A stretch of DNA of 64,000 bases from Leeuwenhoekiella blandensis MED217. Its GTDB lineage: Bacteria > Bacteroidota > Bacteroidia > Flavobacteriales > Flavobacteriaceae. Below the pieces are notes generated by a model. The model made no database searches, had not been told where the DNA came from, and was given only the letters and a program-made list of their open reading frames with translations. Shown in pieces: positions 1-64,000 of the stretch. A program made the position numbers and the translations under genes. How positions within the stretch are numbered: the stretch's first letter is position 1; every line of letters starts with the position of its first letter. The stretch spans positions 1,897,687-1,961,686 of the forward strand of contig NZ_CH672395.1 in assembly GCF_000152985.1 (NCBI RefSeq), read 5' to 3'.

Positions 1-399
1 AGTGATACCCTAAATACTGAGGATACTGTTATAAAAGCTTGGCAGATGGCTATTAAAAATACCACACTAACACAACCTTTGATATTCCATTCAGACCAAG
101 GTATCCAATATGCCAGCCAAAGATTTACTAATCTACTTAAAAGCTATAATGACCTGGTAAAACAATCGATGAGTAGAAAAGGTAATTGCTGGGACAATGC
201 CGTAGCTGAATCCTTTTTTAAATCTCTGAAAGTAGAATGGGTATATTGGCATAAATACAAGCTTAAATCACAGGCAGAGTTATCTATCTTTCAGTGGATA
301 GAAACCTGGTACAATACCAGAAGAAGACATTCCTACTTAGGAAACAGAACTATTAAAGAATTTGAAATAGATATGTATAATCAAAAACTAGCAGCATAG
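1..399 (+). CDS. IS3-family transposase OrfB, C-terminal part (5' partial)
   Basis: The frame is open from base 1, so the gene starts outside the window. The visible ~132 residues are the second half of an IS3-type DDE integrase core. HSDQGIQYAS carries the second catalytic Asp, and KGNCWDNAVAESFFKSLK carries the catalytic Glu. The C-terminal WYNTRRRHSYLG segment is characteristic of the IS3/IS150 groups. The enzyme cuts and joins the ends of its own element. It differs clearly from the second IS in this window (5572-6787), so the island has been hit by two unrelated IS3 groups. Confidence 0.92.
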   Translation, partial: SDTLNTEDTVIKAWQMAIKNTTLTQPLIFHSDQGIQYASQRFTNLLKSYNDLVKQSMSRKGNCWDNAVAESFFKSLKVEWVYWHKYKLKSQAELSIFQWIETWYNTRRRHSYLGNRTIKEFEIDMYNQKLAA

Positions 400-441
400 T
401 CACTCAACTTAAAGTCCAGTTTTTTGTTGCAAGTCCAGTCA
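1..441 (+). mobile_element. IS3-family insertion sequence, right-hand part
   Basis: The window opens inside an IS3-family element that carries the end of its transposase. The right end lies at about 437-441, where a sequence typical of IS ends (aagtccagtca on the plus strand) meets the coding sequence of the dndE-like gene read on the other strand. The left end and its target duplication lie outside the window, so the exact boundary is uncertain by a few bases. The element truncates the dndE-ATPase gene at its 3' end. Confidence 0.8.
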
Positions 442-1547
442 GATAACGCAGGTGGAAGATTAAGATATAAACTTTTATCTAGAATGTTTGGATTATTGGG
501 GTTACAATTAAATATGTTTGTGGACAGATCACGAATGATTGAATATAATGTGTCTTGCCGAATATTGTTTTCCTCATAGTAATTTTCCAATCCCTCAAAT
601 AATTCTAAAATAGTAGGATATCCACCATTTTTACTGTCTAATAAATCATTTATTAAAGTAATTAAAATATTCTCTTGACTAACGCCCATTCTAGGAACGA
701 AAGTAGATATTGTATCAACAAAAGCCCTTATGCTAAAAGGTCTCTGTCTTTCGTCAAGATTTATAGATAAAAATGGATTAAATTCAATACCGCCATCATT
801 TACGATATCAACAAACTCACATCTTGTAGCATCCAGAAAAGGTTTTAATTGCTCTGGGTTTCCTTCACCTTTGTAATCGAAAAAGATAAACTTCAGATCA
901 TTATTAGTGTTTTTAGAAATTTGATATAATATATCTTTCACTAATTGCGTTTTTCCAGAACCTGCCATCCCAGCAATTGCAATATTTCTATTGTCAAACT
1001 CTCTTAAATCATTAATTTTTATAACAACATTATCACCTTCTACTGTTTGGCCTAATTCAAAAGTTAAAAGGTCTTTAAACTCTTTAATATCAATATTTTT
1101 TGTAGAAATATTTGTTTTAACAACGTTTTTCCTTAAATCCAATCCACTTTTAACAACTTTTAGAAGTATATCAATGTGGTCACCCTTAGATATGTCAGCT
1201 TTCTCAATTTTACTATTCCAAATTTCTAAACCGTGATTTAAGTGAAGTTTAAACAGTTTAATAAATTCATCATCAAATGTGTTTCTGCTATAATGTTGGT
1301 CAAGAATAGATTTAAAAATTATTGTATTTGAACCATTTCCTATAACAGTGCCAAAAATTGCTTTATCATCTCTAAATTCTTTACCATCGGAGCTTGGAAT
1401 AATGTCATTTTCAATGTCAAATATTTTACCTGATAGTAAACTATTCGAAAATGCAATACGAGGAACTATTCCGTCATTTTTAAAATTGTATAAGGTTTTA
1501 AGCTTATATAATAATTCGTCATTTTCTTTGCTTATTTTAATTCTCAT
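381..1547 (-). CDS. dndE: DndE-like domain fused to HerA/FtsK-like ATPase, 3'-truncated by an IS
   Basis: The N-terminal ~115 residues (starting MRIKISKENDELLYKLKTLY) resemble DndE of DNA phosphorothioation systems, a small nicked-DNA-binding protein. A P-loop domain follows, with Walker A GMAGSGKT at about 193-200 and a FtsK/HerA/VirB4-like FFDYKGEG segment at about 222-229, so the protein is a DndE-ATPase fusion. The start overlaps the end of dndD by 11 bp, which implies translational coupling. The last ~20 residues, from SDWTCNK on, are encoded by the inserted IS, so the native C-terminus is missing and the product is probably inactive. The DndE assignment is by pattern memory of the family; the ATPase assignment is secure. 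Confidence 0.75.
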   Translation of the reverse strand: MRIKISKENDELLYKLKTLYNFKNDGIVPRIAFSNSLLSGKIFDIENDIIPSSDGKEFRDDKAIFGTVIGNGSNTIIFKSILDQHYSRNTFDDEFIKLFKLHLNHGLEIWNSKIEKADISKGDHIDILLKVVKSGLDLRKNVVKTNISTKNIDIKEFKDLLTFELGQTVEGDNVVIKINDLREFDNRNIAIAGMAGSGKTQLVKDILYQISKNTNNDLKFIFFDYKGEGNPEQLKPFLDATRCEFVDIVNDGGIEFNPFLSINLDERQRPFSIRAFVDTISTFVPRMGVSQENILITLINDLLDSKNGGYPTILELFEGLENYYEENNIRQDTLYSIIRDLSTNIFNCNPNNPNILDKSLYLNLPPALSDWTCNKKLDFKLSDYAASF

Positions 1548-3639
1548 AACCTTGGAAATAGCCTGTTTTTAAATTTGTATTTGCCCCATCATTAAATAGT
1601 AAATAGGATTTAGAAATATTTGCTGAAATGTCTTTATATCGTTTAGGTGTAATCTCACTATTTGTAGAGAATAATACAACTTGTTCAGATAGAGCTGGAT
1701 AATATTTTTTAGTAATATTATCTCTATGTTCTTCATCAAGCCTTCCAAGAGGCGTATCGATAAATATTGGTAAACTTTGTATTGATTCTTTCAAGATTGC
1801 TTTTATTAAGCAAGAAATATAAATTTGTTTTTCTCCAGAAGATAAACTCTCTTTTCTAATTTCATTATCGTCTTGGTCTAAAAGGGTTATTTTCATTCCT
1901 TGGCCAGATGCTAAAATGGTAACTTTTACATCTTCAATAAATTTGCTGCTATTTTCTTCGCTACCAAGTTTGTGCATTAATATTTTTAGCTCGCTTAAAA
2001 TTGTTTTTTCAAGACTGTCTTTGTGTTTGTTTTTCTGTTCTTCGAGAAATAAATTTAAAATGTCAATGTACTTCTGACTTTCTTTAATTTTAATTTTGTT
2101 TTGGGCATTAACATCAACCTTTTTAACTAATACAGACAATTGTTGATTCAATCTTATTATGTCACCTTTAAGTTTGTTTATTTGCTGATTATTCTCTCCA
2201 ATTTTTCTGTTATTCTCTGTGATATTATAATCTGCTGTTTCTTTTTTTGATGAATAGTCTAAAATCAACTCATCTTCCAAATCAGCATCAACCTTGCTTA
2301 AAGTTTTGTTTAATTCTGAAAGTTTGATTCTTGTTTTGTTGAATTCTTCAATTGTAGTTTCGAATAAGTCTTTTGATTGAGAACTTACAAGATTAATTGC
2401 ATCATAGATTAAGCTTTTTTCAGAATTGTTTAAATCGTGTTCAAATTCTAAATCTTTGTAATCTCCATTAGAGGTAAACAATTCTGAACCTAAATTTTTG
2501 GCCTTATCGTAATAGAAAAGCTTGTCCTTGAATGACATAGTAGAATTTTCAGGTTCAGGTGGTTTATTAAAAAGTAGCTCTATAAAATTTTCAATTTTTT
2601 CAGAATTTTCTATTGAAGAATTTTGAGATATTGAGTTTTCCTCTTGAATTTCAAGATGTTCGCTTACTTCTTCAAGTTTTCCTGTCAAAATAGCTAACGG
2701 AATTATTTCGCTTAATTCATTGAATTTTTCAGATAGTTCAAATTCCTTTGCTGTAAGCTTTTCTATTTCAGATAAAATTGATTCTCTGTCAAATGTCGAA
2801 TTCCCTTGTTTACTGTGTTGCGATATGAGGTTATCGTATTGTCTTATGGTTTTCTTTAAATCATCAATCTCTTTAAGATTTTCAGCATTTTCTTCTTCAA
2901 GCTTTTCAATATCTATTTCAGAGAGTTCAATTGCTTTTTCTTTATCAACTATTTGTTCTTGTAAGTTTTTTGTCGCTCCTTCTTTCTTCAATGTATTAAT
3001 GTAAAACTCTATATCCTCAATTAGAGTGTCATATGTATCAAGACCTAATATTTTACCTAATGCATCATTTATAAAACTACCTTCTTCCTTAATAGATAAA
3101 TTTGCAATTTCAGAGATTTTTTCTGCATCAAAAAACACAAATTTTGCAGCATCGATTGGGATTATATAATCATTGATGACATTAATCTTATCAGCTTCAT
3201 CATCAAAGATTTCCATATTTGAATTAGTATCTGAAATAGAAAGTGTTTCGTTCATACTAGTAACATTAAATGTTCTGGTTATGATAACACTATCAGAGTT
3301 TGAATTTAGTTTATTCAATTCTGGTAATTCTATTTCTGAAACTTCTATACTAACTGAAAATGTATCCTTATTTTCTTTTTTTGCTGTCCAATTTATAGAC
3401 TGTTGCATAAAAGATGAATAGTTTTTTTCTTTTTGAATTTCCTTTTTAAAGTTATCATCAATTTGAGAAATTTTCTCGCCATAAAGACACCAAACTATGG
3501 ATAATAAGAGGTTTGTTTTACCATAACCATTTCTACCTCCAATAACTACAATATTTCGGTCGGTATCAGTTGTTAAATCAATATTTACAGCATTGTAATA
3601 TTGTCTAAAATTGTTGATTTTTATATTTGAGAACTTCAT
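1537..3639 (-). CDS. dndD: DndD-like SMC-type ATPase
   Basis: This is a 700-residue SMC/Rad50-like ATPase. Walker A GGRNGYGKT lies at about 34-42. A long Glu/Lys/Leu-rich coiled-coil centre has no CxxC zinc hook. The signature SLSSGEKQIYI is at about 598 and Walker B is the segment FIDTPLGRLDEEHRDNI at about 628. The DTPLGRLD-x2-HR wording is the hallmark I associate with DndD, the ATPase partner in sulfur modification of the DNA backbone. Its start overlaps the stop of the 60-residue gene by 4 bp (ATGA), and its end overlaps dndE. The gene itself looks intact, but both flanking partners are damaged. A generic defence-associated SMC ATPase is the alternative reading. Confidence 0.8.
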   Translation of the reverse strand: MKFSNIKINNFRQYYNAVNIDLTTDTDRNIVVIGGRNGYGKTNLLLSIVWCLYGEKISQIDDNFKKEIQKEKNYSSFMQQSINWTAKKENKDTFSVSIEVSEIELPELNKLNSNSDSVIITRTFNVTSMNETLSISDTNSNMEIFDDEADKINVINDYIIPIDAAKFVFFDAEKISEIANLSIKEEGSFINDALGKILGLDTYDTLIEDIEFYINTLKKEGATKNLQEQIVDKEKAIELSEIDIEKLEEENAENLKEIDDLKKTIRQYDNLISQHSKQGNSTFDRESILSEIEKLTAKEFELSEKFNELSEIIPLAILTGKLEEVSEHLEIQEENSISQNSSIENSEKIENFIELLFNKPPEPENSTMSFKDKLFYYDKAKNLGSELFTSNGDYKDLEFEHDLNNSEKSLIYDAINLVSSQSKDLFETTIEEFNKTRIKLSELNKTLSKVDADLEDELILDYSSKKETADYNITENNRKIGENNQQINKLKGDIIRLNQQLSVLVKKVDVNAQNKIKIKESQKYIDILNLFLEEQKNKHKDSLEKTILSELKILMHKLGSEENSSKFIEDVKVTILASGQGMKITLLDQDDNEIRKESLSSGEKQIYISCLIKAILKESIQSLPIFIDTPLGRLDEEHRDNITKKYYPALSEQVVLFSTNSEITPKRYKDISANISKSYLLFNDGANTNLKTGYFQGYEN

Positions 3640-3818
3640 TTTATCGCTTTTTCAATAACATCATTAATTTTTTGCTGATGGTAATTATTTCTTTTCAGCA
3701 ACTTCTTTGTTTTAACTGAATCCAATAAAGTTTCAATAGATTCAAAACTGACTTCTTTATCATTACAAATCTCTTTGAGTCTTTGGTTTTGCAATAGTTT
3801 AGTTTCTTTTATTTTCAT
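3636..3818 (-). CDS. Small Dnd-operon protein (60 aa)
   Basis: This is a highly charged, helical 60-residue protein with no signal peptide or membrane segment. It overlaps the stop of the upstream gene by 20 bp and the dndD start by 4 bp, so it is almost certainly translated as part of the operon. Its pattern (L..IC...EVSFE.I..LLD....KKLLKRN) resembles short proteins annotated beside DndD-like ATPases as 'DNA modification system-associated small protein'. That resemblance is from memory. No catalytic residues are visible. A structural adaptor for DndD or the large DNA-binding protein is an inference only. Confidence 0.6.
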   Translation of the reverse strand: MKIKETKLLQNQRLKEICNDKEVSFESIETLLDSVKTKKLLKRNNYHQQKINDVIEKAIK

Positions 3819-5571
3819 ATTTTATATTTTGAAGAAGTTTAGCAACTTCAATAAATTTATTTTCTTCTTTGCTGCCAAGTTCATTTTTATCAAATAGCTT
3901 TCTCTGTTTGTAAAAGAATTGATATAAATTTTCTTCACCATCTTTATTTGCTGAAGGCAGTCGACGATTATTTGAAACAAATGAGATTAATTCTTGATAT
4001 TTCTCATTTGAGTTCAATCTTCGTCTACCGTTTACGCTTGGGTATTTTACTAATAAACTGTTTAGTTTTTCTAGTTTGTTTTTAGCAAGTTTTCCCTTGT
4101 TTTGCTTACTTTTTTGAACACAAAGCCAACGGTATAGTTTTATTTCCTTTTGAGGCACTCCATTTGAAAATGGTAGCCTTTTTTCTGTTAAGACGAAATT
4201 TTGAAGCATTTCAAACCTTTCTTCCCAAGTTTTTTTGTCGGTTTTCTGGACTTCCGATATTTTCTTAAAGTCAGATTCATATTTTTTTGTTGTTAATCCT
4301 ATATGCGAACCTTTAAAAAAGATGTACAATCCAGATTCATCAAGTTTCAAATTTTGAAGTATGCTATATTGATTTGATTTTGGACGATATTTTAAAACAT
4401 GTTCTGTTATGTCTGAAATATGTTTCGGTACAGAATATTGCATTAAATATTCTTCAGCAATATCTCGTATTGTACCTCCTTTGAAATTGTCCAATTCACT
4501 TTCCCATTTTTTCAAACCAAATACACTTTTTCTACCAATTGGCACAAAACCATTTTTACGTTTCATTGAAACTCTGATTTTTACTTCTTCTGTGTCATAG
4601 TTAGGATGCAGTTCTATTACCTTTTCAAAAATCTCTTTAACCTTTGAAGGTTTTCCTAAATGTTCAAGTGCTTCAAAAGCATATTCGTGTGCTTGTCGAG
4701 TAGTGTTTCTTTTGAAATTTATGTTTTCTTCTAAATCAAGATAAATTTCAAATTCTTCATTAATTATTTTCTCACAGATTGGGAACAACAACTCTAGAAA
4801 ATCAATATAGTTGTTCAATAGAAACTTTGATAAATAGCTTTTGAAATTAAAGGAATAAGATTCTTCAATTCTATCGCTTAACCTCTTTGAAATATCATTA
4901 GTAAAAGAAGTGAAATCAAATTCCAAGGATAATTCTTTTTTTATTAAATAGAAGTTATTCCAATTGTGTCTGTTGCGTGAATTAAAATATTTTGGTTGTA
5001 ATACATCTTCATAATTCCCTACTAAAGAAAAACTATCTTTTAAATATGCGGAAAGTATGAAAGTGATAAATTCTCTAGAAAAATTTGTGTTATTTGATTG
5101 GTTGATTTTATTTAAAATATCTGTGTCTATTTCAATATACATTGATTCAACATCTATGCTATATTTTTGAAATAAATCGTCATTGAAATTAGAAATAAAG
5201 AGTAATTTATTAAATAAACTTTCTAAACCTATTTTCCTTATCTGTCTCACTCTTTCTCTTGAAAGATCAACTTGTTCAGCTATCTCATCAAGCGTAAGTT
5301 CTTTTTGATTATTGAATAACTTCAACGCCCGCTTAACAATTACTGTTTGAGTTTCATCAAAAAATGCGTTTTGATTAAAGAGAAAGTCTGTAAGTTGAAA
5401 AATTGATTCTGACTCTAATATTTCTCTAGGAACTAATGGAATGTCGAAAGTTCGTTGTATTAAAAATCTATTTTTTAATGCAATTAAATAGTTCTCATCT
5501 CTTGTCTGGCTTACCTCAAGTATGACTTTTTTGATTGTACTAATATAATCGCTAATTTCTTTAGTAGACCT
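3799..5571 (-). pseudogene. Sigma-4-like HTH / helicase-associated protein, C-terminal fragment of an IS-split gene
   Basis: The open frame runs from the IS junction at 5571 to 3799, about 590 codons. It is not preceded by an ATG; the first usable codon inside it is a TTG at 5325. A sigma-70 region 4-like helix-turn-helix ([22 protein letters not shown]) lies shortly after that TTG. The last ~150 residues hold two repeats of the helicase-associated type (W..R.E.L..FV....RLP, then LYRWLCVQ; again LISFVSNNRRLP, then LYQFFYKQRK). It is the first gene of the dnd-like operon and overlaps the 60-residue gene by 20 bp. The matching N-terminal fragment is at 6783-7244. Function is unknown; a DNA-binding regulator or effector of the system is the simplest guess. 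Confidence 0.75.
5568..5571. repeat. Left target-site duplication (ACCT)
   Basis: The four bases ACCT lie immediately left of the IS end. The same four bases follow its right end at 6788-6791. A 4-bp duplication fits the IS407 group of the IS3 family. Deleting one copy plus the element restores the host reading frame. Confidence 0.9.
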
Positions 5572-5631
5572 TGTAAGCTTCCCTTCAAACCGAACTGTTT
5601 AGAAGTGTAATAATTCTTAATTTTAAACAGT

Positions 5632-5898
5632 ATGAGACGAAGCAAATTCACACCTACACAGATTGCAAAAATTTTAAAGGAGTTCGACAACGGTAAGAGT
5701 GTTGAAGAAATTAGCCGCGAATACGGTGTCAGTACCTCTACCTTTTATAAATGGCGTTCTAAATACGCTGGTATGAGCAGCAAAGAACTTAAGCGTATTA
5801 AGGAGCTCGAAGCTGAAAACGCCCGTCTAAAGCAGATGTATGCCTCTTTAGCACTAGACCACCAAATGGCAAAAGAGATTATTGAAAAAAAGCTCTAA
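5632..5898 (+). CDS. IS3-family transposase OrfA
   Basis: This 88-residue protein starts with an N-terminal helix-turn-helix of the Tnp_1 type ([20 protein letters not shown], then [20 protein letters not shown]) and continues into a leucine-zipper-like tail ([20 protein letters not shown]). OrfA binds the IS ends and regulates transposition, and its N-terminus forms part of the OrfAB transposase. Its 3' end contains seven consecutive A residues (5885-5891) followed by G. This is a classic slippery site from which a -1 shift enters the orfB frame before the orfA stop. Confidence 0.93.
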
Positions 5899-5963
5899 AG
5901 CCCTGCCGTAAACGCACCATAGCTAAAGAACTTATCCGCTACGGCATCAGTAGGGCGTGCCGA

Positions 5964-6761
5964 GTGCTTAATATGAGTAAAAGTGTTTACTATTATAAGC
6001 CATTACCCAAGGATGATACTCCTATAGAGAAGGCTCTTAGAGACAAAGCAGAAGAACATTCAGAAGAGGGTTTCTGGAAAGCCTACTGGCGTATCCGTAA
6101 CGAAGGAAAGCCTTGGAATCATAAGCGGGTACACAGGGTGTATGTATCTTTAGGGCTTCCTTTAAGAAGAAAAGCAAAGAAGCGCCTGCCCGCGCGTATA
6201 CAGGAGCCTTTGGAGATTCCTGAAGAATTGAATGATACTTGGAGTATTGATTTCGTAAGCGATGTCCTAGAAAACAAGAGACGTTTTAGATCTTTTAACG
6301 TAATAGACGATTTTAATCGAGAGGCACTACATATTGAAGTAGACTTTTCATTGACTAGTAATCGGGTAGTCTGGGTACTCAATCACCTAATCAACCGACG
6401 GGGCAAGCCAAACAGGATCAGGATGGACAATGGTCCTGAATTCATAGCAAACCTAACTGCTGAATGGAGTAAAATGCATGAAATTGAATTTAAATACATA
6501 CAACCAGGCAAACCTACTCAAAATGCTTTTGTAGAACGCTTTAATGGCTCCTATCGCAGAGGTGTCCTAGATAAATATATCTTTGAAAACATTGATCAGG
6601 TAAGGGAACAAACTCAAATATGGATGGAAGATTACAATAAATATCGTCCCCATGACTCACTGGGCAAAATAGCACCAGTGCAATACGCAAAACTCCATTC
6701 TCTTGGGGCTAGCCCCAAGAGAATGAAAAACAATAATTTTAAACCAGTTTTGGAAGATTAA
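5964..6761 (+). CDS. IS3-family (IS407-like) transposase OrfB
   Basis: The 265 residues from the first ATG carry an intact DDE core: WSIDFVSD (first Asp), [10 protein letters not shown] (second Asp) and [20 protein letters not shown] (Glu). The [13 protein letters not shown] wording points to the IS407/IS51-like groups. The frame is open upstream to the seven-A run at 5885-5891. Through a -1 frameshift the fused OrfAB would read ...[20 protein letters not shown], giving about 24 residues before this ATG. The true product is therefore probably the OrfAB fusion, with this start as an internal or secondary one. Confidence 0.93.
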
Positions 6762-6782
6762 GCAGTTCTAGTCTGGGGAAGC

Positions 6783-7244
6783 TTACAACCTTTCTCCAAC
6801 ATTTTTGATTTTATCAATTTCAAATGACCTTAAAATCAATATTCGGTTTGCAAAATTTTTTATTTTCAGGTCACCTCCAAGAAAAGATTTAATGGCATTT
6901 TTACTCCTAACTTTTAAACCTTCTGTATTTACAATAATGTAACTATTTATTACATTTCTTTGAACCCGGGTGAGATCAGCAATTATTTCTTTGAAACTAT
7001 CGTTTTTTGCTTCTGAATTATCTTTATTTAAATTTTCCTGTTCTGGTGACTCACTCAGATATCTAACACAAATACCTATAAGCTCCATATTAGACTTTCT
7101 TCCACAATTTTGCAGTTTTTCAAATGATCTATTTTTTAAATAGTAATCTTTAATCTCACTTATTGTGTTTAAATCATTCGATTTACAGACATTATAGGTT
7201 CTAACGCTTATTTTTTTATTATTGTGGATTTCGTCAATAGTCAT
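6783..7244 (-). pseudogene. Alpha-CTD-like DNA-binding protein, N-terminal fragment of the IS-split gene
   Basis: This is the 5' part of the gene whose remainder lies at 3799-5571. The ATG at 7244 is preferred to a TTG at 7259. Residues ~10-60 look like an RNA polymerase alpha C-terminal domain (ISVRTYNVCKSNDLNTISEI, then LQNCGRKSNMELIGIC). A second such segment near the end (LKVRSKNAIKSFLGGDLKIK, then IKNVGER) is cut by the IS. Joined across one ACCT copy, the sequence becomes KNVGERSTKEISDYI, which matches the alpha-CTD helix-hairpin-helix pattern and strongly supports the reconstruction. The intact protein would be about 741 residues. Confidence 0.75.
6788..6791. repeat. Right target-site duplication (ACCT)
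   Basis: This is the second copy of the ACCT duplication, directly after the right inverted repeat ending at 6787. Confidence 0.9.
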
Positions 7245-7259
7245 TACCTTGAAAATCAA

Positions 7260-7900
7260 TTTTTTAATGTAATATCTTAAATGTTATTAATATAGATTTA
7301 CTTTTACCAGCTGTTTCAAATAATACATGCTTTGGCTAAAAACAGTCCTTGTGATTTTTCAGTTTTAGCTTTTCTTTATAGAAAAAAAATTAGGCTTTTT
7401 TGGGAGGGTTCAGCTAGATTAACATTAATATATTCACTAAAATACACTATTACCCGGTTATACTTCAGGATATTAGTGCTTTTTATTAGTTTCAACAATA
7501 TCGGCATAAATCTCCAACCTTATTTACGGGATTCTGTAAATCCTATAAAAGGCGCATTCTTCGGGTCAGGGTGCAGTGTGGGTCGTATTTGGTTCGGTAA
7601 ACTCCCATTTTTTAAGAACAGGGTGCTTTAAGACTCCCAACCTGCCGCTTGTCGATGCGAGGCATACCCGAAGGAGACCCGAACAAGACCCGAACGAGAC
7701 CCCTACCAAACCCCCGGAAATTTCGAATTTATGTGTAATGGTGTGCGAACTTGTGCAGGAGTGTGCAACACCGTGCAAGCCTATGCAGGGTAATTTGGAT
7801 TTTTGTAAGGGGTTTCGGGTTAAAGGTTGTGAAGGGGGGAGGTTTTATAAGATTGCGTTGATTTCCTAGTGTTGAATGGAGTGGTATTAGGTTTTATTCA
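7260..7900. other. Intergenic stretch without a convincing gene
   Basis: 7260-7560 is AT-rich and holds no open frame that looks like protein; it should contain the promoter of the minus-strand dnd-like operon, but I see no clear box. From about 7565 to 7860 base composition changes to GC-rich with short internal repeats: GACCCGAAC repeated at about 7676-7700, and TGTGCA/CGTGCAAG-type heptamers at about 7741-7790. Open frames on both strands here have unnatural composition (Cys, Thr and Pro runs). I treat them as non-coding or as debris of an old element. Confidence 0.5.
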
Positions 7901-7904
7901 TGTT

Positions 7905-8130
7905 CTGTTCATTTTCTTTACTCGCGTGATCCTTATTTCACGGGAGCTCGTGAATCTCCTAACGTCGATTTGCCTCGTTTAAAGAAAACGAACCAAAAGA
8001 AACGACGCCTTTTGGATAGGTATTTTTTGCTATCGCAAAAACCGCAAGCGCATCCCTAAATTTCTTCCAAGGCTTCAGAAATTCTTAACGGGATGCCCTT
8101 GCTATACTGACCAAAAGGGAACTAAACCCT
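7905..8130. repeat. Structured dispersed repeat, copy 1
   Basis: This non-coding element has three conserved helices. Helix P1 pairs CCTTTTGG (8008-8015) with CCAAAAGG (8111-8118). P2 is a hairpin TTTTGC-tatc-GCAAAA (8025-8040). P3 pairs GCAAGCGCATCCC (8044-8056) with 8090-8102 over 12 of 13 positions. The loop of P3 contains TCCAAGGCTTC. A related copy at 10860-11040 keeps all three helices with different stem sequences. An upstream arm (CTTTACTCG...TTTAAAGAAAACG) is longer here than in copy 2. Whether it acts as RNA, cruciform DNA or a REP-type mobile element is unknown. Confidence 0.6.
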
Positions 8131-9540
8131 TCGGGTATGGATATTTATTACAGAAAACCGAAAACCACAAACCGCAAACAGCAAACTGAAGACTGCTACT
8201 GCCGACATAATCCAGAGCTTCCTGCAGCTATTCTGAACCAAGGGAATTTTGGATTCGTGTAACCCGTCGGGTATGAAAATGCTCAGTCATCTCGACGTTA
8301 GGAGAGATCACACAACAAGCTAACTCCCTTCTCTCCCGAAGTTTCGGGAGGAGAAGGGCTGGGGATGAGGGCTTTTGATGAAGGGCGCACCAGATGCGAT
8401 TTCTCGACTGCGCTCGAAATGACAAATGCGCTCAAAAACTGCTTTTTCATGTAACCCTTCGGGTATGGATATTTATTACAGAAAACGGTAAACTGAAGAC
8501 TGAAAACTGCTACTGCCGACTTTATCCAGAGCTTCTCGCAGCTATTCTGAAACAAGGGAATTTTGAATTCGTGTAACCCTTCGGGTATGAAAATGCTCAG
8601 TCATCTCGACGTTAGGAGAGATCACACAACAAGCTAGCTCCCTTCTCTTCCGAAGTTTCGGGAGGAGAAGGGCTGGGGATGAGGGCTTTTGATGAAGTGC
8701 GCACCAGATGCGATTTCTCGACTGCGCTCGAAATGACAAATGCGCTCAAAAACTGCTTTTTCGTGTAACCCTTAGGGTATGCGTATTCAATACTGCAAAC
8801 AGAAAACCACAAACCGCAAACCGCAAACCGCAAACTGCTACTACCGACTTAATCCAGAGCTTCCTGCAGCTATTCTGAACCAAGGGATTTTGAATTTGTG
8901 TAACCCTTCGGGTATGAAAATGCTCAGTCATCTCGACGTTAGGAGAGATCACACAACAAGCTAACTCCCTTCTCTCCCGAAGCTTCGGGAGGAGAAGGGC
9001 TGGAGATGAGGGCTTTTGATGAAGTGCGCACCAGATGCGATTTCTCGACTGCGCTCGAAATGACAAATGCGCTCAAAAACTGCTTTTTCGTGTAACCCTC
9101 AGGATATGCGTATTCAATACTGCAAACAGAAAACCGCAAACCATAAACTGAAGACTGAAAACTACTATTACCGACTTAATCCAAAGCTTCCCGCAGCTAT
9201 TCTGAACCAAGGGAATTTTGGATTCGTGTAATCCGTCGGGTATGAAAATGCTCAGTCATCTCGACGTTAGGAGAGATCACACAACAAGCTAACTCCCTTC
9301 TCTCCCGAAGTTTCGGTAGGAGAAGGGCTGGGGATGAGGGCTTTTGATAAAGTGCGTACCAGATGCGATTTCTCGACTGCGCTCGAAATGACAAATGCGC
9401 TCAAAAACTGCTTTTTCGTGTAACCCTCAGGATATGCGTATTCAATACTGCAAACAGAAAACCACAAACCATAAACCGCAAACAGCAAACTGAAGACTGC
9501 CACTGCCAACTGCTACTGCCAACTGCTCACTGTTTTTCTC
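8131..9540. repeat. Tandem array of four ~320-bp intergenic repeat units
   Basis: A unit is repeated four times; the marker GCTCAGTCATCTCGACGTTA starts at 8281, 8595, 8922 and 9250, giving periods of 314, 327 and 328 bp. Each unit holds a (G)TAACCCttcGGGTATG mini-palindrome in two alternating contexts, an AAACTGAAGACTGCTACTGCC tract, and a strong hairpin (CCCTTCTC.TCCCGAA with TTCGGGAGGAGAAGGG). It ends in TCTCGACTGCGCTCGAAATG, which is common between genes in this phylum. Minus-strand frames starting MSFRAQSRNRIW recur once per unit and are by-products of the repeat, not genes. Confidence 0.85.
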
Positions 9541-9544
9541 CGGT

Positions 9545-10741
9545 TCAATAGGCTTTCATTAAAAAGCGGGTGGTGTTTTGATCATTGATGGCGTGGAATC
9601 CGGAGGCGTTGTATAGGAGGCCGTACACGTGTTGGTTTTCAGCATGCTTAAGGTCTATGCCAATGACCTGATCGGTGTATAAGGTTTGTACCTGATCAAA
9701 AACGCTATGACCTATAATGATCTTCGTGCTGTCAAATGCATCCAAAATACGACTGACTTCTTCCGCAGTGAGGGATTCGTTGGCCAGTCCGCGATACCAT
9801 AAAGGGCCTTCTGTACGTAAGAGCAAGCGTTCTTGTTTTGTCTGGTCGTTCGGGGTTTTATCAAGCCCTTCGCGTATACCAGAATTGATCTGTTCCAAGC
9901 GAAGCCCTGCTGCAACCAACTGCGGACTCACACCACCGTGTACAAAGAGGTAGTCCCCGATCTTTACGATGCTGTTCTTGCTGCGCAACCAGCGGCCCAG
10001 TGCGGTATCTGGGGTATACCATTGGGAGTAGTCGATCTTTAGAAAGTCGGCTTTTTTAAAATAACTGCCGTGCACGTATTTATACATTCGGGCATCGTAA
10101 GCGCCCATCAGGTTCATAGTCTCGTGATTGCCTAAGATAAAATGCAGCTTGCCGCCTGCGCGTGCTGCTTCCTGTTCCAGTTTGTAGATGAGCCACAGGC
10201 ATTCATTCACCTGTGTGCCGCGGTCAAAAAAATCACCCAGTAAGACCAAATGCCCTGTTCCATACTGCCAGGCCAGGTCTTGGTCTACAACACCTGTACC
10301 TTTTAAAAAGCGCACAAGACCTTCAAAATTTCCCTCAATGTCAGAGAGGCAAAGCAAGCGCTCGGGTAGGGCGTAGGTGTCTTGTGCTGGAGCAAAAGAA
10401 TCTTTTAGACGCACCTTAAACGAATTTTCGGGAGTGTTTACTTTGAGGACCAGGCTATCGTTCCCGGGGTAGCTATGTTGCTTTTTAATAAAGGTGTTTT
10501 GTTCGTTTGCAATGCTAACGACATGGATACTTTCGTTTTGATAAAAAACAAGCGGCGGTTCTGTATGTAGGTTGTATGCTTTTTTGCTGTAGTGGGGCGT
10601 TTTGAGTTTCCATCCGGGAGCCAACGGAATCACGTAGATCACTCCAAAAAAGCCAAGGCTTACCGCAATCACCAGATAACCGATGTACGCCAAACAAGCA
10701 TATTTAACTATTCGAAACAGATGGTTTTTGATAGGTCGCAT
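9545..10741 (-). CDS. Membrane-anchored PPP-type metallophosphoesterase
   Basis: This 398-residue protein has one N-terminal membrane segment (about 12-40), so the catalytic part faces the periplasm. The phosphoesterase motifs are in order: SDIEGN (133-138), GDFFDRG (169-175), GNHE (204-207), VHGG (about 273) and GHS (about 345). The first motif is D-x-E rather than the usual D-x-H, so one metal ligand is changed; this appears in some bacterial branches of the family. The substrate cannot be named. The gene stands alone, with repeat-rich DNA on both sides and no visible terminator of its own. Confidence 0.85.
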   Translation of the reverse strand: MRPIKNHLFRIVKYACLAYIGYLVIAVSLGFFGVIYVIPLAPGWKLKTPHYSKKAYNLHTEPPLVFYQNESIHVVSIANEQNTFIKKQHSYPGNDSLVLKVNTPENSFKVRLKDSFAPAQDTYALPERLLCLSDIEGNFEGLVRFLKGTGVVDQDLAWQYGTGHLVLLGDFFDRGTQVNECLWLIYKLEQEAARAGGKLHFILGNHETMNLMGAYDARMYKYVHGSYFKKADFLKIDYSQWYTPDTALGRWLRSKNSIVKIGDYLFVHGGVSPQLVAAGLRLEQINSGIREGLDKTPNDQTKQERLLLRTEGPLWYRGLANESLTAEEVSRILDAFDSTKIIIGHSVFDQVQTLYTDQVIGIDLKHAENQHVYGLLYNASGFHAINDQNTTRFLMKAY

Positions 10742-10859
10742 ACCAGGAAGACGAAACAGCAGGGGTTTTGTTACGATTTGATAATTAGTGGGTTGTGGTT
10801 ATTTGTGATTAAAGGGTTTGAAAGTGGTTTAGTGTTGAATTGAGTGTATTAACTTTTAA
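10742..10859. other. Upstream region of the phosphoesterase gene
   Basis: About 120 bp lie between the phosphoesterase start and the second structured repeat. They must hold the minus-strand promoter, but no convincing TAnnTTTG box was seen. Confidence 0.4.
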
Positions 10860-11040
10860 TCGTGTTCCTTACTTTTCTTTGCTTGTCCAAAGAAAAGTAA
10901 CAAAAGAAAAGACCCTTTTTCTTAGGTATTTTTCGCCTTATGGGCGAAAACCGCAAGAAGGCTCCTAAATTTTCTCCAAGGCTTCAAAAATTCTTAACGG
11001 AGCCTTCTCGCTATACTGAAGAAAAAGAATAAAAACTCTA
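10860..11040. repeat. Structured dispersed repeat, copy 2
   Basis: This is a diverged copy of the element at 7905-8130. P1 pairs CTTTTTCTT (10915-10923) with AAGAAAAAG (11019-11027). P2 is TTTTCGCC/GGCGAAAA (10930-10950). P3 pairs GCAAGAAGGCTCC (10953-10965) with 10999-11011 at 12 of 13 positions. The stem sequences differ from copy 1 on both sides, while the linker CCTAAATTT, the loop CCAAGGCTTCA and the trailing CTATACTGA are kept. An upstream arm CTTTTCTTTGCTTGTCCAAAG, followed by AAAAG, forms a further hairpin. Confidence 0.6.
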
Positions 11041-11260
11041 CGGGTATGGATATTTAATATAGTAAACTGCAAACTGAAGACTGCTACTGCCGACTGTCCC
11101 CTCGTCTTTTCTCTTTTGTCCAATGCTAACATTTCAAGTCTAAAATCTTTAGTCTACCTACAACAAACAACAAACAACAAACAGTAAACAGTAAACCGAA
11201 AACTGAAGACTGAAAACTGCTACTGCCGACTGCTACTGCCAACTGTTGATCCGTCTCTGA
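11041..11260. repeat. Low-complexity AAACTG/CTACTGCC tracts
   Basis: These are the same kind of tracts as in the array at 8131-9540. CTGCAAACTGAAGACTGCTA is near 11068, AACAAACAACAAAC runs lie at about 11161-11182, and GAAGACTGAAAACTGCTACT with CTGCCAACTG runs to about 11245. They are not coding. The remaining stretch to 11443 contains the unresolved promoter and leader of the aldehyde oxidoreductase operon. Confidence 0.7.
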
Positions 11261-11443
11261 ATAAAGTTTATGAATTCATAGGGAAGTTCTTAAGAGAGAT
11301 TTAGGATTCACGGGGCTTTCCGTGGTTTGAGATTGGGTAACTTGACAGCACAGGTGTTATGCTGTATTTCGGTTTGTCGGGTTTTAACACACAAAAGGGC
11401 AGACGTAGCGGTAAACACAAACAAAAAACTTCAATACTACATC

Positions 11444-12247
11444 ATGAAAACAAGTAAGCATCAGCAACCGCTTCAGGAACAGCAACTCACTGAGGATGAA
11501 GCGAAAGTGCTGGACCGTCTGGGGATCTTTGGCGACTCGCGCCGTAAGTTCTTAGGGCAGATCTCAGCCGCCAGTATGAGTGTTATGGCCTCGCCGTATT
11601 TCTCTTCCGGACTCTTAGCACAAACGACTCCAGACACCTTAAAAGACGATCTGGATGCGCTTTTAAACGAAGTAGAGGTTAAGCTTCACGTTAACGGAAA
11701 TGTTAAACCTTTAACATTAGATTCACGTACTTCGTTGCTTGACGCCCTGCGCGAACACCTACACCTCACCGGAACGAAAAAAGGATGCGACCACGGGCAG
11801 TGTGGTGCATGCACTGTAATCATTGATGGGAAACGAAAACTTTCTTGCTTGACCCTTGCCGCTACTTGTAAAGACAAAAAGATTACGACGGTTGAAGGCC
11901 TTGCCGATGGCGCAGGCTTGCACCCGATGCAGGAAGCCTTTTTAAAACACGACGGCTTTCAATGCGGGTATTGCACCCCGGGACAATTGTGTTCGTCTGT
12001 AGCTTTATTAGACGAAGCTAAAAACGGCGAAGCCAGCTATGTTACAGAAGATTTTACACAGGTCGCTCAAAACCTTGACCTTTCTGAAGAAGAGATCAGA
12101 GAGCGTATGTCGGGTAATATTTGCCGCTGTGGCGCATACAACAATATTGTACAGGCTGTAAAAGAAGTACAATCGGGTGTTGAAGAACAACCCAAATGGC
12201 GCTTCGCGAGTGTAGACGAACTTAAAGCAGCAGGCGATAACCAATAA
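11444..12247 (+). CDS. paoA: Periplasmic aldehyde oxidoreductase, 2Fe-2S subunit (PaoA-like)
   Basis: The ATG at 11444 gives 267 residues; an upstream extension to 11327 has no support. A twin-arginine signal (SRRKFLGQ, RR at 33-34) precedes a hydrophobic stretch ending near LLAQ, so the folded complex is exported by Tat. Plant-ferredoxin-type ligands are C115, C120, C123 and C135. The second 2Fe-2S site uses C174, C177, C227 and C229 (CGYC and CRC). It passes electrons from the molybdenum subunit to FAD. Only 8 bp separate it from paoB, so the genes form one operon. Confidence 0.93.
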   Translation: MKTSKHQQPLQEQQLTEDEAKVLDRLGIFGDSRRKFLGQISAASMSVMASPYFSSGLLAQTTPDTLKDDLDALLNEVEVKLHVNGNVKPLTLDSRTSLLDALREHLHLTGTKKGCDHGQCGACTVIIDGKRKLSCLTLAATCKDKKITTVEGLADGAGLHPMQEAFLKHDGFQCGYCTPGQLCSSVALLDEAKNGEASYVTEDFTQVAQNLDLSEEEIRERMSGNICRCGAYNNIVQAVKEVQSGVEEQPKWRFASVDELKAAGDNQ

Positions 12248-12255
12248 AACCAATT

Positions 12256-13248
12256 ATGAGACCATTTAACTATATAGCAGCCAAAACACGGCAAGAAGCC
12301 CTGACGGCGATACAAGAACGGGAAGAAGCTAAATACCTGGGCGGAGGAACCAACCTCGTTGACCTGATGAAGGAAGATGTAGAACGCCCCGAACACCTTA
12401 TTGAGGTGGCCGATCTGGACAATGATCGCATCACCGCCAATGCCGCCGGTGGATATACGCTGGCTGCGGCAAAGAGCAATTCGGCGACGGCCAATGCTCC
12501 GGAGATCCGTAAAAATTATCCGCTACTGTCTATGGCGATGCTTTCTGCAGCCACGGCACAAATACGCAATATGGCGACTAACGGTGGAAACCTGTTGCAG
12601 CGCACCCGTTGCCCGTATTTCTTTGAAACTTCGATGCCCTGTAACAAGCGCGAACCGGGAAGCGGTTGTGGCGCGCTGGAAGGCGCTAATGCCAAGCACG
12701 CCATTTTTGGATGGAGTAAAAGCTGTGTGGCAACCCATCCTTCTGATATGTGTGTGGCGCTGGCGGCACTCGAGGCTACCGTAAGCGTACAAGCCCCTGA
12801 CGGAAGCGAACGCACTATAGATTTTACCGACTTTCACCGTCTGCCGGGGTCGTCTCCGGAAAAGGACAATACCTTGGAGCCGGGAGAGTTGATCACAGCG
12901 ATCGATCTGCCCAAACCGCAGTTTACCGAGCATTACCATTATTTGAAAATTCGTGAACGTAGTAGTTACGCCTTTGCCTTGATCTCTGTAGCAGCAGGGC
13001 TGAAAATACGTGGAGGAATCATCACCGATGCCGGTCTGGCAATGGGAGGTGTAGCCCACAAACCGTGGAAGCTTACCAGTGCAGAAGCCTACCTGATCGG
13101 GAAAAAACCAAGTACAACTCACTTTGAGGAAGCAGCACGTCTGGCATTAGAAGATGCTCAAACGCTCGCCTACAATGCATACAAAGTACCTATGGGAAGC
13201 AAAGCCATCGTGCGTGCTTTGGAACAAGCCTATGCTAAAAAGGCCTAA
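12256..13248 (+). CDS. paoB: Aldehyde oxidoreductase FAD subunit (PaoB-like)
   Basis: This is a 330-residue FAD-binding subunit of the xanthine dehydrogenase class. The flavin-binding segments KYLGGGTNLVDLM (27-39) and ATNGGNLLQRTRCPYF (about 107-122) are present. Four Cys (C119, C129, C138, C157) in the pattern RCPYF...PCNKREPGSGC match the extra 4Fe-4S insertion of E. coli PaoB, which distinguishes this branch from ordinary xanthine dehydrogenases. It has no signal peptide and would be carried out by the Tat signal of PaoA. It is 15 bp from paoC. Confidence 0.93.
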   Translation: MRPFNYIAAKTRQEALTAIQEREEAKYLGGGTNLVDLMKEDVERPEHLIEVADLDNDRITANAAGGYTLAAAKSNSATANAPEIRKNYPLLSMAMLSAATAQIRNMATNGGNLLQRTRCPYFFETSMPCNKREPGSGCGALEGANAKHAIFGWSKSCVATHPSDMCVALAALEATVSVQAPDGSERTIDFTDFHRLPGSSPEKDNTLEPGELITAIDLPKPQFTEHYHYLKIRERSSYAFALISVAAGLKIRGGIITDAGLAMGGVAHKPWKLTSAEAYLIGKKPSTTHFEEAARLALEDAQTLAYNAYKVPMGSKAIVRALEQAYAKKA

Positions 13249-13263
13249 TCAATACACAACATT

Positions 13264-15408
13264 ATGAATTCATATACATCAAAAGGAACCGGAAACCCGA
13301 TCAACCGTGTGGAAGGAAAACTTAAAGTGACCGGAATGGCAAAATATGCCTCCGAGTTTAACGTCAAGGATCTGGTCTATGCGCAGGGCATCAACAGTAC
13401 AATCGCCAAAGGACGTATTACTGCGGTAGATACTTCTGAAGCTGAAGCCCAAAAAGGCGTACTGGCCGTGATCACCTTTAAGAATGCTGAAAAACTCGCA
13501 CAGTACGAGAAAGACTTACATCCCTTATCTACCACCAGTATTCAACCGGTACTACAGAGTAACGAAGTGCATTACTATGGGGAGTATGTAGGAATGGTGG
13601 TTGCTGAAACTTTTGAGCAGGCGCAGTATGCAGCCCGACTTGTAAAGTATACCTACGATGAATCCAAACCGGATATTGATTTTCAAGCATCAAAACCTAA
13701 AGCCTATAAACCCACGGAGCAGTCAGATTATTCCCGGGGAGATGTCGCTAGCGGACTTGCAGAAGCAGACGTTACCCTTGATGAGACCTACGTTACACCT
13801 ATTGAGCACCACCATCCCATGGAATTGCATGCGCTTATCGGTTCGTGGAACAACGGTAACGTACAAGCCTATGCGAGTCAACAAATGATAGACAATGCGG
13901 CAAAGACGATCGCAGATACCTTTAAGATCGATAAAAAGAACGTACGCGTGATGTCGCCCTATGTAGGGGGTGGCTTTGGTTCTAAGCTTGCAGCAAAACA
14001 GCACGTGATCCTTGCCCTGATGGCTTCTAAAGCTGTCGGGCGTCCCGTACAGTTCACCGTAACGCGTACGCAGATGTTTACCAATACCAATTTGCGTCAG
14101 CGTAACGAGCAGCGTATACAAATAGGAGCAAAAAAAGACGGCACGCTTACTGCTTTGTCCCACGATACCTTATCGCATACCTCAACTTATGAGCAGTATC
14201 AGGAATCTTGTGGTACGGTGAGTAAAATGCTTTACAAAACACCCAACAACAGCGTAACCCACCGCTTGATGCCAATGAATTTACAAACGCCATTTGCGAT
14301 GCGTGCTCCCGGGGAAGCGACCGGTAGTTTTGCTTTAGAATCGGCGATGGATGAGATGGCATATAAACTGGATATGGATCCTGTGGAATTTCGAATCAAG
14401 AACGATACGCAGGTAGACCCAAGTAACGACAAACCCTTTTCTTCCCGTTTGCTGAATGAATGTTTGCGTCTGGGTGCTAAGGAATTTGGTTGGGAGAATC
14501 GTCCCAAAACTCCCGGAACAATGTCTGAAGGCAATTGGCTGGTAGGCTACGGGGTAAGCGGTGCCTCGCGTCGTGCTCCGTTTATGAAGACTTCGGCTAA
14601 AGTGATTTTAGAATTGAAAGACAATAAGGTGTATGCCACCTTGCAAATGGATGCGACCGATATCGGTACAGGAAGTTATACGATTCTGGCACAGACGGTT
14701 TCAGAATATTTAGACATTCCTGTAGCGCAGGTAGATGTAGAACTAGGCGATTCTGAATATCCGGTTACACCCGGTTCCGGAGGATCCTGGGGTGCTGCTT
14801 CTTTTGCCAACGGAGCCCGTGCAGCCTGCGAACAGGCGATGAAGGACTTAAAAGTTAAAGCTGGTGCTACAGATGCGACTTCGACGGCTGCGCTGATGCA
14901 AGCGAGTAACTTGAATACGCTGGAAGCGGAAGGAACGGCTGAGCCTGATGAAGAATATAAGGCGCACAGCGTGTTTTCGTTTGGTGCCAACTTTACCGAG
15001 GTTTGGGTAGATAAAGATACGGGTGTATTTCGCATCAAGCGTATGCTTAATGTGGCCAGCTGCGGAAAGATCCTGAACCCAAAGACCGCTTTTGGTCAGA
15101 TCATTGGGGGGTGTGCGATGGGAGCCGGGATGGCGATTGCAGAACGCACTGAAGTAGAACCCAACTACGGAAACTTTATTACGCGGTCGTTTGCAGACTA
15201 CCACGTTCCTGTTAATCTGGATATGGCCAATATTGATGTGATCTACCTTCCTGAAGAGGATAAGATCGCCAACAAAATGGGCATCAAGGGAATTGGCGAA
15301 CTGGGTATCACCAGTGTTGCGGCTTCTATTGCCAATGCAGTCTTTAACGCAACCGGTAAGCGTATGCGTGAGTTGCCGCTCACCCCTGAGAAAATGATTC
15401 TAAAATAA
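13264..15408 (+). CDS. paoC: Aldehyde oxidoreductase molybdenum subunit (PaoC-like)
   Basis: This 714-residue catalytic subunit binds molybdopterin cytosine dinucleotide. Typical features are the N-terminal aldehyde-oxidase hammerhead domain, SPYVGGGFGSK near 235, APGEATGS near 350 and GSGGSWGAASFA near 510. The catalytic Glu lies in GIGELGITS (E679). It hydroxylates aldehydes to acids, probably a broad range including aromatic ones, as in the E. coli enzyme. It ends the paoABC operon, and a strong terminator follows 38 bp later. Confidence 0.94.
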   Translation: MNSYTSKGTGNPINRVEGKLKVTGMAKYASEFNVKDLVYAQGINSTIAKGRITAVDTSEAEAQKGVLAVITFKNAEKLAQYEKDLHPLSTTSIQPVLQSNEVHYYGEYVGMVVAETFEQAQYAARLVKYTYDESKPDIDFQASKPKAYKPTEQSDYSRGDVASGLAEADVTLDETYVTPIEHHHPMELHALIGSWNNGNVQAYASQQMIDNAAKTIADTFKIDKKNVRVMSPYVGGGFGSKLAAKQHVILALMASKAVGRPVQFTVTRTQMFTNTNLRQRNEQRIQIGAKKDGTLTALSHDTLSHTSTYEQYQESCGTVSKMLYKTPNNSVTHRLMPMNLQTPFAMRAPGEATGSFALESAMDEMAYKLDMDPVEFRIKNDTQVDPSNDKPFSSRLLNECLRLGAKEFGWENRPKTPGTMSEGNWLVGYGVSGASRRAPFMKTSAKVILELKDNKVYATLQMDATDIGTGSYTILAQTVSEYLDIPVAQVDVELGDSEYPVTPGSGGSWGAASFANGARAACEQAMKDLKVKAGATDATSTAALMQASNLNTLEAEGTAEPDEEYKAHSVFSFGANFTEVWVDKDTGVFRIKRMLNVASCGKILNPKTAFGQIIGGCAMGAGMAIAERTEVEPNYGNFITRSFADYHVPVNLDMANIDVIYLPEEDKIANKMGIKGIGELGITSVAASIANAVFNATGKRMRELPLTPEKMILK

Positions 15409-15445
15409 GAAAGCGCGGCGTAACAGCTTCTGCATTATAAATTCA

Positions 15446-15481
15446 GCGTCCTGTGGTTGATACAACTACAGGACGTTTTTT
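15446..15481 (+). terminator. Rho-independent terminator after paoC
   Basis: A 13-bp stem (CGTCCTGTGGTTG with CAACTACAGGACG, one G-U pair) with a 3-base loop is followed by six T on the plus strand. Confidence 0.9.
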
Positions 15482-15640
15482 GTGGGCTGCGCCCAAGGCG
15501 ATAAATTGCTAAGGTTTGGCTTATGACCAAAAAATCTTCAGTGCAAGTATAACAGGCTTACACTAAAGCAGTTTTAAAGCTTGCGCCCAAGGCTATTATA
15601 CGCTGAGGTTTGACTTATGTTAGTTTACGCGTGCAGGTCT
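15482..15640. repeat. REP-like element, diverged tandem pair
   Basis: Two related segments follow the terminator directly: CTGCGCCCAAGGC...TAAGGTTTGGCTTATG at about 15486-15523, and TTGCGCCCAAGGC...TGAGGTTTGACTTATG at about 15583-15618. They resemble the GCGCC...CCAAAGG...CGAGGCTTGCCTCG element found after other terminators in this window. Confidence 0.5.
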
Positions 15641-15644
15641 TAGA

Positions 15645-16676
15645 TCAGGCTTCTTTGTGAATACTTCCCAACTTATCGCGCAAGGAAGGGACGTCGCGTT
15701 TGCGGGTAACCGCTAGTAGTTCCGCAAGTACAGACAGTGCAATTTCCTGCGGCGTGATGGCTCCGATATCAATACCTGCCGGTCCGTAAATGCGGTCAAG
15801 CACTTCAGCATCCAGATCGGGCTTGTAGTCTATGAGTTCGTTAAACAACTTTTCCCTGCGTTTAGAACTGCCCAAAATCCCAATATACTGTGGCTGTTTA
15901 TCATAGATGTTCACCAGAAAGTTAAGGTCGGTCGCATAATTGTGATTCATCAATACCACCGCCGATTCTTCGTCGATGACGAGTTGGTGAGCTTCTTCCG
16001 GTAACAGATGCAGTACGCTCTTTACTCCGGGGAAATTGGCTTCGGTCTTGGGGTCTTTTGGAGATGCGATCACTGTCACGTCCCAACCCAGTTGTGAAGC
16101 CTGAATACCTAATTGCACAGCATCATGTTCCGCACCAAAAAGGAATAACTGAAAAATAGGAGGTAGCTGTTGCTTAAATTCCAAAGTATTTTCGGCAGGA
16201 GTGGTTTGCGTTTCTTCCCCGTTCAAAAGGAGGGGAGCTCCCGCTGCAAGCTGCACCTGTGAACCCAAATAGTGATGGGTTGCTTCAATATCGCGGCTGT
16301 AATACGCGCAAATTTGTATTGGAGTACGTTGCTCAAAAGCAGTGGTGAGTTGGTTGTACAGCGCTTCGGTAACCACCAAGGGTTCGATCAGGATGTAGAG
16401 AATACCTTCACAGCCCAGACGGTATCTGCCGTCGTAGGTCATCATTTTGGGGTTTCCTGTTTCGAAGACCTCCTGCGCCTGAAAAAGCACTTCCTTTTCT
16501 ACGCAGCCGCCGCTTACCGCTCCGGTCATCGTTCCGTTTGCTGCGATCAACATACGTACGCCCGGTTTGCGGTAGGAGGAGCCGTCAAGAGCGACGACAC
16601 TCGCCATAACACAAGCCTGTTGCTGTTGGTTATAGGTAAAAGCCGTTGTGATCAGGGTGCGGAATTCGTGCGTCAT
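15645..16676 (-). CDS. XdhC/PaoD-type molybdenum cofactor insertion protein
   Basis: This 343-residue XdhC/CoxI-family protein has an N-terminal XdhC domain (SVVALDGSSYRKPGVRMLI, AVSGGCVEKEVL) and a C-terminal Rossmann-type domain (FLFGAEHDAVQLGIQAS at about 177-193, GILGSSKRREKLF near 268). Members bind the cytosine-dinucleotide form of the molybdenum cofactor, sulfurate it and insert it into enzymes of the xanthine dehydrogenase family. It faces paoABC in convergent orientation, so it is probably the dedicated chaperone with a separate promoter. E. coli keeps paoD in the same operon instead. Confidence 0.9.
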   Translation of the reverse strand: MTHEFRTLITTAFTYNQQQQACVMASVVALDGSSYRKPGVRMLIAANGTMTGAVSGGCVEKEVLFQAQEVFETGNPKMMTYDGRYRLGCEGILYILIEPLVVTEALYNQLTTAFEQRTPIQICAYYSRDIEATHHYLGSQVQLAAGAPLLLNGEETQTTPAENTLEFKQQLPPIFQLFLFGAEHDAVQLGIQASQLGWDVTVIASPKDPKTEANFPGVKSVLHLLPEEAHQLVIDEESAVVLMNHNYATDLNFLVNIYDKQPQYIGILGSSKRREKLFNELIDYKPDLDAEVLDRIYGPAGIDIGAITPQEIALSVLAELLAVTRKRDVPSLRDKLGSIHKEA

Positions 16677-16914
16677 AAGAAAGGAGTGAATATCAAATGT
16701 AGCCTTTTTTGTGCTTTTAGGAAACGCTAAACCCCGATGCAGCCTGCTAAAGTTGTATTAAAGTTGGTTTAAAAAGAACTGTTTTACAGGCAAAAAAGCT
16801 TCGAAGGAATCTAAGACTCAAGTTTTACCTTTATTTTAATAAAAAGCCCTGTGTTTATCAGTAATTTTTCAGATTGAGAACACATCCAACTAATTAAAAC
16901 GTATTAAAAATTCA

Positions 16915-18756
16915 ATGAAAGAGGCAAGCGGTTATCCCGGTATAGAAAGTTATGGTGTAATAGGAAATTGTCAAACCTGTGCGTTGATCCAGCGGGAGGG
17001 CAGTATTGATTTTATGAGTTTCCCGGAGTATGATTCCCATTCGGTTTTTGCAGCGCTTCTTGACCAAAATAAAGGAGGAAGTTTTCATACGCGTCCGCAA
17101 GCGCCTTATGACAAATGTTTTCAGGAATATATTTTAGATACGGCTGTGCTCACCACACGGTTTTTATCAGAGGCTTACAACGTAGAGTTTACCGATTTTA
17201 TGCCGATGAAGTCCGACGGAAAACCGGAGCGCAATCAGCTGGTGCGTAAGATCAGCTTGATACGCGGAAGCCTTTCCTTTGATCTGATCCTGAAGGTTTT
17301 GATCGATTATGGGAAGGTAGACACGCAAATCGATTACGTAGACGCGCATACGGTAGTTTTTAAGAATGAAGCGCATCCTGAAGGTCTCAAAGTGCGTAGT
17401 AGCATTGCTATTGTTGAACAGGAAGCGCTGGTGGAAGAGTTTTGCCTAGAGGAAGGCGAAGATGCCTTTTTTATCATTGAAGCGGCAAAAGAGGAACAGC
17501 CTGAAGCTCCTATTGCCGAGCAGTGTGAAGAACTGAATACCAAACTGCATGATACCATTCACTTCTGGCATCAATGGATCAAAACCTGCAAGTATACCGG
17601 TGACTTTGCCGAGCATATGAAACGCTCTGCGATCACCTTAAAACTGATGACCAGTGCCAAATATGGTTCTACAGTAGCCGCGCCCACCTACGCCTTGCCC
17701 GAGAAGATAGGGGGAGATAAGAATTGGGATTACCGATACGCCTGGGTACGTGACGCCGCTTTTACCATGTATGCTTTTATGCGCTTAGGTTTTATAGAAG
17801 AGGCCTCGCATTTTATGAAGTGGATTTATGATCTTATCGATGCCGATATCAATGGAGATGTAGAATTGCAGATTATGTACCGTATTGACGGCAGTCGCGA
17901 TCTGGAAGAGGAAGAGCTGGATCTTGAAGGCTATAAACGATCACAACCGGTACGTATAGGAAATGCCGCAACGGGGCAGTTGCAGCTGGATGTGTTTGGC
18001 GAATTGATGGATACCATCTACCTCTTTGATAAATACGGACAGAACGTGATGTATTCTTTCTGGAGAAATGTAGAGAAACTGATCGATTTTGTATGTAAGA
18101 ACTGGGAAAACCCCGATCACGGGATCTGGGAGGTACGTGAAGTCAAGCGACACTATCTGTTTTCAAGATTGATGTGTTGGGTAGCTTTAGACAGGGCGAT
18201 ACGACTCGTTCGTAAGCGATCCTTACCAACAGATGTAAGCCAATGGATCGAAAATAGAAACAAGATCTTTCAGGATATTTATGAGAATTTCTGGGATGAA
18301 GAATTGCAAAGCTATGTGCACTTCAAAGGTGCCAAAACCGTAGATTCTTCTTTACTGATGATGCCGCTGATGAAGTTTATCAGTCCGTATGACAAGCGCT
18401 GGGTCAAAACCATGAAAGTTATCGAAGACCAACTCATTGTCGACGATGTACTGGTGTATCGAAACCTGCACGACAGCATTCCGAATAAAAACGAAGCTGT
18501 TGAAGGATCATTTACCATAGGTTCGTTCTGGTATATAGAGTGTTTATCGCGGGGCGGCGAAGTCGAAAAAGCAGAGCGGTATTTTCAGAAGTTGATGAGT
18601 TACAGCAACCATCTCAACTTATTTGCAGAAGAGTTGAGTCCGTCTGGCGCCCAATTGGGGAACTTCCCGCAGGGGTTCTCTCACTTGGGACTTATCAGTA
18701 CTTTATTTTCCATAGACCGCCAAAAAGGGCAAAATACCTTTGTTTTAAAACAATAA
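16915..18756 (+). CDS. Glycoside hydrolase family 15 protein (glucoamylase/trehalase-like)
   Basis: This 613-residue cytosolic protein has no signal peptide. The N-terminal beta domain (YGVIGNCQTCALIQREGSID) and the (alpha/alpha)6 barrel, starting around GGDKNWDYRYAWVRDAAFT (265-283), are typical of bacterial GH15 glucoamylases and trehalases. The C-terminal NEAVEGSFTIGSFWYIECL segment (about 525) lies in the region of the catalytic base. It hydrolyses alpha-linked glucans or trehalose; the exact substrate cannot be read from sequence. The upstream 238 bp hold no clear promoter box. Confidence 0.9.
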   Translation: MKEASGYPGIESYGVIGNCQTCALIQREGSIDFMSFPEYDSHSVFAALLDQNKGGSFHTRPQAPYDKCFQEYILDTAVLTTRFLSEAYNVEFTDFMPMKSDGKPERNQLVRKISLIRGSLSFDLILKVLIDYGKVDTQIDYVDAHTVVFKNEAHPEGLKVRSSIAIVEQEALVEEFCLEEGEDAFFIIEAAKEEQPEAPIAEQCEELNTKLHDTIHFWHQWIKTCKYTGDFAEHMKRSAITLKLMTSAKYGSTVAAPTYALPEKIGGDKNWDYRYAWVRDAAFTMYAFMRLGFIEEASHFMKWIYDLIDADINGDVELQIMYRIDGSRDLEEEELDLEGYKRSQPVRIGNAATGQLQLDVFGELMDTIYLFDKYGQNVMYSFWRNVEKLIDFVCKNWENPDHGIWEVREVKRHYLFSRLMCWVALDRAIRLVRKRSLPTDVSQWIENRNKIFQDIYENFWDEELQSYVHFKGAKTVDSSLLMMPLMKFISPYDKRWVKTMKVIEDQLIVDDVLVYRNLHDSIPNKNEAVEGSFTIGSFWYIECLSRGGEVEKAERYFQKLMSYSNHLNLFAEELSPSGAQLGNFPQGFSHLGLISTLFSIDRQKGQNTFVLKQ

Positions 18757-18804
18757 TGAAACCTTTACCGATGCAAATGAGGAATCAGAATCTTTAAAAA
18801 CTTG

Positions 18805-18812
18805 TATTTTTG
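18805..18812 (+). promoter_or_regulatory. Bacteroidetes-type -7 box (TATTTTTG)
   Basis: It matches TAnnTTTG and ends 6 bp before the ATG at 18819, so a transcript from here would start at or next to the start codon. No good -33 TTG is seen. Confidence 0.35.
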
Positions 18813-18818
18813 GTGCCT

Positions 18819-19940
18819 ATGAAAGACATCAAAACAAGCGCTTGTATGGTGCTGGCCACTGCAGTTCTCGTACTTTCCTGTAAAGAGCGGGCAAGCGATA
18901 AGATAAAAACTTCGACTACCTCAAAAGAGGTTCAACAAGAAGCGCATCAACTTTTGGTTGTGCAGCCCGATAGTATTGCGACCCCGGAAGGGATGGTATG
19001 GGTTTCGGGGATCGAATTTACACAAGGTGCACGACCCGGAGACTCCTTTGCGTTGCCACGGGAAAAACCGGCACATCCGGTAGCAGTAGATGGGTTTTTT
19101 ATCGATATCACCGAAGTGACCAATGCGCAGTTTAAAGCTTTTGTAGAGGCTACCGGTTATGTAACTCTTGCCGAGCGCCCGGTAGACTGGGAAGAACTGA
19201 AAAAGAACGTACCTCCCGGAACACCAAAACCCGCCGATAGTGTATTGCAACCCGGATCACTGATCTTTGACCGCAGTGTGCAAAACGTACGCGACCTTAA
19301 TGATTACACGCAGTGGTGGGAGTGGAAAATAGGGGCCAACTGGAAACATCCGCAAGGACCGGGAAGTAGTATTGAAGGGAAAGACGATTATCCAGTTGTA
19401 CACATCAGTTATGAAGACGCCTTAGCCTATTGCAAATGGGCCAAGCGTCGCCTGCCCACCGAAACCGAATGGGAGGCTGCCGCGCACGGACAAATGCCCG
19501 GAGGGGTTTACACCTGGGGAGATGATGAAAGCGCACTACCTACCAAAGCCAATACGTGGCAAGGAACTTTTCCTACCAAAAACACCAACGAAGACGGCTT
19601 TGCCTATGTGGCTCCCGTGGCTTCATTTGACCCCAACTCCATCGGTATCTATGATTTAACGGGTAATGTGTGGGAGCTTACACAAGACTGGTTTTCTACG
19701 CGCTATTATCAGGAGATAGCAGGGAATACAACTGTAAATCCGCAAGGGCCTGCAGCAAGTTATAATCCTGAAAATCCCTATCAGGCCGAGAAAGTGATCA
19801 AAGGAGGTTCGTTTTTATGTGACGACTCGTATTGTGCCAGTTATCGTATTTCTGCTCGAATGGGGCAGGCGCCTGATTCTGCAACAGATCATAGCGGTTT
19901 TAGGACTGTTGCCGATGTGCACATGCTTCAATCGGAATAA
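18819..19940 (+). CDS. Formylglycine-generating enzyme-like lipoprotein (SUMF1 family)
   Basis: The ATG at 18819 (373 residues) gives a proper lipoprotein signal (VLVLSC); the TTG at 18810 is less likely. The body is an FGE-sulfatase domain (GMVWVSGIEFTQGARPGDSF, DITEVTNAQFKAFV, RLPTETEWEAAA, YDLTGNVWELTQDWF). Near the end, GGSFLCDDSYCASYR carries both Cys (C334, C339) of the copper-binding Cys pair that defines genuine formylglycine-generating enzymes, not only the fold. A lipoprotein would act in the periplasm, maturing exported sulfatases. No sulfatase is in the window. Confidence 0.85.
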   Translation: MKDIKTSACMVLATAVLVLSCKERASDKIKTSTTSKEVQQEAHQLLVVQPDSIATPEGMVWVSGIEFTQGARPGDSFALPREKPAHPVAVDGFFIDITEVTNAQFKAFVEATGYVTLAERPVDWEELKKNVPPGTPKPADSVLQPGSLIFDRSVQNVRDLNDYTQWWEWKIGANWKHPQGPGSSIEGKDDYPVVHISYEDALAYCKWAKRRLPTETEWEAAAHGQMPGGVYTWGDDESALPTKANTWQGTFPTKNTNEDGFAYVAPVASFDPNSIGIYDLTGNVWELTQDWFSTRYYQEIAGNTTVNPQGPAASYNPENPYQAEKVIKGGSFLCDDSYCASYRISARMGQAPDSATDHSGFRTVADVHMLQSE

Positions 19941-20028
19941 GACTCAAAAAGCCTGTCTACTTTTTAAGAAAAGGATTTCGTATACTTGTAAATTAAATGT
20001 GAATTAGACACTTTTAATTTTTCAATCT

Positions 20029-21078
20029 ATGAGATCTATTTATACGTTAAGTTTAGGAGTACTTGCGCTTGTCGCGGTTTCCTGTAAACAAACTCAGGAG
20101 TCTGTTGCAAGCGAGGCTTCACAAACTGAGGCGGAAGCCTGTGCAGAAATGCCTTATAACAACCCCATCGTTGGTCAGCGGGCTGATCCCTGGGTGTATA
20201 AAGATGCTGACGGGACCTACTATTTTATTGCCACAGCTCCAGAATATGACCGTATTGAGATCAGAAAGTCCAATAGCATTAACGGTCTAGGTACTGCCGA
20301 GCCACAGGTAATCTGGACGAAACACGAAACCGGCAAAATGGGGCATCATATCTGGGCTCCTGAGCTTCATAAGATCGATGGGAAATGGTATGTGTATTTT
20401 GCTGCCGGTGAAGCAGAGAACGTATGGAATATTAGGATGTTTGTGCTTTCTACCGATGCTGCAGATCCTACCCAAGGCGAATGGGTAGAAGAGGGGCAGA
20501 TCGCTACAGAGCGCGACTCTTTTTCACTTGATGCCACTACTTTTGAACATCAAGGGAAACGATATCTGATCTGGGCACAGAATGTGCGTGAAGGCGAGAA
20601 TACTTCATTGGTGATGTCTGAAATGGAAAACCCTACGACCTTGACCGGCCCAGAGATCGTGATCACCGATCCTGAATTTGACTGGGAGCGTATAGGCTAT
20701 AAAGTAAATGAAGGTCCGGCAGTGCTGAAACGCAATGGAAAGATCTTTGTCACCTATTCTGCGAGTGCTACCGATAAAAACTATGCCGTAGGTTTATTAT
20801 GGGCAGATGAGAACGCCGACCTGATGGACGAAGCTTCCTGGAACAAATCAGAAACTCCTGTCTTTGCAACGAATGCTGAAGCCAGACGTTTTGGTCCCGG
20901 GCATAACTCGTTTACCAAAGCAGAAGATGGTGAAACCGATGTGATGATCTATCATGCCCGTGTTTACGAGAAGATCCGTGGGAACTCTCTATATGACTTT
21001 AACAGACATACCCGTGCGCGTATCGTAAAATGGGATGAGCAAGGTTTTCCTGATTTCAGACAAGAACAACGTGACTAA
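20029..21078 (+). CDS. Glycoside hydrolase family 43 lipoprotein
   Basis: This 349-residue lipoprotein (signal ending VAVSCKQ) is a five-bladed beta-propeller of the GH43 type. The catalytic set fits: base Asp in RADPWV (D53), pKa-modulating Asp in SLDATTF (D168) and acid Glu in NEGPAV (E228). Family members cleave arabinan, arabinoxylan or xylan side chains. This protein looks closest to alpha-L-arabinofuranosidase-type members, but the substrate is open. It lies 88 bp after the FGE-like gene on the same strand and ends in a strong terminator. Confidence 0.88.
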   Translation: MRSIYTLSLGVLALVAVSCKQTQESVASEASQTEAEACAEMPYNNPIVGQRADPWVYKDADGTYYFIATAPEYDRIEIRKSNSINGLGTAEPQVIWTKHETGKMGHHIWAPELHKIDGKWYVYFAAGEAENVWNIRMFVLSTDAADPTQGEWVEEGQIATERDSFSLDATTFEHQGKRYLIWAQNVREGENTSLVMSEMENPTTLTGPEIVITDPEFDWERIGYKVNEGPAVLKRNGKIFVTYSASATDKNYAVGLLWADENADLMDEASWNKSETPVFATNAEARRFGPGHNSFTKAEDGETDVMIYHARVYEKIRGNSLYDFNRHTRARIVKWDEQGFPDFRQEQRD

Positions 21079-21143
21079 AAACAGCTAGTATAAACCGACA
21101 TAGAAGAAGTCTTAGACTCTTATAATCTTTGGTAGGTATCCAA

Positions 21144-21184
21144 TAAAAAAATCCCCTCAAGTTTGCTTGAGGGGATTTTTTTAT
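21144..21184 (+). terminator. Rho-independent terminator after the GH43 gene
   Basis: AATCCCCTCAAG and CTTGAGGGGATT form a 12-bp perfect stem followed by seven T; an A-run on the other side makes it possibly bidirectional. Confidence 0.93.
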
Positions 21185-21295
21185 TGGCGCCGCCAAAGGG
21201 TTTAATTCTTCGAGGCTTGCCTCGAAATTGAAAATTCGTTACCAAGCAATGCCTCGTGGGTTTGTCCTGAGGTAGTTTACGCTCTGTAAGTGCAG
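21181..21295. repeat. REP-like element behind a terminator
   Basis: It starts TTATTGGCGCCGCCAAAGG, carries the perfect palindrome CGAGGCTTGCCTCG, then CAATGCCTCGTGGG, and ends near the M14 peptidase stop. Close relatives lie at 43175-43320 and 60715-60800, with a degenerate one at 46837. Confidence 0.75.
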
Positions 21296-21298
21296 TTT

Positions 21299-23821
21299 TT
21301 ACATCTGCTCACTAAAGAAGATTCCGTTCATAAAGAGTTTTGAAGTCCCGTACCAGAAAGCTCTAAAATTGGTATTGTCTGTAAAGATCAATACGTTTCC
21401 TCTTCCTGCGCCTTGATGTACAAAAGGGCGTGTTCCTTTGATCGCCTCATAATTGATACTGCTGATGTATCCTGCAGCAAGCGGCTCATCGGTATATTGA
21501 ACCGGGTTTTTATAACTCGTTTCATCGGCTTCGATAAACAAGGTAGTATCTCTAAACAAACTGATCCTGTTGTTGTCATAACCAAATGCGATAGGATGCG
21601 AGCGGTCTAAAGTTGCTGTAAAAATAGCACCACCTATCACTTGTGCGCCGTTAAAATCTCTGCGTTGCTCAAAGCTGATGTTCTTTGCAGGATTTTCGGT
21701 ACTCACGGTGGTGTAGTCTATAAGTCCTTGTCTTTTGATCCATCGCGCTGCATTCTTAAAACCGATGAGTGTACCGCCATTGCGTACCCAAGCAGCGATC
21801 TTATCTCCGGCAGCTTCATCCAGACCACCGCCCCAGCCGCTGGTAGGCATAATGATGGTGGTGTATTTGTTTAGATCACTTCGGTTGAGGTTGCGGGTAT
21901 CTAATTTGGTAATGCTGATGTCAAAACGCGTGTCTAGCAGGTGCCAGATCTCTCCGGCGTCGTACGAGCTGATTCCGTCGCCTACCAGTAATGCGATCTT
22001 TTGAGGTTTCAAGGCTTCAAACTTGCGGCTTCCCAGATCTATTCCGTCAGTAAGTCCAGATTTAATAGGGTCAATAGTGAGGTGTGACTCTTTAGCAACC
22101 TTATCTAAGAACTTTTGGAGTTCTTCAGCATTCAGGCTTTGGTTTTGAACGGGGATCATCACCGTACCGTAATCATAGTCAATACCGTCTGCCGTAAAAG
22201 GTTGTAAGGCCACTTTAGCGCGTAAGCCTTTGTTTAGAATAGCGTTTAAGGCTTTTGGTGCATAATAATTACCCCAAGGCAACATATAGGCATAGCTGCT
22301 TTGAGCAAGGGTAAGCGGCGTAGCCAATTGTACACTGTCTATTTTACTTCCTGCCAGGCTAGCCGGTGCGCTGTCACTAAAATCAAGATTGAACGCCAGT
22401 TGAAAACTCCACGCCGAGATATCATAAAACAGACTGTCTTCAAAGCTGGTGCGCTTTTCAAACATTCCTTTTAAAAGGCGGCTGTGTTTTTGGCTTTTAG
22501 GAACCACATAACTGCTTTTAGGATCAAAGCTCAGGTCTTTTGTCGAATAGCTTTCGCTTGGCGTATACACGTCGATCTTATGACGTTGTAAGAGTTTTGC
22601 AAGGTGCGTAGCGCGTGCAGGATCGTTCTTGCTTCCGAAGATATACGCGTCATTACCCGCTTTATCTCGCGAGTTTGCATAGAAATCCCGCTGATAATCG
22701 AGCAGCTTTACACGCATTTCCTGTGCTGCTTCGAGCGTAGAAAGGAAAGCGGTAAACTGATTTCTAATCGTAAACGGAAAGGTAAGTAGGCCATTATCGG
22801 TCTCTTGCACGTGGCCGCGCGAGCTGGCTTGCTCAAATAAGATCCCTATACTCCCATTAATATCAGGGAAGGTAGAACCTTTACCGTAATAGAAATCGTC
22901 ATAATCTTCTTCGGTATAATAGAAAGAGCCTAGTTTATCAAAAGCTGCTGCGTGGTATTTTCCAATTTCAGCAGTGAGTTCCTGATTCAGTTTAGGTGTT
23001 AACGGGTGTGTACGGCTTTGAATTCCCGGCTGAAAGAAAAAGGAAGAATTACTTCCCATCTCGTGATGGTCGGTCAAGATGTTGGGATGCCACGCGTGAT
23101 AGGTTTTGATGCGCGCTTGCGATTCCGGTAATTCGGTTGGAAGCCAGTCGCGGTTAAGGTCAAACCAATAGTGATTGGTACGCCCACCCGGCCAAACCTC
23201 GCTATACTCGCGATCTTGAGGATCTGAAGATAGGTTTTGGTTTTTGTTGGTGTTGGCCCAATATGAAAAACGTTGCAAACCATCAGGGTTGAAAGATGGG
23301 TCAAATAAAACGACTACATTATCAAGTAGGGCGTCGATTTCCGGTCCTTGGGCAGCAGCCAAGTAATAGGCAGCCAAGAGACCGGCATTAGAACCACTGG
23401 GTTCATTACCGTGAATACTCATCCCCTGATAGGTAACGATAGGCATTTGTGCCGTATTTAAGTCTTCTGCGCCACTTTCGGTCAAGGCCTGATGTTCAGC
23501 TTTGATCTGCTCAATGTTGGCGTGATTTTCTGGAGAAGTTATGGTGAGTAAAAGTAACGGGCGGCCTTCAAAGGTCGTTCCTCTGCGGTCAATCGTGATT
23601 CGGGGAGAAGCGGCAGCCATCTTTTCCATATAGCTTACTAGCTGGTCGTGGCTTACGTGCCATTCTCCGGGCATATAGCCAAGAACTTCCTGAGGTTTAG
23701 GAATGTTGGGATCGTAAGAAACATTGTCTGGTAAGTAATAATCAAGTGTGGGATAAGAGACCTGTGCTTGTGTGGTCGTAAAAACTAGACCAACTAGGAA
23801 TAGGAGTATGCTTTTTTTCAT
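21299..23821 (-). CDS. Secreted M14-family zinc carboxypeptidase
   Basis: The ATG at 23821 (840 residues) gives a clean signal peptide (MKKSILLFLVGLVFTTTQAQ); the longer frame to 23863 is unlikely. Zinc ligands are in MSIHGNEPSG (H137, E140) and around DHHEMGS (about H252). FDLNRDW carries the substrate Arg, and the catalytic Glu is in GILFEQASSRGH (E330). The C-terminal half contains a glutamine-amidotransferase-like fold (MPTSGWGGGLDEAAGDKI, FGYDNNRISLF). This is the large M14 form common in Bacteroidetes. It probably trims peptides outside the inner membrane. Confidence 0.92.
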   Translation of the reverse strand: MKKSILLFLVGLVFTTTQAQVSYPTLDYYLPDNVSYDPNIPKPQEVLGYMPGEWHVSHDQLVSYMEKMAAASPRITIDRRGTTFEGRPLLLLTITSPENHANIEQIKAEHQALTESGAEDLNTAQMPIVTYQGMSIHGNEPSGSNAGLLAAYYLAAAQGPEIDALLDNVVVLFDPSFNPDGLQRFSYWANTNKNQNLSSDPQDREYSEVWPGGRTNHYWFDLNRDWLPTELPESQARIKTYHAWHPNILTDHHEMGSNSSFFFQPGIQSRTHPLTPKLNQELTAEIGKYHAAAFDKLGSFYYTEEDYDDFYYGKGSTFPDINGSIGILFEQASSRGHVQETDNGLLTFPFTIRNQFTAFLSTLEAAQEMRVKLLDYQRDFYANSRDKAGNDAYIFGSKNDPARATHLAKLLQRHKIDVYTPSESYSTKDLSFDPKSSYVVPKSQKHSRLLKGMFEKRTSFEDSLFYDISAWSFQLAFNLDFSDSAPASLAGSKIDSVQLATPLTLAQSSYAYMLPWGNYYAPKALNAILNKGLRAKVALQPFTADGIDYDYGTVMIPVQNQSLNAEELQKFLDKVAKESHLTIDPIKSGLTDGIDLGSRKFEALKPQKIALLVGDGISSYDAGEIWHLLDTRFDISITKLDTRNLNRSDLNKYTTIIMPTSGWGGGLDEAAGDKIAAWVRNGGTLIGFKNAARWIKRQGLIDYTTVSTENPAKNISFEQRRDFNGAQVIGGAIFTATLDRSHPIAFGYDNNRISLFRDTTLFIEADETSYKNPVQYTDEPLAAGYISSINYEAIKGTRPFVHQGAGRGNVLIFTDNTNFRAFWYGTSKLFMNGIFFSEQM

Positions 23822-23966
23822 AAATAAAAGAATGACAATTAGGTTTGTTTTTAAAGATATCATTTTTAAACTAAACCGTTTGACTTAGGCCTAAACCCGA
23901 TCTTCTCAGGCTGCTATTTATTGCGCGGGGAGGGGTGCCGTATTGCAATACCCTAAAAATCGGGAT

Positions 23967-23994
23967 AAAAAAAAGCCGCAAAATTTGCGGCTTA
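23967..23994 (-). terminator. Terminator after the PUR-family gene
   Basis: AAGCCGCAAA and TTTGCGGCTT form the stem; eight A on the plus strand become the T-run for the minus-strand transcript. Confidence 0.88.
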
Positions 23995-24015
23995 TAAATC
24001 TAGGTGATCGATTTT

Positions 24016-24390
24016 TTAAATATCGTCAAAACTTACGTCTGTAAATGCTTTTGCTGATTTTGTTTCCAGAACAGGCTCTTTGTCTTCTTCCTTTACATAA
24101 TCACTCTGATGACGCTCACTGATCACTTCTTCTCCTTTTTCTTCAAGGATGTACGAGGTCATTTCATTTAAAATCTCAGAGAATCCTTCAAAATCTTCTT
24201 TGTAGAGATAGATCTTGTGTTTTTTGTAGTGAAAGGAACCATCGTCATTTGTGAATTTTTTACTCTCGGTGATGGTTAGGTAATAATCTCCTGCACGTGT
24301 AGATCGTACATCAAAGAAGTAGGTGCGACGCCCTGCTCTTAACACTTTCGAGAATATCTCATCATTCCCCTTCATTTCATTATTGCTCAT
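24016..24390 (-). CDS. PUR family (DUF3276) nucleic-acid-binding protein
   Basis: This 124-residue protein has the single PUR repeat pattern of DUF3276 (IFSKVLRAGRRTYFFDVRST, then GDYYLTITESKK, then KIYLYKEDFEGFSEIL), followed by an acidic, disordered tail. Bacterial PUR proteins bind single-stranded or purine-rich nucleic acid; their cellular role in Bacteroidetes is not settled. It stands alone, with a terminator on one side and the ABC exporter gene downstream of its start in the same orientation. Confidence 0.88.
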   Translation of the reverse strand: MSNNEMKGNDEIFSKVLRAGRRTYFFDVRSTRAGDYYLTITESKKFTNDDGSFHYKKHKIYLYKEDFEGFSEILNEMTSYILEEKGEEVISERHQSDYVKEEDKEPVLETKSAKAFTDVSFDDI

Positions 24391-24457
24391 AATCTATGTT
24401 TAATTAATACGCTTTATGCTTTCAAAAATGGAAAAAAATAAAATGGTGTACAAAATT

Positions 24458-26215
24458 TTATTCCATTTCTTTTTCGTCAAGTTGTTTACGGTAAAGTTCC
24501 TGATAATATCCCGGTTGGGCAATCAATTCATTGTGGGTGCCTCGTTGTATGATCTGGCCTTCTTCAAGAATGATGATCTTATCGGCATTCTTAGCAGAAG
24601 AGATACGGTGGCTTACCAAAATGGTCGTTTTGTTTGCCGCAATACGTTTAAGATTGGCTAAGATCTCTTCTTCAGTCTCTGTATCTACGGCTGAAAGGCT
24701 ATCATCAAATAATAAGATCTGTGGATCTTTGATTATAGCGCGTGCGATAGAAACGCGTTGTTTTTGACCTCCACTAAGAGTGATACCGCGTTCTCCTAAA
24801 ATAGTATCGTAACCTTTAGAGAAATCAACGATGTTTTTGTGAACCACGGCATTTTTAGCCGCCTGAATCACCTCTTCATCACTTGCCTGATTGTTACCAA
24901 ACTTGATATTCTCTTTGATACTGTCACTAAACAGGAAGGCCTCTTGAGGTACATAACCTATTGCGGTACGCAAGTCTTTAAGGTTCAACTGGTCTATAGG
25001 CGTCTGATCTATTTGAATTGCACCGGTGGTGGTGTCATATAAGCGCCCTATAAGCTCCAGGATGGTCGATTTTCCGGATCCTGTTTTACCAATGATTGCT
25101 AAGGTTTCTCCATTTTTAACCTCAAAAGAAACGTCTTTAAGCGCGGTAATGTTAGTGTCATCGTAAGTAAAGCTTACGTTGTCAAACTTGATGCTTCCGG
25201 TAACCGGAGTATTTGCTTCGGTTTTATTGACCACCTCAGGCTTTTCCTTAAGAAATTCGTTGATGCGCTTTTGCGAGGCTTCGGCTTGTTGTACGAGCGA
25301 AGTGATCCATCCTACCGAGGCTACCGGCCAGGTCAACATATTCACGTAAATAAGAAACTCTACGATCACACCGAGATCAGGGATGCTTCCGTCAATGTAT
25401 TTTTTACCACCAATATAGATCACCAGCAAGTTACTCACCCCGATCAAAGCGATCATCAAGGGAAAGAAAAACGCCTGAACTTTAACCAGGTCAAGGTTCT
25501 TTTCTTTATTGGTTTCGCTTAGTTTTTCAAAATTCTCATAAGTCTGCGGTTCGATCCCATAAGCCTTGATCACGCCAATACCGCTAAAAGATTCCTGAGT
25601 ATACGTACTCAAATGTGATAAATACTGTTGAACGATCGTACTGCGTTTGTGTATGAGCCGGCTTAGCTGATAGATCGCCACCGAAAGAATAGGCAAGGGG
25701 ATAAGCACGTACAAAGTTAACTCTGGAGCCGTATACAACATATAGGGGATAACCGTTGCAAAAAGAATAACCGTGGTCACACCATACATAATCGCGGGCC
25801 CCAGGTACATACGCACCTTACTTACGTCTTCACTTATACGGTTCATCAAATCTCCCGTACGGTTCTTTTTATAAAAATTGAGCGACAGGTTTTGGTATTG
25901 ATCATAGACCTCGTTCTTAAGATCGGCCTCCATGTAGCGTGAAACCACGATAAACATTTGGCGCATTAAGAAGGTGAAAAAGGCAGAAAGCAGGGCAGCA
26001 CCCAAGAGTAAGAAGAGCGTCATCAACAACTGCTGTTTTAGTTGGCTTAAATCACCACCCTCTTTGATATAATTCTCAACATACTTGATCATATCTCCCG
26101 AGAACTTGGGCGTTAGGATTGCAAAAATTCTGGCAACCAGTACGATGAAGAAGCCAAGAATAAGCTTCCATTTGTATTTTTTAAAGTATTTATTGAGATG
26201 CTGAAGTTCTTTCAT
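24458..26215 (-). CDS. ABC exporter, fused membrane and ATPase domains (MsbA/MDR type)
   Basis: I take the ATG at 26215 (585 residues, MKELQHLNKYFKKYKWKL) rather than a TTG at 26275, because a -7 promoter box overlaps that TTG. Six membrane segments (about 20-320) precede the nucleotide-binding domain with Walker A GKTGSGKST, Q-loop YVPQEAFLFSDS, signature LSGGQKQR, Walker B ILLFDDSLSAVD and the switch His in LVSHRISS. Such half-transporters act as dimers and export lipids or drugs; the substrate is unknown. Confidence 0.92.
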   Translation of the reverse strand: MKELQHLNKYFKKYKWKLILGFFIVLVARIFAILTPKFSGDMIKYVENYIKEGGDLSQLKQQLLMTLFLLLGAALLSAFFTFLMRQMFIVVSRYMEADLKNEVYDQYQNLSLNFYKKNRTGDLMNRISEDVSKVRMYLGPAIMYGVTTVILFATVIPYMLYTAPELTLYVLIPLPILSVAIYQLSRLIHKRSTIVQQYLSHLSTYTQESFSGIGVIKAYGIEPQTYENFEKLSETNKEKNLDLVKVQAFFFPLMIALIGVSNLLVIYIGGKKYIDGSIPDLGVIVEFLIYVNMLTWPVASVGWITSLVQQAEASQKRINEFLKEKPEVVNKTEANTPVTGSIKFDNVSFTYDDTNITALKDVSFEVKNGETLAIIGKTGSGKSTILELIGRLYDTTTGAIQIDQTPIDQLNLKDLRTAIGYVPQEAFLFSDSIKENIKFGNNQASDEEVIQAAKNAVVHKNIVDFSKGYDTILGERGITLSGGQKQRVSIARAIIKDPQILLFDDSLSAVDTETEEEILANLKRIAANKTTILVSHRISSAKNADKIIILEEGQIIQRGTHNELIAQPGYYQELYRKQLDEKEME

Positions 26216-26272
26216 AGAATGTTCTACTAGATCTGGGCGTGCGTCCTTTTTTGCTTTAGTATCAAAGCCGCG

Positions 26273-26280
26273 CAAAGATA
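26273..26280 (-). promoter_or_regulatory. -7 box (TATCTTTG) for the ABC exporter gene
   Basis: On the minus strand it reads TATCTTTG, matching TAnnTTTG. Transcription would begin near 26267, giving a leader of about 50 bases to the ATG at 26215. This argues against the upstream TTG start. Confidence 0.45.
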
Positions 26281-26358
26281 CACGATTCGGCGTGAAAAGC
26301 CACCGATAGATTTTTTAGATAAAAAAGTAATTATGGTTTCTAGAATGTTTTTAAAACG

Positions 26359-26366
26359 TATTTTTG
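26359..26366 (+). promoter_or_regulatory. -7 box (TATTTTTG) for nusB
   Basis: It matches TAnnTTTG, about 88 bp before the nusB ATG; no clear -33 element. Divergent to the exporter promoter. Confidence 0.4.
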
Positions 26367-26453
26367 CATCGATTTTTAAGCCGATTAGGCTTACTGGCTG
26401 GTTAGCTTGACTTGAAAATAACCCAAACCAATTAACCAAAGTTCTTTTGAATT

Positions 26454-27401
26454 ATGCTTAACAGAAGGCACATACGCGTGAAAGTAATGCAAGCACTCTA
26501 CGCCTTACATCAATCAGAAAATCCTGATTTGTTGAAGGAAGAGAAATTTCTAAATGCGAGCACCGCACAAATGTATGATCTGTATCTCATTTTAATAGAT
26601 CTTCTCGTTGAAATCCACGCTCATGCCAAAGACATTCTAGAGCGTTCTCAGCAAAAAATGCTGGCAACAGAATCTGACAAAAACCCCAACCTTAAATTTG
26701 TAAACAACCCTGTTCTGATCAAGCTTTCAGAGAATGAATTGCTTCAGAAAGAACTTAAAAAGGCTAAACTGAACAACTGGCGTTTAGATAGCGAGTATGT
26801 GGTGTTGTTATACAACGCGCTGTTAGAAAGCGACTTTTATGCCGATTATATGGCTTCTGCGTCTACAGATTTTAAGCAAGACCGGGATTTTGTGATCGAT
26901 TTCTTTACAGAAATCGTGGCGCCTAACGATAAGCTGTACGACTATCTTGAAGATTACCGTCTTACTTGGGTAGATGACCTTCCTGTGGTAAACACCACGA
27001 TCGTTAAGCGTTTAGGAAAACTAAAGCCAAACTCACCTGAGAGTACAATTTTACCAAAGCTTTATAAAGACGAGGAAGACCGTCAATTTGCAAAAGACCT
27101 GTTGTTGCGTACGGCGCGCAACGACGAAGAGTATGAGGCCGAAATCTTAGGCAATACGCCTAACTGGGATCAGGATCGTATCGCAGCTTTAGATAAGATC
27201 CTTATCAAAATGGCCTTGTGCGAATTTTTAAGATTCTCGTCTATTCCTGTGAAGGTAACCATCAATGAATATCTTGAATTGTCTAAAGAATATTCAACGC
27301 CAAAGAGTAGCATTTTTGTAAACGGTGTTCTAGACCGTCTGGTTAAAAAATACAAGAAAGACAACCGACTTAATAAAGCAGGAAGAGGACTTATCGAGTA
27401 A
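26454..27401 (+). CDS. nusB: Transcription antitermination factor NusB (long form)
   Basis: At 315 residues it is about twice the length of E. coli NusB, as is usual in Bacteroidetes. The N-terminus MLNRRHIRVKVMQALYALHQ and the C-terminal NusB core (DRIAALDKILIKMALCEFLR, VTINEYLELSKEYSTPKS, FVNGVLDRL) are clear; the middle ~100 residues are a lineage-specific insertion. NusB with NusE/S10 binds boxA in rRNA leaders and supports rRNA transcription. Downstream are a DUF1573 lipoprotein and yajC in the order typical for the group. Confidence 0.95.
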   Translation: MLNRRHIRVKVMQALYALHQSENPDLLKEEKFLNASTAQMYDLYLILIDLLVEIHAHAKDILERSQQKMLATESDKNPNLKFVNNPVLIKLSENELLQKELKKAKLNNWRLDSEYVVLLYNALLESDFYADYMASASTDFKQDRDFVIDFFTEIVAPNDKLYDYLEDYRLTWVDDLPVVNTTIVKRLGKLKPNSPESTILPKLYKDEEDRQFAKDLLLRTARNDEEYEAEILGNTPNWDQDRIAALDKILIKMALCEFLRFSSIPVKVTINEYLELSKEYSTPKSSIFVNGVLDRLVKKYKKDNRLNKAGRGLIE

Positions 27402-27443
27402 AAAATAGCCAAAACAAGCGCTCAAGGCTTGAAAATGCTCTTA

Positions 27444-27471
27444 TTGGGTAATAAATAAAATTGTATTTTTG
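27444..27471 (+). promoter_or_regulatory. Promoter of the DUF1573-yajC unit
   Basis: TTG at 27444-27446 and TATTTTTG at 27464-27471 are separated by 17 bp, matching the Bacteroidetes consensus TTG-N17-TAnnTTTG. Transcription would start near 27477, 19 bases before the ATG. Confidence 0.65.
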
Positions 27472-27495
27472 GAACTCTAAAAAAGTAATAGAATT

Positions 27496-27960
27496 ATGAA
27501 AAAAGTATTTTTTGCAGTAGGATTGGTTGCTGCACTTGCATTTACGAGTTGTAAAGACAACGCTTCAGACAAAGTAAAAGGAGAAAATGTAGAGATGGCT
27601 GCAACTCGTGATGCAGACGCAACGGTTTTCCCAACTATGGAATTTGAAGAAAAAGCTTACGACTTTGGAAACATCGCTCGTGGTACTGCCGTAGAGCACG
27701 TGTTTAAATTCAAAAACACCGGTAAAGCACCATTAGTAATTGTAGATGCTACAAGTACTTGCGGTTGTACCGTACCAAGTTATCCTAAAGATCCTATTCA
27801 ACCGGGAGAAACAGGAGAGCTTCTTGTAAAATATAATGGTAGTGGCTTAAACGCTGTAACTAAAATCGTTACCGTAAAAGCAAATACCGAAAAAGGATCT
27901 GAAACAGTAAAAATTACCGCATTTGTACAGTCTGCTGAAGGACCGGCTGTAAACGGATAA
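27496..27960 (+). CDS. DUF1573 lipoprotein
   Basis: This 154-residue lipoprotein (signal ending LAFTSCKDN) has one Ig-like DUF1573 domain (EEKAYDFGNIARGTAVEHVF, GKAPLVIVDATSTCGCTVPS, YPKDPIQPGETGELLVKYN). The CGC motif in the middle is conserved in the family. Function is unknown; these proteins are abundant envelope proteins in Bacteroidetes. It has its own promoter and lies 10 bp from yajC. Confidence 0.9.
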   Translation: MKKVFFAVGLVAALAFTSCKDNASDKVKGENVEMAATRDADATVFPTMEFEEKAYDFGNIARGTAVEHVFKFKNTGKAPLVIVDATSTCGCTVPSYPKDPIQPGETGELLVKYNGSGLNAVTKIVTVKANTEKGSETVKITAFVQSAEGPAVNG

Positions 27961-27970
27961 GCTCTTATAA

Positions 27971-28264
27971 ATGGAACAAATAACAAGTTTTTTACCTATT
28001 CTTTTGATGATCGCCGTGGTTTATCTATTTATGATACGCCCGCAGATGAAACGTCAAAAGGAAGAGAAAAAATTCGCTGAAGAATTAAAAAGAGGAGATC
28101 GTGTGATCACAAAAAGTGGTCTTCACGGCAAGATCTTAGATTTAAACGATACAACCGTGATCTTAGAATCAGGTGCCGGTAAAATGAAGTTTGAGCGCAC
28201 TGCGCTTTCTTTAGAGCTTACCAAAAAGCTGAATGAACCGGCTAAAGTAGAGAAGAAAAAATAA
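27971..28264 (+). CDS. yajC: Preprotein translocase subunit YajC
   Basis: This is a 97-residue protein with one N-terminal membrane helix (FLPILLMIAVVYLFMIRPQM) and the conserved RPQMKRQKE and GDRVITKSGLHGKI segments. YajC associates with SecDF and the Sec translocon at the inner membrane. It is cotranscribed with the DUF1573 gene and closed by a strong terminator. Confidence 0.95.
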   Translation: MEQITSFLPILLMIAVVYLFMIRPQMKRQKEEKKFAEELKRGDRVITKSGLHGKILDLNDTTVILESGAGKMKFERTALSLELTKKLNEPAKVEKKK

Positions 28265-28283
28265 GATAGATTCTCTTTAAAAC

Positions 28284-28320
28284 AAAAAACACCCGAAGTA
28301 CTGCTTCGGGTGTTTTTTGT
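28284..28320 (+). terminator. Terminator after yajC
   Basis: ACACCCGAAG and CTTCGGGTGT form a 10-bp stem with loop TACTG or shorter, followed by six T. Confidence 0.93.
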
Positions 28321-28360
28321 TTAGGGTCGTTCGCTTAATGTGCAGGACTCATCCAAATCT

Positions 28361-28397
28361 AAAAAAGCTGCTTAACTTTTAAAGTAAAGGAGCTTTT
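28361..28397 (-). terminator. Probable terminator of the ferritin-like pair
   Basis: AAAAGCT...AGCTTTT with further internal pairing (ACTT/AAGT) forms a bulged stem; the minus strand continues with six T. It lies 26 bp after the stop of the minus-strand gene. Confidence 0.55.
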
Positions 28398-28422
28398 GGT
28401 ATATATGAAAGAAACTTGATTA

Positions 28423-29262
28423 TTAAGATTCTATAAACAAGCTGGCAATGGTTACCGCTTCGTCACCGGTAAGGATCTCATCGTAAGCCTGTGTAGCAGC
28501 ATCCATCGTAAACGGACTTCCAGAGCCTAGAGTGGTAACATCTAAACCACCTTGAATAATATTCGCTTCAGTAGTTGCTCCATCATAAACTGCTTGAGTG
28601 GCTGCCGGCATTCCTGCACCGCGTTCATTTCCTGTGATCCAACCTTCTAGACCTCTTAATCTTCTGATCTCTGAAGCGTGACGTGCTTCAACAGAATGGA
28701 TTTGAAGTGCGGCAGTAAGTACGCCTGCACTGCCCATTAAATTGGCTGCCTGACCTTTATATGCACGTACACCGGTATCTTCAAATGCTTGTGCCAGTGC
28801 CAATAATTGAGCGTATGCTGTAGCTTGACCTGCTCCGTTTTCATTAAAAGGATCAAAGGTACCGCCAACAGTAAAGTCGAAAGAAGGTTTAGCCACAGGA
28901 TCTGCGCCTGCGCCTTCAATAGCTGCTGTAAGAAAATCTACGTGTTGCGACTCGTGTTTAGAGATCTGCATATAGATAGCTTCGGCTTTTGCATTGTTTG
29001 AGAGTACGCCAGAATCAAGAGCCATAGCATAAAACTCATCTTCAAGATATTCTAAGGTTAAGGCCAAATTGAGTACGCCCACAACATCACCGGTACTTTG
29101 CGCCATCGCTTTATTAGAAGCTGTAGCAAGCCCAAACGGAACAGCTGCGAGTGCTGCTTTTTTACCTAAACTTCCCAGTTGGCCAAACATAGCACGTCTG
29201 GAAGTCATAGGTTCTTGCATTTTATCTGTAGTAAATTCGTCTAAAAATTTGATTAAATTCAT
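28423..29262 (-). CDS. Tat-exported ferritin-like domain protein
   Basis: This 279-residue protein has twin arginines near residue 23 (TSRRAMFGQLG) and a hydrophobic stretch ending AMAQ, indicating Tat export. The body is a Ferritin_2-type four-helix domain (LNLALTLEYLEDEFYAMAL, KHESQHVDFLTAAI, ALAQAFEDTGVRAYKGQA, IHSVEARHASEIRRLRG) with Glu and His at di-iron positions. Physiological role is unknown; iron handling or oxidative protection is inferred. It forms an operon with the related gene 26 bp upstream. Confidence 0.88.
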   Translation of the reverse strand: MNLIKFLDEFTTDKMQEPMTSRRAMFGQLGSLGKKAALAAVPFGLATASNKAMAQSTGDVVGVLNLALTLEYLEDEFYAMALDSGVLSNNAKAEAIYMQISKHESQHVDFLTAAIEGAGADPVAKPSFDFTVGGTFDPFNENGAGQATAYAQLLALAQAFEDTGVRAYKGQAANLMGSAGVLTAALQIHSVEARHASEIRRLRGLEGWITGNERGAGMPAATQAVYDGATTEANIIQGGLDVTTLGSGSPFTMDAATQAYDEILTGDEAVTIASLFIES

Positions 29263-29288
29263 TGTAGTAAGTTTTTAATGGTTAGTAA

Positions 29289-30017
29289 TTACGCTCCCGG
29301 ATTGTTGTATGTAAACGGTGTTACAAAAAATCCTCCTGCGGCTGAAATGACTTCAGCAGGAGAGGCCGCTAAGTCTAAACCGTTATCGTCTATAATATCA
29401 TCACCAGCAAAGGCTGTATAGTCTGCGCTACCATTAATGATCGAGCGAATTGCTGCTGCGTGACGTGCTTCTACAGAAACGATTTTCCCTGCAAGCGTCA
29501 AATACACTGCAGTTTGAATGTATTGTCCGGCACCGTTATACGCACTTACTCCGGTATCCTCAAGAACTCTTGCTGTTCCTAAGACCGAATCTCTATTTCC
29601 AAAGTCAACACTGCTAAAATCAAATTCCAGATCGGCAGTCAATTGTTGTTCCATAGGAACATTTGCACCTATTGCAGCTTTAAAGAATTCACGATGATTT
29701 ACCTCGTGATTATATAGATCTAAAAGAATAGCTTTTTCATCTGCTGAAGCGCTGGCGTAAAAAGAACCATTCACCACATTGGTATAAAAAGCAGCTTCCA
29801 ATTGTTCTAATGCATACGCGTAATTTAAAACGCCAACATCACCAGTACCCAGGTCAAAAGTCCCGCCGCCCATCATGTTACCACTATCATCGTCATCACT
29901 ACAAGAAGCAAGCAACAAACTAGATCCTGCAAGCGCAAGACCGCTTACTTTTAAGAAGTTTCTACGGTTTCTACCCACCGTTTGAGTCTTTACCTCAATT
30001 GATTTTTTCTTTTTCAT
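29289..30017 (-). CDS. Ferritin-like domain lipoprotein with twin-arginine signal
   Basis: This 242-residue paralogue of the next gene combines a twin-arginine motif (GRNRRNFLKVSG, RR near 18-19) with a lipobox (LLLASCSDDDD), so it is a Tat-exported lipoprotein. It carries the same helix pattern: LNYAYALEQLEAAFYTNVV, NHEVNHREFFKAAI, VLEDTGVSAYNGAG, VSVEARHAAAIRSI. Two adjacent, differently anchored paralogues suggest they work together in the periplasm. Confidence 0.88.
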   Translation of the reverse strand: MKKKKSIEVKTQTVGRNRRNFLKVSGLALAGSSLLLASCSDDDDSGNMMGGGTFDLGTGDVGVLNYAYALEQLEAAFYTNVVNGSFYASASADEKAILLDLYNHEVNHREFFKAAIGANVPMEQQLTADLEFDFSSVDFGNRDSVLGTARVLEDTGVSAYNGAGQYIQTAVYLTLAGKIVSVEARHAAAIRSIINGSADYTAFAGDDIIDDNGLDLAASPAEVISAAGGFFVTPFTYNNPGA

Positions 30018-30333
30018 AATTTGAGTTTCTTTGGTTATTAATACTTACAAAGACATACGAGGAAAAAAACTATGCGGTTTTTATTTAAGCCGATTTAACA
30101 AGGATTTAATAAAATAATCGAATTGGGATTGCTGTTTATACAGCTTTTTGGTTAAAACATTATCTGTACGCTAAATTGAATTTATTTCTAAACGTGAACG
30201 CTAGTGAGCTACTGAAGACGAAGGGTTTAGATCTGAAATGGGTAAGAGTAGTGATAAACGACAAAACTCCGAAAAACAAAATGTCTTTCAGAGTTTGGGT
30301 TATTTAAGTTTTTTAGATCGAGATGAATACTGA
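30018..30333. other. Intergenic region between vanX-like and ferritin-like genes
   Basis: 316 bp without a gene. It holds the upstream region of the ferritin-like operon (no clear box found) and a hairpin at 30262-30296 that can end the vanX-like transcript. Confidence 0.5.
30262..30296 (-). terminator. Possible terminator after the vanX-like gene
   Basis: AAACTC...GAGTTT with extended A/T pairing and a G-T pair forms a long weak stem, T-rich on the minus strand; it lies about 40 bp after the stop. Confidence 0.4.
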
Positions 30334-30945
30334 TCAATCACATTCAAAATCAAAATCGATGATCTTGAAGTCGTAGTTCTTTTTATAATTGAAATGCCAC
30401 CATTCTGTACGGATGGTTTCAAAACCAAAACGAATCATTCCTTCCTGAAGCAATTTTCGATTTTCTAGAACCTTTTGCGGTAAGGACGTATTGTCTATAT
30501 GAGCTTCTTTACCAAAGTAATCGTGATCTGTTCCCATATCAACCGGTGTACCATCTAGCTTTTCAAGACTGATATCTACTGCTGCTCCGCGATTGTGTAC
30601 CGATCCTGAAGTATACGGGTTGGCTACATATTGTGGGTTGGGGTATACCGCCCACATTTTCTTTTGCGCACTTACCGGTCTGTAGCAATCAAAAAGAACG
30701 ATTCGGTAGCCCTTTTCGCAAAAATAATGATTGGCTTCCTTTAGCGCATTGGCGACTTCAGGTCTGAGATAACAGGCTGCACAGTCATAAAAGGCTTCTT
30801 CTAGAAAGTTATTGGTACTTGCATACCTGATATCATACGTAAATCTGTCGTTTAGCGTGTCGAGCTTTACCAAAGCTTCTGCTTGTTGTGCGTAAGAGGT
30901 AACTCCCAGAAAAACACTTAAGAATAGAACAAACGACTTCATCAT
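30334..30945 (-). CDS. Exported D-Ala-D-Ala dipeptidase (VanX/DdpX type)
   Basis: This 203-residue M15D peptidase has a signal peptide (ending SYAQQ). Zinc ligands are H117 and D124 in SVHNRGAAVDI and H184 in EWWHF; the catalytic Glu is E181 and the stabilising Arg is in CYRP (R89). It splits D-Ala-D-Ala, probably for peptidoglycan turnover rather than vancomycin resistance, because no van regulators or ligase are nearby. It is the last gene of a three-gene minus-strand unit. Confidence 0.92.
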   Translation of the reverse strand: MMKSFVLFLSVFLGVTSYAQQAEALVKLDTLNDRFTYDIRYASTNNFLEEAFYDCAACYLRPEVANALKEANHYFCEKGYRIVLFDCYRPVSAQKKMWAVYPNPQYVANPYTSGSVHNRGAAVDISLEKLDGTPVDMGTDHDYFGKEAHIDNTSLPQKVLENRKLLQEGMIRFGFETIRTEWWHFNYKKNYDFKIIDFDFECD

Positions 30946-30957
30946 AATAATTCGTGT

Positions 30958-31239
30958 TTAGGCTTTTCCTTTTAAATACTTGCGATCCATCCAGAAGGTG
31001 CCAAAGGGAATAATGGAACAGGCTAAGACGATGAGCAAGATTTTAAAGTTCCAATTCAATTCACTTTTTACAAGAATAGCCATCACCACGTATACCAAGA
31101 ATAAAATTCCGTGCGCCATTCCTATCACCTGATTGGCCTCAGGCATATCAAATATGTATTTTAAAGGCATGGATACAAAGAGAATAAGAAGTAACGAAAC
31201 ACCTTCTAAAATACTGATAATCTGAAATGCTTTAATCAT
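30958..31239 (-). CDS. DUF3817 membrane protein
   Basis: This 93-residue protein has three hydrophobic helices and the DUF3817 pattern (EGVSLLLILFVSMPLKYIF, GMAHGILFLVYVV, FGTFWMDRKYLK). The role is unknown; the domain is known from integral membrane proteins and some transporters. It lies directly behind the YqaA-like gene with no gap and 12 bp before the dipeptidase gene. Confidence 0.85.
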   Translation of the reverse strand: MIKAFQIISILEGVSLLLILFVSMPLKYIFDMPEANQVIGMAHGILFLVYVVMAILVKSELNWNFKILLIVLACSIIPFGTFWMDRKYLKGKA

Positions 31240-31857
31240 CTAAACCAAATTGAAAATAGCCGCGCCATACACCGCAAAGCGTACAAAGCGTAAAAGGCCA
31301 AATAAGAGGTAATTTATAAATGGATATTTTATCATCCCGGCTGCCATACTGCTTATTGCAAAAGGAACCGGAAGTACTGCTCCTACAATAATAAGAAAAC
31401 CACCCCATTTACGGGCATTTTTAAGATGCTTAGCCATTTTAACTTCGAGATAATCATGTACAGCAGGGATGCGCGTAGAAGCTCTACCCATAAAATAGCT
31501 GATGATTCCACCGGTATACGAAAGTACCGCGATAAGCGATAGGTATAAAATAGGATCAGGCATCTTATCGCTCCAGGCGATAAAGATCTCTGGCGGAATA
31601 AGTCCGAGAATACTTTCAGAAATAAAGAAAACCGTAAGTACCCAGAATGGAGGGAAGGTATCGGTCATTTTGACCAAAAGCGCATTGATATCGATCACAA
31701 AGTAATGAATAGCCAGTAGTGCCGCTACAAATAGGATAACGGGAGTGAGCGCTTTTTTTAAACTTCCTCCAATAAACGAATAGAATCCGGTGAATTTATA
31801 GTATTGATGTAAAAGTCGCAGGCGGGACTTTTTCTTGGTTTTGCTGTCGTGACTCAT
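31240..31857 (-). CDS. YqaA/VTT-family membrane protein
   Basis: The ATG at 31857 (205 residues, MSHDSKTKKKSRLRLLHQYY) is preferred; the frame to 31995 runs through the promoter region of this and the divergent gene. Four to five membrane segments and the VTT/DedA-like pattern (GLIPPEIFIAWSDKM, GGIISYFMGRAST, AVLPVPFAISSMAAGMIKYP) are visible. Relatives act in lipid scrambling or membrane homeostasis; no specific role can be assigned. Confidence 0.82.
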   Translation of the reverse strand: MSHDSKTKKKSRLRLLHQYYKFTGFYSFIGGSLKKALTPVILFVAALLAIHYFVIDINALLVKMTDTFPPFWVLTVFFISESILGLIPPEIFIAWSDKMPDPILYLSLIAVLSYTGGIISYFMGRASTRIPAVHDYLEVKMAKHLKNARKWGGFLIIVGAVLPVPFAISSMAAGMIKYPFINYLLFGLLRFVRFAVYGAAIFNLV

Positions 31858-31868
31858 TACTTTTTTTG

Positions 31869-31876
31869 CAAATATA
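31869..31876 (-). promoter_or_regulatory. -7 box (TATATTTG) for the yqaA-like operon
   Basis: It reads TATATTTG on the minus strand, ending 11 bp before the ATG at 31857, so the leader would be only a few bases long. It lies inside the longer open frame and so argues for the shorter start. Confidence 0.45.
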
Positions 31877-31995
31877 CTTTTTGAAAAACCTGAAGAAAAA
31901 TTGTTTCTGCTAATATTTTTATAAATAGGCAGATTTAGGAAAATTTTAAAAAAACCTACGCCTGTATTGGGCTCAAGAACCCTTAATTTTAACAT

Positions 31996-32715
31996 ATGGA
32001 GAAATTTAAAGATAAAGTTGCGCTCATCACCGGGGGCACTAAAGGAATAGGAAGAGGCGTTGCAGAAGCGCTTCTCGAATTAGGTATGAATGTGGCCATT
32101 ACCAGCCGAACGCTCACCGCAGCAGAAAAGGCAGCCGAGGAACTCAATAAAAAGGGTAAAGGCAAGGCGTTGGGTGTTAAAGCAGATGTGCGCTCGATGG
32201 AAAGTCAGGTGCAAGCTGTAGATGCTGTTATTAAAGAATTTGGTCAACTGGATGTGCTTGTGGCCAATGCCGGTCTTGGACATTTTGCAAGTATCGACGA
32301 ACTTACTGCAGACCAATGGCAAGAAACGATCGAGACTAATTTAACCGGAGTATTTTACAGTGTAAAAGCCAGCTTGAATGAATTGAAAAAAGCGAAGGGG
32401 TATATTTTCACGATCTCAAGTCTTGCCGGTACCAACTTCTTTGCAAATGGATCTGCGTATAACGCGAGTAAATTTGGTTTAACGGGATTCACTCAAGCGA
32501 TTATGCTTGATCTACGTCAGGATGATGTAAAAGTGTCTACGATAATGCCGGGTTCTGTAGCAACTCACTTTAATGGGAATGAGCCTTCAGATAAAGACGC
32601 CTGGAAAATACAAAGTGAAGACATAGGTGAATTAGTTGTTGATCTACTTAAAATGAATCCACGTACTTTACCAAGTAAGATAGAAGTACGTCCTTCTAAA
32701 CCACCTAAGAAATAA
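31996..32715 (+). CDS. Short-chain dehydrogenase/reductase
   Basis: This is a 239-residue classical SDR. The cofactor motif TGGTKGIGRG lies near 13-22, NAG at ANAGLG, the active-site Ser in TISSLAG and YxxxK as YNASK (about 158-162). SRT after beta-2 suggests NADPH preference. The substrate is unknown; it resembles 3-ketoacyl-ACP reductase-like SDRs. Divergent from the YqaA-like gene. Confidence 0.9.
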   Translation: MEKFKDKVALITGGTKGIGRGVAEALLELGMNVAITSRTLTAAEKAAEELNKKGKGKALGVKADVRSMESQVQAVDAVIKEFGQLDVLVANAGLGHFASIDELTADQWQETIETNLTGVFYSVKASLNELKKAKGYIFTISSLAGTNFFANGSAYNASKFGLTGFTQAIMLDLRQDDVKVSTIMPGSVATHFNGNEPSDKDAWKIQSEDIGELVVDLLKMNPRTLPSKIEVRPSKPPKK

Positions 32716-32735
32716 TATATTTTCAGGTATAAACT

Positions 32736-32770
32736 AAAAAAATCCGCGGTGAACACTGCGGATTTTTTTA
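32736..32770. terminator. Bidirectional terminator
   Basis: AAAAAAATCCGC-GGTGAACACT-GCGGATTTTTTT: a perfect stem with A- and T-runs on both sides, between two convergent genes. Confidence 0.9.
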
Positions 32771-32789
32771 GTTGTACTTGTAACGAAGA

Positions 32790-33170
32790 TTAATGTTCTT
32801 CGGCATATTCTTGCATCGCCTCAACATAAGCTCTAAGGTCTAGGCGATTGGTTTTGTTTTCTGGTTCTGCAATTAAATTTAAAAGGTATAACAAACTTTC
32901 TGCAGGATCAAACGTACCTTCTTCGGTTTCAAACTCCTCTTCATAACCTTCAACAGGTTCTTCTTCTGGGATGGGAATATCAAAGGTTTGATAGGCTTCA
33001 ATATGTTCAAAAGTCAAACGAATGGTTTTAGCAAGCAACGGACGTTTTTCTTCAACAGCATAAGGTCTAAGACTTTGTAAATCTTCTACTGCAGTATTGG
33101 TGATGATACCGTTGTGCTCAACATCGTCAATGAGCTTATTTATAAGTTTTATCGCTTTTGGATTCTTCAA
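32790..33170 (-). CDS. Conserved hypothetical protein, acidic
   Basis: I do not recognise a named family. The 126 residues are acidic (stretch PIPEEEPVEGYEEEFETEEG around 80-100), helical at the N-terminus (KAIKLINKLIDDVEHNG) and end in LDLRAYVEAMQEYAEEH. There is no signal peptide and no membrane segment. A possible -7 box TACCTTTG (33193-33200, minus) lies 22 bp upstream of the ATG. It is convergent with the SDR and divergent from the helicase gene. Confidence 0.7.
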   Translation of the reverse strand: MKNPKAIKLINKLIDDVEHNGIITNTAVEDLQSLRPYAVEEKRPLLAKTIRLTFEHIEAYQTFDIPIPEEEPVEGYEEEFETEEGTFDPAESLLYLLNLIAEPENKTNRLDLRAYVEAMQEYAEEH

Positions 33171-33423
33171 AATGATGTGTTTAATGTTGACACAAAGGTA
33201 ACAGATTAGGTATTTTATACGATGATGCTTTGCTAATTTTTTTCAGTTTTAAAATGGGTTCTAGTTACTTTTTATGAGGCTTTTAAAATTACGAGTTGTC
33301 CAAAGCAAAATTTCTTAAAACTTTCTGTCAAAATTATCAATCATGTAATTCTGTAGTCAATCTTTCGAGAAGCCCTTAAAATGCCTTATTTTTGCAAAAT
33401 TCAACCTTAAACAAACTTCACTT

Positions 33424-34953
33424 TTGAGCGAAAAAGCATCTGCAAAAGATAACGGAAACGGAAAAGAATTATACAGCTATCAATTAAACGATCTTGATAA
33501 GATCTTTAATTGTATGGAGGAAGAGTCTGATGACTTCAATCTCCTGTACCAACTTCCGACGGGAGGAGGGAAGACCGTGATCTTTTCTGAAATCGTACGC
33601 CGCTATATCAAAGAGAAACAGAAGAAAGTGGTGATCTTGACGCACCGTATCGAATTGTCTTCTCAAACTTCAAAAATGCTTAAAGGCTTTGATGTGCCCA
33701 ATATGGTCATCAACAGCAAGGTTAAAACCCTTGAAGGAAACGAAGACTATATGTGCTATGTAGCGATGGTTGAAACGCTTAACAACCGTTTGCAAGATGA
33801 GCAGATCGATATTAAAGATATAGGACTGGTCATCATTGATGAAGCTCATTACAACTCTTTTAGAAAATTATTCAGCTATTTTAAAGATGCCTTTATTTTA
33901 GGCGTTACGGCTACGCCATTGAGTTCGAATGTGAAATTACCCATGAAGGATAATTACCGTAAACTCATCATCGGGGAGAGTATAGGTTCGTTGATCGAAA
34001 AAGGCTTTCTAGCCAAAGCGAATATGCACACCTATGATGTAGGTCTCAAGACCTTACAGGTAGGTATCAACGGGGATTATACGGTTAAATCTTCAGAGAT
34101 CCTTTATACCAATCACAGTATGCAGGAAAAGCTTCTTGCTGCTTATGAAGAGCGTGCTAAGGGTTCTAAAACGCTTATTTTTAATAACGGGATCAACACC
34201 TCGCGTTACGTTTATGAAACCTTTAAAGAAGCTGGTTACGACGTAAAACATCTGGACAACACCCACACCAATAAAGAACGAAAAGAAATACTGAAGTGGT
34301 TTAAAAATACACCGGATGCCATTCTTACTTCGGTAAGTATTTTGACTACCGGTTTTGATGAGCCATCAGTTGAAACGATCATTTTAAATCGTGCGACGCG
34401 CTCCTTAACGCTGTATTTTCAGATGATAGGTCGTGGTTCTCGAGTGCTTCCCAACAAGAAGACTTTTGAAGTGATCGATCTGGGGAATAATATGGCGCGT
34501 TTTGGTCTTTGGGATGCTCCAATGGACTGGAACGATATTTTCTTATATCCTGATTTCTATCTTGAGAATTTAGTAAGTGATGAAGAGATTGAACGTAATT
34601 TTGAATACGTGATGCCTCCAGAACTTCGCGCGCAATTCAGCAATAGTGAGTCTATAGATTTTGATATCAAAAAGGAATACGAAGATGTTTTTGCAAAAGG
34701 CTTAAAGTCGAAAGAAGCGCTAGAGCGTTCTATTGATCAACATGCACGTATCGTTTTTGAAAATACTGAAGATGTTTTTGATGCGCGTATTCTCGCTCGT
34801 GAATTGAAGGAAGAAATTCAATACCGTATACGCTTGTATTCGTATTGTATTATGAAGAATACCAAAAATTACAAAGATTGGTTAGAAGAAGATTATATGC
34901 GTAAATTGAGACTTAAACTGAGTCAGATGTACGCAAACGTGCCGGCTCAATAA
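33424..34953 (+). CDS. DEAD/DEAH-box superfamily 2 helicase
   Basis: The 509 residues start with a TTG at 33424; no in-frame ATG precedes it, and the next Met lies beyond the Q-motif. Motifs are QLPTGGGKT (Walker A), ILTHRIEL, VIIDEAHYNSF (DEAH), GVTATP, ILTTGFDEPSVETII and QMIGRGSR. This is the compact SSL2/RadD-like layout with an added C-terminal helical part. It probably acts in DNA repair or nucleic-acid remodelling; no partner is adjacent. A TATTTTTG box at 33387-33394 may be its promoter. Confidence 0.88.
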   Translation: MSEKASAKDNGNGKELYSYQLNDLDKIFNCMEEESDDFNLLYQLPTGGGKTVIFSEIVRRYIKEKQKKVVILTHRIELSSQTSKMLKGFDVPNMVINSKVKTLEGNEDYMCYVAMVETLNNRLQDEQIDIKDIGLVIIDEAHYNSFRKLFSYFKDAFILGVTATPLSSNVKLPMKDNYRKLIIGESIGSLIEKGFLAKANMHTYDVGLKTLQVGINGDYTVKSSEILYTNHSMQEKLLAAYEERAKGSKTLIFNNGINTSRYVYETFKEAGYDVKHLDNTHTNKERKEILKWFKNTPDAILTSVSILTTGFDEPSVETIILNRATRSLTLYFQMIGRGSRVLPNKKTFEVIDLGNNMARFGLWDAPMDWNDIFLYPDFYLENLVSDEEIERNFEYVMPPELRAQFSNSESIDFDIKKEYEDVFAKGLKSKEALERSIDQHARIVFENTEDVFDARILARELKEEIQYRIRLYSYCIMKNTKNYKDWLEEDYMRKLRLKLSQMYANVPAQ

Positions 34954-34963
34954 GAGTCAAATC

Positions 34964-35680
34964 ATGCAAATTTCAACAAGAAGATTACGGTTAAGTTTTC
35001 TCGTCGTTCTAAGTAGCTTTTTGCTTCAGCAAGAGCTTAAGGCGCAACGCGGAAATCACGAATTGGGCGGTTGGTATATGTATTTCTTTGATACTGATTT
35101 TGGCACGAGCAATTTTGGTATTATGGGCGATGTGCAACATCGCAGTTTTAATGTTGCCGGGGATTTCCAGCAGTTGATTCTCAGAGCAGGCTTGTCGTAT
35201 AAAATAACGAATTCGACGCTTCGGGCTGTTGCGGGATATTCTTATTTCAACACGGGAACCTTTGGGCCTAGCAATGCGCAATTAAGAGAAGATCGTTTTT
35301 ATCAGGATTTGATTTGGACCAATACGTTCTTTGAGGGGCGTATTGCTCTATTACACAGAATACGCATAGAAGAGCGCTTGATAGAAGATCAGGATTTTAG
35401 GTCTCGATACCGGTATTTTCTAAATGCCAAAGTACCTTTAAACACTAAAACCATAGGTCCTAAAACCTTCTTCACCTATGTCGCCGGAGAGTTTTTTATA
35501 AATGGTGAGCAAGATATAGGTGACGGGCAAACTGTGAGTTTGTATGATCGCACCTGGTTATTTGGTGGTTTGGGCTATCAAATCAAGAAGGGATTACGTG
35601 CAGAGGCGGCTTATATGCGTGAAATAACCAATACACAGACCAAGGGACAATTAATTTTAAGTTTATTTCACACTTTCTAA
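34964..35680 (+). CDS. DUF2490 outer-membrane beta-barrel protein
   Basis: This 238-residue protein has a signal peptide (LSSFLLQQELKAQ) and DUF2490 features (LGGWYMYFFDTDFG, FYQDLIWTNTFF, RIRIEERLIEDQDFRSRYRY, C-terminal Phe in LSLFHTF). Alternating hydrophobic residues and the terminal aromatic suggest an outer-membrane barrel. Function is unknown. It is 10 bp behind the helicase gene and 24 bp before the small Cys/His protein gene. Confidence 0.85.
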   Translation: MQISTRRLRLSFLVVLSSFLLQQELKAQRGNHELGGWYMYFFDTDFGTSNFGIMGDVQHRSFNVAGDFQQLILRAGLSYKITNSTLRAVAGYSYFNTGTFGPSNAQLREDRFYQDLIWTNTFFEGRIALLHRIRIEERLIEDQDFRSRYRYFLNAKVPLNTKTIGPKTFFTYVAGEFFINGEQDIGDGQTVSLYDRTWLFGGLGYQIKKGLRAEAAYMREITNTQTKGQLILSLFHTF

Positions 35681-35704
35681 AAGACATTATATTAATTTAG
35701 CAAT

Positions 35705-36022
35705 ATGATTTTACAAAGCAATAGATTAAAAGCCGGGCTTAGCGTAATGCTGGTGTTGGCTATTTTTGCTTTTAAGATTGTAGATCTTCACCAATACGTT
35801 CACGGTAAAGATTCTGTAAAGGGAACGCATTGTGAATTGTGTTTACTTACCCATAAACAAAAACAAAGTCTTGATTACGACCTGCCTGTAAACTATACGT
35901 TTGAGGTTGCTTCAGCTCCTGAAGAATTTAAGGCTCCCCTACAAATTACCCAAGTTAAACTAACCGATAGGTTTTACTTTGGGAACTCTGCAAACAAGGC
36001 ACCCCCCATATTATCAGTTTAA
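35705..36022 (+). CDS. Small membrane-anchored Cys/His protein
   Basis: This 105-residue protein has one N-terminal hydrophobic helix (AGLSVMLVLAIFAFKIVDLH). A Cys/His cluster follows: HQYVHGKDSVKGTHCELCLL then TH (H, H, H, C, C, H within ~30 residues). I do not recognise the family, but the HxxxH and HCxxCxxxH pattern suggests metal binding. It resembles small genes placed before metal-related TonB receptors (DUF2946-like), and a TonB receptor gene does follow 139 bp later. Confidence 0.65.
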   Translation: MILQSNRLKAGLSVMLVLAIFAFKIVDLHQYVHGKDSVKGTHCELCLLTHKQKQSLDYDLPVNYTFEVASAPEEFKAPLQITQVKLTDRFYFGNSANKAPPILSV

Positions 36023-36047
36023 TAAATTCCCAATGCGGAATGTTTAA

Positions 36048-36145
36048 GAGGTCTTCTAGACCTCGGCTAAAAGGTTTTGCTTTCAGTACTCGTGCTAAGT
36101 AAAATACTTTTATTCATTTATCTGATAATCGTCTTCTTACCGAAG
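36048..36145 (+). promoter_or_regulatory. Two small hairpins before the TonB receptor gene
   Basis: GAGGTCT-tct-AGACCTC (36048-36064) and GTCTTC-ttacc-GAAGAC (about 36129-36145) lie in the 139-bp leader. Neither has a T-run directly behind it. They may be operator sites or leader structure; no known riboswitch is recognisable. Confidence 0.3.
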
Positions 36146-36161
36146 ACCAATATATTTCAAT

Positions 36162-38570
36162 ATGAAATTTTTCAGTTTGGTGTTTGGGCTGCTTTTAAGT
36201 TTTCAGCTTCAAGCACAACAATGTGATTTTAAAATAAGTGGTGTTGTAAAGGATTTTCACGATGGTAATGTTTTACCCAATTCCACATTAAGCATAAACG
36301 GTTATGATATTTATGCACTAAGTGATTTAGATGGAAAATATGAACTGAGTGGCCTGTGTAAAGGAACTTATGTCGTGACCATCACCCATCCTGAGTGCGA
36401 AGTCGCGCAATTTACAGTAGAAGTTACCGACAATGTTCAGCGTGATTTTAAACTAGAACATCACACCGAAGCCTTGAATGCGGTTACTGTTCAGGGAGAA
36501 AATACCAATCGAGGTACCGTTTCCGGGACACAAACGCGGCTTGAGTCCGGAGTTCTAGAAAACTACAGCAATGCCAGCTTGGGTGACGCTTTACGCGAGG
36601 TTGCCGGAGTTTCTTCTTTAAATACTGGAAGCACCGTAGTAAAACCTGTAATTCAAGGTTTGCACAGTAGTCGGGTTCTTATCATCAACAACGGAACCCG
36701 AATGGAAGATCAGGAGTGGGGAGTAGAACACGCTCCAAACCTGGATATCAACGCAGCAGAAAATGTTACGGTGGTTAAAGGGGCAAGTGCCCTGCGTTAC
36801 GGAGGTGATGCTGTGGGAGGTGTGATCGTTACAAACGCTCCCAAAGCACCAGCAAAAGACACGCTTTACGGTAAAACCATTTTAAGCGGAGCGACAAACG
36901 GCCGAAGTCTCGGAGTGACTACCAGCTTGTTAAAGGCTTTCGAAAGTGGCTTTTATGTGCAAGGACAAGGGACTACAAAATACGCTGGAGATCTGGAATC
37001 GCCAGATTATGTATTGTCAAATACCGGTTTGAGAGAGCATGATTTCTCAATAGGTTTTGGACTGAATAAATTCACTTACGGTTTTGATGCGTATTATAGT
37101 TTCTACAATTCTGAAATAGGGATTTTAAGAGCTAGCCATATTGGTAATTTAAGCGATTTGATTCGTGCCATAAACAGCGGGGCGCCTAATTATGTAAGAG
37201 ATTTTACCTATGATATCAATGCGCCTAAACAAGATGTCAGCCACCATTTAGCTAAGATTAATTTTTACAAACGCTTTGAAAAAGCAGGTAAATTAAGTCT
37301 CGATTATTCGTATCAGCAGAATAACCGTAAAGAATTTGACATTCGGCGCGGTGACGATAGAGATCAGGCTTCGCTTGACTTACAACTTACCACACATACG
37401 CTAGCTTCAAACTTTTTATACGATGCTGCATCAAATTTGAAAGCCAACTTTGGTGTTGAAGCTTCTTATCAAGAGAATTTTCCTAATCCTAATACAGGCA
37501 TTAGAAGACTTATTCCTGATTATGAGATGTACACCGCAGGTGCTTATGCCACTGCAGATCTTGATATCTCTCCCAAATGGCGTATTGACGGAGGTTTTAG
37601 ATATGATTTTATGCAGATTGATGCACAAAAATATTATTTAACCAGTAGTTGGGAGAACAGAGGCTATGAGTCAGAATTTGGTGATCTCGTGGTTCAGCGA
37701 TTGGATAATCAGCTTTTGGTAAACCCTGTGTTTGATTATCATAATTTTTCAGGAACCTTAGGAGCACGCTATCGTATCAAATCTAATTGGGATCTAAAAT
37801 TGAATCTGAGTAGTGCTTCAAGAGCTCCCAATCCTGCAGAACTCTTTAGTGATGGTTTACACCACTCTGCAGCAATAATAGAGTTAGGTGATTTACGCCT
37901 TGATCAGGAACAATCGTATAAGGCTAGTTTAGAACTCAACGGGCAGACCGGTGGTCTAACTTTTGGAATCAATCCTTTTTATAACCACATCAGTGATTTT
38001 ATAATTATGGAGCCTAATGGACTTCAATATACCAATCGTGGAGCATTTCCCGTGTATCAATACGGACAAGTAGACGCCAGACTTTTTGGAGTTGATGTTC
38101 GCGCCAATTATACGTTTGATGCTAATTTCAATTTACAAACGGTTTTTGCATACGTAAATGGTCAAGATTTAGATCGCAACCGACCACTTATTGATATGCC
38201 GGCACCAAACATCAATACGACTTTTGGGTTTAGAAAAGCAGAATGGAATAATTTAAATATAGGATTGCGTAATCAAACCGTATTAGAACAAACACGTTTT
38301 CCTAACAATGATTTTGAGGTAACATACATAAATGACTCAGGTGAACAGACGACAGAGACCGTTGCAGTAAGCCAACCGCCTTCAGGGTACAGCTTATTTC
38401 ATTTAACGTCGTCAGTTGACTTTGATGTTTTCAAACAATCTACATTGACCCTAGGCTTTTTTGTAGATAATATTTTAAATACAGCCTATCGGGATTACTT
38501 AAATCGTCAACGTTATTTTACTGATGATTTAGGACGAAATTTTAGAATTCAATTAAAACTAAACTATTAA
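36162..38570 (+). CDS. TonB-dependent outer-membrane receptor
   Basis: This 802-residue receptor has a signal peptide (ending LQLQAQQ), a carboxypeptidase-regulatory-like domain (ISGVVKDFHDGNVLPNSTLS), a plug domain (GDALREVAGVSSLNTGSTVV, VLIINNGTRMEDQEWG, GASALRYGGDAVGGVIV) and a 22-strand barrel ending in an aromatic residue (RIQLKLNY). It imports a ligand with energy from TonB-ExbBD. Being placed between a Cys/His-rich small protein and a surface lipoprotein, it most likely takes up a metal or metal complex; this is inference. No SusD partner is present. Confidence 0.93.
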   Translation: MKFFSLVFGLLLSFQLQAQQCDFKISGVVKDFHDGNVLPNSTLSINGYDIYALSDLDGKYELSGLCKGTYVVTITHPECEVAQFTVEVTDNVQRDFKLEHHTEALNAVTVQGENTNRGTVSGTQTRLESGVLENYSNASLGDALREVAGVSSLNTGSTVVKPVIQGLHSSRVLIINNGTRMEDQEWGVEHAPNLDINAAENVTVVKGASALRYGGDAVGGVIVTNAPKAPAKDTLYGKTILSGATNGRSLGVTTSLLKAFESGFYVQGQGTTKYAGDLESPDYVLSNTGLREHDFSIGFGLNKFTYGFDAYYSFYNSEIGILRASHIGNLSDLIRAINSGAPNYVRDFTYDINAPKQDVSHHLAKINFYKRFEKAGKLSLDYSYQQNNRKEFDIRRGDDRDQASLDLQLTTHTLASNFLYDAASNLKANFGVEASYQENFPNPNTGIRRLIPDYEMYTAGAYATADLDISPKWRIDGGFRYDFMQIDAQKYYLTSSWENRGYESEFGDLVVQRLDNQLLVNPVFDYHNFSGTLGARYRIKSNWDLKLNLSSASRAPNPAELFSDGLHHSAAIIELGDLRLDQEQSYKASLELNGQTGGLTFGINPFYNHISDFIIMEPNGLQYTNRGAFPVYQYGQVDARLFGVDVRANYTFDANFNLQTVFAYVNGQDLDRNRPLIDMPAPNINTTFGFRKAEWNNLNIGLRNQTVLEQTRFPNNDFEVTYINDSGEQTTETVAVSQPPSGYSLFHLTSSVDFDVFKQSTLTLGFFVDNILNTAYRDYLNRQRYFTDDLGRNFRIQLKLNY

Positions 38571-38586
38571 TACACAACATAAGATT

Positions 38587-39174
38587 ATGAAAAATATAAA
38601 ATTTATAGCCCTAGCGCTATTAACTACGATCACGCTTGCTTCTTGTTCATCTGATGATGATACAACACCAGAAGTCATCAATGAAGAGGAAGTTATCACA
38701 ACGATTACGCTTACGCTAGTTCCTGAAACCGGGGAGACGGTAACCCTAGAATCAAGAGATTTAGATGGTGAAGGTCCTAATGAACCTGTGATTACGATTT
38801 CTGGTCCTTTACAAGCCGGAATGCTTTACGATGGAAGCATCACTTTAGAAAATGAAACAGAATCTCCTGCTGAGCTTATTAATGAAGAGATTGAAGAAGA
38901 AGCAGATGAGCACCAATTTTTCTATCAAGCAGCATCAGGTGTTAATGCAACTTTTGCCTATGCAGATACCGAGAATGATTATATGAACAACGGCGTAGCA
39001 AATCCTGTTGGTCTTGAATTTACGTTACAAGCAGGTACTGCGTCTTCAGGAACTATTACGGTTACTCTAAGACATCAGCCAGCTAAAGATGCAGCAGGTG
39101 TAAGTGCAGGTGAAATTGCAAATGCAGCCGGAGAAACTGACGTTCAAGAATCTTTTGACATTGTTATTGAGTAA
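38587..39174 (+). CDS. Surface lipoprotein partner of the TonB receptor
   Basis: This 195-residue lipoprotein (signal ending ITLASCSSDDD) has an acidic linker and a single beta-rich domain with internal acidic stretches (NEEIEEEADEHQFFYQA). It lies 16 bp behind the TonB receptor gene and ends before a bidirectional terminator. Similar small lipoproteins are paired with TonB receptors in Flavobacteriaceae, where automatic annotation often calls them 'type 1 periplasmic binding fold' proteins. A ligand-capturing role at the cell surface is inferred. Confidence 0.8.
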   Translation: MKNIKFIALALLTTITLASCSSDDDTTPEVINEEEVITTITLTLVPETGETVTLESRDLDGEGPNEPVITISGPLQAGMLYDGSITLENETESPAELINEEIEEEADEHQFFYQAASGVNATFAYADTENDYMNNGVANPVGLEFTLQAGTASSGTITVTLRHQPAKDAAGVSAGEIANAAGETDVQESFDIVIE

Positions 39175-39198
39175 ACCTCTATTAAATTATGTATGTAC

Positions 39199-39247
39199 GC
39201 ATACTACGGAATATGAAAATACGGTCCTTTGATAGGTCGTAGTATGC
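39199..39247. repeat. Inverted repeat downstream of the TonB/lipoprotein operon
   Basis: GCATACTACG (39199-39208) and CGTAGTATGC (39238-39247) are perfectly complementary with a 29-base loop. It lies between the lipoprotein stop and the terminator; function unknown. Confidence 0.5.
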
Positions 39248-39297
39248 CTTATATCCACTTCCTCTATAACTTAGGTAAGTTGATAAATATCCTCAAT

Positions 39298-39337
39298 AAA
39301 AAAAGCGCTGTAATTAATATTACAGCGCTTTTTTTAT
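39298..39337. terminator. Bidirectional terminator between lipoprotein and rpoD genes
   Basis: AAAAGCGCTGTAAT and ATTACAGCGCTTTT form a long perfect stem flanked by A- and T-runs, serving both convergent genes. Confidence 0.93.
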
Positions 39338-39358
39338 TTTCACTTTTAGGAGGTAAAT

Positions 39359-40225
39359 CTATCCAAGATAGGTTTTAAGTACTTTACTTCTTGAAGTATG
39401 GCGCAGTCTTCTAATTCCTTTTTCACGAATTTGACGCACACGCTCACGACTTAAGTCAAACATTTCTCCAATTTCTTGAAGGGTGTGAGGCTGCTCACCA
39501 CCTAAACCATAATTTAATTTGATCACATCAGACTCACGAGGAGAAAGCGTCTCAAGAGCTCTTTCAATCTCAGTTCCTAATGATTCCTGCATTAAATCTG
39601 CGTCCGGGTTAGGAGACTCTCCAGATTTTAATACATCATAAAGATTAGAGTCATTTTCACCTTCTTTAAAAGGAGCATCCATAGAAAGGTTACGTCCAGA
39701 GTTTTTCATTGCTAATTTTACTTTAGCAACAGTCATGTCTAACTCTTTTGCGATCTCTTCTGCAGATGGCGGGCGCTCTAAGCTTTGTTCCAGATAAGAA
39801 AATGCTTTGTTGATTTTACTTATCGTACCAATTTTGTTTAGGGGTAAACGTACGGTTCTTGAATGTTCTGAAATCGCCTGTAAAATAGACTGGCGAATCC
39901 ACCAAACCGCGTAAGAAATAAATTTAAAACCACGTGTCTCGTCAAAACGCTTTGCAGCTTTTACAAGACCTACATTACCTTCATTGATTAAATCAGGTAA
40001 TTTAAGACCTTGATTTTGATACTGTTTTGCCACAGAAACCACAAAACGCAAATTAGCCTTTGTCAAACGCTCTAGTGCAACTTGGTCACCTTCGCGAATG
40101 CGTTGTGCCAACTCGACCTCCTCATCAGCAGTAATCATATCGAGTTTACTTACATCTTGTAGATAGGTATTTAAAGATTTTGATTCCCGATTGGTTACCT
40201 GCTTGGTGATTTTGAGTTGTCTCAT
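39359..40225 (-). CDS. rpoD: Primary sigma factor RpoD/SigA (short Bacteroidetes form)
   Basis: At 288 residues it lacks the long region 1.1 and non-conserved region, as is normal in Bacteroidetes. Visible are region 1.2 ([20 protein letters not shown]), region 2 ([39 protein letters not shown]), region 3 and region 4 ([20 protein letters not shown]). It directs RNA polymerase to housekeeping promoters with the TTG/TAnnTTTG signature seen in this window. It is a single-gene unit. Confidence 0.95.
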
Positions 40226-40357
40226 ATAAAATTTATTTGTTAAAAGTAAATAGGATGTATTATAACATGGATTATTTTAAAATCAAATTAATTCATGCTT
40301 TTTATGATAAATTTAGCATTTATGCGCTTTTTTTAAAGTATATGCAATCTGAAACAC

Positions 40358-42859
40358 TTAATCTTCATCATTCTTTTTCTTTCTCTTTAGAAACGAAAAA
40401 AATCCTCCGCTAGTATTTTCTTCTTCAGCTTCCTCTTTTTCTTGTGGTAGTGCTTGTTCTTCTGTTCTTAAGACATTACCATCATCATCGAGGTAGACTT
40501 TTGTTCTATAATTCTCTTCCTCTCCGTTAAAAATCGATTCAAAAAATCTTCTTACTTGTGACGTACTATCTTTAACGATAGGAGCGCAATCAAGAGCGCT
40601 TGCCACTTCAGCAGACGGACTTTTAAATCGTTGTTTTGTTAGCTTGGTATAGGTGGTATCTTTATTTAATTGCTGCATAAATTTAGCATAGATTGGCAAA
40701 GCTGAATTTGCTCCTGCACCTAATCCAGTACTGCTAAAGCCTATTCTATAATCATCATTACCTACCCAGCTTACTGCAACCATATAAGGTGTGATACCTA
40801 CAAACCATCCGTCTTTATTATCTTGAGTGGTTCCTGTTTTACCAGCTATGTCATTATTAAGCTTATACGTGTACCTTAGTCGGGTTGCAGTTCCTTCCCT
40901 TACAGTACCTCGCATCATTTCTATCATAGTTTGTCTGGTGACGTTACTCATCACTGCTTTTTCTGGAACTTCCGGAGTGAATTCGGCAACGGTTTTTCCT
41001 GTTCGGTCTACGATTTTTGTAATGTAAAAAGGTTTCATCGGTTTTCCTCCGTTCACAAAGGAAGTATATGCCGAAGCCAGATTGCGCATCTTGATCTGTG
41101 CTGTTCCTAAGGCGAGCGAGGGAACTTTAGGTAACTTAGTATCAATCCCCATACTTCGAGCTTGATTGATTACTTTTTGAATACCAACATCTATAATAAC
41201 CTTAACCGCAACCGTATTTATAGAATTGCTTAAGGCCCCTTTAAGCGAGTACGACAGGTCTTCGCCTTCACCACCTGCATTAGCAGGAGACCATTCCTTA
41301 TTATTAAAATAATAAATCTGTTGGTCGCCATCATAGTAGGTGCAAGGATCCATTCCCTGTTCTAATGCTGTCGTATATACAAAAGGTTTAAACGTAGAAC
41401 CTACCATACGTTCACTTTGACTCACGTGGTCGTATTTGAAATTTTCAAAGTCAATACCACCGATGTAGGCCAGAACACCTCCGGTTTGTGGATCTAATGC
41501 GACAAAACCACAATTAAGTAAAGAGAGATAATGAGACAGGCTGTCTTTTACTGAGATTTGCTGTGTGCGCTCGTCTGTGTTCCAATCAAAGATTTTACGT
41601 TTTCTCTTTATATTTAGTGAGTCTTCAATGGCTTCGGGAGAAAGACTGTCTTTAACCAATTTTTGATAATACGGGAGCTTTTCAAGACTTGGTTTTAGAA
41701 TAGATGAACGTTTCCAAGGCGCATAATTACCATACGCTTTTTCGTATTGCGATTGCAAAGCAGCCATGTGCTCTCGCATTCCGGCTTCTGCATATTCCTG
41801 CATTTTTTTATCAAGCGTGGTGTGTATGGTTAACCCATCTTGATATAAATCGTAAGCAGAACCATCGTCTTTCTTGTAGTTTTTAAGAATGTCCTGAGCT
41901 TCTTGACGTATAAGCTCTCTAAAATAGGGAGCGATCCCAAGATCGGTATGCTTTTGATAACTCAACATAATCGTGTCACGTTCCATACCGACGGTATCTC
42001 GCGGATTCAAATAGTCATAACGTAACATCTGGTTGATCACAACATCGCGTCTTTTTCTAGCGCGATCGGGATAGACTCTTGGGTTATAACTATTATTTGC
42101 TTTTAACGTACCTACCAAAATAGCAGCTTCGTTAAGCGTTAAACTTTCGGTATTCTTATTAAAGAATTTTTGACTCGCGCTTTCTATTCCATAGGTATTG
42201 TCAGGAAAGGGAACGGTATTCAGATAAAGATTAATGATTTCATCTTTAGTGTATACTTCCTCAACCCGTTGCGCGATGATAAACTCTTTGAATTTTGAGA
42301 TCACCAAATTAAACGTGCCGGCACCGCGACGCCCGTAGATATTCTTAACCAACTGCTGGGTTATTGTACTTCCTCCACCCGCGGAGTCATCCTGCATGAG
42401 CAGTGTTTTGAATAAAACACGCATCAGGCTTACTTTATCTACACCATCGTGTTTGTAAAAACGAGCATCTTCGGTGGCAATGAGTGCATTTTTTAAATGT
42501 TCTGGGATTTCGTCAAAACCAATAGGTCTTCGGTCAAAAATGTAATATTTACCAATAACCTTTTCATTTCGGTCTACCAATTGTGTGGCAAGCGATTGTT
42601 CTAGATGGCTAAGCTCATATTTAGATGGAAGTGCTCCCCAGACACCCATATAAATACTGAAGAAAAAAAGCGAAAAGGCAAAAAACAAAGTTCCTAATGC
42701 CAAAAGGGGATAGCGAACCCATTTTCTTTTTACCGCTGAATGAAACTTTAAAGTGGCAAAACGAAATCCTATTTCGAGATATTTTAAAATCTTGAAAAAG
42801 AGCTGAAGCGCTTTACTTTTAAAATCGTTTATGTTCCTATTTTTTAAGGGGTTCCTCAT
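40358..42859 (-). CDS. Class A penicillin-binding protein (PBP1A type)
   Basis: This 833-residue bifunctional cell-wall synthase has a cytoplasmic N-terminus with one membrane segment (about 51-74). The glycosyltransferase domain has catalytic Glu in ATEDARFYKHDGVD (E130), GGSTITQQLVKN and KFKEFIIAQRVEE. The transpeptidase has Ser in GSTFKPF, SNS and KTG in AGKTGTTQDNKDGWF. A Lys/Glu-rich tail ends the protein. The first motif has EDARFY where EDRRFY is usual. A -7-like TACCTTTG (42867-42874, minus) ends 7 bp before the ATG. Confidence 0.94.
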   Translation of the reverse strand: MRNPLKNRNINDFKSKALQLFFKILKYLEIGFRFATLKFHSAVKRKWVRYPLLALGTLFFAFSLFFFSIYMGVWGALPSKYELSHLEQSLATQLVDRNEKVIGKYYIFDRRPIGFDEIPEHLKNALIATEDARFYKHDGVDKVSLMRVLFKTLLMQDDSAGGGSTITQQLVKNIYGRRGAGTFNLVISKFKEFIIAQRVEEVYTKDEIINLYLNTVPFPDNTYGIESASQKFFNKNTESLTLNEAAILVGTLKANNSYNPRVYPDRARKRRDVVINQMLRYDYLNPRDTVGMERDTIMLSYQKHTDLGIAPYFRELIRQEAQDILKNYKKDDGSAYDLYQDGLTIHTTLDKKMQEYAEAGMREHMAALQSQYEKAYGNYAPWKRSSILKPSLEKLPYYQKLVKDSLSPEAIEDSLNIKRKRKIFDWNTDERTQQISVKDSLSHYLSLLNCGFVALDPQTGGVLAYIGGIDFENFKYDHVSQSERMVGSTFKPFVYTTALEQGMDPCTYYDGDQQIYYFNNKEWSPANAGGEGEDLSYSLKGALSNSINTVAVKVIIDVGIQKVINQARSMGIDTKLPKVPSLALGTAQIKMRNLASAYTSFVNGGKPMKPFYITKIVDRTGKTVAEFTPEVPEKAVMSNVTRQTMIEMMRGTVREGTATRLRYTYKLNNDIAGKTGTTQDNKDGWFVGITPYMVAVSWVGNDDYRIGFSSTGLGAGANSALPIYAKFMQQLNKDTTYTKLTKQRFKSPSAEVASALDCAPIVKDSTSQVRRFFESIFNGEEENYRTKVYLDDDGNVLRTEEQALPQEKEEAEEENTSGGFFSFLKRKKKNDED

Positions 42860-42866
42860 AAAAAAA

Positions 42867-42874
42867 CAAAGGTA
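42867..42874 (-). promoter_or_regulatory. -7 box (TACCTTTG) directly before the PBP gene
   Basis: It matches TAnnTTTG on the minus strand, ending 7 bp before the ATG, so a transcript would be leaderless or nearly so. No -33 TTG at proper distance was found. Confidence 0.3.
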
Positions 42875-43014
42875 ATAGTATTTTATGCCTGCGTGGATAG
42901 CACTTTAGATTAGTTTAACAACTAAATTTTTTAATTGAAGTGTAACAAAACTGAAATGCGGTCGTCTTACTTATATAACATCAATCAAAGAGTTCTTTTA
43001 AATTTTAATACAAC

Positions 43015-43178
43015 ACAACTTTTTCCCGGTTTTATCGGGGAAGTGTTTACATAAAAGCTGGCAAAGGTCACCTTCTGGGTGAGTGCTGCGAACTTTAACA
43101 CGTATTTGATTTAAATTTTTAATCAATCAATCACAAAACGAGCAGTTATCTGATTCTTTTAGATAGCTGCTTTTTTAT
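43015..43178 (+). ncRNA. Candidate small RNA gene with its own terminator
   Basis: No protein is encoded here, yet the plus strand has a nested fold: hairpin TTCCC/GGGAA (43023-43042), GTGTT/AACAC (43043-47 with 43097-101), AAAG/CTTT (43054-57 with 43093-96), GCA/TGC (43061-63 with 43084-86) and TCACC/GGTGA (43068-72 with 43078-82). A Rho-independent terminator at 43141-43178 follows. No plus-strand gene lies upstream and the next one starts at 45346, so neither a leader nor a trailer explains it. I recognise no known RNA family. The 5' end is uncertain. Confidence 0.5.
43141..43178 (+). terminator. Rho-independent terminator without an upstream protein gene
   Basis: AGCAGTTATCT and AGATAGCTGCT pair over 11 positions (one G-T), followed by TTTTTTATT on the plus strand. 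The minus strand lacks a comparable T-run, so it serves a plus-strand transcript. Confidence 0.8.
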
Positions 43179-43320
43179 TGGCACCGCCAAAGAGTAAAAT
43201 ATTCCGAGGCTTGCCTCGAAATTGAACATTCATTTCCAAACAATGCCTCTTGGGCCTGCTTTTGTCGGCAGACAGGCTTGCCATAATGTGGTTTACTGGC
43301 ATCTGCTAAGGTTGATTACT
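43175..43320. repeat. REP-like element behind a terminator
   Basis: TTATTGGCACCGCCAAAG, then CCGAGGCTTGCCTCGAAATT and CAATGCCTCTTGGG: same order and near-identical sequence to 21181-21295. It additionally contains TGTCGGCAGACAGGCTTGCC and ends near the SLC13 gene stop. Confidence 0.75.
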
Positions 43321-43335
43321 GAAAGGTGGTTTAGT

Positions 43336-45165
43336 TTATAATAACGTAGCGAGTAGAAAGGTACCTGCTACACATAAAATGATTGATAGGATACCTCCTA
43401 AAATCAAAAAATGCTTGAAGCGATAAATACCAAGATTGTAGATCAATGTATTGGTTTGATATCCCACGGGTGTAAAAAAGCTAAAATTAGCCGCAAACAT
43501 AACCGCCAGAATAAAAGGTTTAGCAGGTAGGTTGAGTCCGGATGCAACGGAAATTGCAATGGGTGCCATAATCACCGCGGTAGCATTGTTTGAAATACTT
43601 CCGCTAAGAATCATGGTGATCAAAAAAAGAGCTCCAAGAATAAACAAGTTATTTCTCCCTTCAAATAGGGCAAGTAAATGTTCAGAAAGCCAGAGGTCTG
43701 CACCGCTATTGGTCATTGCCACGCCCAGCGGAATCATACCGGCCAGTAGAAAAAATATCTGCCAATCTACTTTATGATAAATTTTATTCATCTCAAGGCT
43801 ATTTGTCGCCAAGAGTAATCCAATTCCTGTAAGCGAACTTGCTAGAATACTCAATAAACCTGAAGCAGCCATGGCGATCACGGCTAGTAAAATCGTTGCA
43901 GTGATATATTTACGCTTGTTATTTTTGGCTTTAAAAGGTTCGTGCATCTTTAAGATCACAATACCTTCTAGATTTTCCAAAGTATTCAACTCGGTTTGGG
44001 TAATCTCTAATAAAATACGATCCCCGGGTTTGATACGTATTTGATTCAGATCTTTACGGATAAGCCGCTCGGTGGTGTTTCTGATGTTTTTCCGTTTTTT
44101 TATAGCAATGGGTAAGGCACCTTCCAGTTTAAGTCGTTTTAAATTATTTAGCGTGCTTCCTACAAAAGCAGAACCGGGCAGGACCAGTACTTCAACTAAT
44201 TGAATTTGGGTTTCTTTAGTCTCTTGCTCACTTTTGTTCTTCTGATCTTTGGAGAAAGTTTCCGTAGTTTGAAGTGCTTTACTAGCGCGTGTTAGGTTTT
44301 CTTCTTGAGAGATACGCTCTATATTTTCAAGATCTGCCATCACGACCAATTTATCTTGCTCTGCTAGCGTAATATATCTTCCCGGCGCATTGGTGACCAC
44401 GTGGTTACGAATGAGTTTGAGTAAGGTTACCTCAGGATCTTTAAAAAGAAACGTATCCTGAATGGCTTTACCCACAAGCGGCGAGTTTGAATTTATGGTG
44501 ACGGTTGTAATCAGGTTGTTGATCTCGTAATCTACTTCTAAACGTTCTGAAACATTTTTCTTCGGAAGAAATTTTGAAGCAATCGTAACCACAACTATTC
44601 CTATTACCAGAAAGATCAAGCCAAACCAGGCAAACTCAAAAAAGCCAAGTTTTTCTACTCCGCGGTTTTGAGCCACAGAATTCACAATGAGGTTGGTTGA
44701 TGTTCCCATTAAGGTACAGCTTCCGCCAAGAATTCCTGCAAAAGATACCGGTAGTAATAATTTACCTGCGGCTATGCCATAACGTTCTGCAAGCTGAAAA
44801 ATAATTTTTATAAAAACGATCACTACGGCTGTTGTACTTATAAAAGCACTTATACCGGCAGTTAGAAACATAAATGTAGGAATAAGCAGGAGTAAAGGTA
44901 AAATGCTCAAGCGCTGTAAACCGTCGGTAAACCAAGCAATGACGCCGTTATCTTCAAGTGCTACAGCAATGATCATCAAGGCCAAAACGGTTATCGTTGC
45001 AGTGTTTGAAAAACCACTTATACCTTCTTCAGGAGTGACTAAACCCAGCAAAATCAAGGATACAATAATGAAAATAGCGATTTTATCTACCGGAAATAAT
45101 TCGGTGACAAATAAAAAAATGGTGACTCCGAGAATGATAAAAACTTCGAGTATTGCGAGATCCAT
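43336..45165 (-). CDS. SLC13-family permease with two TrkA-C domains
   Basis: This 609-residue transporter has the DASS/ArsB-like fold: about 11 membrane segments split into two halves (residues 1-200 and 410-609) by a cytosolic part with two RCK_C/TrkA-C-like repeats (SNSPLVGKAIQDTF and LPGSAFVGSTLNNLKRLKLE). GSCTLMGTSTNLIVN and SNNATAVIMAP are the two SNT-type substrate-site loops. Relatives carry sulfate, dicarboxylates or similar anions with Na+; the substrate is open. Confidence 0.9.
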   Translation of the reverse strand: MDLAILEVFIILGVTIFLFVTELFPVDKIAIFIIVSLILLGLVTPEEGISGFSNTATITVLALMIIAVALEDNGVIAWFTDGLQRLSILPLLLLIPTFMFLTAGISAFISTTAVVIVFIKIIFQLAERYGIAAGKLLLPVSFAGILGGSCTLMGTSTNLIVNSVAQNRGVEKLGFFEFAWFGLIFLVIGIVVVTIASKFLPKKNVSERLEVDYEINNLITTVTINSNSPLVGKAIQDTFLFKDPEVTLLKLIRNHVVTNAPGRYITLAEQDKLVVMADLENIERISQEENLTRASKALQTTETFSKDQKNKSEQETKETQIQLVEVLVLPGSAFVGSTLNNLKRLKLEGALPIAIKKRKNIRNTTERLIRKDLNQIRIKPGDRILLEITQTELNTLENLEGIVILKMHEPFKAKNNKRKYITATILLAVIAMAASGLLSILASSLTGIGLLLATNSLEMNKIYHKVDWQIFFLLAGMIPLGVAMTNSGADLWLSEHLLALFEGRNNLFILGALFLITMILSGSISNNATAVIMAPIAISVASGLNLPAKPFILAVMFAANFSFFTPVGYQTNTLIYNLGIYRFKHFLILGGILSIILCVAGTFLLATLL

Positions 45166-45345
45166 ACGATTAAAATAGAACGCTAAATTTACTAGGAAAG
45201 CTTAAAGCTTTTTGCCAAAGTTTATATAAATCGAAGTTGAAGTATTATCCCTATTTTTAAACCTTGTGGTTGTCCTTTGTTATTAAGGGCGCGTATTTTT
45301 AGCACCTCAGAAGGGTAGAATACACAAGATAATTTACGAGCAAAT

Positions 45346-45927
45346 ATGTTTGATTCTTTACGGAAGCACTTAGAACAGGTTATTGAAATTTCAGATCAGG
45401 AATTTGATGAATTTTGCGGTTTGCTTTCTCCGCAAAAATTCAAAAAAAGAGCTATCCTGATCCGTCCCGGCGATTTGGTTCAGTCAGAATTTTATGTGGT
45501 CTCCGGTTGTTTGCAAGTAGTTCATACTTCAGAAAACGGAGATGAGTCAATTTTACAATTTGCCATTGAAGATTGGTGGGTGAGTGATTTTGCTGCTTTT
45601 TTTAACGGTACACGGGCACGGTTGACGGTAAGCTGTATTGAAGATTCAACGGTGCTGGAATTGAATAAAAACTATCTCGAAGAGCTCTACGGACGAATAC
45701 CAAAATTTGAACGTTTTTTTAGAATCAAATTAACAGGTGCTTTTGTTGCGCTCTATGAACGCATTCAGAATGGCTTAGAAAAAAACAGTACTGAACGGTA
45801 TCAGGAATTCTGTGAGACCTATCCCAATATCGAGCAGCGCGTTCCCAACTATAAAATTGCGAGTTATCTTGGTATAAAACCAGAATCATTAAGCCGAATT
45901 CGAAGAGAACTTCAGGAGAAAACGTAA
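45346..45927 (+). CDS. Crp/Fnr-family transcriptional regulator
   Basis: This 193-residue regulator has an N-terminal cyclic-nucleotide-binding-type beta roll (ILIRPGDLVQSEFYVVSGCL, WWVSDFAAFFNG) and a C-terminal winged helix (VPNYKIASYLGIKPESLSRI). The usual cAMP-binding RxS signature is not evident, so ligand control is uncertain, as for most of these Bacteroidetes proteins. It precedes an SDR gene by 111 bp on the same strand and may regulate it. Confidence 0.88.
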   Translation: MFDSLRKHLEQVIEISDQEFDEFCGLLSPQKFKKRAILIRPGDLVQSEFYVVSGCLQVVHTSENGDESILQFAIEDWWVSDFAAFFNGTRARLTVSCIEDSTVLELNKNYLEELYGRIPKFERFFRIKLTGAFVALYERIQNGLEKNSTERYQEFCETYPNIEQRVPNYKIASYLGIKPESLSRIRRELQEKT

Positions 45928-46010
45928 TTCTTAACAAGGCTTAACAGGCTTTGTATATTCTTAACAGCTAAACCTAACATAGGTCAATGAACTCAAACGG
46001 GAAGGCTAAG

Positions 46011-46018
46011 TAAATTTG
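46011..46018 (+). promoter_or_regulatory. -7 box (TAAATTTG) for the SDR gene
   Basis: It matches TAnnTTTG, 20 bp before the ATG at 46039; no good -33 element is seen. Confidence 0.35.
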
Positions 46019-46038
46019 TCTAAACTAAAAATTAAATT

Positions 46039-46782
46039 ATGAGTTTAGAGAACAAAACTGTGATCATAACCGGAGCCTCAAGTGGAATAGGAGAGGCGAC
46101 GGCAAAAAAATTAGCCGGAGCCGGTGCTAAAGTTGTTATTACTGCACGACGTACAGAGCGCTTGAACGAACTTAAAGAAACTATTGAAAAAGATGGCGGG
46201 ACGGCTCTAGTCGTTACGGCAGATGTAACGAGTAAAGACGATTGGAAGAATATTATTGAAAAAACACACGAGACCTTTGGTAAAGTAGATGTTTTAGTAA
46301 ACAATGCGGGACTGATGCCACTTTCTTTTGTAGAAAATTTGAAGACAGACGAATGGGACACTATGGTAGATGTAAACATCAAAGGTGTGCTTAATGGTGT
46401 TTCTAGTGTAGTGCCAGATATGAAAGAGAATAAATCAGGTCACATTATTAATATTTCATCTGTAGCCGGAAGAAAAATTATGCCTGCCGGATCTGTGTAT
46501 TGTGCCACCAAATATGCGGTAAGAGCTTTGAGTGAAGGTATACGTCTAGAAATGGGACCAAAATATAATACCAAAGTAACTTCTATAGAACCAGGCTTTG
46601 TAGCAACCGAATTGACGCAAACCATTACTGATGATGATGTACAAGATATGTTATCACAGTTTGCCGACTTGAAGACTTTAGAAGCAGAAGATATAGCAAA
46701 TTCTATACATTACGCCTTAACACAACCAGAGCACAGCAGTGTAAACGAGATCTTGATACGACCAACAAATCAGGATTTATAG
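46039..46782 (+). CDS. Short-chain dehydrogenase/reductase
   Basis: This is a 247-residue classical SDR with TGASSGIGEAT (11-21), ARRTERL after beta-2 (favours NADPH), NNAGLMPLSF, active-site Ser in NISSVAG and YCATK as the YxxxK pair (about 154-158). It resembles YdfG/serine-3-dehydrogenase-like members that act on small hydroxy acids or sugars. The exact substrate is unknown. A strong terminator follows. Confidence 0.9.
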   Translation: MSLENKTVIITGASSGIGEATAKKLAGAGAKVVITARRTERLNELKETIEKDGGTALVVTADVTSKDDWKNIIEKTHETFGKVDVLVNNAGLMPLSFVENLKTDEWDTMVDVNIKGVLNGVSSVVPDMKENKSGHIINISSVAGRKIMPAGSVYCATKYAVRALSEGIRLEMGPKYNTKVTSIEPGFVATELTQTITDDDVQDMLSQFADLKTLEAEDIANSIHYALTQPEHSSVNEILIRPTNQDL

Positions 46783-46808
46783 AATATTCTCAATCTTATT
46801 ATATAACC

Positions 46809-46841
46809 AAAAGGTCTGGCATTGCCAGACCTTTTTTTATT
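46809..46841 (+). terminator. Terminator after the SDR gene
   Basis: AAGGTCTGGCA and TGCCAGACCTT form an 11-bp stem with almost no loop, followed by seven T. Confidence 0.92.
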
Positions 46842-46875
46842 GACGCTGCCAAAGGATATAATAATCCCGGATTAG
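46837..46875. repeat. Degenerate REP-like remnant
   Basis: TTATTGACGCTGCCAAAGGA, then TATAATAATCCCGG: the first ~30 bases match the REP-like family behind the terminator, but the rest is missing. Confidence 0.5.
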
Positions 46876-46878
46876 TTA

Positions 46879-47253
46879 CTAGCAGATAAAGGCAATATTT
46901 AAGAGTCCTAATAATCCAAGAATCAGAGCTGTAATCCCAATGATTACTTGATACGGATTTAAAAATCCTGCTGCTTTATTGAAGAAATCTTGTAATGATG
47001 GGCTGTTCTGAAAAGTTCCTCCCAACAGTGCCAAGCCGGCAAGAATACCTACAATGTCTCTAAATGTACAGAAGGGTCTAAAGAGAAACCAAATACCTAA
47101 AATAAGGCATATGCCTCCAATGACGGCAGAAAAGGGGCGAAGAGCACTTGCAGCTTTAGTGAAGATTTGGGTGCTGCCGTCCCATTTGTCTAGTGTTGTT
47201 ATTCCTAAAAGAATACCGGCGCAAATGAGTGCCAGTTCATAAAGTATTATCAT
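46879..47253 (-). CDS. Hypothetical membrane protein, four helices
   Basis: I recognise no family. The 124 residues form four hydrophobic helices arranged as two similar halves (ALICAGILLGITTL / SAVIGGICLILGIWFLF and GILAGLALLGG / YQVIIGITALILGLLGLL), so an internal duplication is possible. Its start overlaps the end of the next gene by 17 bp, which indicates translational coupling with that soluble protein. Confidence 0.7.
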   Translation of the reverse strand: MIILYELALICAGILLGITTLDKWDGSTQIFTKAASALRPFSAVIGGICLILGIWFLFRPFCTFRDIVGILAGLALLGGTFQNSPSLQDFFNKAAGFLNPYQVIIGITALILGLLGLLNIAFIC

Positions 47254-47713
47254 GATGCTTTTGTGTTAGTTTCTCAAAATCGGTAACAGGATCTAACTTG
47301 TCACCTTTACGGATAAAATTAACCGCTTCGAGTAAACTCTCAAAAGAAAAAATTTCTCCTTTATAAAAAAAACGTTCGATAACTAAATTATAAATGGCTG
47401 TTTTGCGGTAAGTAACAACAGCAAAAACCTTAAATAGATCACGTTTGTTTAAATAGGCCAACCAATCTTGGGGTTTAATAGAATAATCATGAACGCGATT
47501 CGAGATGTAATTCACTTGGCTGCCTTTATTTTTATAAAATTTTTCACCAACCTCAAGCACTTTTTGAGCTTTATCCCACTCAAATAATTCGCCTTCATTA
47601 ATTTCTGAAATGATAAAGTCATCAAAAAAGTAAAATGACCCAAAATTAAAACGATGTTCTTCTCTTATTAAATGTATTAAATGGGTGTTCTTTACTTTCA
47701 TAGTCTTCAGCAT
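47237..47713 (-). CDS. Hypothetical soluble protein coupled to a membrane protein
   Basis: I recognise no named family. The 158 residues have no signal peptide; an alternative start is the Met at 47701. Alternating strands and helices (FGSFYFFDDFIISEINEGEL, DLFKVFAVVTYRKTAIYNLV, FSFESLLEAVNFI) look like a small alpha/beta domain of the STAS or SpoIIAA-like size class, a guess from pattern only. It overlaps the four-helix membrane protein gene by 17 bp. Confidence 0.65.
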   Translation of the reverse strand: MLKTMKVKNTHLIHLIREEHRFNFGSFYFFDDFIISEINEGELFEWDKAQKVLEVGEKFYKNKGSQVNYISNRVHDYSIKPQDWLAYLNKRDLFKVFAVVTYRKTAIYNLVIERFFYKGEIFSFESLLEAVNFIRKGDKLDPVTDFEKLTQKHHDNTL

Positions 47714-47781
47714 TTTCTTTTTAAATTATCAAATCTTCAAAGAGATAGAAAATAGTTTAACAGACTTATACGATTAAGTAT

Positions 47782-47811
47782 TAAAAAAAAGCCACCATTC
47801 GGTGGCTTTTT
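47782..47811 (-). terminator. Terminator after the OmpA-family gene
   Basis: AAAAGCCACC and GGTGGCTTTT form the stem; the A-run on the plus strand is the T-run of the minus transcript. Confidence 0.9.
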
Positions 47812-47833
47812 ACAAGTATTTCTAAATATTATA

Positions 47834-48673
47834 CTAGTCGGTCGAACTTACCATCGATAGGAATTTATCTAAATTAGGTAAGATGACAATTCTTGTACGG
47901 CGGTTCTTAGCACGATCTTCTTTAGTGGCATTATCTACAAGTGGTAAGTAACTACTGCGTCCTGCTGCGATCAGTTTAGCAGGATCAACATTATACTTGT
48001 CTTGTAACTCTCTAATGATCGCTGTAGAACGCTCTACTGAAAGTTCCCAATTGTCTTTAATGTAAGCACCGGGTTTTACCGTTTGGTCATCCGTATGACC
48101 TTCAACCATAACTTTGATTGCAGGTTCTGAATTGATGACATCTGCCAGGCGTTTTAATAAACCGTCTGCTTTATTACTTACACGATAGCTTCCGCTATTG
48201 AACAGCAATTTATCAGAAACATTGATCATTACCACAGTCTCATCGATATCGACCTGAATATCTTCATCTTCCCCCACAGAATCATCAAGATTCTTTTTAA
48301 GGTTATATGAGATCGCTAGGTTCATCGAATCTTCAAGACTCTTGGCTTGCGCCAATTCGTTTTGATCTACCTTGCTTAAGGTTTCACGCATTTTATCTTT
48401 AGTACTTTCAGACATAACAGCAAGATTTTCTACTAAGTCAAGCTTTTGATAGTTGTCATCTCTTAAAGAATTTATTTTGCTGTTGTAGTCAGCAACCCGG
48501 TTTTCGATGGCGCTGTATTTTGCTTCTAATTCTTCTTTCTCAACCTGAGTTTTGGTAAGCGAAACCCGCGTGTCGTCATATCTGGTTTCTAATTCGGTGT
48601 ATTTTTTCTTAGACACACAAGATACAGTAAGTATGGTCGCGCTTAAAAGCGCAACAGTATTCATTTTTTTCAT
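47834..48673 (-). CDS. OmpA-family peptidoglycan-binding lipoprotein
   Basis: This 279-residue protein has a lipobox (LTVSCVSKKKY), a coiled coil at about 25-85 (TELETRYDDTRVSLTKTQVE) and a C-terminal OmpA domain (LLFNSGSYRVSNKADGLLKR, VEGHTDDQTV, NWELSVERSTAIIREL, RRTRIVILP). The Asp and Arg that bind diaminopimelate are present. It links the outer membrane to the cell wall. It stands alone with its own terminator. Confidence 0.92.
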   Translation of the reverse strand: MKKMNTVALLSATILTVSCVSKKKYTELETRYDDTRVSLTKTQVEKEELEAKYSAIENRVADYNSKINSLRDDNYQKLDLVENLAVMSESTKDKMRETLSKVDQNELAQAKSLEDSMNLAISYNLKKNLDDSVGEDEDIQVDIDETVVMINVSDKLLFNSGSYRVSNKADGLLKRLADVINSEPAIKVMVEGHTDDQTVKPGAYIKDNWELSVERSTAIIRELQDKYNVDPAKLIAAGRSSYLPLVDNATKEDRAKNRRTRIVILPNLDKFLSMVSSTD

Positions 48674-48782
48674 TATTCATAAATTTAGTTAGACCTCTAT
48701 AACAGGTGCGTCCTAAATTTATTTTTTTCAAAATGCTATAATTCTGTTAAAGCATTTCGTCTAGCCTTATTGATTTGAATGA

Positions 48783-48816
48783 AAAAAGTCCGTAAACACA
48801 GATGTCTACGGACTTT
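48783..48816 (-). terminator. Terminator after the FKBP gene
   Basis: AAAGTCCGTA and TACGGACTTT pair perfectly around a 12-base loop; the minus strand continues with six T. Confidence 0.85.
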
Positions 48817-48837
48817 CAAGATTTATTTAAAAAGCTA

Positions 48838-49290
48838 TTATTTGATATCTACAACTTCCAGGTCAAAAATGAGATCCTGTCCTGCAAGTGGGTGATTGGC
48901 ATCGATCACGATACTTTCATTACGCACTTCAGCTACACGAAGTTGACGCTCACTTCCGTCAGGATTTTTAGCAACTAAGCCCATTCCTACTTGAGGATCA
49001 ATTTCCTGTGGAAGATCTGCTTTTGGTACTTCTTGAAAAAGATCTTTACGCACTTCGCCGTAGGCTTCTGCTTCTGGGATCGTGATCGTTTTCTTTTCAC
49101 TAACTCCCATATCAATAAGACCTTTTTCAAAACCGGGAATGATTTGTCCCTGACCTAATTGAAATTCTAAAGGTTGCTTATCTACAGAGCTGTCAAAAAT
49201 TTGACCATTTGTTAATTTTCCTGTGTAATGCACCTTTACGGTATCGTTATTTTTTACTGTACGTTGTGTATTTTTTTCCTGTGTTTCCAT
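48838..49290 (-). CDS. FKBP-type peptidyl-prolyl isomerase (SlyD-like size)
   Basis: The ATG at 49290 (150 residues, METQEKNTQRTVKNNDTVKV) is preferred to one at 49320, because homologues begin close to the VKNNDTVKVHYTGKL strand. FKBP motifs are GQIFDSSVDKQPLEFQLGQG and IIPGFEKGLIDMGVSEKKTI. The insert-in-flap part (DLPQEIDPQVGMGLVAKNPD) puts it in the SlyD/FkpB-like branch, with chaperone activity. It is cytosolic and has no His-rich tail. Confidence 0.9.
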   Translation of the reverse strand: METQEKNTQRTVKNNDTVKVHYTGKLTNGQIFDSSVDKQPLEFQLGQGQIIPGFEKGLIDMGVSEKKTITIPEAEAYGEVRKDLFQEVPKADLPQEIDPQVGMGLVAKNPDGSERQLRVAEVRNESIVIDANHPLAGQDLIFDLEVVDIK

Positions 49291-49368
49291 AGTGCGGAAG
49301 CTATAAAACAGGCTGTGCAATCCCTAAGCAATTGTGTTAAAATAAAAATTTTTATCAGTATAAAAACA

Positions 49369-49401
49369 AAAAGCATCAAACCTTTAAAATTTGATGCTTT
49401 T
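49369..49401 (-). terminator. Terminator of the parA-lepB operon
   Basis: AAAAGCATCAAA and TTTGATGCTTTT form a 12-bp stem; the minus strand continues TTTTTGTTTTT. It lies 21 bp after the lepB stop. Confidence 0.9.
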
Positions 49402-49421
49402 ACGTGTTATTTGTTTAAATA

Positions 49422-50993
49422 TTAGGATTTTGCTTTCCTGATCTTTATGACTTTTGAGATTACAATATAGCCAACTATGGCAATAATAAAGTAAATAAAG
49501 TAAGAAACCGGCTTGCCATCGCCACCAACCGTCGTAAACAAGCGTTCCCAACGAATTTTTTCCATAATACCGGTGCCATTACTGTCCCAACTAAACCAAA
49601 TAAATACAGGTTTACCTACGATATGATTTTCAGGAACAAAGCCCCAAAAACGACTGTCTTCACTATTATGACGGTTATCACCCATCATCCAGTAATAATC
49701 TTGTTTAAATGTGTATTCGGTAAGTGGTTGACCGTTTAAGGCAACTTCAGTTCCATTTACAGTGATCTCGCGTTGTTCTCCCATTTCTTCACCCTCATAA
49801 ACTTCAATTAGACGTTTATAAAGCGGAAGGTTTTCAACAGTAATTGGCGCTGTAGCTCCAGCTTTAGGAATATAAAAAGAAGCCATCTGATCGCGATTTC
49901 CTAAACTAGCATTCCCTTTCGGAAAGATAGAAGCATCTTTTTGACCTGGATCTGCAATTAACCGTTCAAGGGAAGCTACATTTGGATGATTGCGGAAGCG
50001 CTCTGCATTTTCAGCAGTAAGCGCCTGAGTATGAAATTGCGTTGAATTATAGAACGAAAGATTAGTTATCTTATATTGATCGTAAAGGTTCTTTGCATTA
50101 AATCCGCCACCTTTTGCTGTACCTATATAACTGTATTGTGGTTGTGCACGGCCAGGTAATTCCAGAGGAGCATTGTTTACAAAAACTTTTCCGTCAACGA
50201 TTTTCAAACTATCCCCAGGTAAACCTACCGCACGTTTTACATAATTCGATTTTTTATCTATGGGTTTATGATAGTATTTTCCGTCATCCAAGCCGTAGAA
50301 GCGATTTACCGTATCTACCGGCCAGCTAAACACCACAATGTCGCTGCGCTCAATATCTTGAAACCCCGGAAGTCTAAAGTAGGGGAGTTGGGGTTTGTCT
50401 AAATAGGATTTGATCCCTACACCCGGAATGGTGTCATGAACCATCGGGAAACTTACGGTCGTCATTGGCGTACGTGCCCCATAATGAAACTTACTTACAA
50501 AAAGAAAATCTCCTATGAGTAGAGTGCGTTCTAATGAACCGGTAGGAATCGTAAAAGGTTGCATCACATAGGTGTGTACAATGGTTGCAGCCACAACTGC
50601 AAAAAGAATAGAACTAACCCACTCACCAACAGCACTTTTAGGCACTAATGAGCGCTCTGTTTTATAGGTTACCGGCGCAGCATAATTTAAATAATAGAGG
50701 TAGAAGCCCAGCGTGACAATAACAAGTACTGTGTCTGTCGTTGAGTTTTTACCAAAGCTTCTTGCAGTTTCTACCCAAATTACCGGAAACATAATCAGGT
50801 TTACGATGGGGATAAAAAGAAGAATGGTCCACCACCAAGGGCGACCAATTATACGCATTAGAATAACCGCATTATATATGGGAACGATAGCTTCCCAAGC
50901 CTGACGTCCTGCTTTTTTATATAATTTCCAGGTTCCTAAAAAGTGGATGACCTGAACCAGCAGGAAGAATAAAAACCATTGCATCATTGTCAT
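49422..50993 (-). CDS. lepB: Signal peptidase I with N-terminal membrane extension
   Basis: At 523 residues it is much longer than E. coli LepB. Three or four membrane segments (about 5-110) precede the catalytic part, where the nucleophile is S153 in TIPTGSLERTLLIGDFLFV and the general base is K253 in KSNYVKRAVGLPGDS. MMGDNRHNSEDSRFWG is the late conserved box. Ser is followed by Leu rather than the usual Met. It removes signal peptides from exported proteins. It is the last gene of the parA-parB-DUF5683-dapB-lepB cluster. Confidence 0.94.
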   Translation of the reverse strand: MTMMQWFLFFLLVQVIHFLGTWKLYKKAGRQAWEAIVPIYNAVILMRIIGRPWWWTILLFIPIVNLIMFPVIWVETARSFGKNSTTDTVLVIVTLGFYLYYLNYAAPVTYKTERSLVPKSAVGEWVSSILFAVVAATIVHTYVMQPFTIPTGSLERTLLIGDFLFVSKFHYGARTPMTTVSFPMVHDTIPGVGIKSYLDKPQLPYFRLPGFQDIERSDIVVFSWPVDTVNRFYGLDDGKYYHKPIDKKSNYVKRAVGLPGDSLKIVDGKVFVNNAPLELPGRAQPQYSYIGTAKGGGFNAKNLYDQYKITNLSFYNSTQFHTQALTAENAERFRNHPNVASLERLIADPGQKDASIFPKGNASLGNRDQMASFYIPKAGATAPITVENLPLYKRLIEVYEGEEMGEQREITVNGTEVALNGQPLTEYTFKQDYYWMMGDNRHNSEDSRFWGFVPENHIVGKPVFIWFSWDSNGTGIMEKIRWERLFTTVGGDGKPVSYFIYFIIAIVGYIVISKVIKIRKAKS

Positions 50994-51045
50994 AGGTTCG
51001 TATGTTTTGTTGTATTTGTATGTTTTTCTAGTAAGATGTTACTCA

Positions 51046-51747
51046 TTATGATAAATTGAGTACATCTTTCATACTATAAACACCTGTTTTATCTTTTAAC
51101 CATTCGGCAGCGATGATTGCACCTAAAGCAAAACCATTGCGGTTATGTGCCTTATGTTCGATAGTGATCTCATCAACTTGACTTTCATATTTTATAGTAT
51201 GCGTTCCTGGAACTTCACCTTCGCGTTCTGCTTTAATGGTGATTTTGTTCGCTTCTTGCTCATCAAGAATCCAGTCGTTTTTCTCTGAATGCTCCAAAAT
51301 CCCTTCTGCCAACGTTATTGCGGTTCCGCTAGGGGCATCTAATTTATGAATATGATGTACTTCTGTCATAGCTACATCATAGTCTTTAAGCCCCTGCATC
51401 ATTTTGGCAAGCTGCTTATTCAGTTCAAAAAAGATGTTTACCCCTACGCTAAAGTTTGAGGCGTAAATAAAAGCCCCTTTATTTTGCTCGCATAGCGAAA
51501 CCATCTCGTCATACTTATCAAGCCATCCCGTGGTTCCTGAAACTACCGGAATATTCGCTTCAAAACAGGCTGTGATATTTGCTACGGCAGCAGAAGGAAT
51601 ACTAAAATCGATAGCAACTTCGGCACCATTAAAATCATAAGAGTCATCAGCGGCATCGATGGTTTTCACGATCTCGTGACCGCGATCTGTTGCGAGTTGC
51701 GCTATAGTTTTTCCCATACGGCCATAACCAAGAAGGGCAATTTTCAT
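51046..51747 (-). CDS. dapB: 4-hydroxy-tetrahydrodipicolinate reductase
   Basis: This 233-residue enzyme of lysine and diaminopimelate synthesis reduces HTPA with NAD(P)H. GYGRMGKTIA (7-16) is the cofactor loop. The DapB active-site box HHIHKLDAPSGTAITLAEGI contains the His and Lys residues. SGTTGW and FSVGVNIFFELNKQLA are further family marks. The protein is slightly shorter than the E. coli enzyme, as usual in Bacteroidetes. It is 3 bp from the DUF5683 gene. Confidence 0.95.
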   Translation of the reverse strand: MKIALLGYGRMGKTIAQLATDRGHEIVKTIDAADDSYDFNGAEVAIDFSIPSAAVANITACFEANIPVVSGTTGWLDKYDEMVSLCEQNKGAFIYASNFSVGVNIFFELNKQLAKMMQGLKDYDVAMTEVHHIHKLDAPSGTAITLAEGILEHSEKNDWILDEQEANKITIKAEREGEVPGTHTIKYESQVDEITIEHKAHNRNGFALGAIIAAEWLKDKTGVYSMKDVLNLS

Positions 51748-51750
51748 AAT

Positions 51751-52344
51751 CTAAAAAGTATAAGTGATACGCATCCCAAACGTGTTTGAGTAGTCAAATT
51801 CATTGCGTTGCATAAATGGAGCAAAGCTCAATCGGTCTTCCACTTCATATTGTGAAAGGTGAGCATCTACGTTTGCTTCAAGTATTTGCAATACATACAA
51901 CCCTGCGGTAATGAGTATCGATAGTTCTTTGTTTCTTCGGTAAAAATCCTGGGCTCTCAACAATTGATCTTCTGTGAATAATTCACGCGTATTCCCATTT
52001 TCATCTACTATAGTAAATTCATCCATACGTCCTGCAATACGATCTTTGTATGCGGTACGATATTGTTGAAAGAGGTCGTGATTGTAAACGGCAATTCCTA
52101 CACCGGTACCAATAGCACCGTATACGATAGGAATTTTCCAGTAATCTTTATTGTAAGCTTGTCCTAATCCCGGAAGCACCGCAGCGTAAAACGCAGCTTT
52201 GGCCGGTTTAAGCGCATCATATTCTTGAAAAGCGGCATCTATTTCTTCGGCTTCAATTTGAGGTTGTTCCTCAGATGGCGTTGATTGGCTTAAAGCTATA
52301 CTGCAGAAAAGGAGGCAAGTAAATAGTATTAATTTATTCGGCAC
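51751..52344 (-). CDS. DUF5683 exported or membrane protein
   Basis: This 197-residue protein has a signal peptide (FTCLLFCSIALSQS) and the DUF5683 core (KPAKAAFYAAVLPGLGQAYN, then KDYWKIPIVYGAIGTG), with several hydrophobic stretches, including ITAGLYVLQILEANVDAHLS. Function is unknown. The family is regularly found between parB and dapB in Flavobacteriaceae. Its start overlaps parB by 11 bp. Confidence 0.88.
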   Translation of the reverse strand: MPNKLILFTCLLFCSIALSQSTPSEEQPQIEAEEIDAAFQEYDALKPAKAAFYAAVLPGLGQAYNKDYWKIPIVYGAIGTGVGIAVYNHDLFQQYRTAYKDRIAGRMDEFTIVDENGNTRELFTEDQLLRAQDFYRRNKELSILITAGLYVLQILEANVDAHLSQYEVEDRLSFAPFMQRNEFDYSNTFGMRITYTF

Positions 52345-53239
52345 CAGATATTAATTTTTTAAGTCGCTTAAAATCTTCTTCTGAAGAAAACGGAATTATT
52401 AGTTTTCCATTGCCTTTTTGAGCAACTTTTACATCTACTTTGGCTCCAAAGTAAGAAGCAAATTCTTTTTTTCCTTCCTGAATGAAGTCAGGAACTTTAG
52501 ATTTAACCGGAGTTGACTTCCCTGATTTTTTCCCTTCTTTATAATTTTTTACAAGGGCTTCTGTAGCTCTTACCGAAAGTGAATCCTGAAGGATCTTCTC
52601 GTATATATCGAGTTGGTCTGAAGTATTTTCAATATTAATCAGCGCACGACCGTGGCCCATAGACAGAAAACCATCACGCATTCCTGTTTGAACGATCGGG
52701 TCTAATTTCAACAAACGCAAATAGTTAGCAATCGTAGATCTGTTTTTACCTACACGCTCGCTCATTTGCTCTTGGGTAAGATTGATCTCTTCGATCAAAC
52801 GCTCGTAAGAAAGTGCAATTTCTATGGGATCAAGATCTTCACGTTGAATGTTTTCAACAAGAGCCATCTCAAGCGACTCTTGATCATTAGCGATACGAAT
52901 GTATGCCGGGATGGTCTCTAGACCAACTAATTTGGAAGCTCTAAAACGACGCTCTCCAGAAACCAATTGGTATTTACCAAACTCAATTTTACGAACGGTT
53001 ATGGGTTGAATGACACCCAACTCACGAATGGACGACGCAAGCTCTTTTAAAGCATCTTCATTAAAACTGCTTCGGGGTTGAAACGGGTTTACTTCAATAT
53101 TGGCAAGTTCTAGCTCTACAATATTGCCTACAACCTTATCTGCGCCTTTATCACCGGCGGTTTTTATATCATTGTCAGGATCTTTCAATAAAGCTGAAAG
53201 ACCACGACCCAAAGCTTGTTTTTTAACTGCTTTAGCCAT
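52334..53239 (-). CDS. parB: Chromosome-partitioning protein ParB
   Basis: This 301-residue protein starts with the typical KQALGRGLSALL. The CTPase/clamp domain contains NPFQPRSSFNEDALKELASS and the GERR box (LVSGERRFRASKL); a helix-turn-helix for parS follows (TQEQMSERVGKNRSTIANYL), then a C-terminal dimerisation part. It loads on parS near the replication origin and works with ParA. No parS palindrome was found by eye in the flanking DNA. It is 2 bp from parA. Confidence 0.95.
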   Translation of the reverse strand: MAKAVKKQALGRGLSALLKDPDNDIKTAGDKGADKVVGNIVELELANIEVNPFQPRSSFNEDALKELASSIRELGVIQPITVRKIEFGKYQLVSGERRFRASKLVGLETIPAYIRIANDQESLEMALVENIQREDLDPIEIALSYERLIEEINLTQEQMSERVGKNRSTIANYLRLLKLDPIVQTGMRDGFLSMGHGRALINIENTSDQLDIYEKILQDSLSVRATEALVKNYKEGKKSGKSTPVKSKVPDFIQEGKKEFASYFGAKVDVKVAQKGNGKLIIPFSSEEDFKRLKKLISGAE

Positions 53240-53241
53240 CT

Positions 53242-54009
53242 TTACGCGTCATTTTTAGTAATTATCTCCTGAGCTAAACTTAAGTAATTTGCGGCACCTT
53301 TGCTGCCTGCATCGTAATTAATTATGCTTTCACCATAACTTGGTGCTTCACTCAAGCGAACGTTTCTTTGGATAATGGTATCAAAAACCATCTCATCAAA
53401 ATGCTTTTGTACTTCATCAACCACCTGATTTGAAAGTCTCAAACGAGAATCAAACATCGTTAATAAAAGCCCCTCAATATCTAATTTTTGATTGTGGATT
53501 TTCTGAACACTTTTGATCGTGTTCAACAATTTACCAAGACCTTCAAGTGCAAAATATTCACATTGAATAGGTATAATCACAGAGTCTGAAGCGGTAAGTG
53601 CATTGAGTGTTAATAATCCCAATGATGGGGCACAATCAATCAAGATGTAGTCATAAGAATCTTTCAAGTGTCTTATGGCACGCGCCATCATATATTCGCG
53701 TTGATCCATATCTACCAATTCGATCTCGATAGCTACCAAGTCGATATGTGCAGGAATCAAGTCGAGATTTGGAGACTCGGTCTTCATAATGGTTTCTTCG
53801 GCCTTGCTAGAATGTTCCAGCAGCTGATAGGTACCCATCTCGATCGTTTCAACATCTATACCCAATCCCGATGTGGCATTTGCCTGAGGATCTGCATCAA
53901 TTAAAAGTACTTTTTTCTCAAGCACGCCTAGCGAGGCTGCAAGGTTAACCGATGTTGTAGTCTTGCCTACACCACCTTTTTGATTAGCAATTGCTATAAT
54001 TTTGCCCAT
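53242..54009 (-). CDS. parA: Chromosome-partitioning ATPase ParA
   Basis: This 255-residue MinD/ParA ATPase has the deviant Walker A KGGVGKTTTSVNLA (10-23), Walker A' LLIDADPQANAT, switch DYILIDCAPSLGLLTLNA and the C-terminal NVRLSEAPSYGESI. It segregates the chromosome with ParB and is the first gene of the cluster running to lepB. A TATTTTCG near-match to the -7 box lies upstream on the minus strand. Confidence 0.95.
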   Translation of the reverse strand: MGKIIAIANQKGGVGKTTTSVNLAASLGVLEKKVLLIDADPQANATSGLGIDVETIEMGTYQLLEHSSKAEETIMKTESPNLDLIPAHIDLVAIEIELVDMDQREYMMARAIRHLKDSYDYILIDCAPSLGLLTLNALTASDSVIIPIQCEYFALEGLGKLLNTIKSVQKIHNQKLDIEGLLLTMFDSRLRLSNQVVDEVQKHFDEMVFDTIIQRNVRLSEAPSYGESIINYDAGSKGAANYLSLAQEIITKNDA

Positions 54010-54148
54010 AGAGTATATTGAGGTATTGCACAGCGAAAATACGATTTATAACGGGCAATTAAAATGCTTTTTGTTAACAGGTTTTAATAGTTTTAGGAGA
54101 ATCACTTTTATAAAACACAGGATTCGAGTTTAAAAATTCTTAAATCCT

Positions 54149-55030
54149 TTATTTATTGCGCTTTGCTTTAACCATTGCCTCCAATTGATCCCATAATTCT
54201 TCTGGAATATCTTGTAATAAATTGAATTGTCCCGCACCTTCAAGCCATTCACCACCATCAATGGTCACAACTTCACCGTTGATGTACGCTGAAAAGTCTG
54301 AAACTAAATACGCCGCGAGATTGGCAAGCTCCTGATGTGCTCCAACTCTGCGCAAGGGTACTTTCTTAGACAGATCAAATTTTTCAGCAAGATCTCCCGG
54401 AAGAAGCCGTTCCCAAGCACCTTTGGTAGGGAAGGGGCCAGGAGCGATCGCATTAGAACGTATACCGTATTTGGCCCATTCTACCGCTAGTGAGCGTGTC
54501 ATAGCAAGCACTCCGGCTTTTGCCGTAGCACTGGGAACCACATAAGCAGAACCGGTCCAGGCATAGGTCGTAACGATGTTTAAGATGGTTTTGTTGGTTA
54601 CCTTTTTATCAATCCAATGCTTACCAAAGGCGAGCGTGCAGTTTTTACTTCCTTTTAAGACGATATCAATAACCACATCAAAAGCGTTGGCAGAAAGTCT
54701 TTCAGTTGGAGAAATGAAATTACCTGCGGCATTATTCAACAGCACGTCAACACTACCAAATTGCTCAATTACCGCATCGCGCATCGCGACGACTTGCTCA
54801 TAATCGCGTACGTCGCATTGCACCGGAAAGCAGGTTCCACAGGTTTCAGCTTCTAAAGCTTCGGCAGTAGTTTTAAGTTTTTCCAAATTTCGCGAAGTAA
54901 TAGCAACCTGAGCCCCTAACTCCATAAAGTATTTGGTCATTGCTTTTCCCAGACCGCTTCCGCCGCCGGTTACCACAATTGTTTTTCCTTGAAGCGCATC
55001 GTCACGCAGCATTTTATTTTTAAAATTCAT
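54149..55030 (-). CDS. SDR, 2,4-dienoyl-CoA reductase-like
   Basis: This is a 293-residue SDR; the Met at 55012 (MLRDDALQGKTIVVTGGGSG) is an alternative start and matches relatives better. TGGGSGLGKAM is the cofactor motif, and LLNNAAGNFISPTERL and IAPGPFPTKGAWERLLPG resemble peroxisomal-type 2,4-dienoyl-CoA reductases. In place of YxxxK the active-site region reads PSATAKAG, as in that branch. It lies 21 bp behind the methylmalonyl-CoA mutase gene, so a role in acyl-CoA breakdown is likely. Confidence 0.85.
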   Translation of the reverse strand: MNFKNKMLRDDALQGKTIVVTGGGSGLGKAMTKYFMELGAQVAITSRNLEKLKTTAEALEAETCGTCFPVQCDVRDYEQVVAMRDAVIEQFGSVDVLLNNAAGNFISPTERLSANAFDVVIDIVLKGSKNCTLAFGKHWIDKKVTNKTILNIVTTYAWTGSAYVVPSATAKAGVLAMTRSLAVEWAKYGIRSNAIAPGPFPTKGAWERLLPGDLAEKFDLSKKVPLRRVGAHQELANLAAYLVSDFSAYINGEVVTIDGGEWLEGAGQFNLLQDIPEELWDQLEAMVKAKRNK

Positions 55031-55051
55031 AGCTTTTATTTTTAGAGGGAA

Positions 55052-57136
55052 TCAATCTTCAAAACTCTGCAGCAAAATCTCTAAAATAGAAATTGCTGCT
55101 TCACTTATTTTGGAGCCGGGTCCAAAGACTGCAACTGCTCCTGATTTAAACAGGAACTCATAATCTTTACGCGGAATCACACCGCCCACAATGACCATAA
55201 TATCGTCGCGGCCTAAGTCTTGAAGGTGTTGAATTACCTGTGGAACCAAAGTTTTATGGCCGCCGGCTAAGGAGGAGATACCAAGAATATGCACATCGTT
55301 TTCTACGGCTTGTTTAGCCACCTCTGCCGGAGTTTGAAATAACGGACTGATATCAACGTCAAAACCTACATCTGCATAACTTGTAGCTACTACTTTTGCG
55401 CCTCGGTCGTGACCATCCTGACCCATTTTTGCGATCATAATGCGCGGGCGTCTGCCTTCGAGTTTAGCAAACTTATTGGCCAGCTCTTGGGCTTTTAAAA
55501 ATGTCTGATCCTGTTTTACTTCTTTACTGTACACTCCGCTAAATGATTTTATTTGTGCTTTATAACGGCCAAATACATCTTCGAGCGCTTTTGATATTTC
55601 GCCTAAAGTCGCACGTTCTCGTGCCGCTGCAACACTTAAATTTAGCAAATTCCCGTTTCCTGATGTTGCACAAGCTGTTAATTGCTTCAGGGCTTCATCA
55701 ACTTTTTTCTGATCTCGTTGGGCTTTTAGGTTTGCAAGACGTTCCAATTGTTGCTCACGAACTTTAACATTATCCACCTCAAGAATAGCGAGTTCATCCT
55801 CGTGTGCTAAAGCAAATTTATTGACACCAATGATGATGTCTTTTCCGCTATCTATGCGCGCTTGCTTACGTGCTGCCGCTTCTTCAATGCGCTGCTTAGG
55901 AATGCCTTTCTCAATAGCTTTGGTCATTCCGCCTAGTTTTTCGATCTCCTCGAGATGTTCCCAGGCTTTATCTGCAATTTCCTTAGTTAGTTTTTCAACA
56001 TAATGACTGCCGGCCCAAGGATCTACTGTTCGCGTAATTTCGGTTTCTTTTTGAAGGAACAGTTGTGTATTTCGCGCAATGCGTGCAGAAAAATCGGTAG
56101 GTAAGGCGATCGCTTCATCTAAGGCGTTTGTATGTAGACTTTGGGTTCCACCAAAAGCAGCCGCGGCAGCTTCAATCGTGGTGCGCGCAACATTATTAAA
56201 CGGATCTTGCTCTGTAAGCGACCAGCCACTGGTTTGACAATGTGTTCTAAGCGAAAGGGATTTTTGATTCTGAGGATTGAATTGTTTTACAATTTTTGCC
56301 CAAAGCATACGGGCAGCACGCATTTTTGCGATTTCCATAAAGTGATTCATTCCTATTCCCCAGAAAAAGGAGAGGCGCGGAGCAAAATCATCGATCTTTA
56401 ATCCGGCTTCAATTCCTGTGCGGATATATTCGAGACCATCTGCCAAAGTATACGCTAATTCAATATCTGCAGTGGCACCTGCTTCTTGCATATGATAGCC
56501 CGAAATCGAAATGCTGTTAAACTTGGGCATATGCTCTGAGGTATATTTAAAAATATCAGAAATGATACGCATAGAAGGGGCTGGCGGATAGATGTACGTA
56601 TTCCTAACCATAAATTCCTTCAGAATATCATTCTGAATCGTGCCTTGCAATTGTTTGGATTGAACGCCTTGTTCTTCGGCTGCTACGATGTAAAATGCTA
56701 AAACAGGAAGTACCGCGCCGTTCATCGTCATCGAAACGCTCATTTTGTCCAGCGGAATCTGATCAAACAATAACTTCATATCTTCCACTGAATCTATTGC
56801 CACACCGGCTTTACCCACATCACCTTCTACGCGCTCGTGGTCGCTATCATATCCGCGATGTGTAGCCAGGTCAAAAGCTACGGAAAGCCCTTTTTGGCCG
56901 GCTTTTAAATTGCGTCGGTAAAAGGCGTTGCTTTCTTCGGCAGTAGAAAATCCTGCATATTGTCTGATCGTCCAAGGTTTACGCACATACATCGTGCTAT
57001 ACGGGCCACGCAAATACGGCGGAATCCCTGCCGCAAAATCCAAGTGCTCTAAAGTTTCAGTAGAAGTATTCTTTTGAACCGAATCAGATTTGAAAGTATC
57101 TTTAATACGGAGATGTTGTATATCCTTTCTACTCAT
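55052..57136 (-). CDS. mutB: Methylmalonyl-CoA mutase, large (B12-binding) subunit
   Basis: This 694-residue catalytic subunit has a TIM-barrel with [35 protein letters not shown] and [19 protein letters not shown]. The C-terminal cobalamin domain has its base-off His in [20 protein letters not shown]. It interconverts succinyl-CoA and methylmalonyl-CoA, linking propionate and odd-chain or branched substrates to the TCA cycle. It overlaps the small subunit gene by 8 bp. Confidence 0.95.
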
Positions 57137-58493
57137 CTTTCAATCTTTTTTGTTCCGCTTGTTCGGCTAAACGTTTTGGAATAATGGGTTCAATCAAAGT
57201 TTTACGTGGATTCATTTTTACAAATGGGTACAGTTCGAGTTCTGACTTCATTTTATCCTCGCTATTAATGAACGCATTGGTACCTACCAAAATCTTTTGT
57301 TGTTCATCAAAAGCTTTCTGTTCTTTTGCAGCAGAATCCTTTATTTTTTTCTGAATTTTTCCTTGTATAAGTTGGGTTACAAATCCGCCGCCGGCTTCAA
57401 TTTCTTTGAATAGCGCTAAAGCCTTTTCTGCAAATTGTTTGGTGAGACTCTCGATATAATAAGTTCCGTCTGCAGGATTTTCAATTTGATCAAAGTAACT
57501 TTCGTTCTTTAAGACCAAGAGTTGGTTACGCGCGATACGCTGTCCAAATTCATTGGTTTTATGATAAATCGCATCATAAGCGGTATTGCAAATAACATCT
57601 GCAGTTCCCAGGATACCACTCATTGCTTCGGTGGTAGTGCGTAGCAGATTGGTATTATAATCATAAAGTGTTTTGTTACGTAATCCGGGAATAGCAAGAA
57701 TATGGCATTGCGTATTCAGGTTGTATTCATCAGCCAGCGTAGCAAAAAGTAAGCGCAAGGCTCTGAGTTTTGCAATCTCAAAAAAGTAATTACCGCCTAA
57801 GGCAACTTTAAAGGTTATTTGTTGGTTTCTTAAAAGAGCACCGTAGTGATTGAAGTACTCATTTACGTGTGCAAGAGCATAAGCAAGTTCTTGAATACTA
57901 TGGGCTCCTGCATTATGATAAAGCGTCAGGTCAACGCCTATAACGTTATCGTTTTGAGGATTTAAAAAAAGTTGCTCTAAAGCTTTATGATCCTCTTTTT
58001 GAGATGCATACCAGTTCCCTGAACGTGCTAGATTACCTAGGATGTCAAAGTTAAGATGACATTGAAATCCTTTTGAAGCTGTTTGTTGCAACAGCGCCTC
58101 ATTAAAGGCAGTATCTAAAAAGCTTAAATTAAAATAGAGCGCAAGTTCCTGTTGTGGTAATTGTTCAAGGAGTTGAGCAATGTCGAACTTGTTTTCAGCT
58201 TTAAAGAGTAGGGCTTCTGCACCTTTGGTTAATGCATTTTTTGCCGTTGTAGCAGCTGTTGCAGCTTTTAAAATAAAAATCTCTTCTGCGATAGACCAGG
58301 TTTTTGGTTGGCCGGGAATAGGTAAAGCGTCAGTTTCTTCGCGGTGATAGAAGGGTTTAACCGAAATACCTTCTGCGGAATTCCAGACCAAAGTCTCGTT
58401 ATATTCTGCACCATCAAGATCGTACTGGATCTTTTGTTTAAAGGCTTTTGCCGATACCGGTGAAAATTCAGAAAAAAGGGGTTTACTCATCAT
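57129..58493 (-). CDS. mutA: Methylmalonyl-CoA mutase, small subunit
   Basis: This 454-residue homologue of the large subunit lacks the C-terminal cobalamin domain, as in heterodimeric bacterial mutases. [20 protein letters not shown] and [20 protein letters not shown] are visible family segments; it stabilises the heterodimer. It overlaps mutB by 8 bp and the divIC-like gene by 11 bp, so these genes are translated together. Confidence 0.93.
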
Positions 58494-58818
58494 TTTTGGT
58501 TTTTAGGCTGTCTTCATATTCAATGATAAATAGTTCCTCGTTTTCCTTTTTCATATAATATTCTTCTCTGGCAAAACGCTCTAATTCTCGGGCGTCCTTT
58601 AGTTTATTGATCTGGTTTCGATCTGCTTTGATCTCCTGTTTGAAATAAGCTCGGTTACCTTCGAGCTTATCAATTTCATCATTCAGTTCTTTGTGAATGA
58701 ACCACGAATTGGTATCAAAAAACACCATCCAAATGGTGAAGATCACCAAGATGAGCACGTATTTATTTCCCAAAATACGGAACCATTTTTTCTGACGTAG
58801 CTTTTTGAAAAAGGACAC
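58483..58818 (-). CDS. Septum formation initiator (DivIC/FtsB family)
   Basis: This 111-residue bitopic membrane protein has a basic N-terminus, one membrane helix (about 19-36, YVLILVIFTIWMVFFDTNSW) and a periplasmic coiled coil (DEIDKLEGNRAYFKQEIKAD) ending in the FAREEYYMKKENEELF box. It acts in the divisome with FtsL/FtsQ. It is 16 bp from udk; the division gene, kinase and mutase genes seem to share one transcript. Confidence 0.9.
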   Translation of the reverse strand: MSFFKKLRQKKWFRILGNKYVLILVIFTIWMVFFDTNSWFIHKELNDEIDKLEGNRAYFKQEIKADRNQINKLKDARELERFAREEYYMKKENEELFIIEYEDSLKTKNDE

Positions 58819-58834
58819 AGTTGAGCTTTTTGAA

Positions 58835-59443
58835 TTATACCAAACGTTGATTTATAATACTACGAACGATATCTATCGCAACATTGTTATATCGGTTATA
58901 AGGTATGATAATATCTGCATATTCCTTAGTAGGTTCGATAAATTGTTGATGCATGGGTTTTAAGGTGGTCTGATAACGTGTTAGAACTTCTTCAAGGTCA
59001 CGGCCACGTTCGGCAATGTCACGTTTCAATCTACGAATAAGACGCTCATCAGAATCTGCGTGAACAAAGATTTTAATGTCAAAAAGTTCGCGTATTTCAG
59101 GATGTGTTAAAATTAAAATTCCTTCTACGATAACTACTTTCCGCGGATGCGTGATCACTTTATCTTTGGTGCGGTTGTGCTTTACAAAAGAATAAACCGG
59201 CTGTTCAATAGTCTCTCCATTTCTTAGCTGATCTAAATGCGTACAGAGCAATTCAAAATCTATAGATTTGGGATGGTCAAAATTAATTTTTACACGCTCG
59301 TCATAAGAAAGGTGTGAATTATCACGGTAGTAGGAATCTTGCGAGATTACCGTTACTTCACCTTCAGGTAATTCCTGAACAATTTGATTAACCACGGTTG
59401 TTTTACCGCTCCCGGTACCACCGGCGATTCCTATGATAAGCAT
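58835..59443 (-). CDS. udk: Uridine kinase
   Basis: This 202-residue P-loop kinase has GIAGGTGSGKTTVV (5-18), SQDSYYRD, NFDHPKSIDFEL and the lid segment RLIRRLKRDIAERGRDLEEV. It phosphorylates uridine and cytidine in pyrimidine salvage. It is the first gene of the udk-divIC-mutA-mutB-SDR series on the minus strand. Confidence 0.95.
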   Translation of the reverse strand: MLIIGIAGGTGSGKTTVVNQIVQELPEGEVTVISQDSYYRDNSHLSYDERVKINFDHPKSIDFELLCTHLDQLRNGETIEQPVYSFVKHNRTKDKVITHPRKVVIVEGILILTHPEIRELFDIKIFVHADSDERLIRRLKRDIAERGRDLEEVLTRYQTTLKPMHQQFIEPTKEYADIIIPYNRYNNVAIDIVRSIINQRLV

Positions 59444-59459
59444 AACTCTGAATTTTTTG

Positions 59460-59467
59460 CAAAAATA
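59460..59467 (-). promoter_or_regulatory. -7 box (TATTTTTG) for udk
   Basis: It reads TATTTTTG on the minus strand, 17 bp before the ATG; the leader would be about 10 bases. No proper -33 TTG is visible. Confidence 0.45.
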
Positions 59468-59651
59468 GGAAACTTAGACCATAAAGAAGCTTAAAAGCAT
59501 TGGGGCTTCTCTTAAAAATAGCACTCAAAGCATTTGGGTGTGCTAAGTGTTGACCAACAGCAATATAGCCTTAAAAAAGAAAACTTCTCATAAGTCCTAG
59601 CGCATTAACTAAAAACTCAAGAGAAGTCTCAAATTATCAGTTGTACTTTTT

Positions 59652-60065
59652 CTAATGCGGAAGTTTATTTTTGACCATTCCGTAAACAAATGTGCCCAGG
59701 AGTGCGCCAAAAATAACGATGAGTATAGAAACATAACCTGCACCTGTAAGTACATACATAGGTCCGGGGCAGGCACCTGCCAACGCCCACCCTAAACCAA
59801 ACAAAACCCCGCCAATAGCGTAGCGGGAAACACTCTTATTTTTTGGCTTAAGGTGCATGTCTTTGCCGCCTATAGCCTTTATGTTGAATTTTTTGATGAT
59901 CTGAACGCCAATAACGCCCAGTACCAATGCAGAACCGATGATGCCATACATATGAAAAGCACCAAACTCAAACATTTCAAAAATGCGAAACCAAGATGCA
60001 GCTTCAGATTTGTACATTAAAATACCAAAAAAGGTTCCTATAAAGAGATATACTAGCGTTTTCAT
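59652..60065 (-). CDS. YeeE/YedE-type sulfur transporter, second half (DUF6691-like)
   Basis: This 137-residue membrane protein with four helices carries the conserved Cys in GWALAGACPGPMYVLTGAGY. Together with the preceding gene it forms the split version of YeeE/YedE (TsuA-like) transporters, which move thiosulfate or related sulfur compounds through Cys-lined pores. The stop codon of the upstream gene touches its start at 60065, indicating coupled translation. Downstream there is no obvious sulfur-metabolism gene. Confidence 0.88.
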   Translation of the reverse strand: MKTLVYLFIGTFFGILMYKSEAASWFRIFEMFEFGAFHMYGIIGSALVLGVIGVQIIKKFNIKAIGGKDMHLKPKNKSVSRYAIGGVLFGLGWALAGACPGPMYVLTGAGYVSILIVIFGALLGTFVYGMVKNKLPH

Positions 60066-60622
60066 TATGCAAAAATTAAGGGAAAAATAAAATGAATCAT
60101 CACAAGACCACCAACAAAGAAGCCTATAACAGCAATTAGAGATGGAAGCTGTAAATTACTCAATCCGGAAATGGCATGACCCGAGGTACAACCACCTGCA
60201 TAGCGCGCACCAAAACCAACAAGAAACCCTCCAATGATCAAGATCAATAGGTTTTTAGGATTACTTAAAGCTTCAATGCTGAATAATTCTGTAGGTAAGT
60301 AGGCTTCTCCAGCGCTGTTTATTCCGTATCCCTGAAGGGTAGCGACCACGTCGTCTGCGATTTCAACCGTATTATTTGAGAGATACTGTGATGCAATGAA
60401 ACCACCTATTACAGCACCTATCATAACGGTCAAATTCCAGCGTTCATTTTTCCAGTTAAACTTAAAAAAATCAGCCTTTTTACCACCACCTGCAGCAGAA
60501 CATAATGTTCTTAGGTTTGAGGACATTCCAAATTGTTTACCTACAAAAAGCAGCACAAACATTGTAAGGGCAATTAGCGGACCAGATACATACCAAGGCC
60601 AAGGATCATAAATCCAATTCAT
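60065..60622 (-). CDS. YeeE/YedE-type sulfur transporter, first half
   Basis: This 185-residue membrane protein has about five helices. The conserved Cys lies in FGARYAGGCTSGHAISGLSN, the family hallmark. Partner of the next gene. Uptake of thiosulfate or export of sulfur species is inferred from relatives; in other bacteria such pairs sit with persulfide-handling enzymes, which are absent here. Confidence 0.9.
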   Translation of the reverse strand: MNWIYDPWPWYVSGPLIALTMFVLLFVGKQFGMSSNLRTLCSAAGGGKKADFFKFNWKNERWNLTVMIGAVIGGFIASQYLSNNTVEIADDVVATLQGYGINSAGEAYLPTELFSIEALSNPKNLLILIIGGFLVGFGARYAGGCTSGHAISGLSNLQLPSLIAVIGFFVGGLVMIHFIFPLIFA

Positions 60623-60714
60623 AGTTTAGGGGTTTAAAATTCTTTGTTCATAGTTTTAATGATGCAAATAACCTAAAACTTATAAGCTTTATACGTAACA
60701 AGTGTTACACTGGT

Positions 60715-60800
60715 TTATTGGTACCGCCAAAGGCTTTAATACTCCGAGGCTTGCCTGGAAGTTGAAAATTCGTTGTGGGTTAGTTCTGAGGTATTTGACT
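60715..60800. repeat. REP-like element, shorter copy
   Basis: TTATTGGTACCGCCAAAGGC, then CTCCGAGGCTTGCCTGGAAG and AAAATTCGTTGTGGG: family member with the central palindrome slightly decayed. Here no plus-strand gene precedes it, and the GH97 terminator lies just beyond its other end. Confidence 0.7.
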
Positions 60801-60802
60801 AA

Positions 60803-60838
60803 ATAAAAAAAGCCTTTGCAAGTGCAAAGGCTTTCTAT
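60803..60838 (-). terminator. Terminator after the GH97 gene
   Basis: AAAGCCTTTGCA and TGCAAAGGCTTT form a 12-bp stem; the minus strand continues with seven T. Confidence 0.92.
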
Positions 60839-60856
60839 TACAACGTTTCAAAATTT

Positions 60857-62995
60857 TTATTCTGAATCCATCAGGCTCATAGCAAAACCGCCGCCAGCTG
60901 CCATTTGAATTGTATGTGTAGTATTTTTGGTCACTTCTTTTTCTTCAATCATATAATCTTGTGGATTGTTTTCCCAATCGGCGTCAGGACCATCTTTATA
61001 AATAAGGGCTTTATAGGTTTTATTTTCCTCTAGAAAATCAAAGTTTATCTTAAACGTTCTTGCGTTTTCATCAGTAATTCCGCCTATAAACCAATTATCA
61101 GTTTCACGCTCTTGTCTCGCAATAACAACATAATCGCCTACTTCGCCATCAAGAACTTTAGACTGTTGCCAATCAACGCCTACATCAGTAATAAATTGAA
61201 ATGCCGGATGTACCTCACCATCAACCAAATAATGTTCGGGAAGGTCACACGCCATTTGAATCGGACTGTAAATCACCACATATAAACCCAACTGATGTGC
61301 AAGCGTAGTATTTACGCGATTTCCCTTTTTGTAATCATCAAACTTAATATTGAAAACACCAGGCGTAAAATCAATAGGACCAGAAAGCATTCGTGTGAAG
61401 GCGACTGTTGGCAAGTGTGCGGGTGGGTTACCACCGTCTGAGGCCCAAGCATTAAATTCTTGACCTCTCAAACCTTCGCGTGCAATAGCATTGGGATAGG
61501 TTCTGCGTTTTCCGGTCGCTTTTATAGGTTCGTGCGCGTTGACTGCAATTTCTTTTTTAGCTGTTTCGTCTAAAACTTTTTGATAATGCTTCACCATCCA
61601 CTGGCCGTGGTGATATTCTCCTTTCGGAATAATTTCGCCTACATAACCTGTTTTAACCGAGTTGATATCGTTTGCCTTCATAAAGTCGTATGCAGCTTCC
61701 ATCTGTTTCTCATAGGTGAGTGGTGCAGCTGACGTCTCGTGATGCATAATCACTTCAACGCCTTTATCTTTTGCATAAGCCATTACTTCGTCAAAATCAT
61801 AATCAGGGTAGGGTGTAATAAAGTCGAAAACGCCTTCACGGTCGTCGGTATTGATCCATTGATCCCAACCGGTATTCCAGCCTTCAACCAATAGTCCTTG
61901 GATCCCATTTTCAGCAGCAAAATCAATATATTTTTTAGCATTCTCAGTAGTTGCACCATGTTGTGAAGAACCTTTTTCTCCCACAGTGAAGGTATTCATG
62001 TCTTGGGTGCCTTCCATATCCCAGGTAGATTTACCGATGTGCATTTCCCACCAAATACCAACGTATTTCATTGGAGTAAAATAATCTACATTACCTAAGG
62101 CATTAGGATCGTTAAGGTTTAAAATCATTTTAGACTCGATGAGATCGCCGGCTTTGTCCGCTACTTGTATCGTGCGCCAAGGTGTGTTGAAGGGTAATTT
62201 AATTTTAGCTTTTCCGCCCAAACGCTCAGAGCCTACGAGTTCGCTCACCATTTTGTTTTCAGAAGGATGTATTTTTAAAGTCATTCCTGCATAATCGGTA
62301 AGATCAGCTTCGTGAAAACTCAAATATAAACCGTCTTCCGTTTTCATAGTTACAGGGGTGTTTACTGCGTTTTCTGGAATGTATGAAGCATTCAAATCTT
62401 CATTATTTGCTTTAGAAAGTGCATCTATTTCAGAAAACTTGGTCTCATTATAAAGATGCTCGTAGATATCCCAATCTCCCGGAATCCACCAAGTTTTATG
62501 ATCGCCGGTTAAAGAGAACTCCGTGTTTTCATCAGTAATTAATAGTTCATCTAGATTGTCTTGCTGCGGAAATTCATAACGAAAACCCACACCATCGTCG
62601 TACACTTTGAAATGAATATTCAATTTTCGTTGCTCAGGAGTATTTTCTTCAAGATACACGATGAGTTCATTATACTGGTTTCTCACTTCAAGTTGTTCGC
62701 CCCAAGGCATAGCCCAGGTTTCATCTAGCCCGCCGGTTTTAGCATCTATAATGCTGAAATTTTTACTCAATGTATTCAGGTCTTTAAATTCAAAACCCAT
62801 AGCAGAAGTATCTATTACAGTTTTTCCGTTGTGCTTGAGCGTGTAGGAAGGCTGACCATCTTCGGTTAGTTGGAAGGTGATTTGGTTTGAATCGTTAGGG
62901 GAGGAGACCTGTAAAGTCTCAAACTTGTTTTCTTGCTCGCAGGATGATAAACTTATAATAGTAAGCAAGGCGAAGGCGTATAAAAACTTATTCAT
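60857..62995 (-). CDS. Glycoside hydrolase family 97 alpha-glucosidase (SusB-like) lipoprotein
   Basis: This 712-residue lipoprotein (signal ending ISLSSCEQE) has an N-terminal beta-super-sandwich, a TIM-barrel (PMKYVGIWWEMHIGKSTWDM, LLVEGWNTGWDQW) and a C-terminal beta domain. The Glu residues of inverting GH97 enzymes are present: MHHETSAAP (about E420), NAHEPIKATG (about E489) and GLRGQEFNAW (about E512). It should therefore release glucose from alpha-glucans with inversion, like SusB, rather than act as a retaining alpha-galactosidase. No SusC/D genes are adjacent. Confidence 0.93.
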   Translation of the reverse strand: MNKFLYAFALLTIISLSSCEQENKFETLQVSSPNDSNQITFQLTEDGQPSYTLKHNGKTVIDTSAMGFEFKDLNTLSKNFSIIDAKTGGLDETWAMPWGEQLEVRNQYNELIVYLEENTPEQRKLNIHFKVYDDGVGFRYEFPQQDNLDELLITDENTEFSLTGDHKTWWIPGDWDIYEHLYNETKFSEIDALSKANNEDLNASYIPENAVNTPVTMKTEDGLYLSFHEADLTDYAGMTLKIHPSENKMVSELVGSERLGGKAKIKLPFNTPWRTIQVADKAGDLIESKMILNLNDPNALGNVDYFTPMKYVGIWWEMHIGKSTWDMEGTQDMNTFTVGEKGSSQHGATTENAKKYIDFAAENGIQGLLVEGWNTGWDQWINTDDREGVFDFITPYPDYDFDEVMAYAKDKGVEVIMHHETSAAPLTYEKQMEAAYDFMKANDINSVKTGYVGEIIPKGEYHHGQWMVKHYQKVLDETAKKEIAVNAHEPIKATGKRRTYPNAIAREGLRGQEFNAWASDGGNPPAHLPTVAFTRMLSGPIDFTPGVFNIKFDDYKKGNRVNTTLAHQLGLYVVIYSPIQMACDLPEHYLVDGEVHPAFQFITDVGVDWQQSKVLDGEVGDYVVIARQERETDNWFIGGITDENARTFKINFDFLEENKTYKALIYKDGPDADWENNPQDYMIEEKEVTKNTTHTIQMAAGGGFAMSLMDSE

Positions 62996-63177
62996 AGTTG
63001 ATAATTAAAAATAAAGATGGTAAAAACTGAATGTGTCTTAGATCTAGTATCAGATAAATTTCTAATAATGAAATAAAACCCTTCAGAAAATAGGCTATTT
63101 TAATTATTTAATAAAATTTAATCGTTGAAATTGAGGTTATTGTGATTTGAAGTCGCGTTTCTAGTAATACGTTAAAC

Positions 63178-63543
63178 TCAAAATAACCCTAATTCATTTG
63201 GAGAATTTTTTTCGACTTCCTGCCCTATATCCCACATCTCAATGACCTTATTGTTCTGGAATTTAGAAATATGTACTACTACAATTTGCATTGTTTTCTT
63301 AGTCACCAGACTATGGGTGATGACCGTATCACCATCAGCATAAATTTTTTTAACCTCAAAACCTGTGTTAGGATTTGCTTGATGATCTTCTTTCATCGCT
63401 TGAATTAAGGCATCTCGTGAACCTTCGAAGTATTGATTGTGATGGATGAAATTCTCGGACACATATTTTGAAAATGCTTTATCAATATTGCCAAAGGCAA
63501 CTTCCTTTAAGAACGCAGCAGAAATAAGTTTAAGGTTGGCCAT
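63178..63543 (-). CDS. NTF2-like/SnoaL-type protein
   Basis: This 121-residue single-domain protein has a cone-like NTF2 fold pattern (VAFGNIDKAFSKYVSENFIH, GDTVITHSLVTKKT, FQNNKVIEMWDIGQEV). Such proteins bind or isomerise small ligands; a specific reaction cannot be assigned. It lies 7 bp behind the DUF2200 gene and is probably cotranscribed with it. Confidence 0.82.
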   Translation of the reverse strand: MANLKLISAAFLKEVAFGNIDKAFSKYVSENFIHHNQYFEGSRDALIQAMKEDHQANPNTGFEVKKIYADGDTVITHSLVTKKTMQIVVVHISKFQNNKVIEMWDIGQEVEKNSPNELGLF

Positions 63544-63550
63544 GGCTTTC

Positions 63551-63901
63551 CTATTTTCTAAGAATTTTGTCCATAGATTTGCCCTTTGCTAACTCATCTA
63601 TGAGCTTATCTAGATAGCGTACCTTTTTCATCAAGGGGTCTTCAATATTTTCAATGCGGTGCCCGCAAATTACTCCGGTAATCTTAGAAACATTAGGGTT
63701 GAGTTGAGGCGCTTCGTCAAAGAAGGTTTCAAAATTTGTCTTTTCAGATAAAATACGCTCCAAAGCGTTTTCATCATAACCGGTTAACCAAAAGATTATT
63801 TGATCAACCTCTTCTTTGCTTCGTCCTTTCTTTTCGGCTTTTGTGATGTAGTGCGGATAAACTCCGGAGAAGGCCATTGTGTCGATTCTGTGCTTTGCCA
63901 T
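63551..63901 (-). CDS. DUF2200 family protein
   Basis: This 116-residue soluble protein has the DUF2200 pattern ([80 protein letters not shown]). Function is unknown. The family is widespread and often found near small stress- or ligand-related proteins. Confidence 0.88.
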
Positions 63902-63932
63902 AGTGTGCCGTATAAGTCTTAATCAAATATAG

Positions 63933-63998
63933 CTAAAACATCTTTTCTTCTTTTTTGTATTCGCGCTTGAGTGCTCTGAGCAAAATGTCTTTAGTAAT
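63933..63998 (-). CDS. Possible C-terminal end of an unknown protein (5' partial)
   Basis: A frame entering from the right edge ends in a stop at 63933-63935 and encodes ITKDILLRALKREYKKEEKM then F. The composition is that of a natural helical tail, but only ~21 residues are visible. Confidence 0.35.
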   Translation of the reverse strand: MTKDILLRALKREYKKEEKMF

Positions 63999-64000
63999 GA

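Follow-up and report, generated by a model that had tools for sequence, protein, structure and literature searches.

The Dnd phosphorothioation (PT) module is formed by DndCDE (Rakesh et al. 2024, PMC10853773; PMC12193691), and its dndC precedes dndD in a tight gene order. According to the sections of PMC12193691 covered here, the DndD-binding stretch of E. coli DndC comprises residues 433-482, and joint mutation of three DndC residues, L458 among them, broke DndD binding. The covered sections of PMC10853773 already describe fusions of DndE to HerA/FtsK ('clade-3' HerA/FtsK) that sit next to a DndD-related ABC ATPase, and DndDE dyads that are free of PT genes.

The window, a stretch of 64,000 nucleotides from Leeuwenhoekiella blandensis MED217, carries an operon that shares with the PT module, as far as the published text was covered, the DndD ATPase, DndE, the DndC docking segment and a tight gene order. 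It differs in that the PAPS-reductase part of DndC is missing, the operon has no dndB, DndE is fused to HerA, and a large DNA-binding protein, BIG, has been added. With the clade-3 fusions and DndDE dyads, again in the text covered, it has in common a DndE-HerA beside DndD and, with a subset, missing PT genes. A preliminary description had reported minus-strand overlaps of 20, 4 and 11 bp, which match the ORF ends (BIG 3799, SP 3636-3818, DndD 1537-3639, DndE-HerA 1547). The features, including insertion sequences (IS), are as follows.

1..399, + strand: transposase-type frame of the left IS, 3' end; the frame starts at L004:17334, and this IS splits DndE-HerA
381..1547, - strand: DndE-HerA fusion, N-terminal piece (PF08870 1.2e-11 at 2-113; HerA/DUF87, PF01935, 1.3e-6 at 163-341); last residues read from the IS junction
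1537..3639, - strand: DndD, ABC/SMC-type ATPase, whole, 700 aa (TIGR03185 2.5e-78)
3636..3818, - strand: SP, 60 aa, putative free-standing DndD-docking segment of DndC (Pfam Sp-DndD, PF20306, 2.2e-12; aligns to the DndC tail)
3799..5598, - strand: BIG, C-terminal piece, 599 codons open (PF04545 3.8e-8, PF03457 6e-10), with a sigma-70 region 4-type HTH, a winged-HTH core and two HA units
5577..6787, + strand: insertion sequence inside BIG, with transposase-type frames at 5632-5898 and 5964-6761
6783..7259, - strand: BIG, N-terminal piece, 158 aa from a TTG, with an ATG at 7244; one alpha-CTD-type unit (own profile)
L004:16469-16906, outside the window: DndE-HerA, C-terminal HerA piece, 96% to residues 381-525 of an intact relative

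The window thus has the order BIG-SP-DndD-(DndE-HerA), with the two end genes split by IS and with SP and DndD whole, which bears out the earlier term 'decayed'. The IS at 5577-6787 has 8 genome copies at 99-100%, most with these ends. The left IS lies mostly outside the window and interrupts the HerA half of DndE-HerA. With both of its end genes interrupted, the operon has probably lost its function in L. blandensis MED217. The BIG N-terminal piece aligns to residues 1-148 of an intact 734 aa relative (56%) and the C-terminal piece to residues 147-734 (87%); this protein was the closest intact relative first found, and its size agrees with the ∼741 residues of the earlier reconstruction.

DndD is present in a single copy in the genome and scored 264 bits against TIGR03185 (NCBIfam), above the cut-off of 245.85. 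Its translation shows a Walker A motif (GGRNGYGKT), a signature motif (SSGEKQ) and a Walker B motif (PIFIDTPLGRLDEE). With PADLOC, this ATPase is matched nearly as well by PbeC models as by those for DndD. A PDB sequence search with DndD gave nothing at 0.01. The DndE part, though fused to HerA, scored 45 bits against PF08870 (cut-off 25); with the DndE equivalog TIGR03184 it fell below the cut-off (30 versus 71.85).

SP aligns with DndC tails, in E. coli DndC from about residue 426 onward. The position of DndC L458 is Leu in 29/29 SPs. At the docking-triad position E462, E was found in 13/29 and V in 16/29, and at R471 there is N in 27/29, with R one place earlier in 26. Since these two positions vary, docking by SP is not proven residue by residue. 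An SP profile was compared with 12 DndC proteins. It scored 43, 27 and 26 bits with those of loci that carry both BIG and DndC, 29 with that of L075, and 19.5 or less with the other eight; two of the twelve, from L041 and from the L059 genome, gave no match. The SP of L048, at 1788-1985, was first missed by the gene caller. A PDB sequence search with SP returned one engineered protein alone, at 0.018. Judged by these alignments, SP is a free-standing counterpart of the DndD-docking tail of DndC, without the sulfur-transfer enzyme. Given weak matches of the SP profile to proteins of ∼71 aa in a set of type III-like loci, either direction is conceivable: DndC may have shed its enzyme part, or the free SP may be older.

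The DndC sulfurtransferase is found neither in the operon nor, by DndC profile, in the whole genome, and its tail alone is present as SP. The preliminary description had noted that the window holds neither dndB nor dndC. This stands, and it had pointed to the region left of the first IS as the place to seek a dndC-type gene; neither gene was present in the 16 kb read there. Three frames of the genome match the PAPS-reductase domain, one of 306 aa, one of 210 aa and a third that is presumably a tRNA-lysidine synthetase. The window genome has no DndB match (PF14072), and DndB-like matches over the cut-off occurred in 5/34 genomes, always on contigs other than that of the operon. DndH N-terminal domains were not found in the 34 genomes: all 44 PDLC02684 matches lay within model positions 1290-1714 of 1715, which is the HerA part.

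In BIG, Pfam identified sigma-70 region 4 and HA in the C-terminal piece, the two HA units being counted with our own profile. RNAP alpha-CTD (PF03118) matched the N-terminal piece at 4.6e-4, under the cut-off. Among 29 BIGs, alpha-CTD was found in 24, sigma region 4 in 24 and HA in 13. The structure model of BIG had a pLDDT of 86, and Foldseek searches with it gave local, HTH-like matches, none of them significant. On sequence grounds, BIG is a modular chain of DNA-binding units without a recognised catalytic domain. Nine BIG-like loci were read from a first search, 6/9 of them without DndD. At L023, a single gene separates the BIG-like protein from a type I restriction-subunit gene.

Related loci were gathered with DndE-HerA as the only query (at least 40% identity), so that BIG had no part in the search. 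L072 and L074, whose upstream regions are cut by a contig end, and L021 (genome G211), whose BIG lies at a contig end, were left out before counting. Of 34 loci, 28 read BIG-SP-DndD-(DndE-HerA) without dndC, three read BIG-DndC-DndD-(DndE-HerA), one has DndC without BIG, and two are unreadable. On these counts (BIG-SP in 28/34) we rejected the idea that BIG accompanies this DndE-HerA branch only occasionally, as a passenger. As read from gene order and profile matches, the cassette recurs: BIG stands with DndD and DndE but without DndC in 28/32 readable loci. A pattern in which dndB/dndC are constant and BIG is occasional was not found, and the reverse was seen. BIG had been described as taking the place of dndC, which holds only in part: what remains of DndC is the 60 aa SP, which had not been named as such, and because three loci carry BIG and DndC together BIG is not simply a substitute for dndC.

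The 28 BIG-SP copies span six named Bacteroidota families, and all four frames are whole in 24/28; intact operons include those of Flavobacterium daejeonense (L067) and F. profundi (L069). Among 27 measured loci, BIG overlaps SP in 26, SP overlaps DndD in 27 and DndD overlaps DndE-HerA in 25. This conservation bears on whether the operon is a selfish or degenerate remnant, functionless, with SP the relic of a deleted DndC. Damage does occur: both the window copy and the DndD of L075 are broken, DndE-HerA of L059 and L079 is split or short, and BIG of L077 is split. However, whole copies across six families and an SP conserved in 29 leave this reading with almost no credence.

The genomes were also searched for DndC at 1e-10. 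No match was found in 29/30 BIG-SP genomes, four of which have a known completeness (97-100%), so DndC supplied in trans as a rule was rejected. The view that this is a PT system served by a DndC, or another modification enzyme, encoded elsewhere in the genome could draw on genome G742 (locus L059), with a DndC on another contig, and on the three BIG operons with their own DndC; the 29 genomes largely refute it, and we regard it as very improbable. Between the options first offered, a PT variant or DndD/DndE parts put to another purpose, the 28/32 loci and the 29/30 genomes favour the second.

A recurrent fifth gene was sought among proteins of 150-1200 aa, up to three per side, from 26/28 loci. 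No Pfam family at 1e-8 occurred in more than 2 of 134 neighbour proteins. The four genes are contiguous in 28 loci, and PbeA (HKD nuclease-SF2 helicase) is not in the operon. From the flank proteins (set A6), 5/139 were dropped for size or because they were open at the locus end; alignment A5 omits L048, L077 and L045. IMG/VR gave no relative by tblastn, a plasmid search one HA-domain match alone, and a phage search two HerA-part matches alone. HerA ATPases often work with nucleases, and HARE-HTH, whose Pfam title includes 'restriction endonuclease HTH', is present in 3/29 BIGs. Both points would suit a restriction system in which cleavage falls to an unlinked nuclease gene or to a nuclease domain of BIG that escaped recognition. 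We consider this improbable, given the scan of neighbour proteins of 150 aa or more and a BIG model with no fold match at E 0.001.

Near-identical operons differ sharply in single modules. Between the window and L080, DndD is 97%, DndE 98% and the BIG core 91% identical, and the BIG N-module only 60%. Between L066 and L080 the BIG tail is replaced (2 versus 4 HA) and the remainder is 94-99% identical. Between L069 and L066, DndE is 47% identical beside a DndD at 93%. Nucleotide identity drops in parallel with protein identity in these pairs. BIG as a whole diverges more quickly than DndD, its core being only 56-75% identical in many pairs whose DndD stands at 88-92%, so only sharp local drops argue for exchange; pairs such as L066/L067 show none. 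Taken on these alignments, the N-module and the repeat array of BIG, and DndE, each appear to have been swapped separately in pairs with DndD 93-98% identical. An AU test on DndD did not reject a clade of L068 and L069 (p 0.152), so a DndE/DndD conflict was not confirmed. DndD trees allow one or two BIG-SP origins (one-clade p-AU 0.254; bootstrap with 200 trees, a single change in 8%). The first DndD tree was built without L072, L074, L075, 13/18 type III-like loci and the duplicates L020/L022, that of the bootstrap test additionally without the other 5 type III-like loci, L042 and L046, and the DndE tree without L059 and L079.

The exchanges also weigh on a rival reading in which BIG regulates transcription of the operon or senses invasion, with SP, DndD and DndE-HerA as the working parts. 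The alpha-CTD and sigma region 4 units resemble parts of the transcription apparatus, DndB has been reported to regulate some dnd operons, and BIG-like proteins exist without DndD, as at L023 near the restriction-subunit gene. However, BIG has a length of 566-975 aa and as many as three alpha-CTD-type units and four HA units, which is large for a repressor, its modules change in three sharp cases while the remaining operon is constant, and its frame overlaps SP in 26/27. A regulator is thus rather unlikely, if still a reading to be taken seriously.

We give a probability of roughly one half to the reading that the cassette is a PT-free Dnd derivative in which a DndD/HerA motor is directed by DNA-reading modules that can be exchanged, the window containing an IS-broken copy. 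The cassette may have become a DNA-targeting defence in which sulfur marking of DNA has been given up, and we infer both this function and a mechanism. DndD dimers and DndE-HerA would form an ATP-driven complex that scans and translocates DNA. SP would sit on the DndD head as the DndC tail does, and would hold BIG there or signal to DndD. Reading of the DNA target would be shared by BIG and DndE, both of them exchangeable determinants of specificity, in the manner of HsdS in type I restriction enzymes. Engaged foreign DNA would be stalled, looped or pumped rather than marked, because neither a modification enzyme nor a nuclease recurring as a partner was found. Points against this include the need of a motor without nuclease or mark for some means of stopping DNA, itself unproven, and the six of nine BIG-like loci that lack DndD. 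BIG could also be just a regulator, and the three operons with BIG and DndC imply that BIG is compatible with phosphorothioation.

A bolder form is possible but tentative: an immune machine free of nuclease and modification, in which the SMC-like ATPase DndD and a HerA translocase, directed by three separately exchangeable reading modules (the alpha-CTD-type end and the repeat array of BIG, and DndE) and coupled via the detached DndC tail, mechanically stop chosen foreign DNA. It would then be a targeting system that recombination re-aims, derived from Dnd by dropping its chemistry, which we likewise advance with some doubt. Immunity conferred by a motor alone would, if true, be unexpected on mechanistic grounds. 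The steered-motor reading offers a testable answer to what some DndC-less DndD-DndE systems might do. A docking peptide kept as its own gene after loss of the enzyme suggests that DndD needs the peptide, or what it recruits, even without sulfur. Should BIG and DndE indeed be exchangeable determinants of specificity, operons that are nearly identical but for one module would offer ready pairs for finding the DNA targets.

A literature search on Sp-DndD/PF20306 and DndE-HerA fusions found no paper, and the main-text sections of PMC10853773 covered here gave no description of BIG, of SP as a DndC tail or of module exchange. Relative to the published text as covered, these three (for SP, its origin) appear to be new, and the DndE-HerA fusion and DndC-less DndDE are known. 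The CxC ABC-ATPase/PbeABCD systems, as presented in the covered sections of PMC10853773, share a small operon protein, an ABC ATPase of the same superfamily and DndE; their PbeA and, in some, a DNA methylase are missing here. The window DndD and the DndDs of the 28 BIG-SP loci also have no CxC/CxxC (zinc-hook) motif. MzaA of the MZA system (NF041931) matches BIG at E 0.001 with 18 bits. The likeness is a sigma-region-4-type HTH in a large anti-phage defence protein, whereas the match is limited to about 30 residues and far under the cut-off of 800. Type I RM systems lend an analogy alone, with no sequence relation claimed: their methylase and nuclease are missing from the BIG-SP cassette, and HsdS has in common with it exchangeable DNA-recognition modules on a constant motor. 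In the type III-like loci L081-L098 the last three genes are identical in kind and order (SP-like protein, DndD-type ATPase, DndE-HerA), the DndE-HerA being 24-27% identical. BIG was not found in these loci; its position is taken, in both L082 and L087, by a methylase together with a type III-like helicase. PADLOC assigned the L082 methylase and both helicases to type III systems, and gave DndD as the best match for both ATPases. Assignment of L081-L098 to the CxC/Pbe type was rejected (CxC or CxxC in 1/18 ATPases only). These loci suggest a chassis with changeable partners.

The operon lies on the minus strand and encodes a large DNA-binding protein (BIG), a 60-aa protein (SP), a DndD-type ATPase and a DndE-HerA fusion (EH). 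The overlaps of 20, 4 and 11 bp between these genes, noted in the preliminary description, are borne out by the gene coordinates:

6783-7259 and 3799-5598, minus strand: BIG, two pieces
3636-3818, minus strand: SP, whole
1537-3639, minus strand: DndD, whole
from 1547 downwards, minus strand: EH, split by a second IS
L004:16469-16906 (stretch left of the window): C-terminal HerA piece of EH

BIG is interrupted by an IS at 5577-6787, which was probably active recently, since 8 copies at 99-100% identity are present in this genome. EH is interrupted by the second IS, to the left, and its pieces match residues 2-387 and 381-525 of an intact relative's EH. DndD is single-copy in the genome, which is one contig of 4.24 Mb. 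Elsewhere in the window, minus-strand frames 8228-8425, 8542-8739, 8746-9066 and 9197-9394 start with a near-identical peptide (MSFRAQSRNRIW...), so there seems to be a repeated unit of roughly 300 bp in 8228-9394.

Domains were assigned using Pfam. EH contains DndE (45.3 bits, cut-off 25) and DUF87/HerA (29.1, cut-off 23.2). SP matches PF20306 (47.3 bits, cut-off 27.2), titled 'Small protein found in certain Dnd DNA modification systems'; the existence of this family shows that SP is already known to curators. BIG contains HA (39.7, cut-off 28.4) and sigma-70 region 4 (33.2, cut-off 24.1) domains, with an RNAP alpha-CTD (20.3) under the cut-off of 23.8. DndD scored above the NCBIfam equivalog cut-off. 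Among PADLOC 2.0.0 models, the ATPase was matched by those for DndD (best 4e-90) and PbeC (best 1e-86), and neither BIG piece was matched by any model at E 1.

The recurrence of this cassette was examined in several samples. PF08870 matched 10/395 genomes of the phylum, and EH-size frames were found in 5/10. BIG-SP was present in three of these five (the window genome, G247 and G597), and DndC preceded DndD in the other two (G114 and G627). DndC was also present in the five genomes with a stand-alone DndE. In this sample DndC was called by alignment, at 42-64% to L043, a locus whose plasmid relatives are annotated dndC. A search with the C-terminal BIG piece matched 15/395 genomes of the class. 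Nine loci were read: two hold the full cassette (L020, L022), a contig end truncates L021, and the other six, which are weaker matches (L023-L028), have no DndD near the BIG-like gene. The BIG family is therefore wider than the cassette.

A scan independent of BIG, using an alignment of three EH proteins on GTDB genomes, generated 52 loci, 34 of them with EH identity of at least 40%. BIG-SP-DndD-EH was found in 28/34, copies that are not independent, several being near-identical. L047 and L069 are the contigs already sampled as G093 and G247, and each was counted once. Three loci have BIG-DndC-DndD-EH (L070, L071 and L073, the L071 BIG being cut by a contig end), one has DndC and a broken DndD with no BIG found (L075), and two are cut by contig ends (L072, L074). 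All four frames are whole in 24/28 BIG-SP loci, the exceptions being L048, L059, L077 and L079. In L048 a contig end cuts BIG, and SP is present though hidden from the gene caller. Other copies look damaged: EH is split in L059 and short in L079, BIG is in two frames in L077, and in Saprospira grandis (L075:3679-11584) DndD is in pieces with other frames between. Sequencing errors may lie behind part of these. Named hosts are Flavobacteriaceae, Weeksellaceae, Cyclobacteriaceae, Chitinophagaceae, Prolixibacteraceae, Marinifilaceae, one Desulfococcaceae bacterium and one Patescibacteria MAG, the last perhaps a binning error. DndD is 99% identical between the Ichthyenterobacterium magnum (L066) and Flavobacterium daejeonense (L067) operons, and this identity across genera points to recent transfer.

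Sulfur-transfer genes were sought in whole genomes. In the window genome PF01507 matched three frames (306, 210 and 468 aa); the 468-aa frame, the one that was read, resembles a tRNA-lysidine synthetase. The DndC profile (A4) had no match in the whole 4.24 Mb contig. Across 39 whole genomes it matched six: four whose locus itself carries DndC (L070, L071, L073, L075), G742 (the L059 genome) on another contig than the operon, and the L074 genome over a 39-residue stretch only. By this profile 29/30 BIG-SP genomes have no DndC match, completeness being known for only four (97-100%). DndB (PF14072) scored above cut-off in 5/34 genomes, always on a contig other than the operon's, which in draft genomes is compatible with nearness (the G739 operon contig is 6.8 kb). 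The DndH model matched 30/34 genomes, with 44/44 matches confined to the HerA part.

In alignment A3, SPs correspond to the C-terminal ∼60 residues of DndC, and SP was caught weakly by DndC models (0.006 and 0.05). A profile built from 29 SPs was scored against 12 DndC proteins. Those of the BIG-DndC loci gave 43.4, 26.9 and 25.7 bits, L075 28.9, L043 19.5 and others less; 2/12 (L041 and the L059-genome protein L103) had no match. The SP start aligns at about residue 426 of E. coli DndC (L105, NZ_OL790696.1). In PMC12193691, an AlphaFold3 model of the E. coli B7A proteins has the DndD globular domain bound to DndC 433-482, with a second contact between the very C-terminal DndC helix and coiled coil 1, and the DndC triple mutant L458D/E462A/R471A loses DndD binding. 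L105 has L, E and R at these positions in the same numbering. Among the SPs, position 458 is L in 29/29, 462 is E in 13/29 and V in 16/29, and 471 is N in 27/29, with R at 470 in 26. SPs stop short of the E. coli C-terminal helix. On this alignment SP corresponds to the DndD-docking tail of DndC, the first docking segment thus being kept as a separate gene.

The DndD tree was built without type III-like rows, L042 and L046. A fully supported split sets the BIG-bearing DndDs apart from the five DndC-type rows; BIG-DndC rows form one clade (100/100) and BIG-SP rows one or two groups. Most simply, a DndC-DndD-EH operon would have acquired BIG, and one or two losses of the enzyme part of DndC would then have left SP behind. 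Change in the reverse direction is also conceivable. Up to three neighbors a side were scanned at 26/28 loci (134 proteins of 150-1200 aa). No Pfam family at 1e-8 matched more than two of the 134, and thus no recurrent fifth gene of this size was found. In the first 25 of 164 families, where several models may match one protein, PADLOC models at 1e-15 gave two matches each for AriA, Old and pAgo, and one each for GajA, type I methylase and specificity, DRT, and type II and orphan methylase. By raw count, some cassette loci lie near defence genes.

At E 0.01, alpha-CTD was found in 24/29 BIGs, sigma region 4 in 24/29, HA in 13/29, HARE-HTH in 3/29 and a homing-endonuclease-associated repeat in 1/29 (L059). 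Our own profiles identified one to three alpha-CTD-type units in 28/32 BIGs; of the four with zero, two are truncated by contig ends and one is split. HA units number 2, 3 or 4 in 15/32 and are absent from 17/32. The L059 BIG has three HNH_repeat stretches in place of HA units. AlphaFold2 modeled the 734-aa L069 BIG with pLDDT 86.2 and pTM 0.59. Foldseek against PDB gave no match at E 0.001; SelB fragments were best (0.025), followed by sigma region 4 domains (E 0.5-3, most with probability 0.90-0.99, target TM about 0.4-0.7) and forkhead domains. No catalytic domain was seen in BIG by Pfam scan, AlphaFold2 model or Foldseek against PDB. BIG-like proteins without DndD occur in other genomes of the class (L023:8360-10354, L024:8518-10881, L025:7769-9766, L026:7390-8529, L027:7914-9920). 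The one in L023 has a type I restriction-subunit gene (REase_I 3e-223) next but one to it, and in L027 a nearby gene product matches JetC weakly (9e-6) over its first ∼55 residues. The BIG family may serve several defence systems.

The remaining 18/52 scan loci (L081-L098) have EH identities of 24-27% and no BIG by the BIG profile. Four were read (L081, L082, L087, L094), and encode a methylase, a helicase, a ∼71-aa protein, a DndD-type ATPase and EH. Two examples are:

L082:3249-11203: type III-like layout
L087:1813-11050: type III-like layout

By PADLOC the L082 methylase is type III (2e-74), the L082 and L087 helicases are type III REase-like (7e-17, 8e-15), and the ATPases match DndD best (9e-58, 3e-59). 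CxC/CxxC is absent from 17/18 of the ATPases of L081-L098, and their ∼71-aa proteins match the SP profile weakly (best 20.6 bits). The last three genes thus occur here with another partner, so that the chassis has a second arrangement.

Modules were compared in 31 operon pairs with DndD at least 85% identical. Between the window and L080, the BIG N-module is 60% identical, the BIG core 91%, SP 97%, DndD 97% and DndE 98%; the window N-module is likewise 58% identical to L066 and L067. L066 and L080 differ in the BIG tail (60%, 144 gap columns, 2 vs 4 HA units), everything else being 94-99%. L069 has 47% in DndE against L066 (BIG core 91%, BIG tail 95%, DndD 93%), whereas against L068 DndE is 95% in common and the BIG core 63%. 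For the window against L080 and L066, nucleotide identity is 57-70% in the N-module and 90-98% in DndD. Since it drops together with protein identity, the probable cause is replacement of stretches and not selection on a few residues. However, the whole of BIG evolves faster, with cores of 56-75% in many pairs with DndD at 88-92%, and some pairs, such as L066/L067, have no identity drop. L069 falls in different supported groups in the DndE and DndD trees, but on DndD an L068+L069 clade survived the AU test (p 0.152). The proposed module exchange rests on the identity pattern, with three sharp cases.

BIG, the origin of SP as the tail of DndC and module exchange are not mentioned in the portions of PMC10853773, PMC12839542 and PMC8569181 consulted, and literature searches, with most subscription papers outside their reach, found nothing closer. 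The gene set, missing enzyme, docking segment and sharp module differences are apparent from the sequences. SP would sit on DndD, BIG would act together with SP, and DNA stalling by the cassette machinery may follow. PMC10853773 describes DndE fusions to HerA/FtsK domains next to a DndD-related ATPase, DndD-DndE pairs lacking phosphorothioation genes, DndE as a target-specificity element and a small protein of CxC systems, and it raises the possibility of another function for systems that lack DndC.
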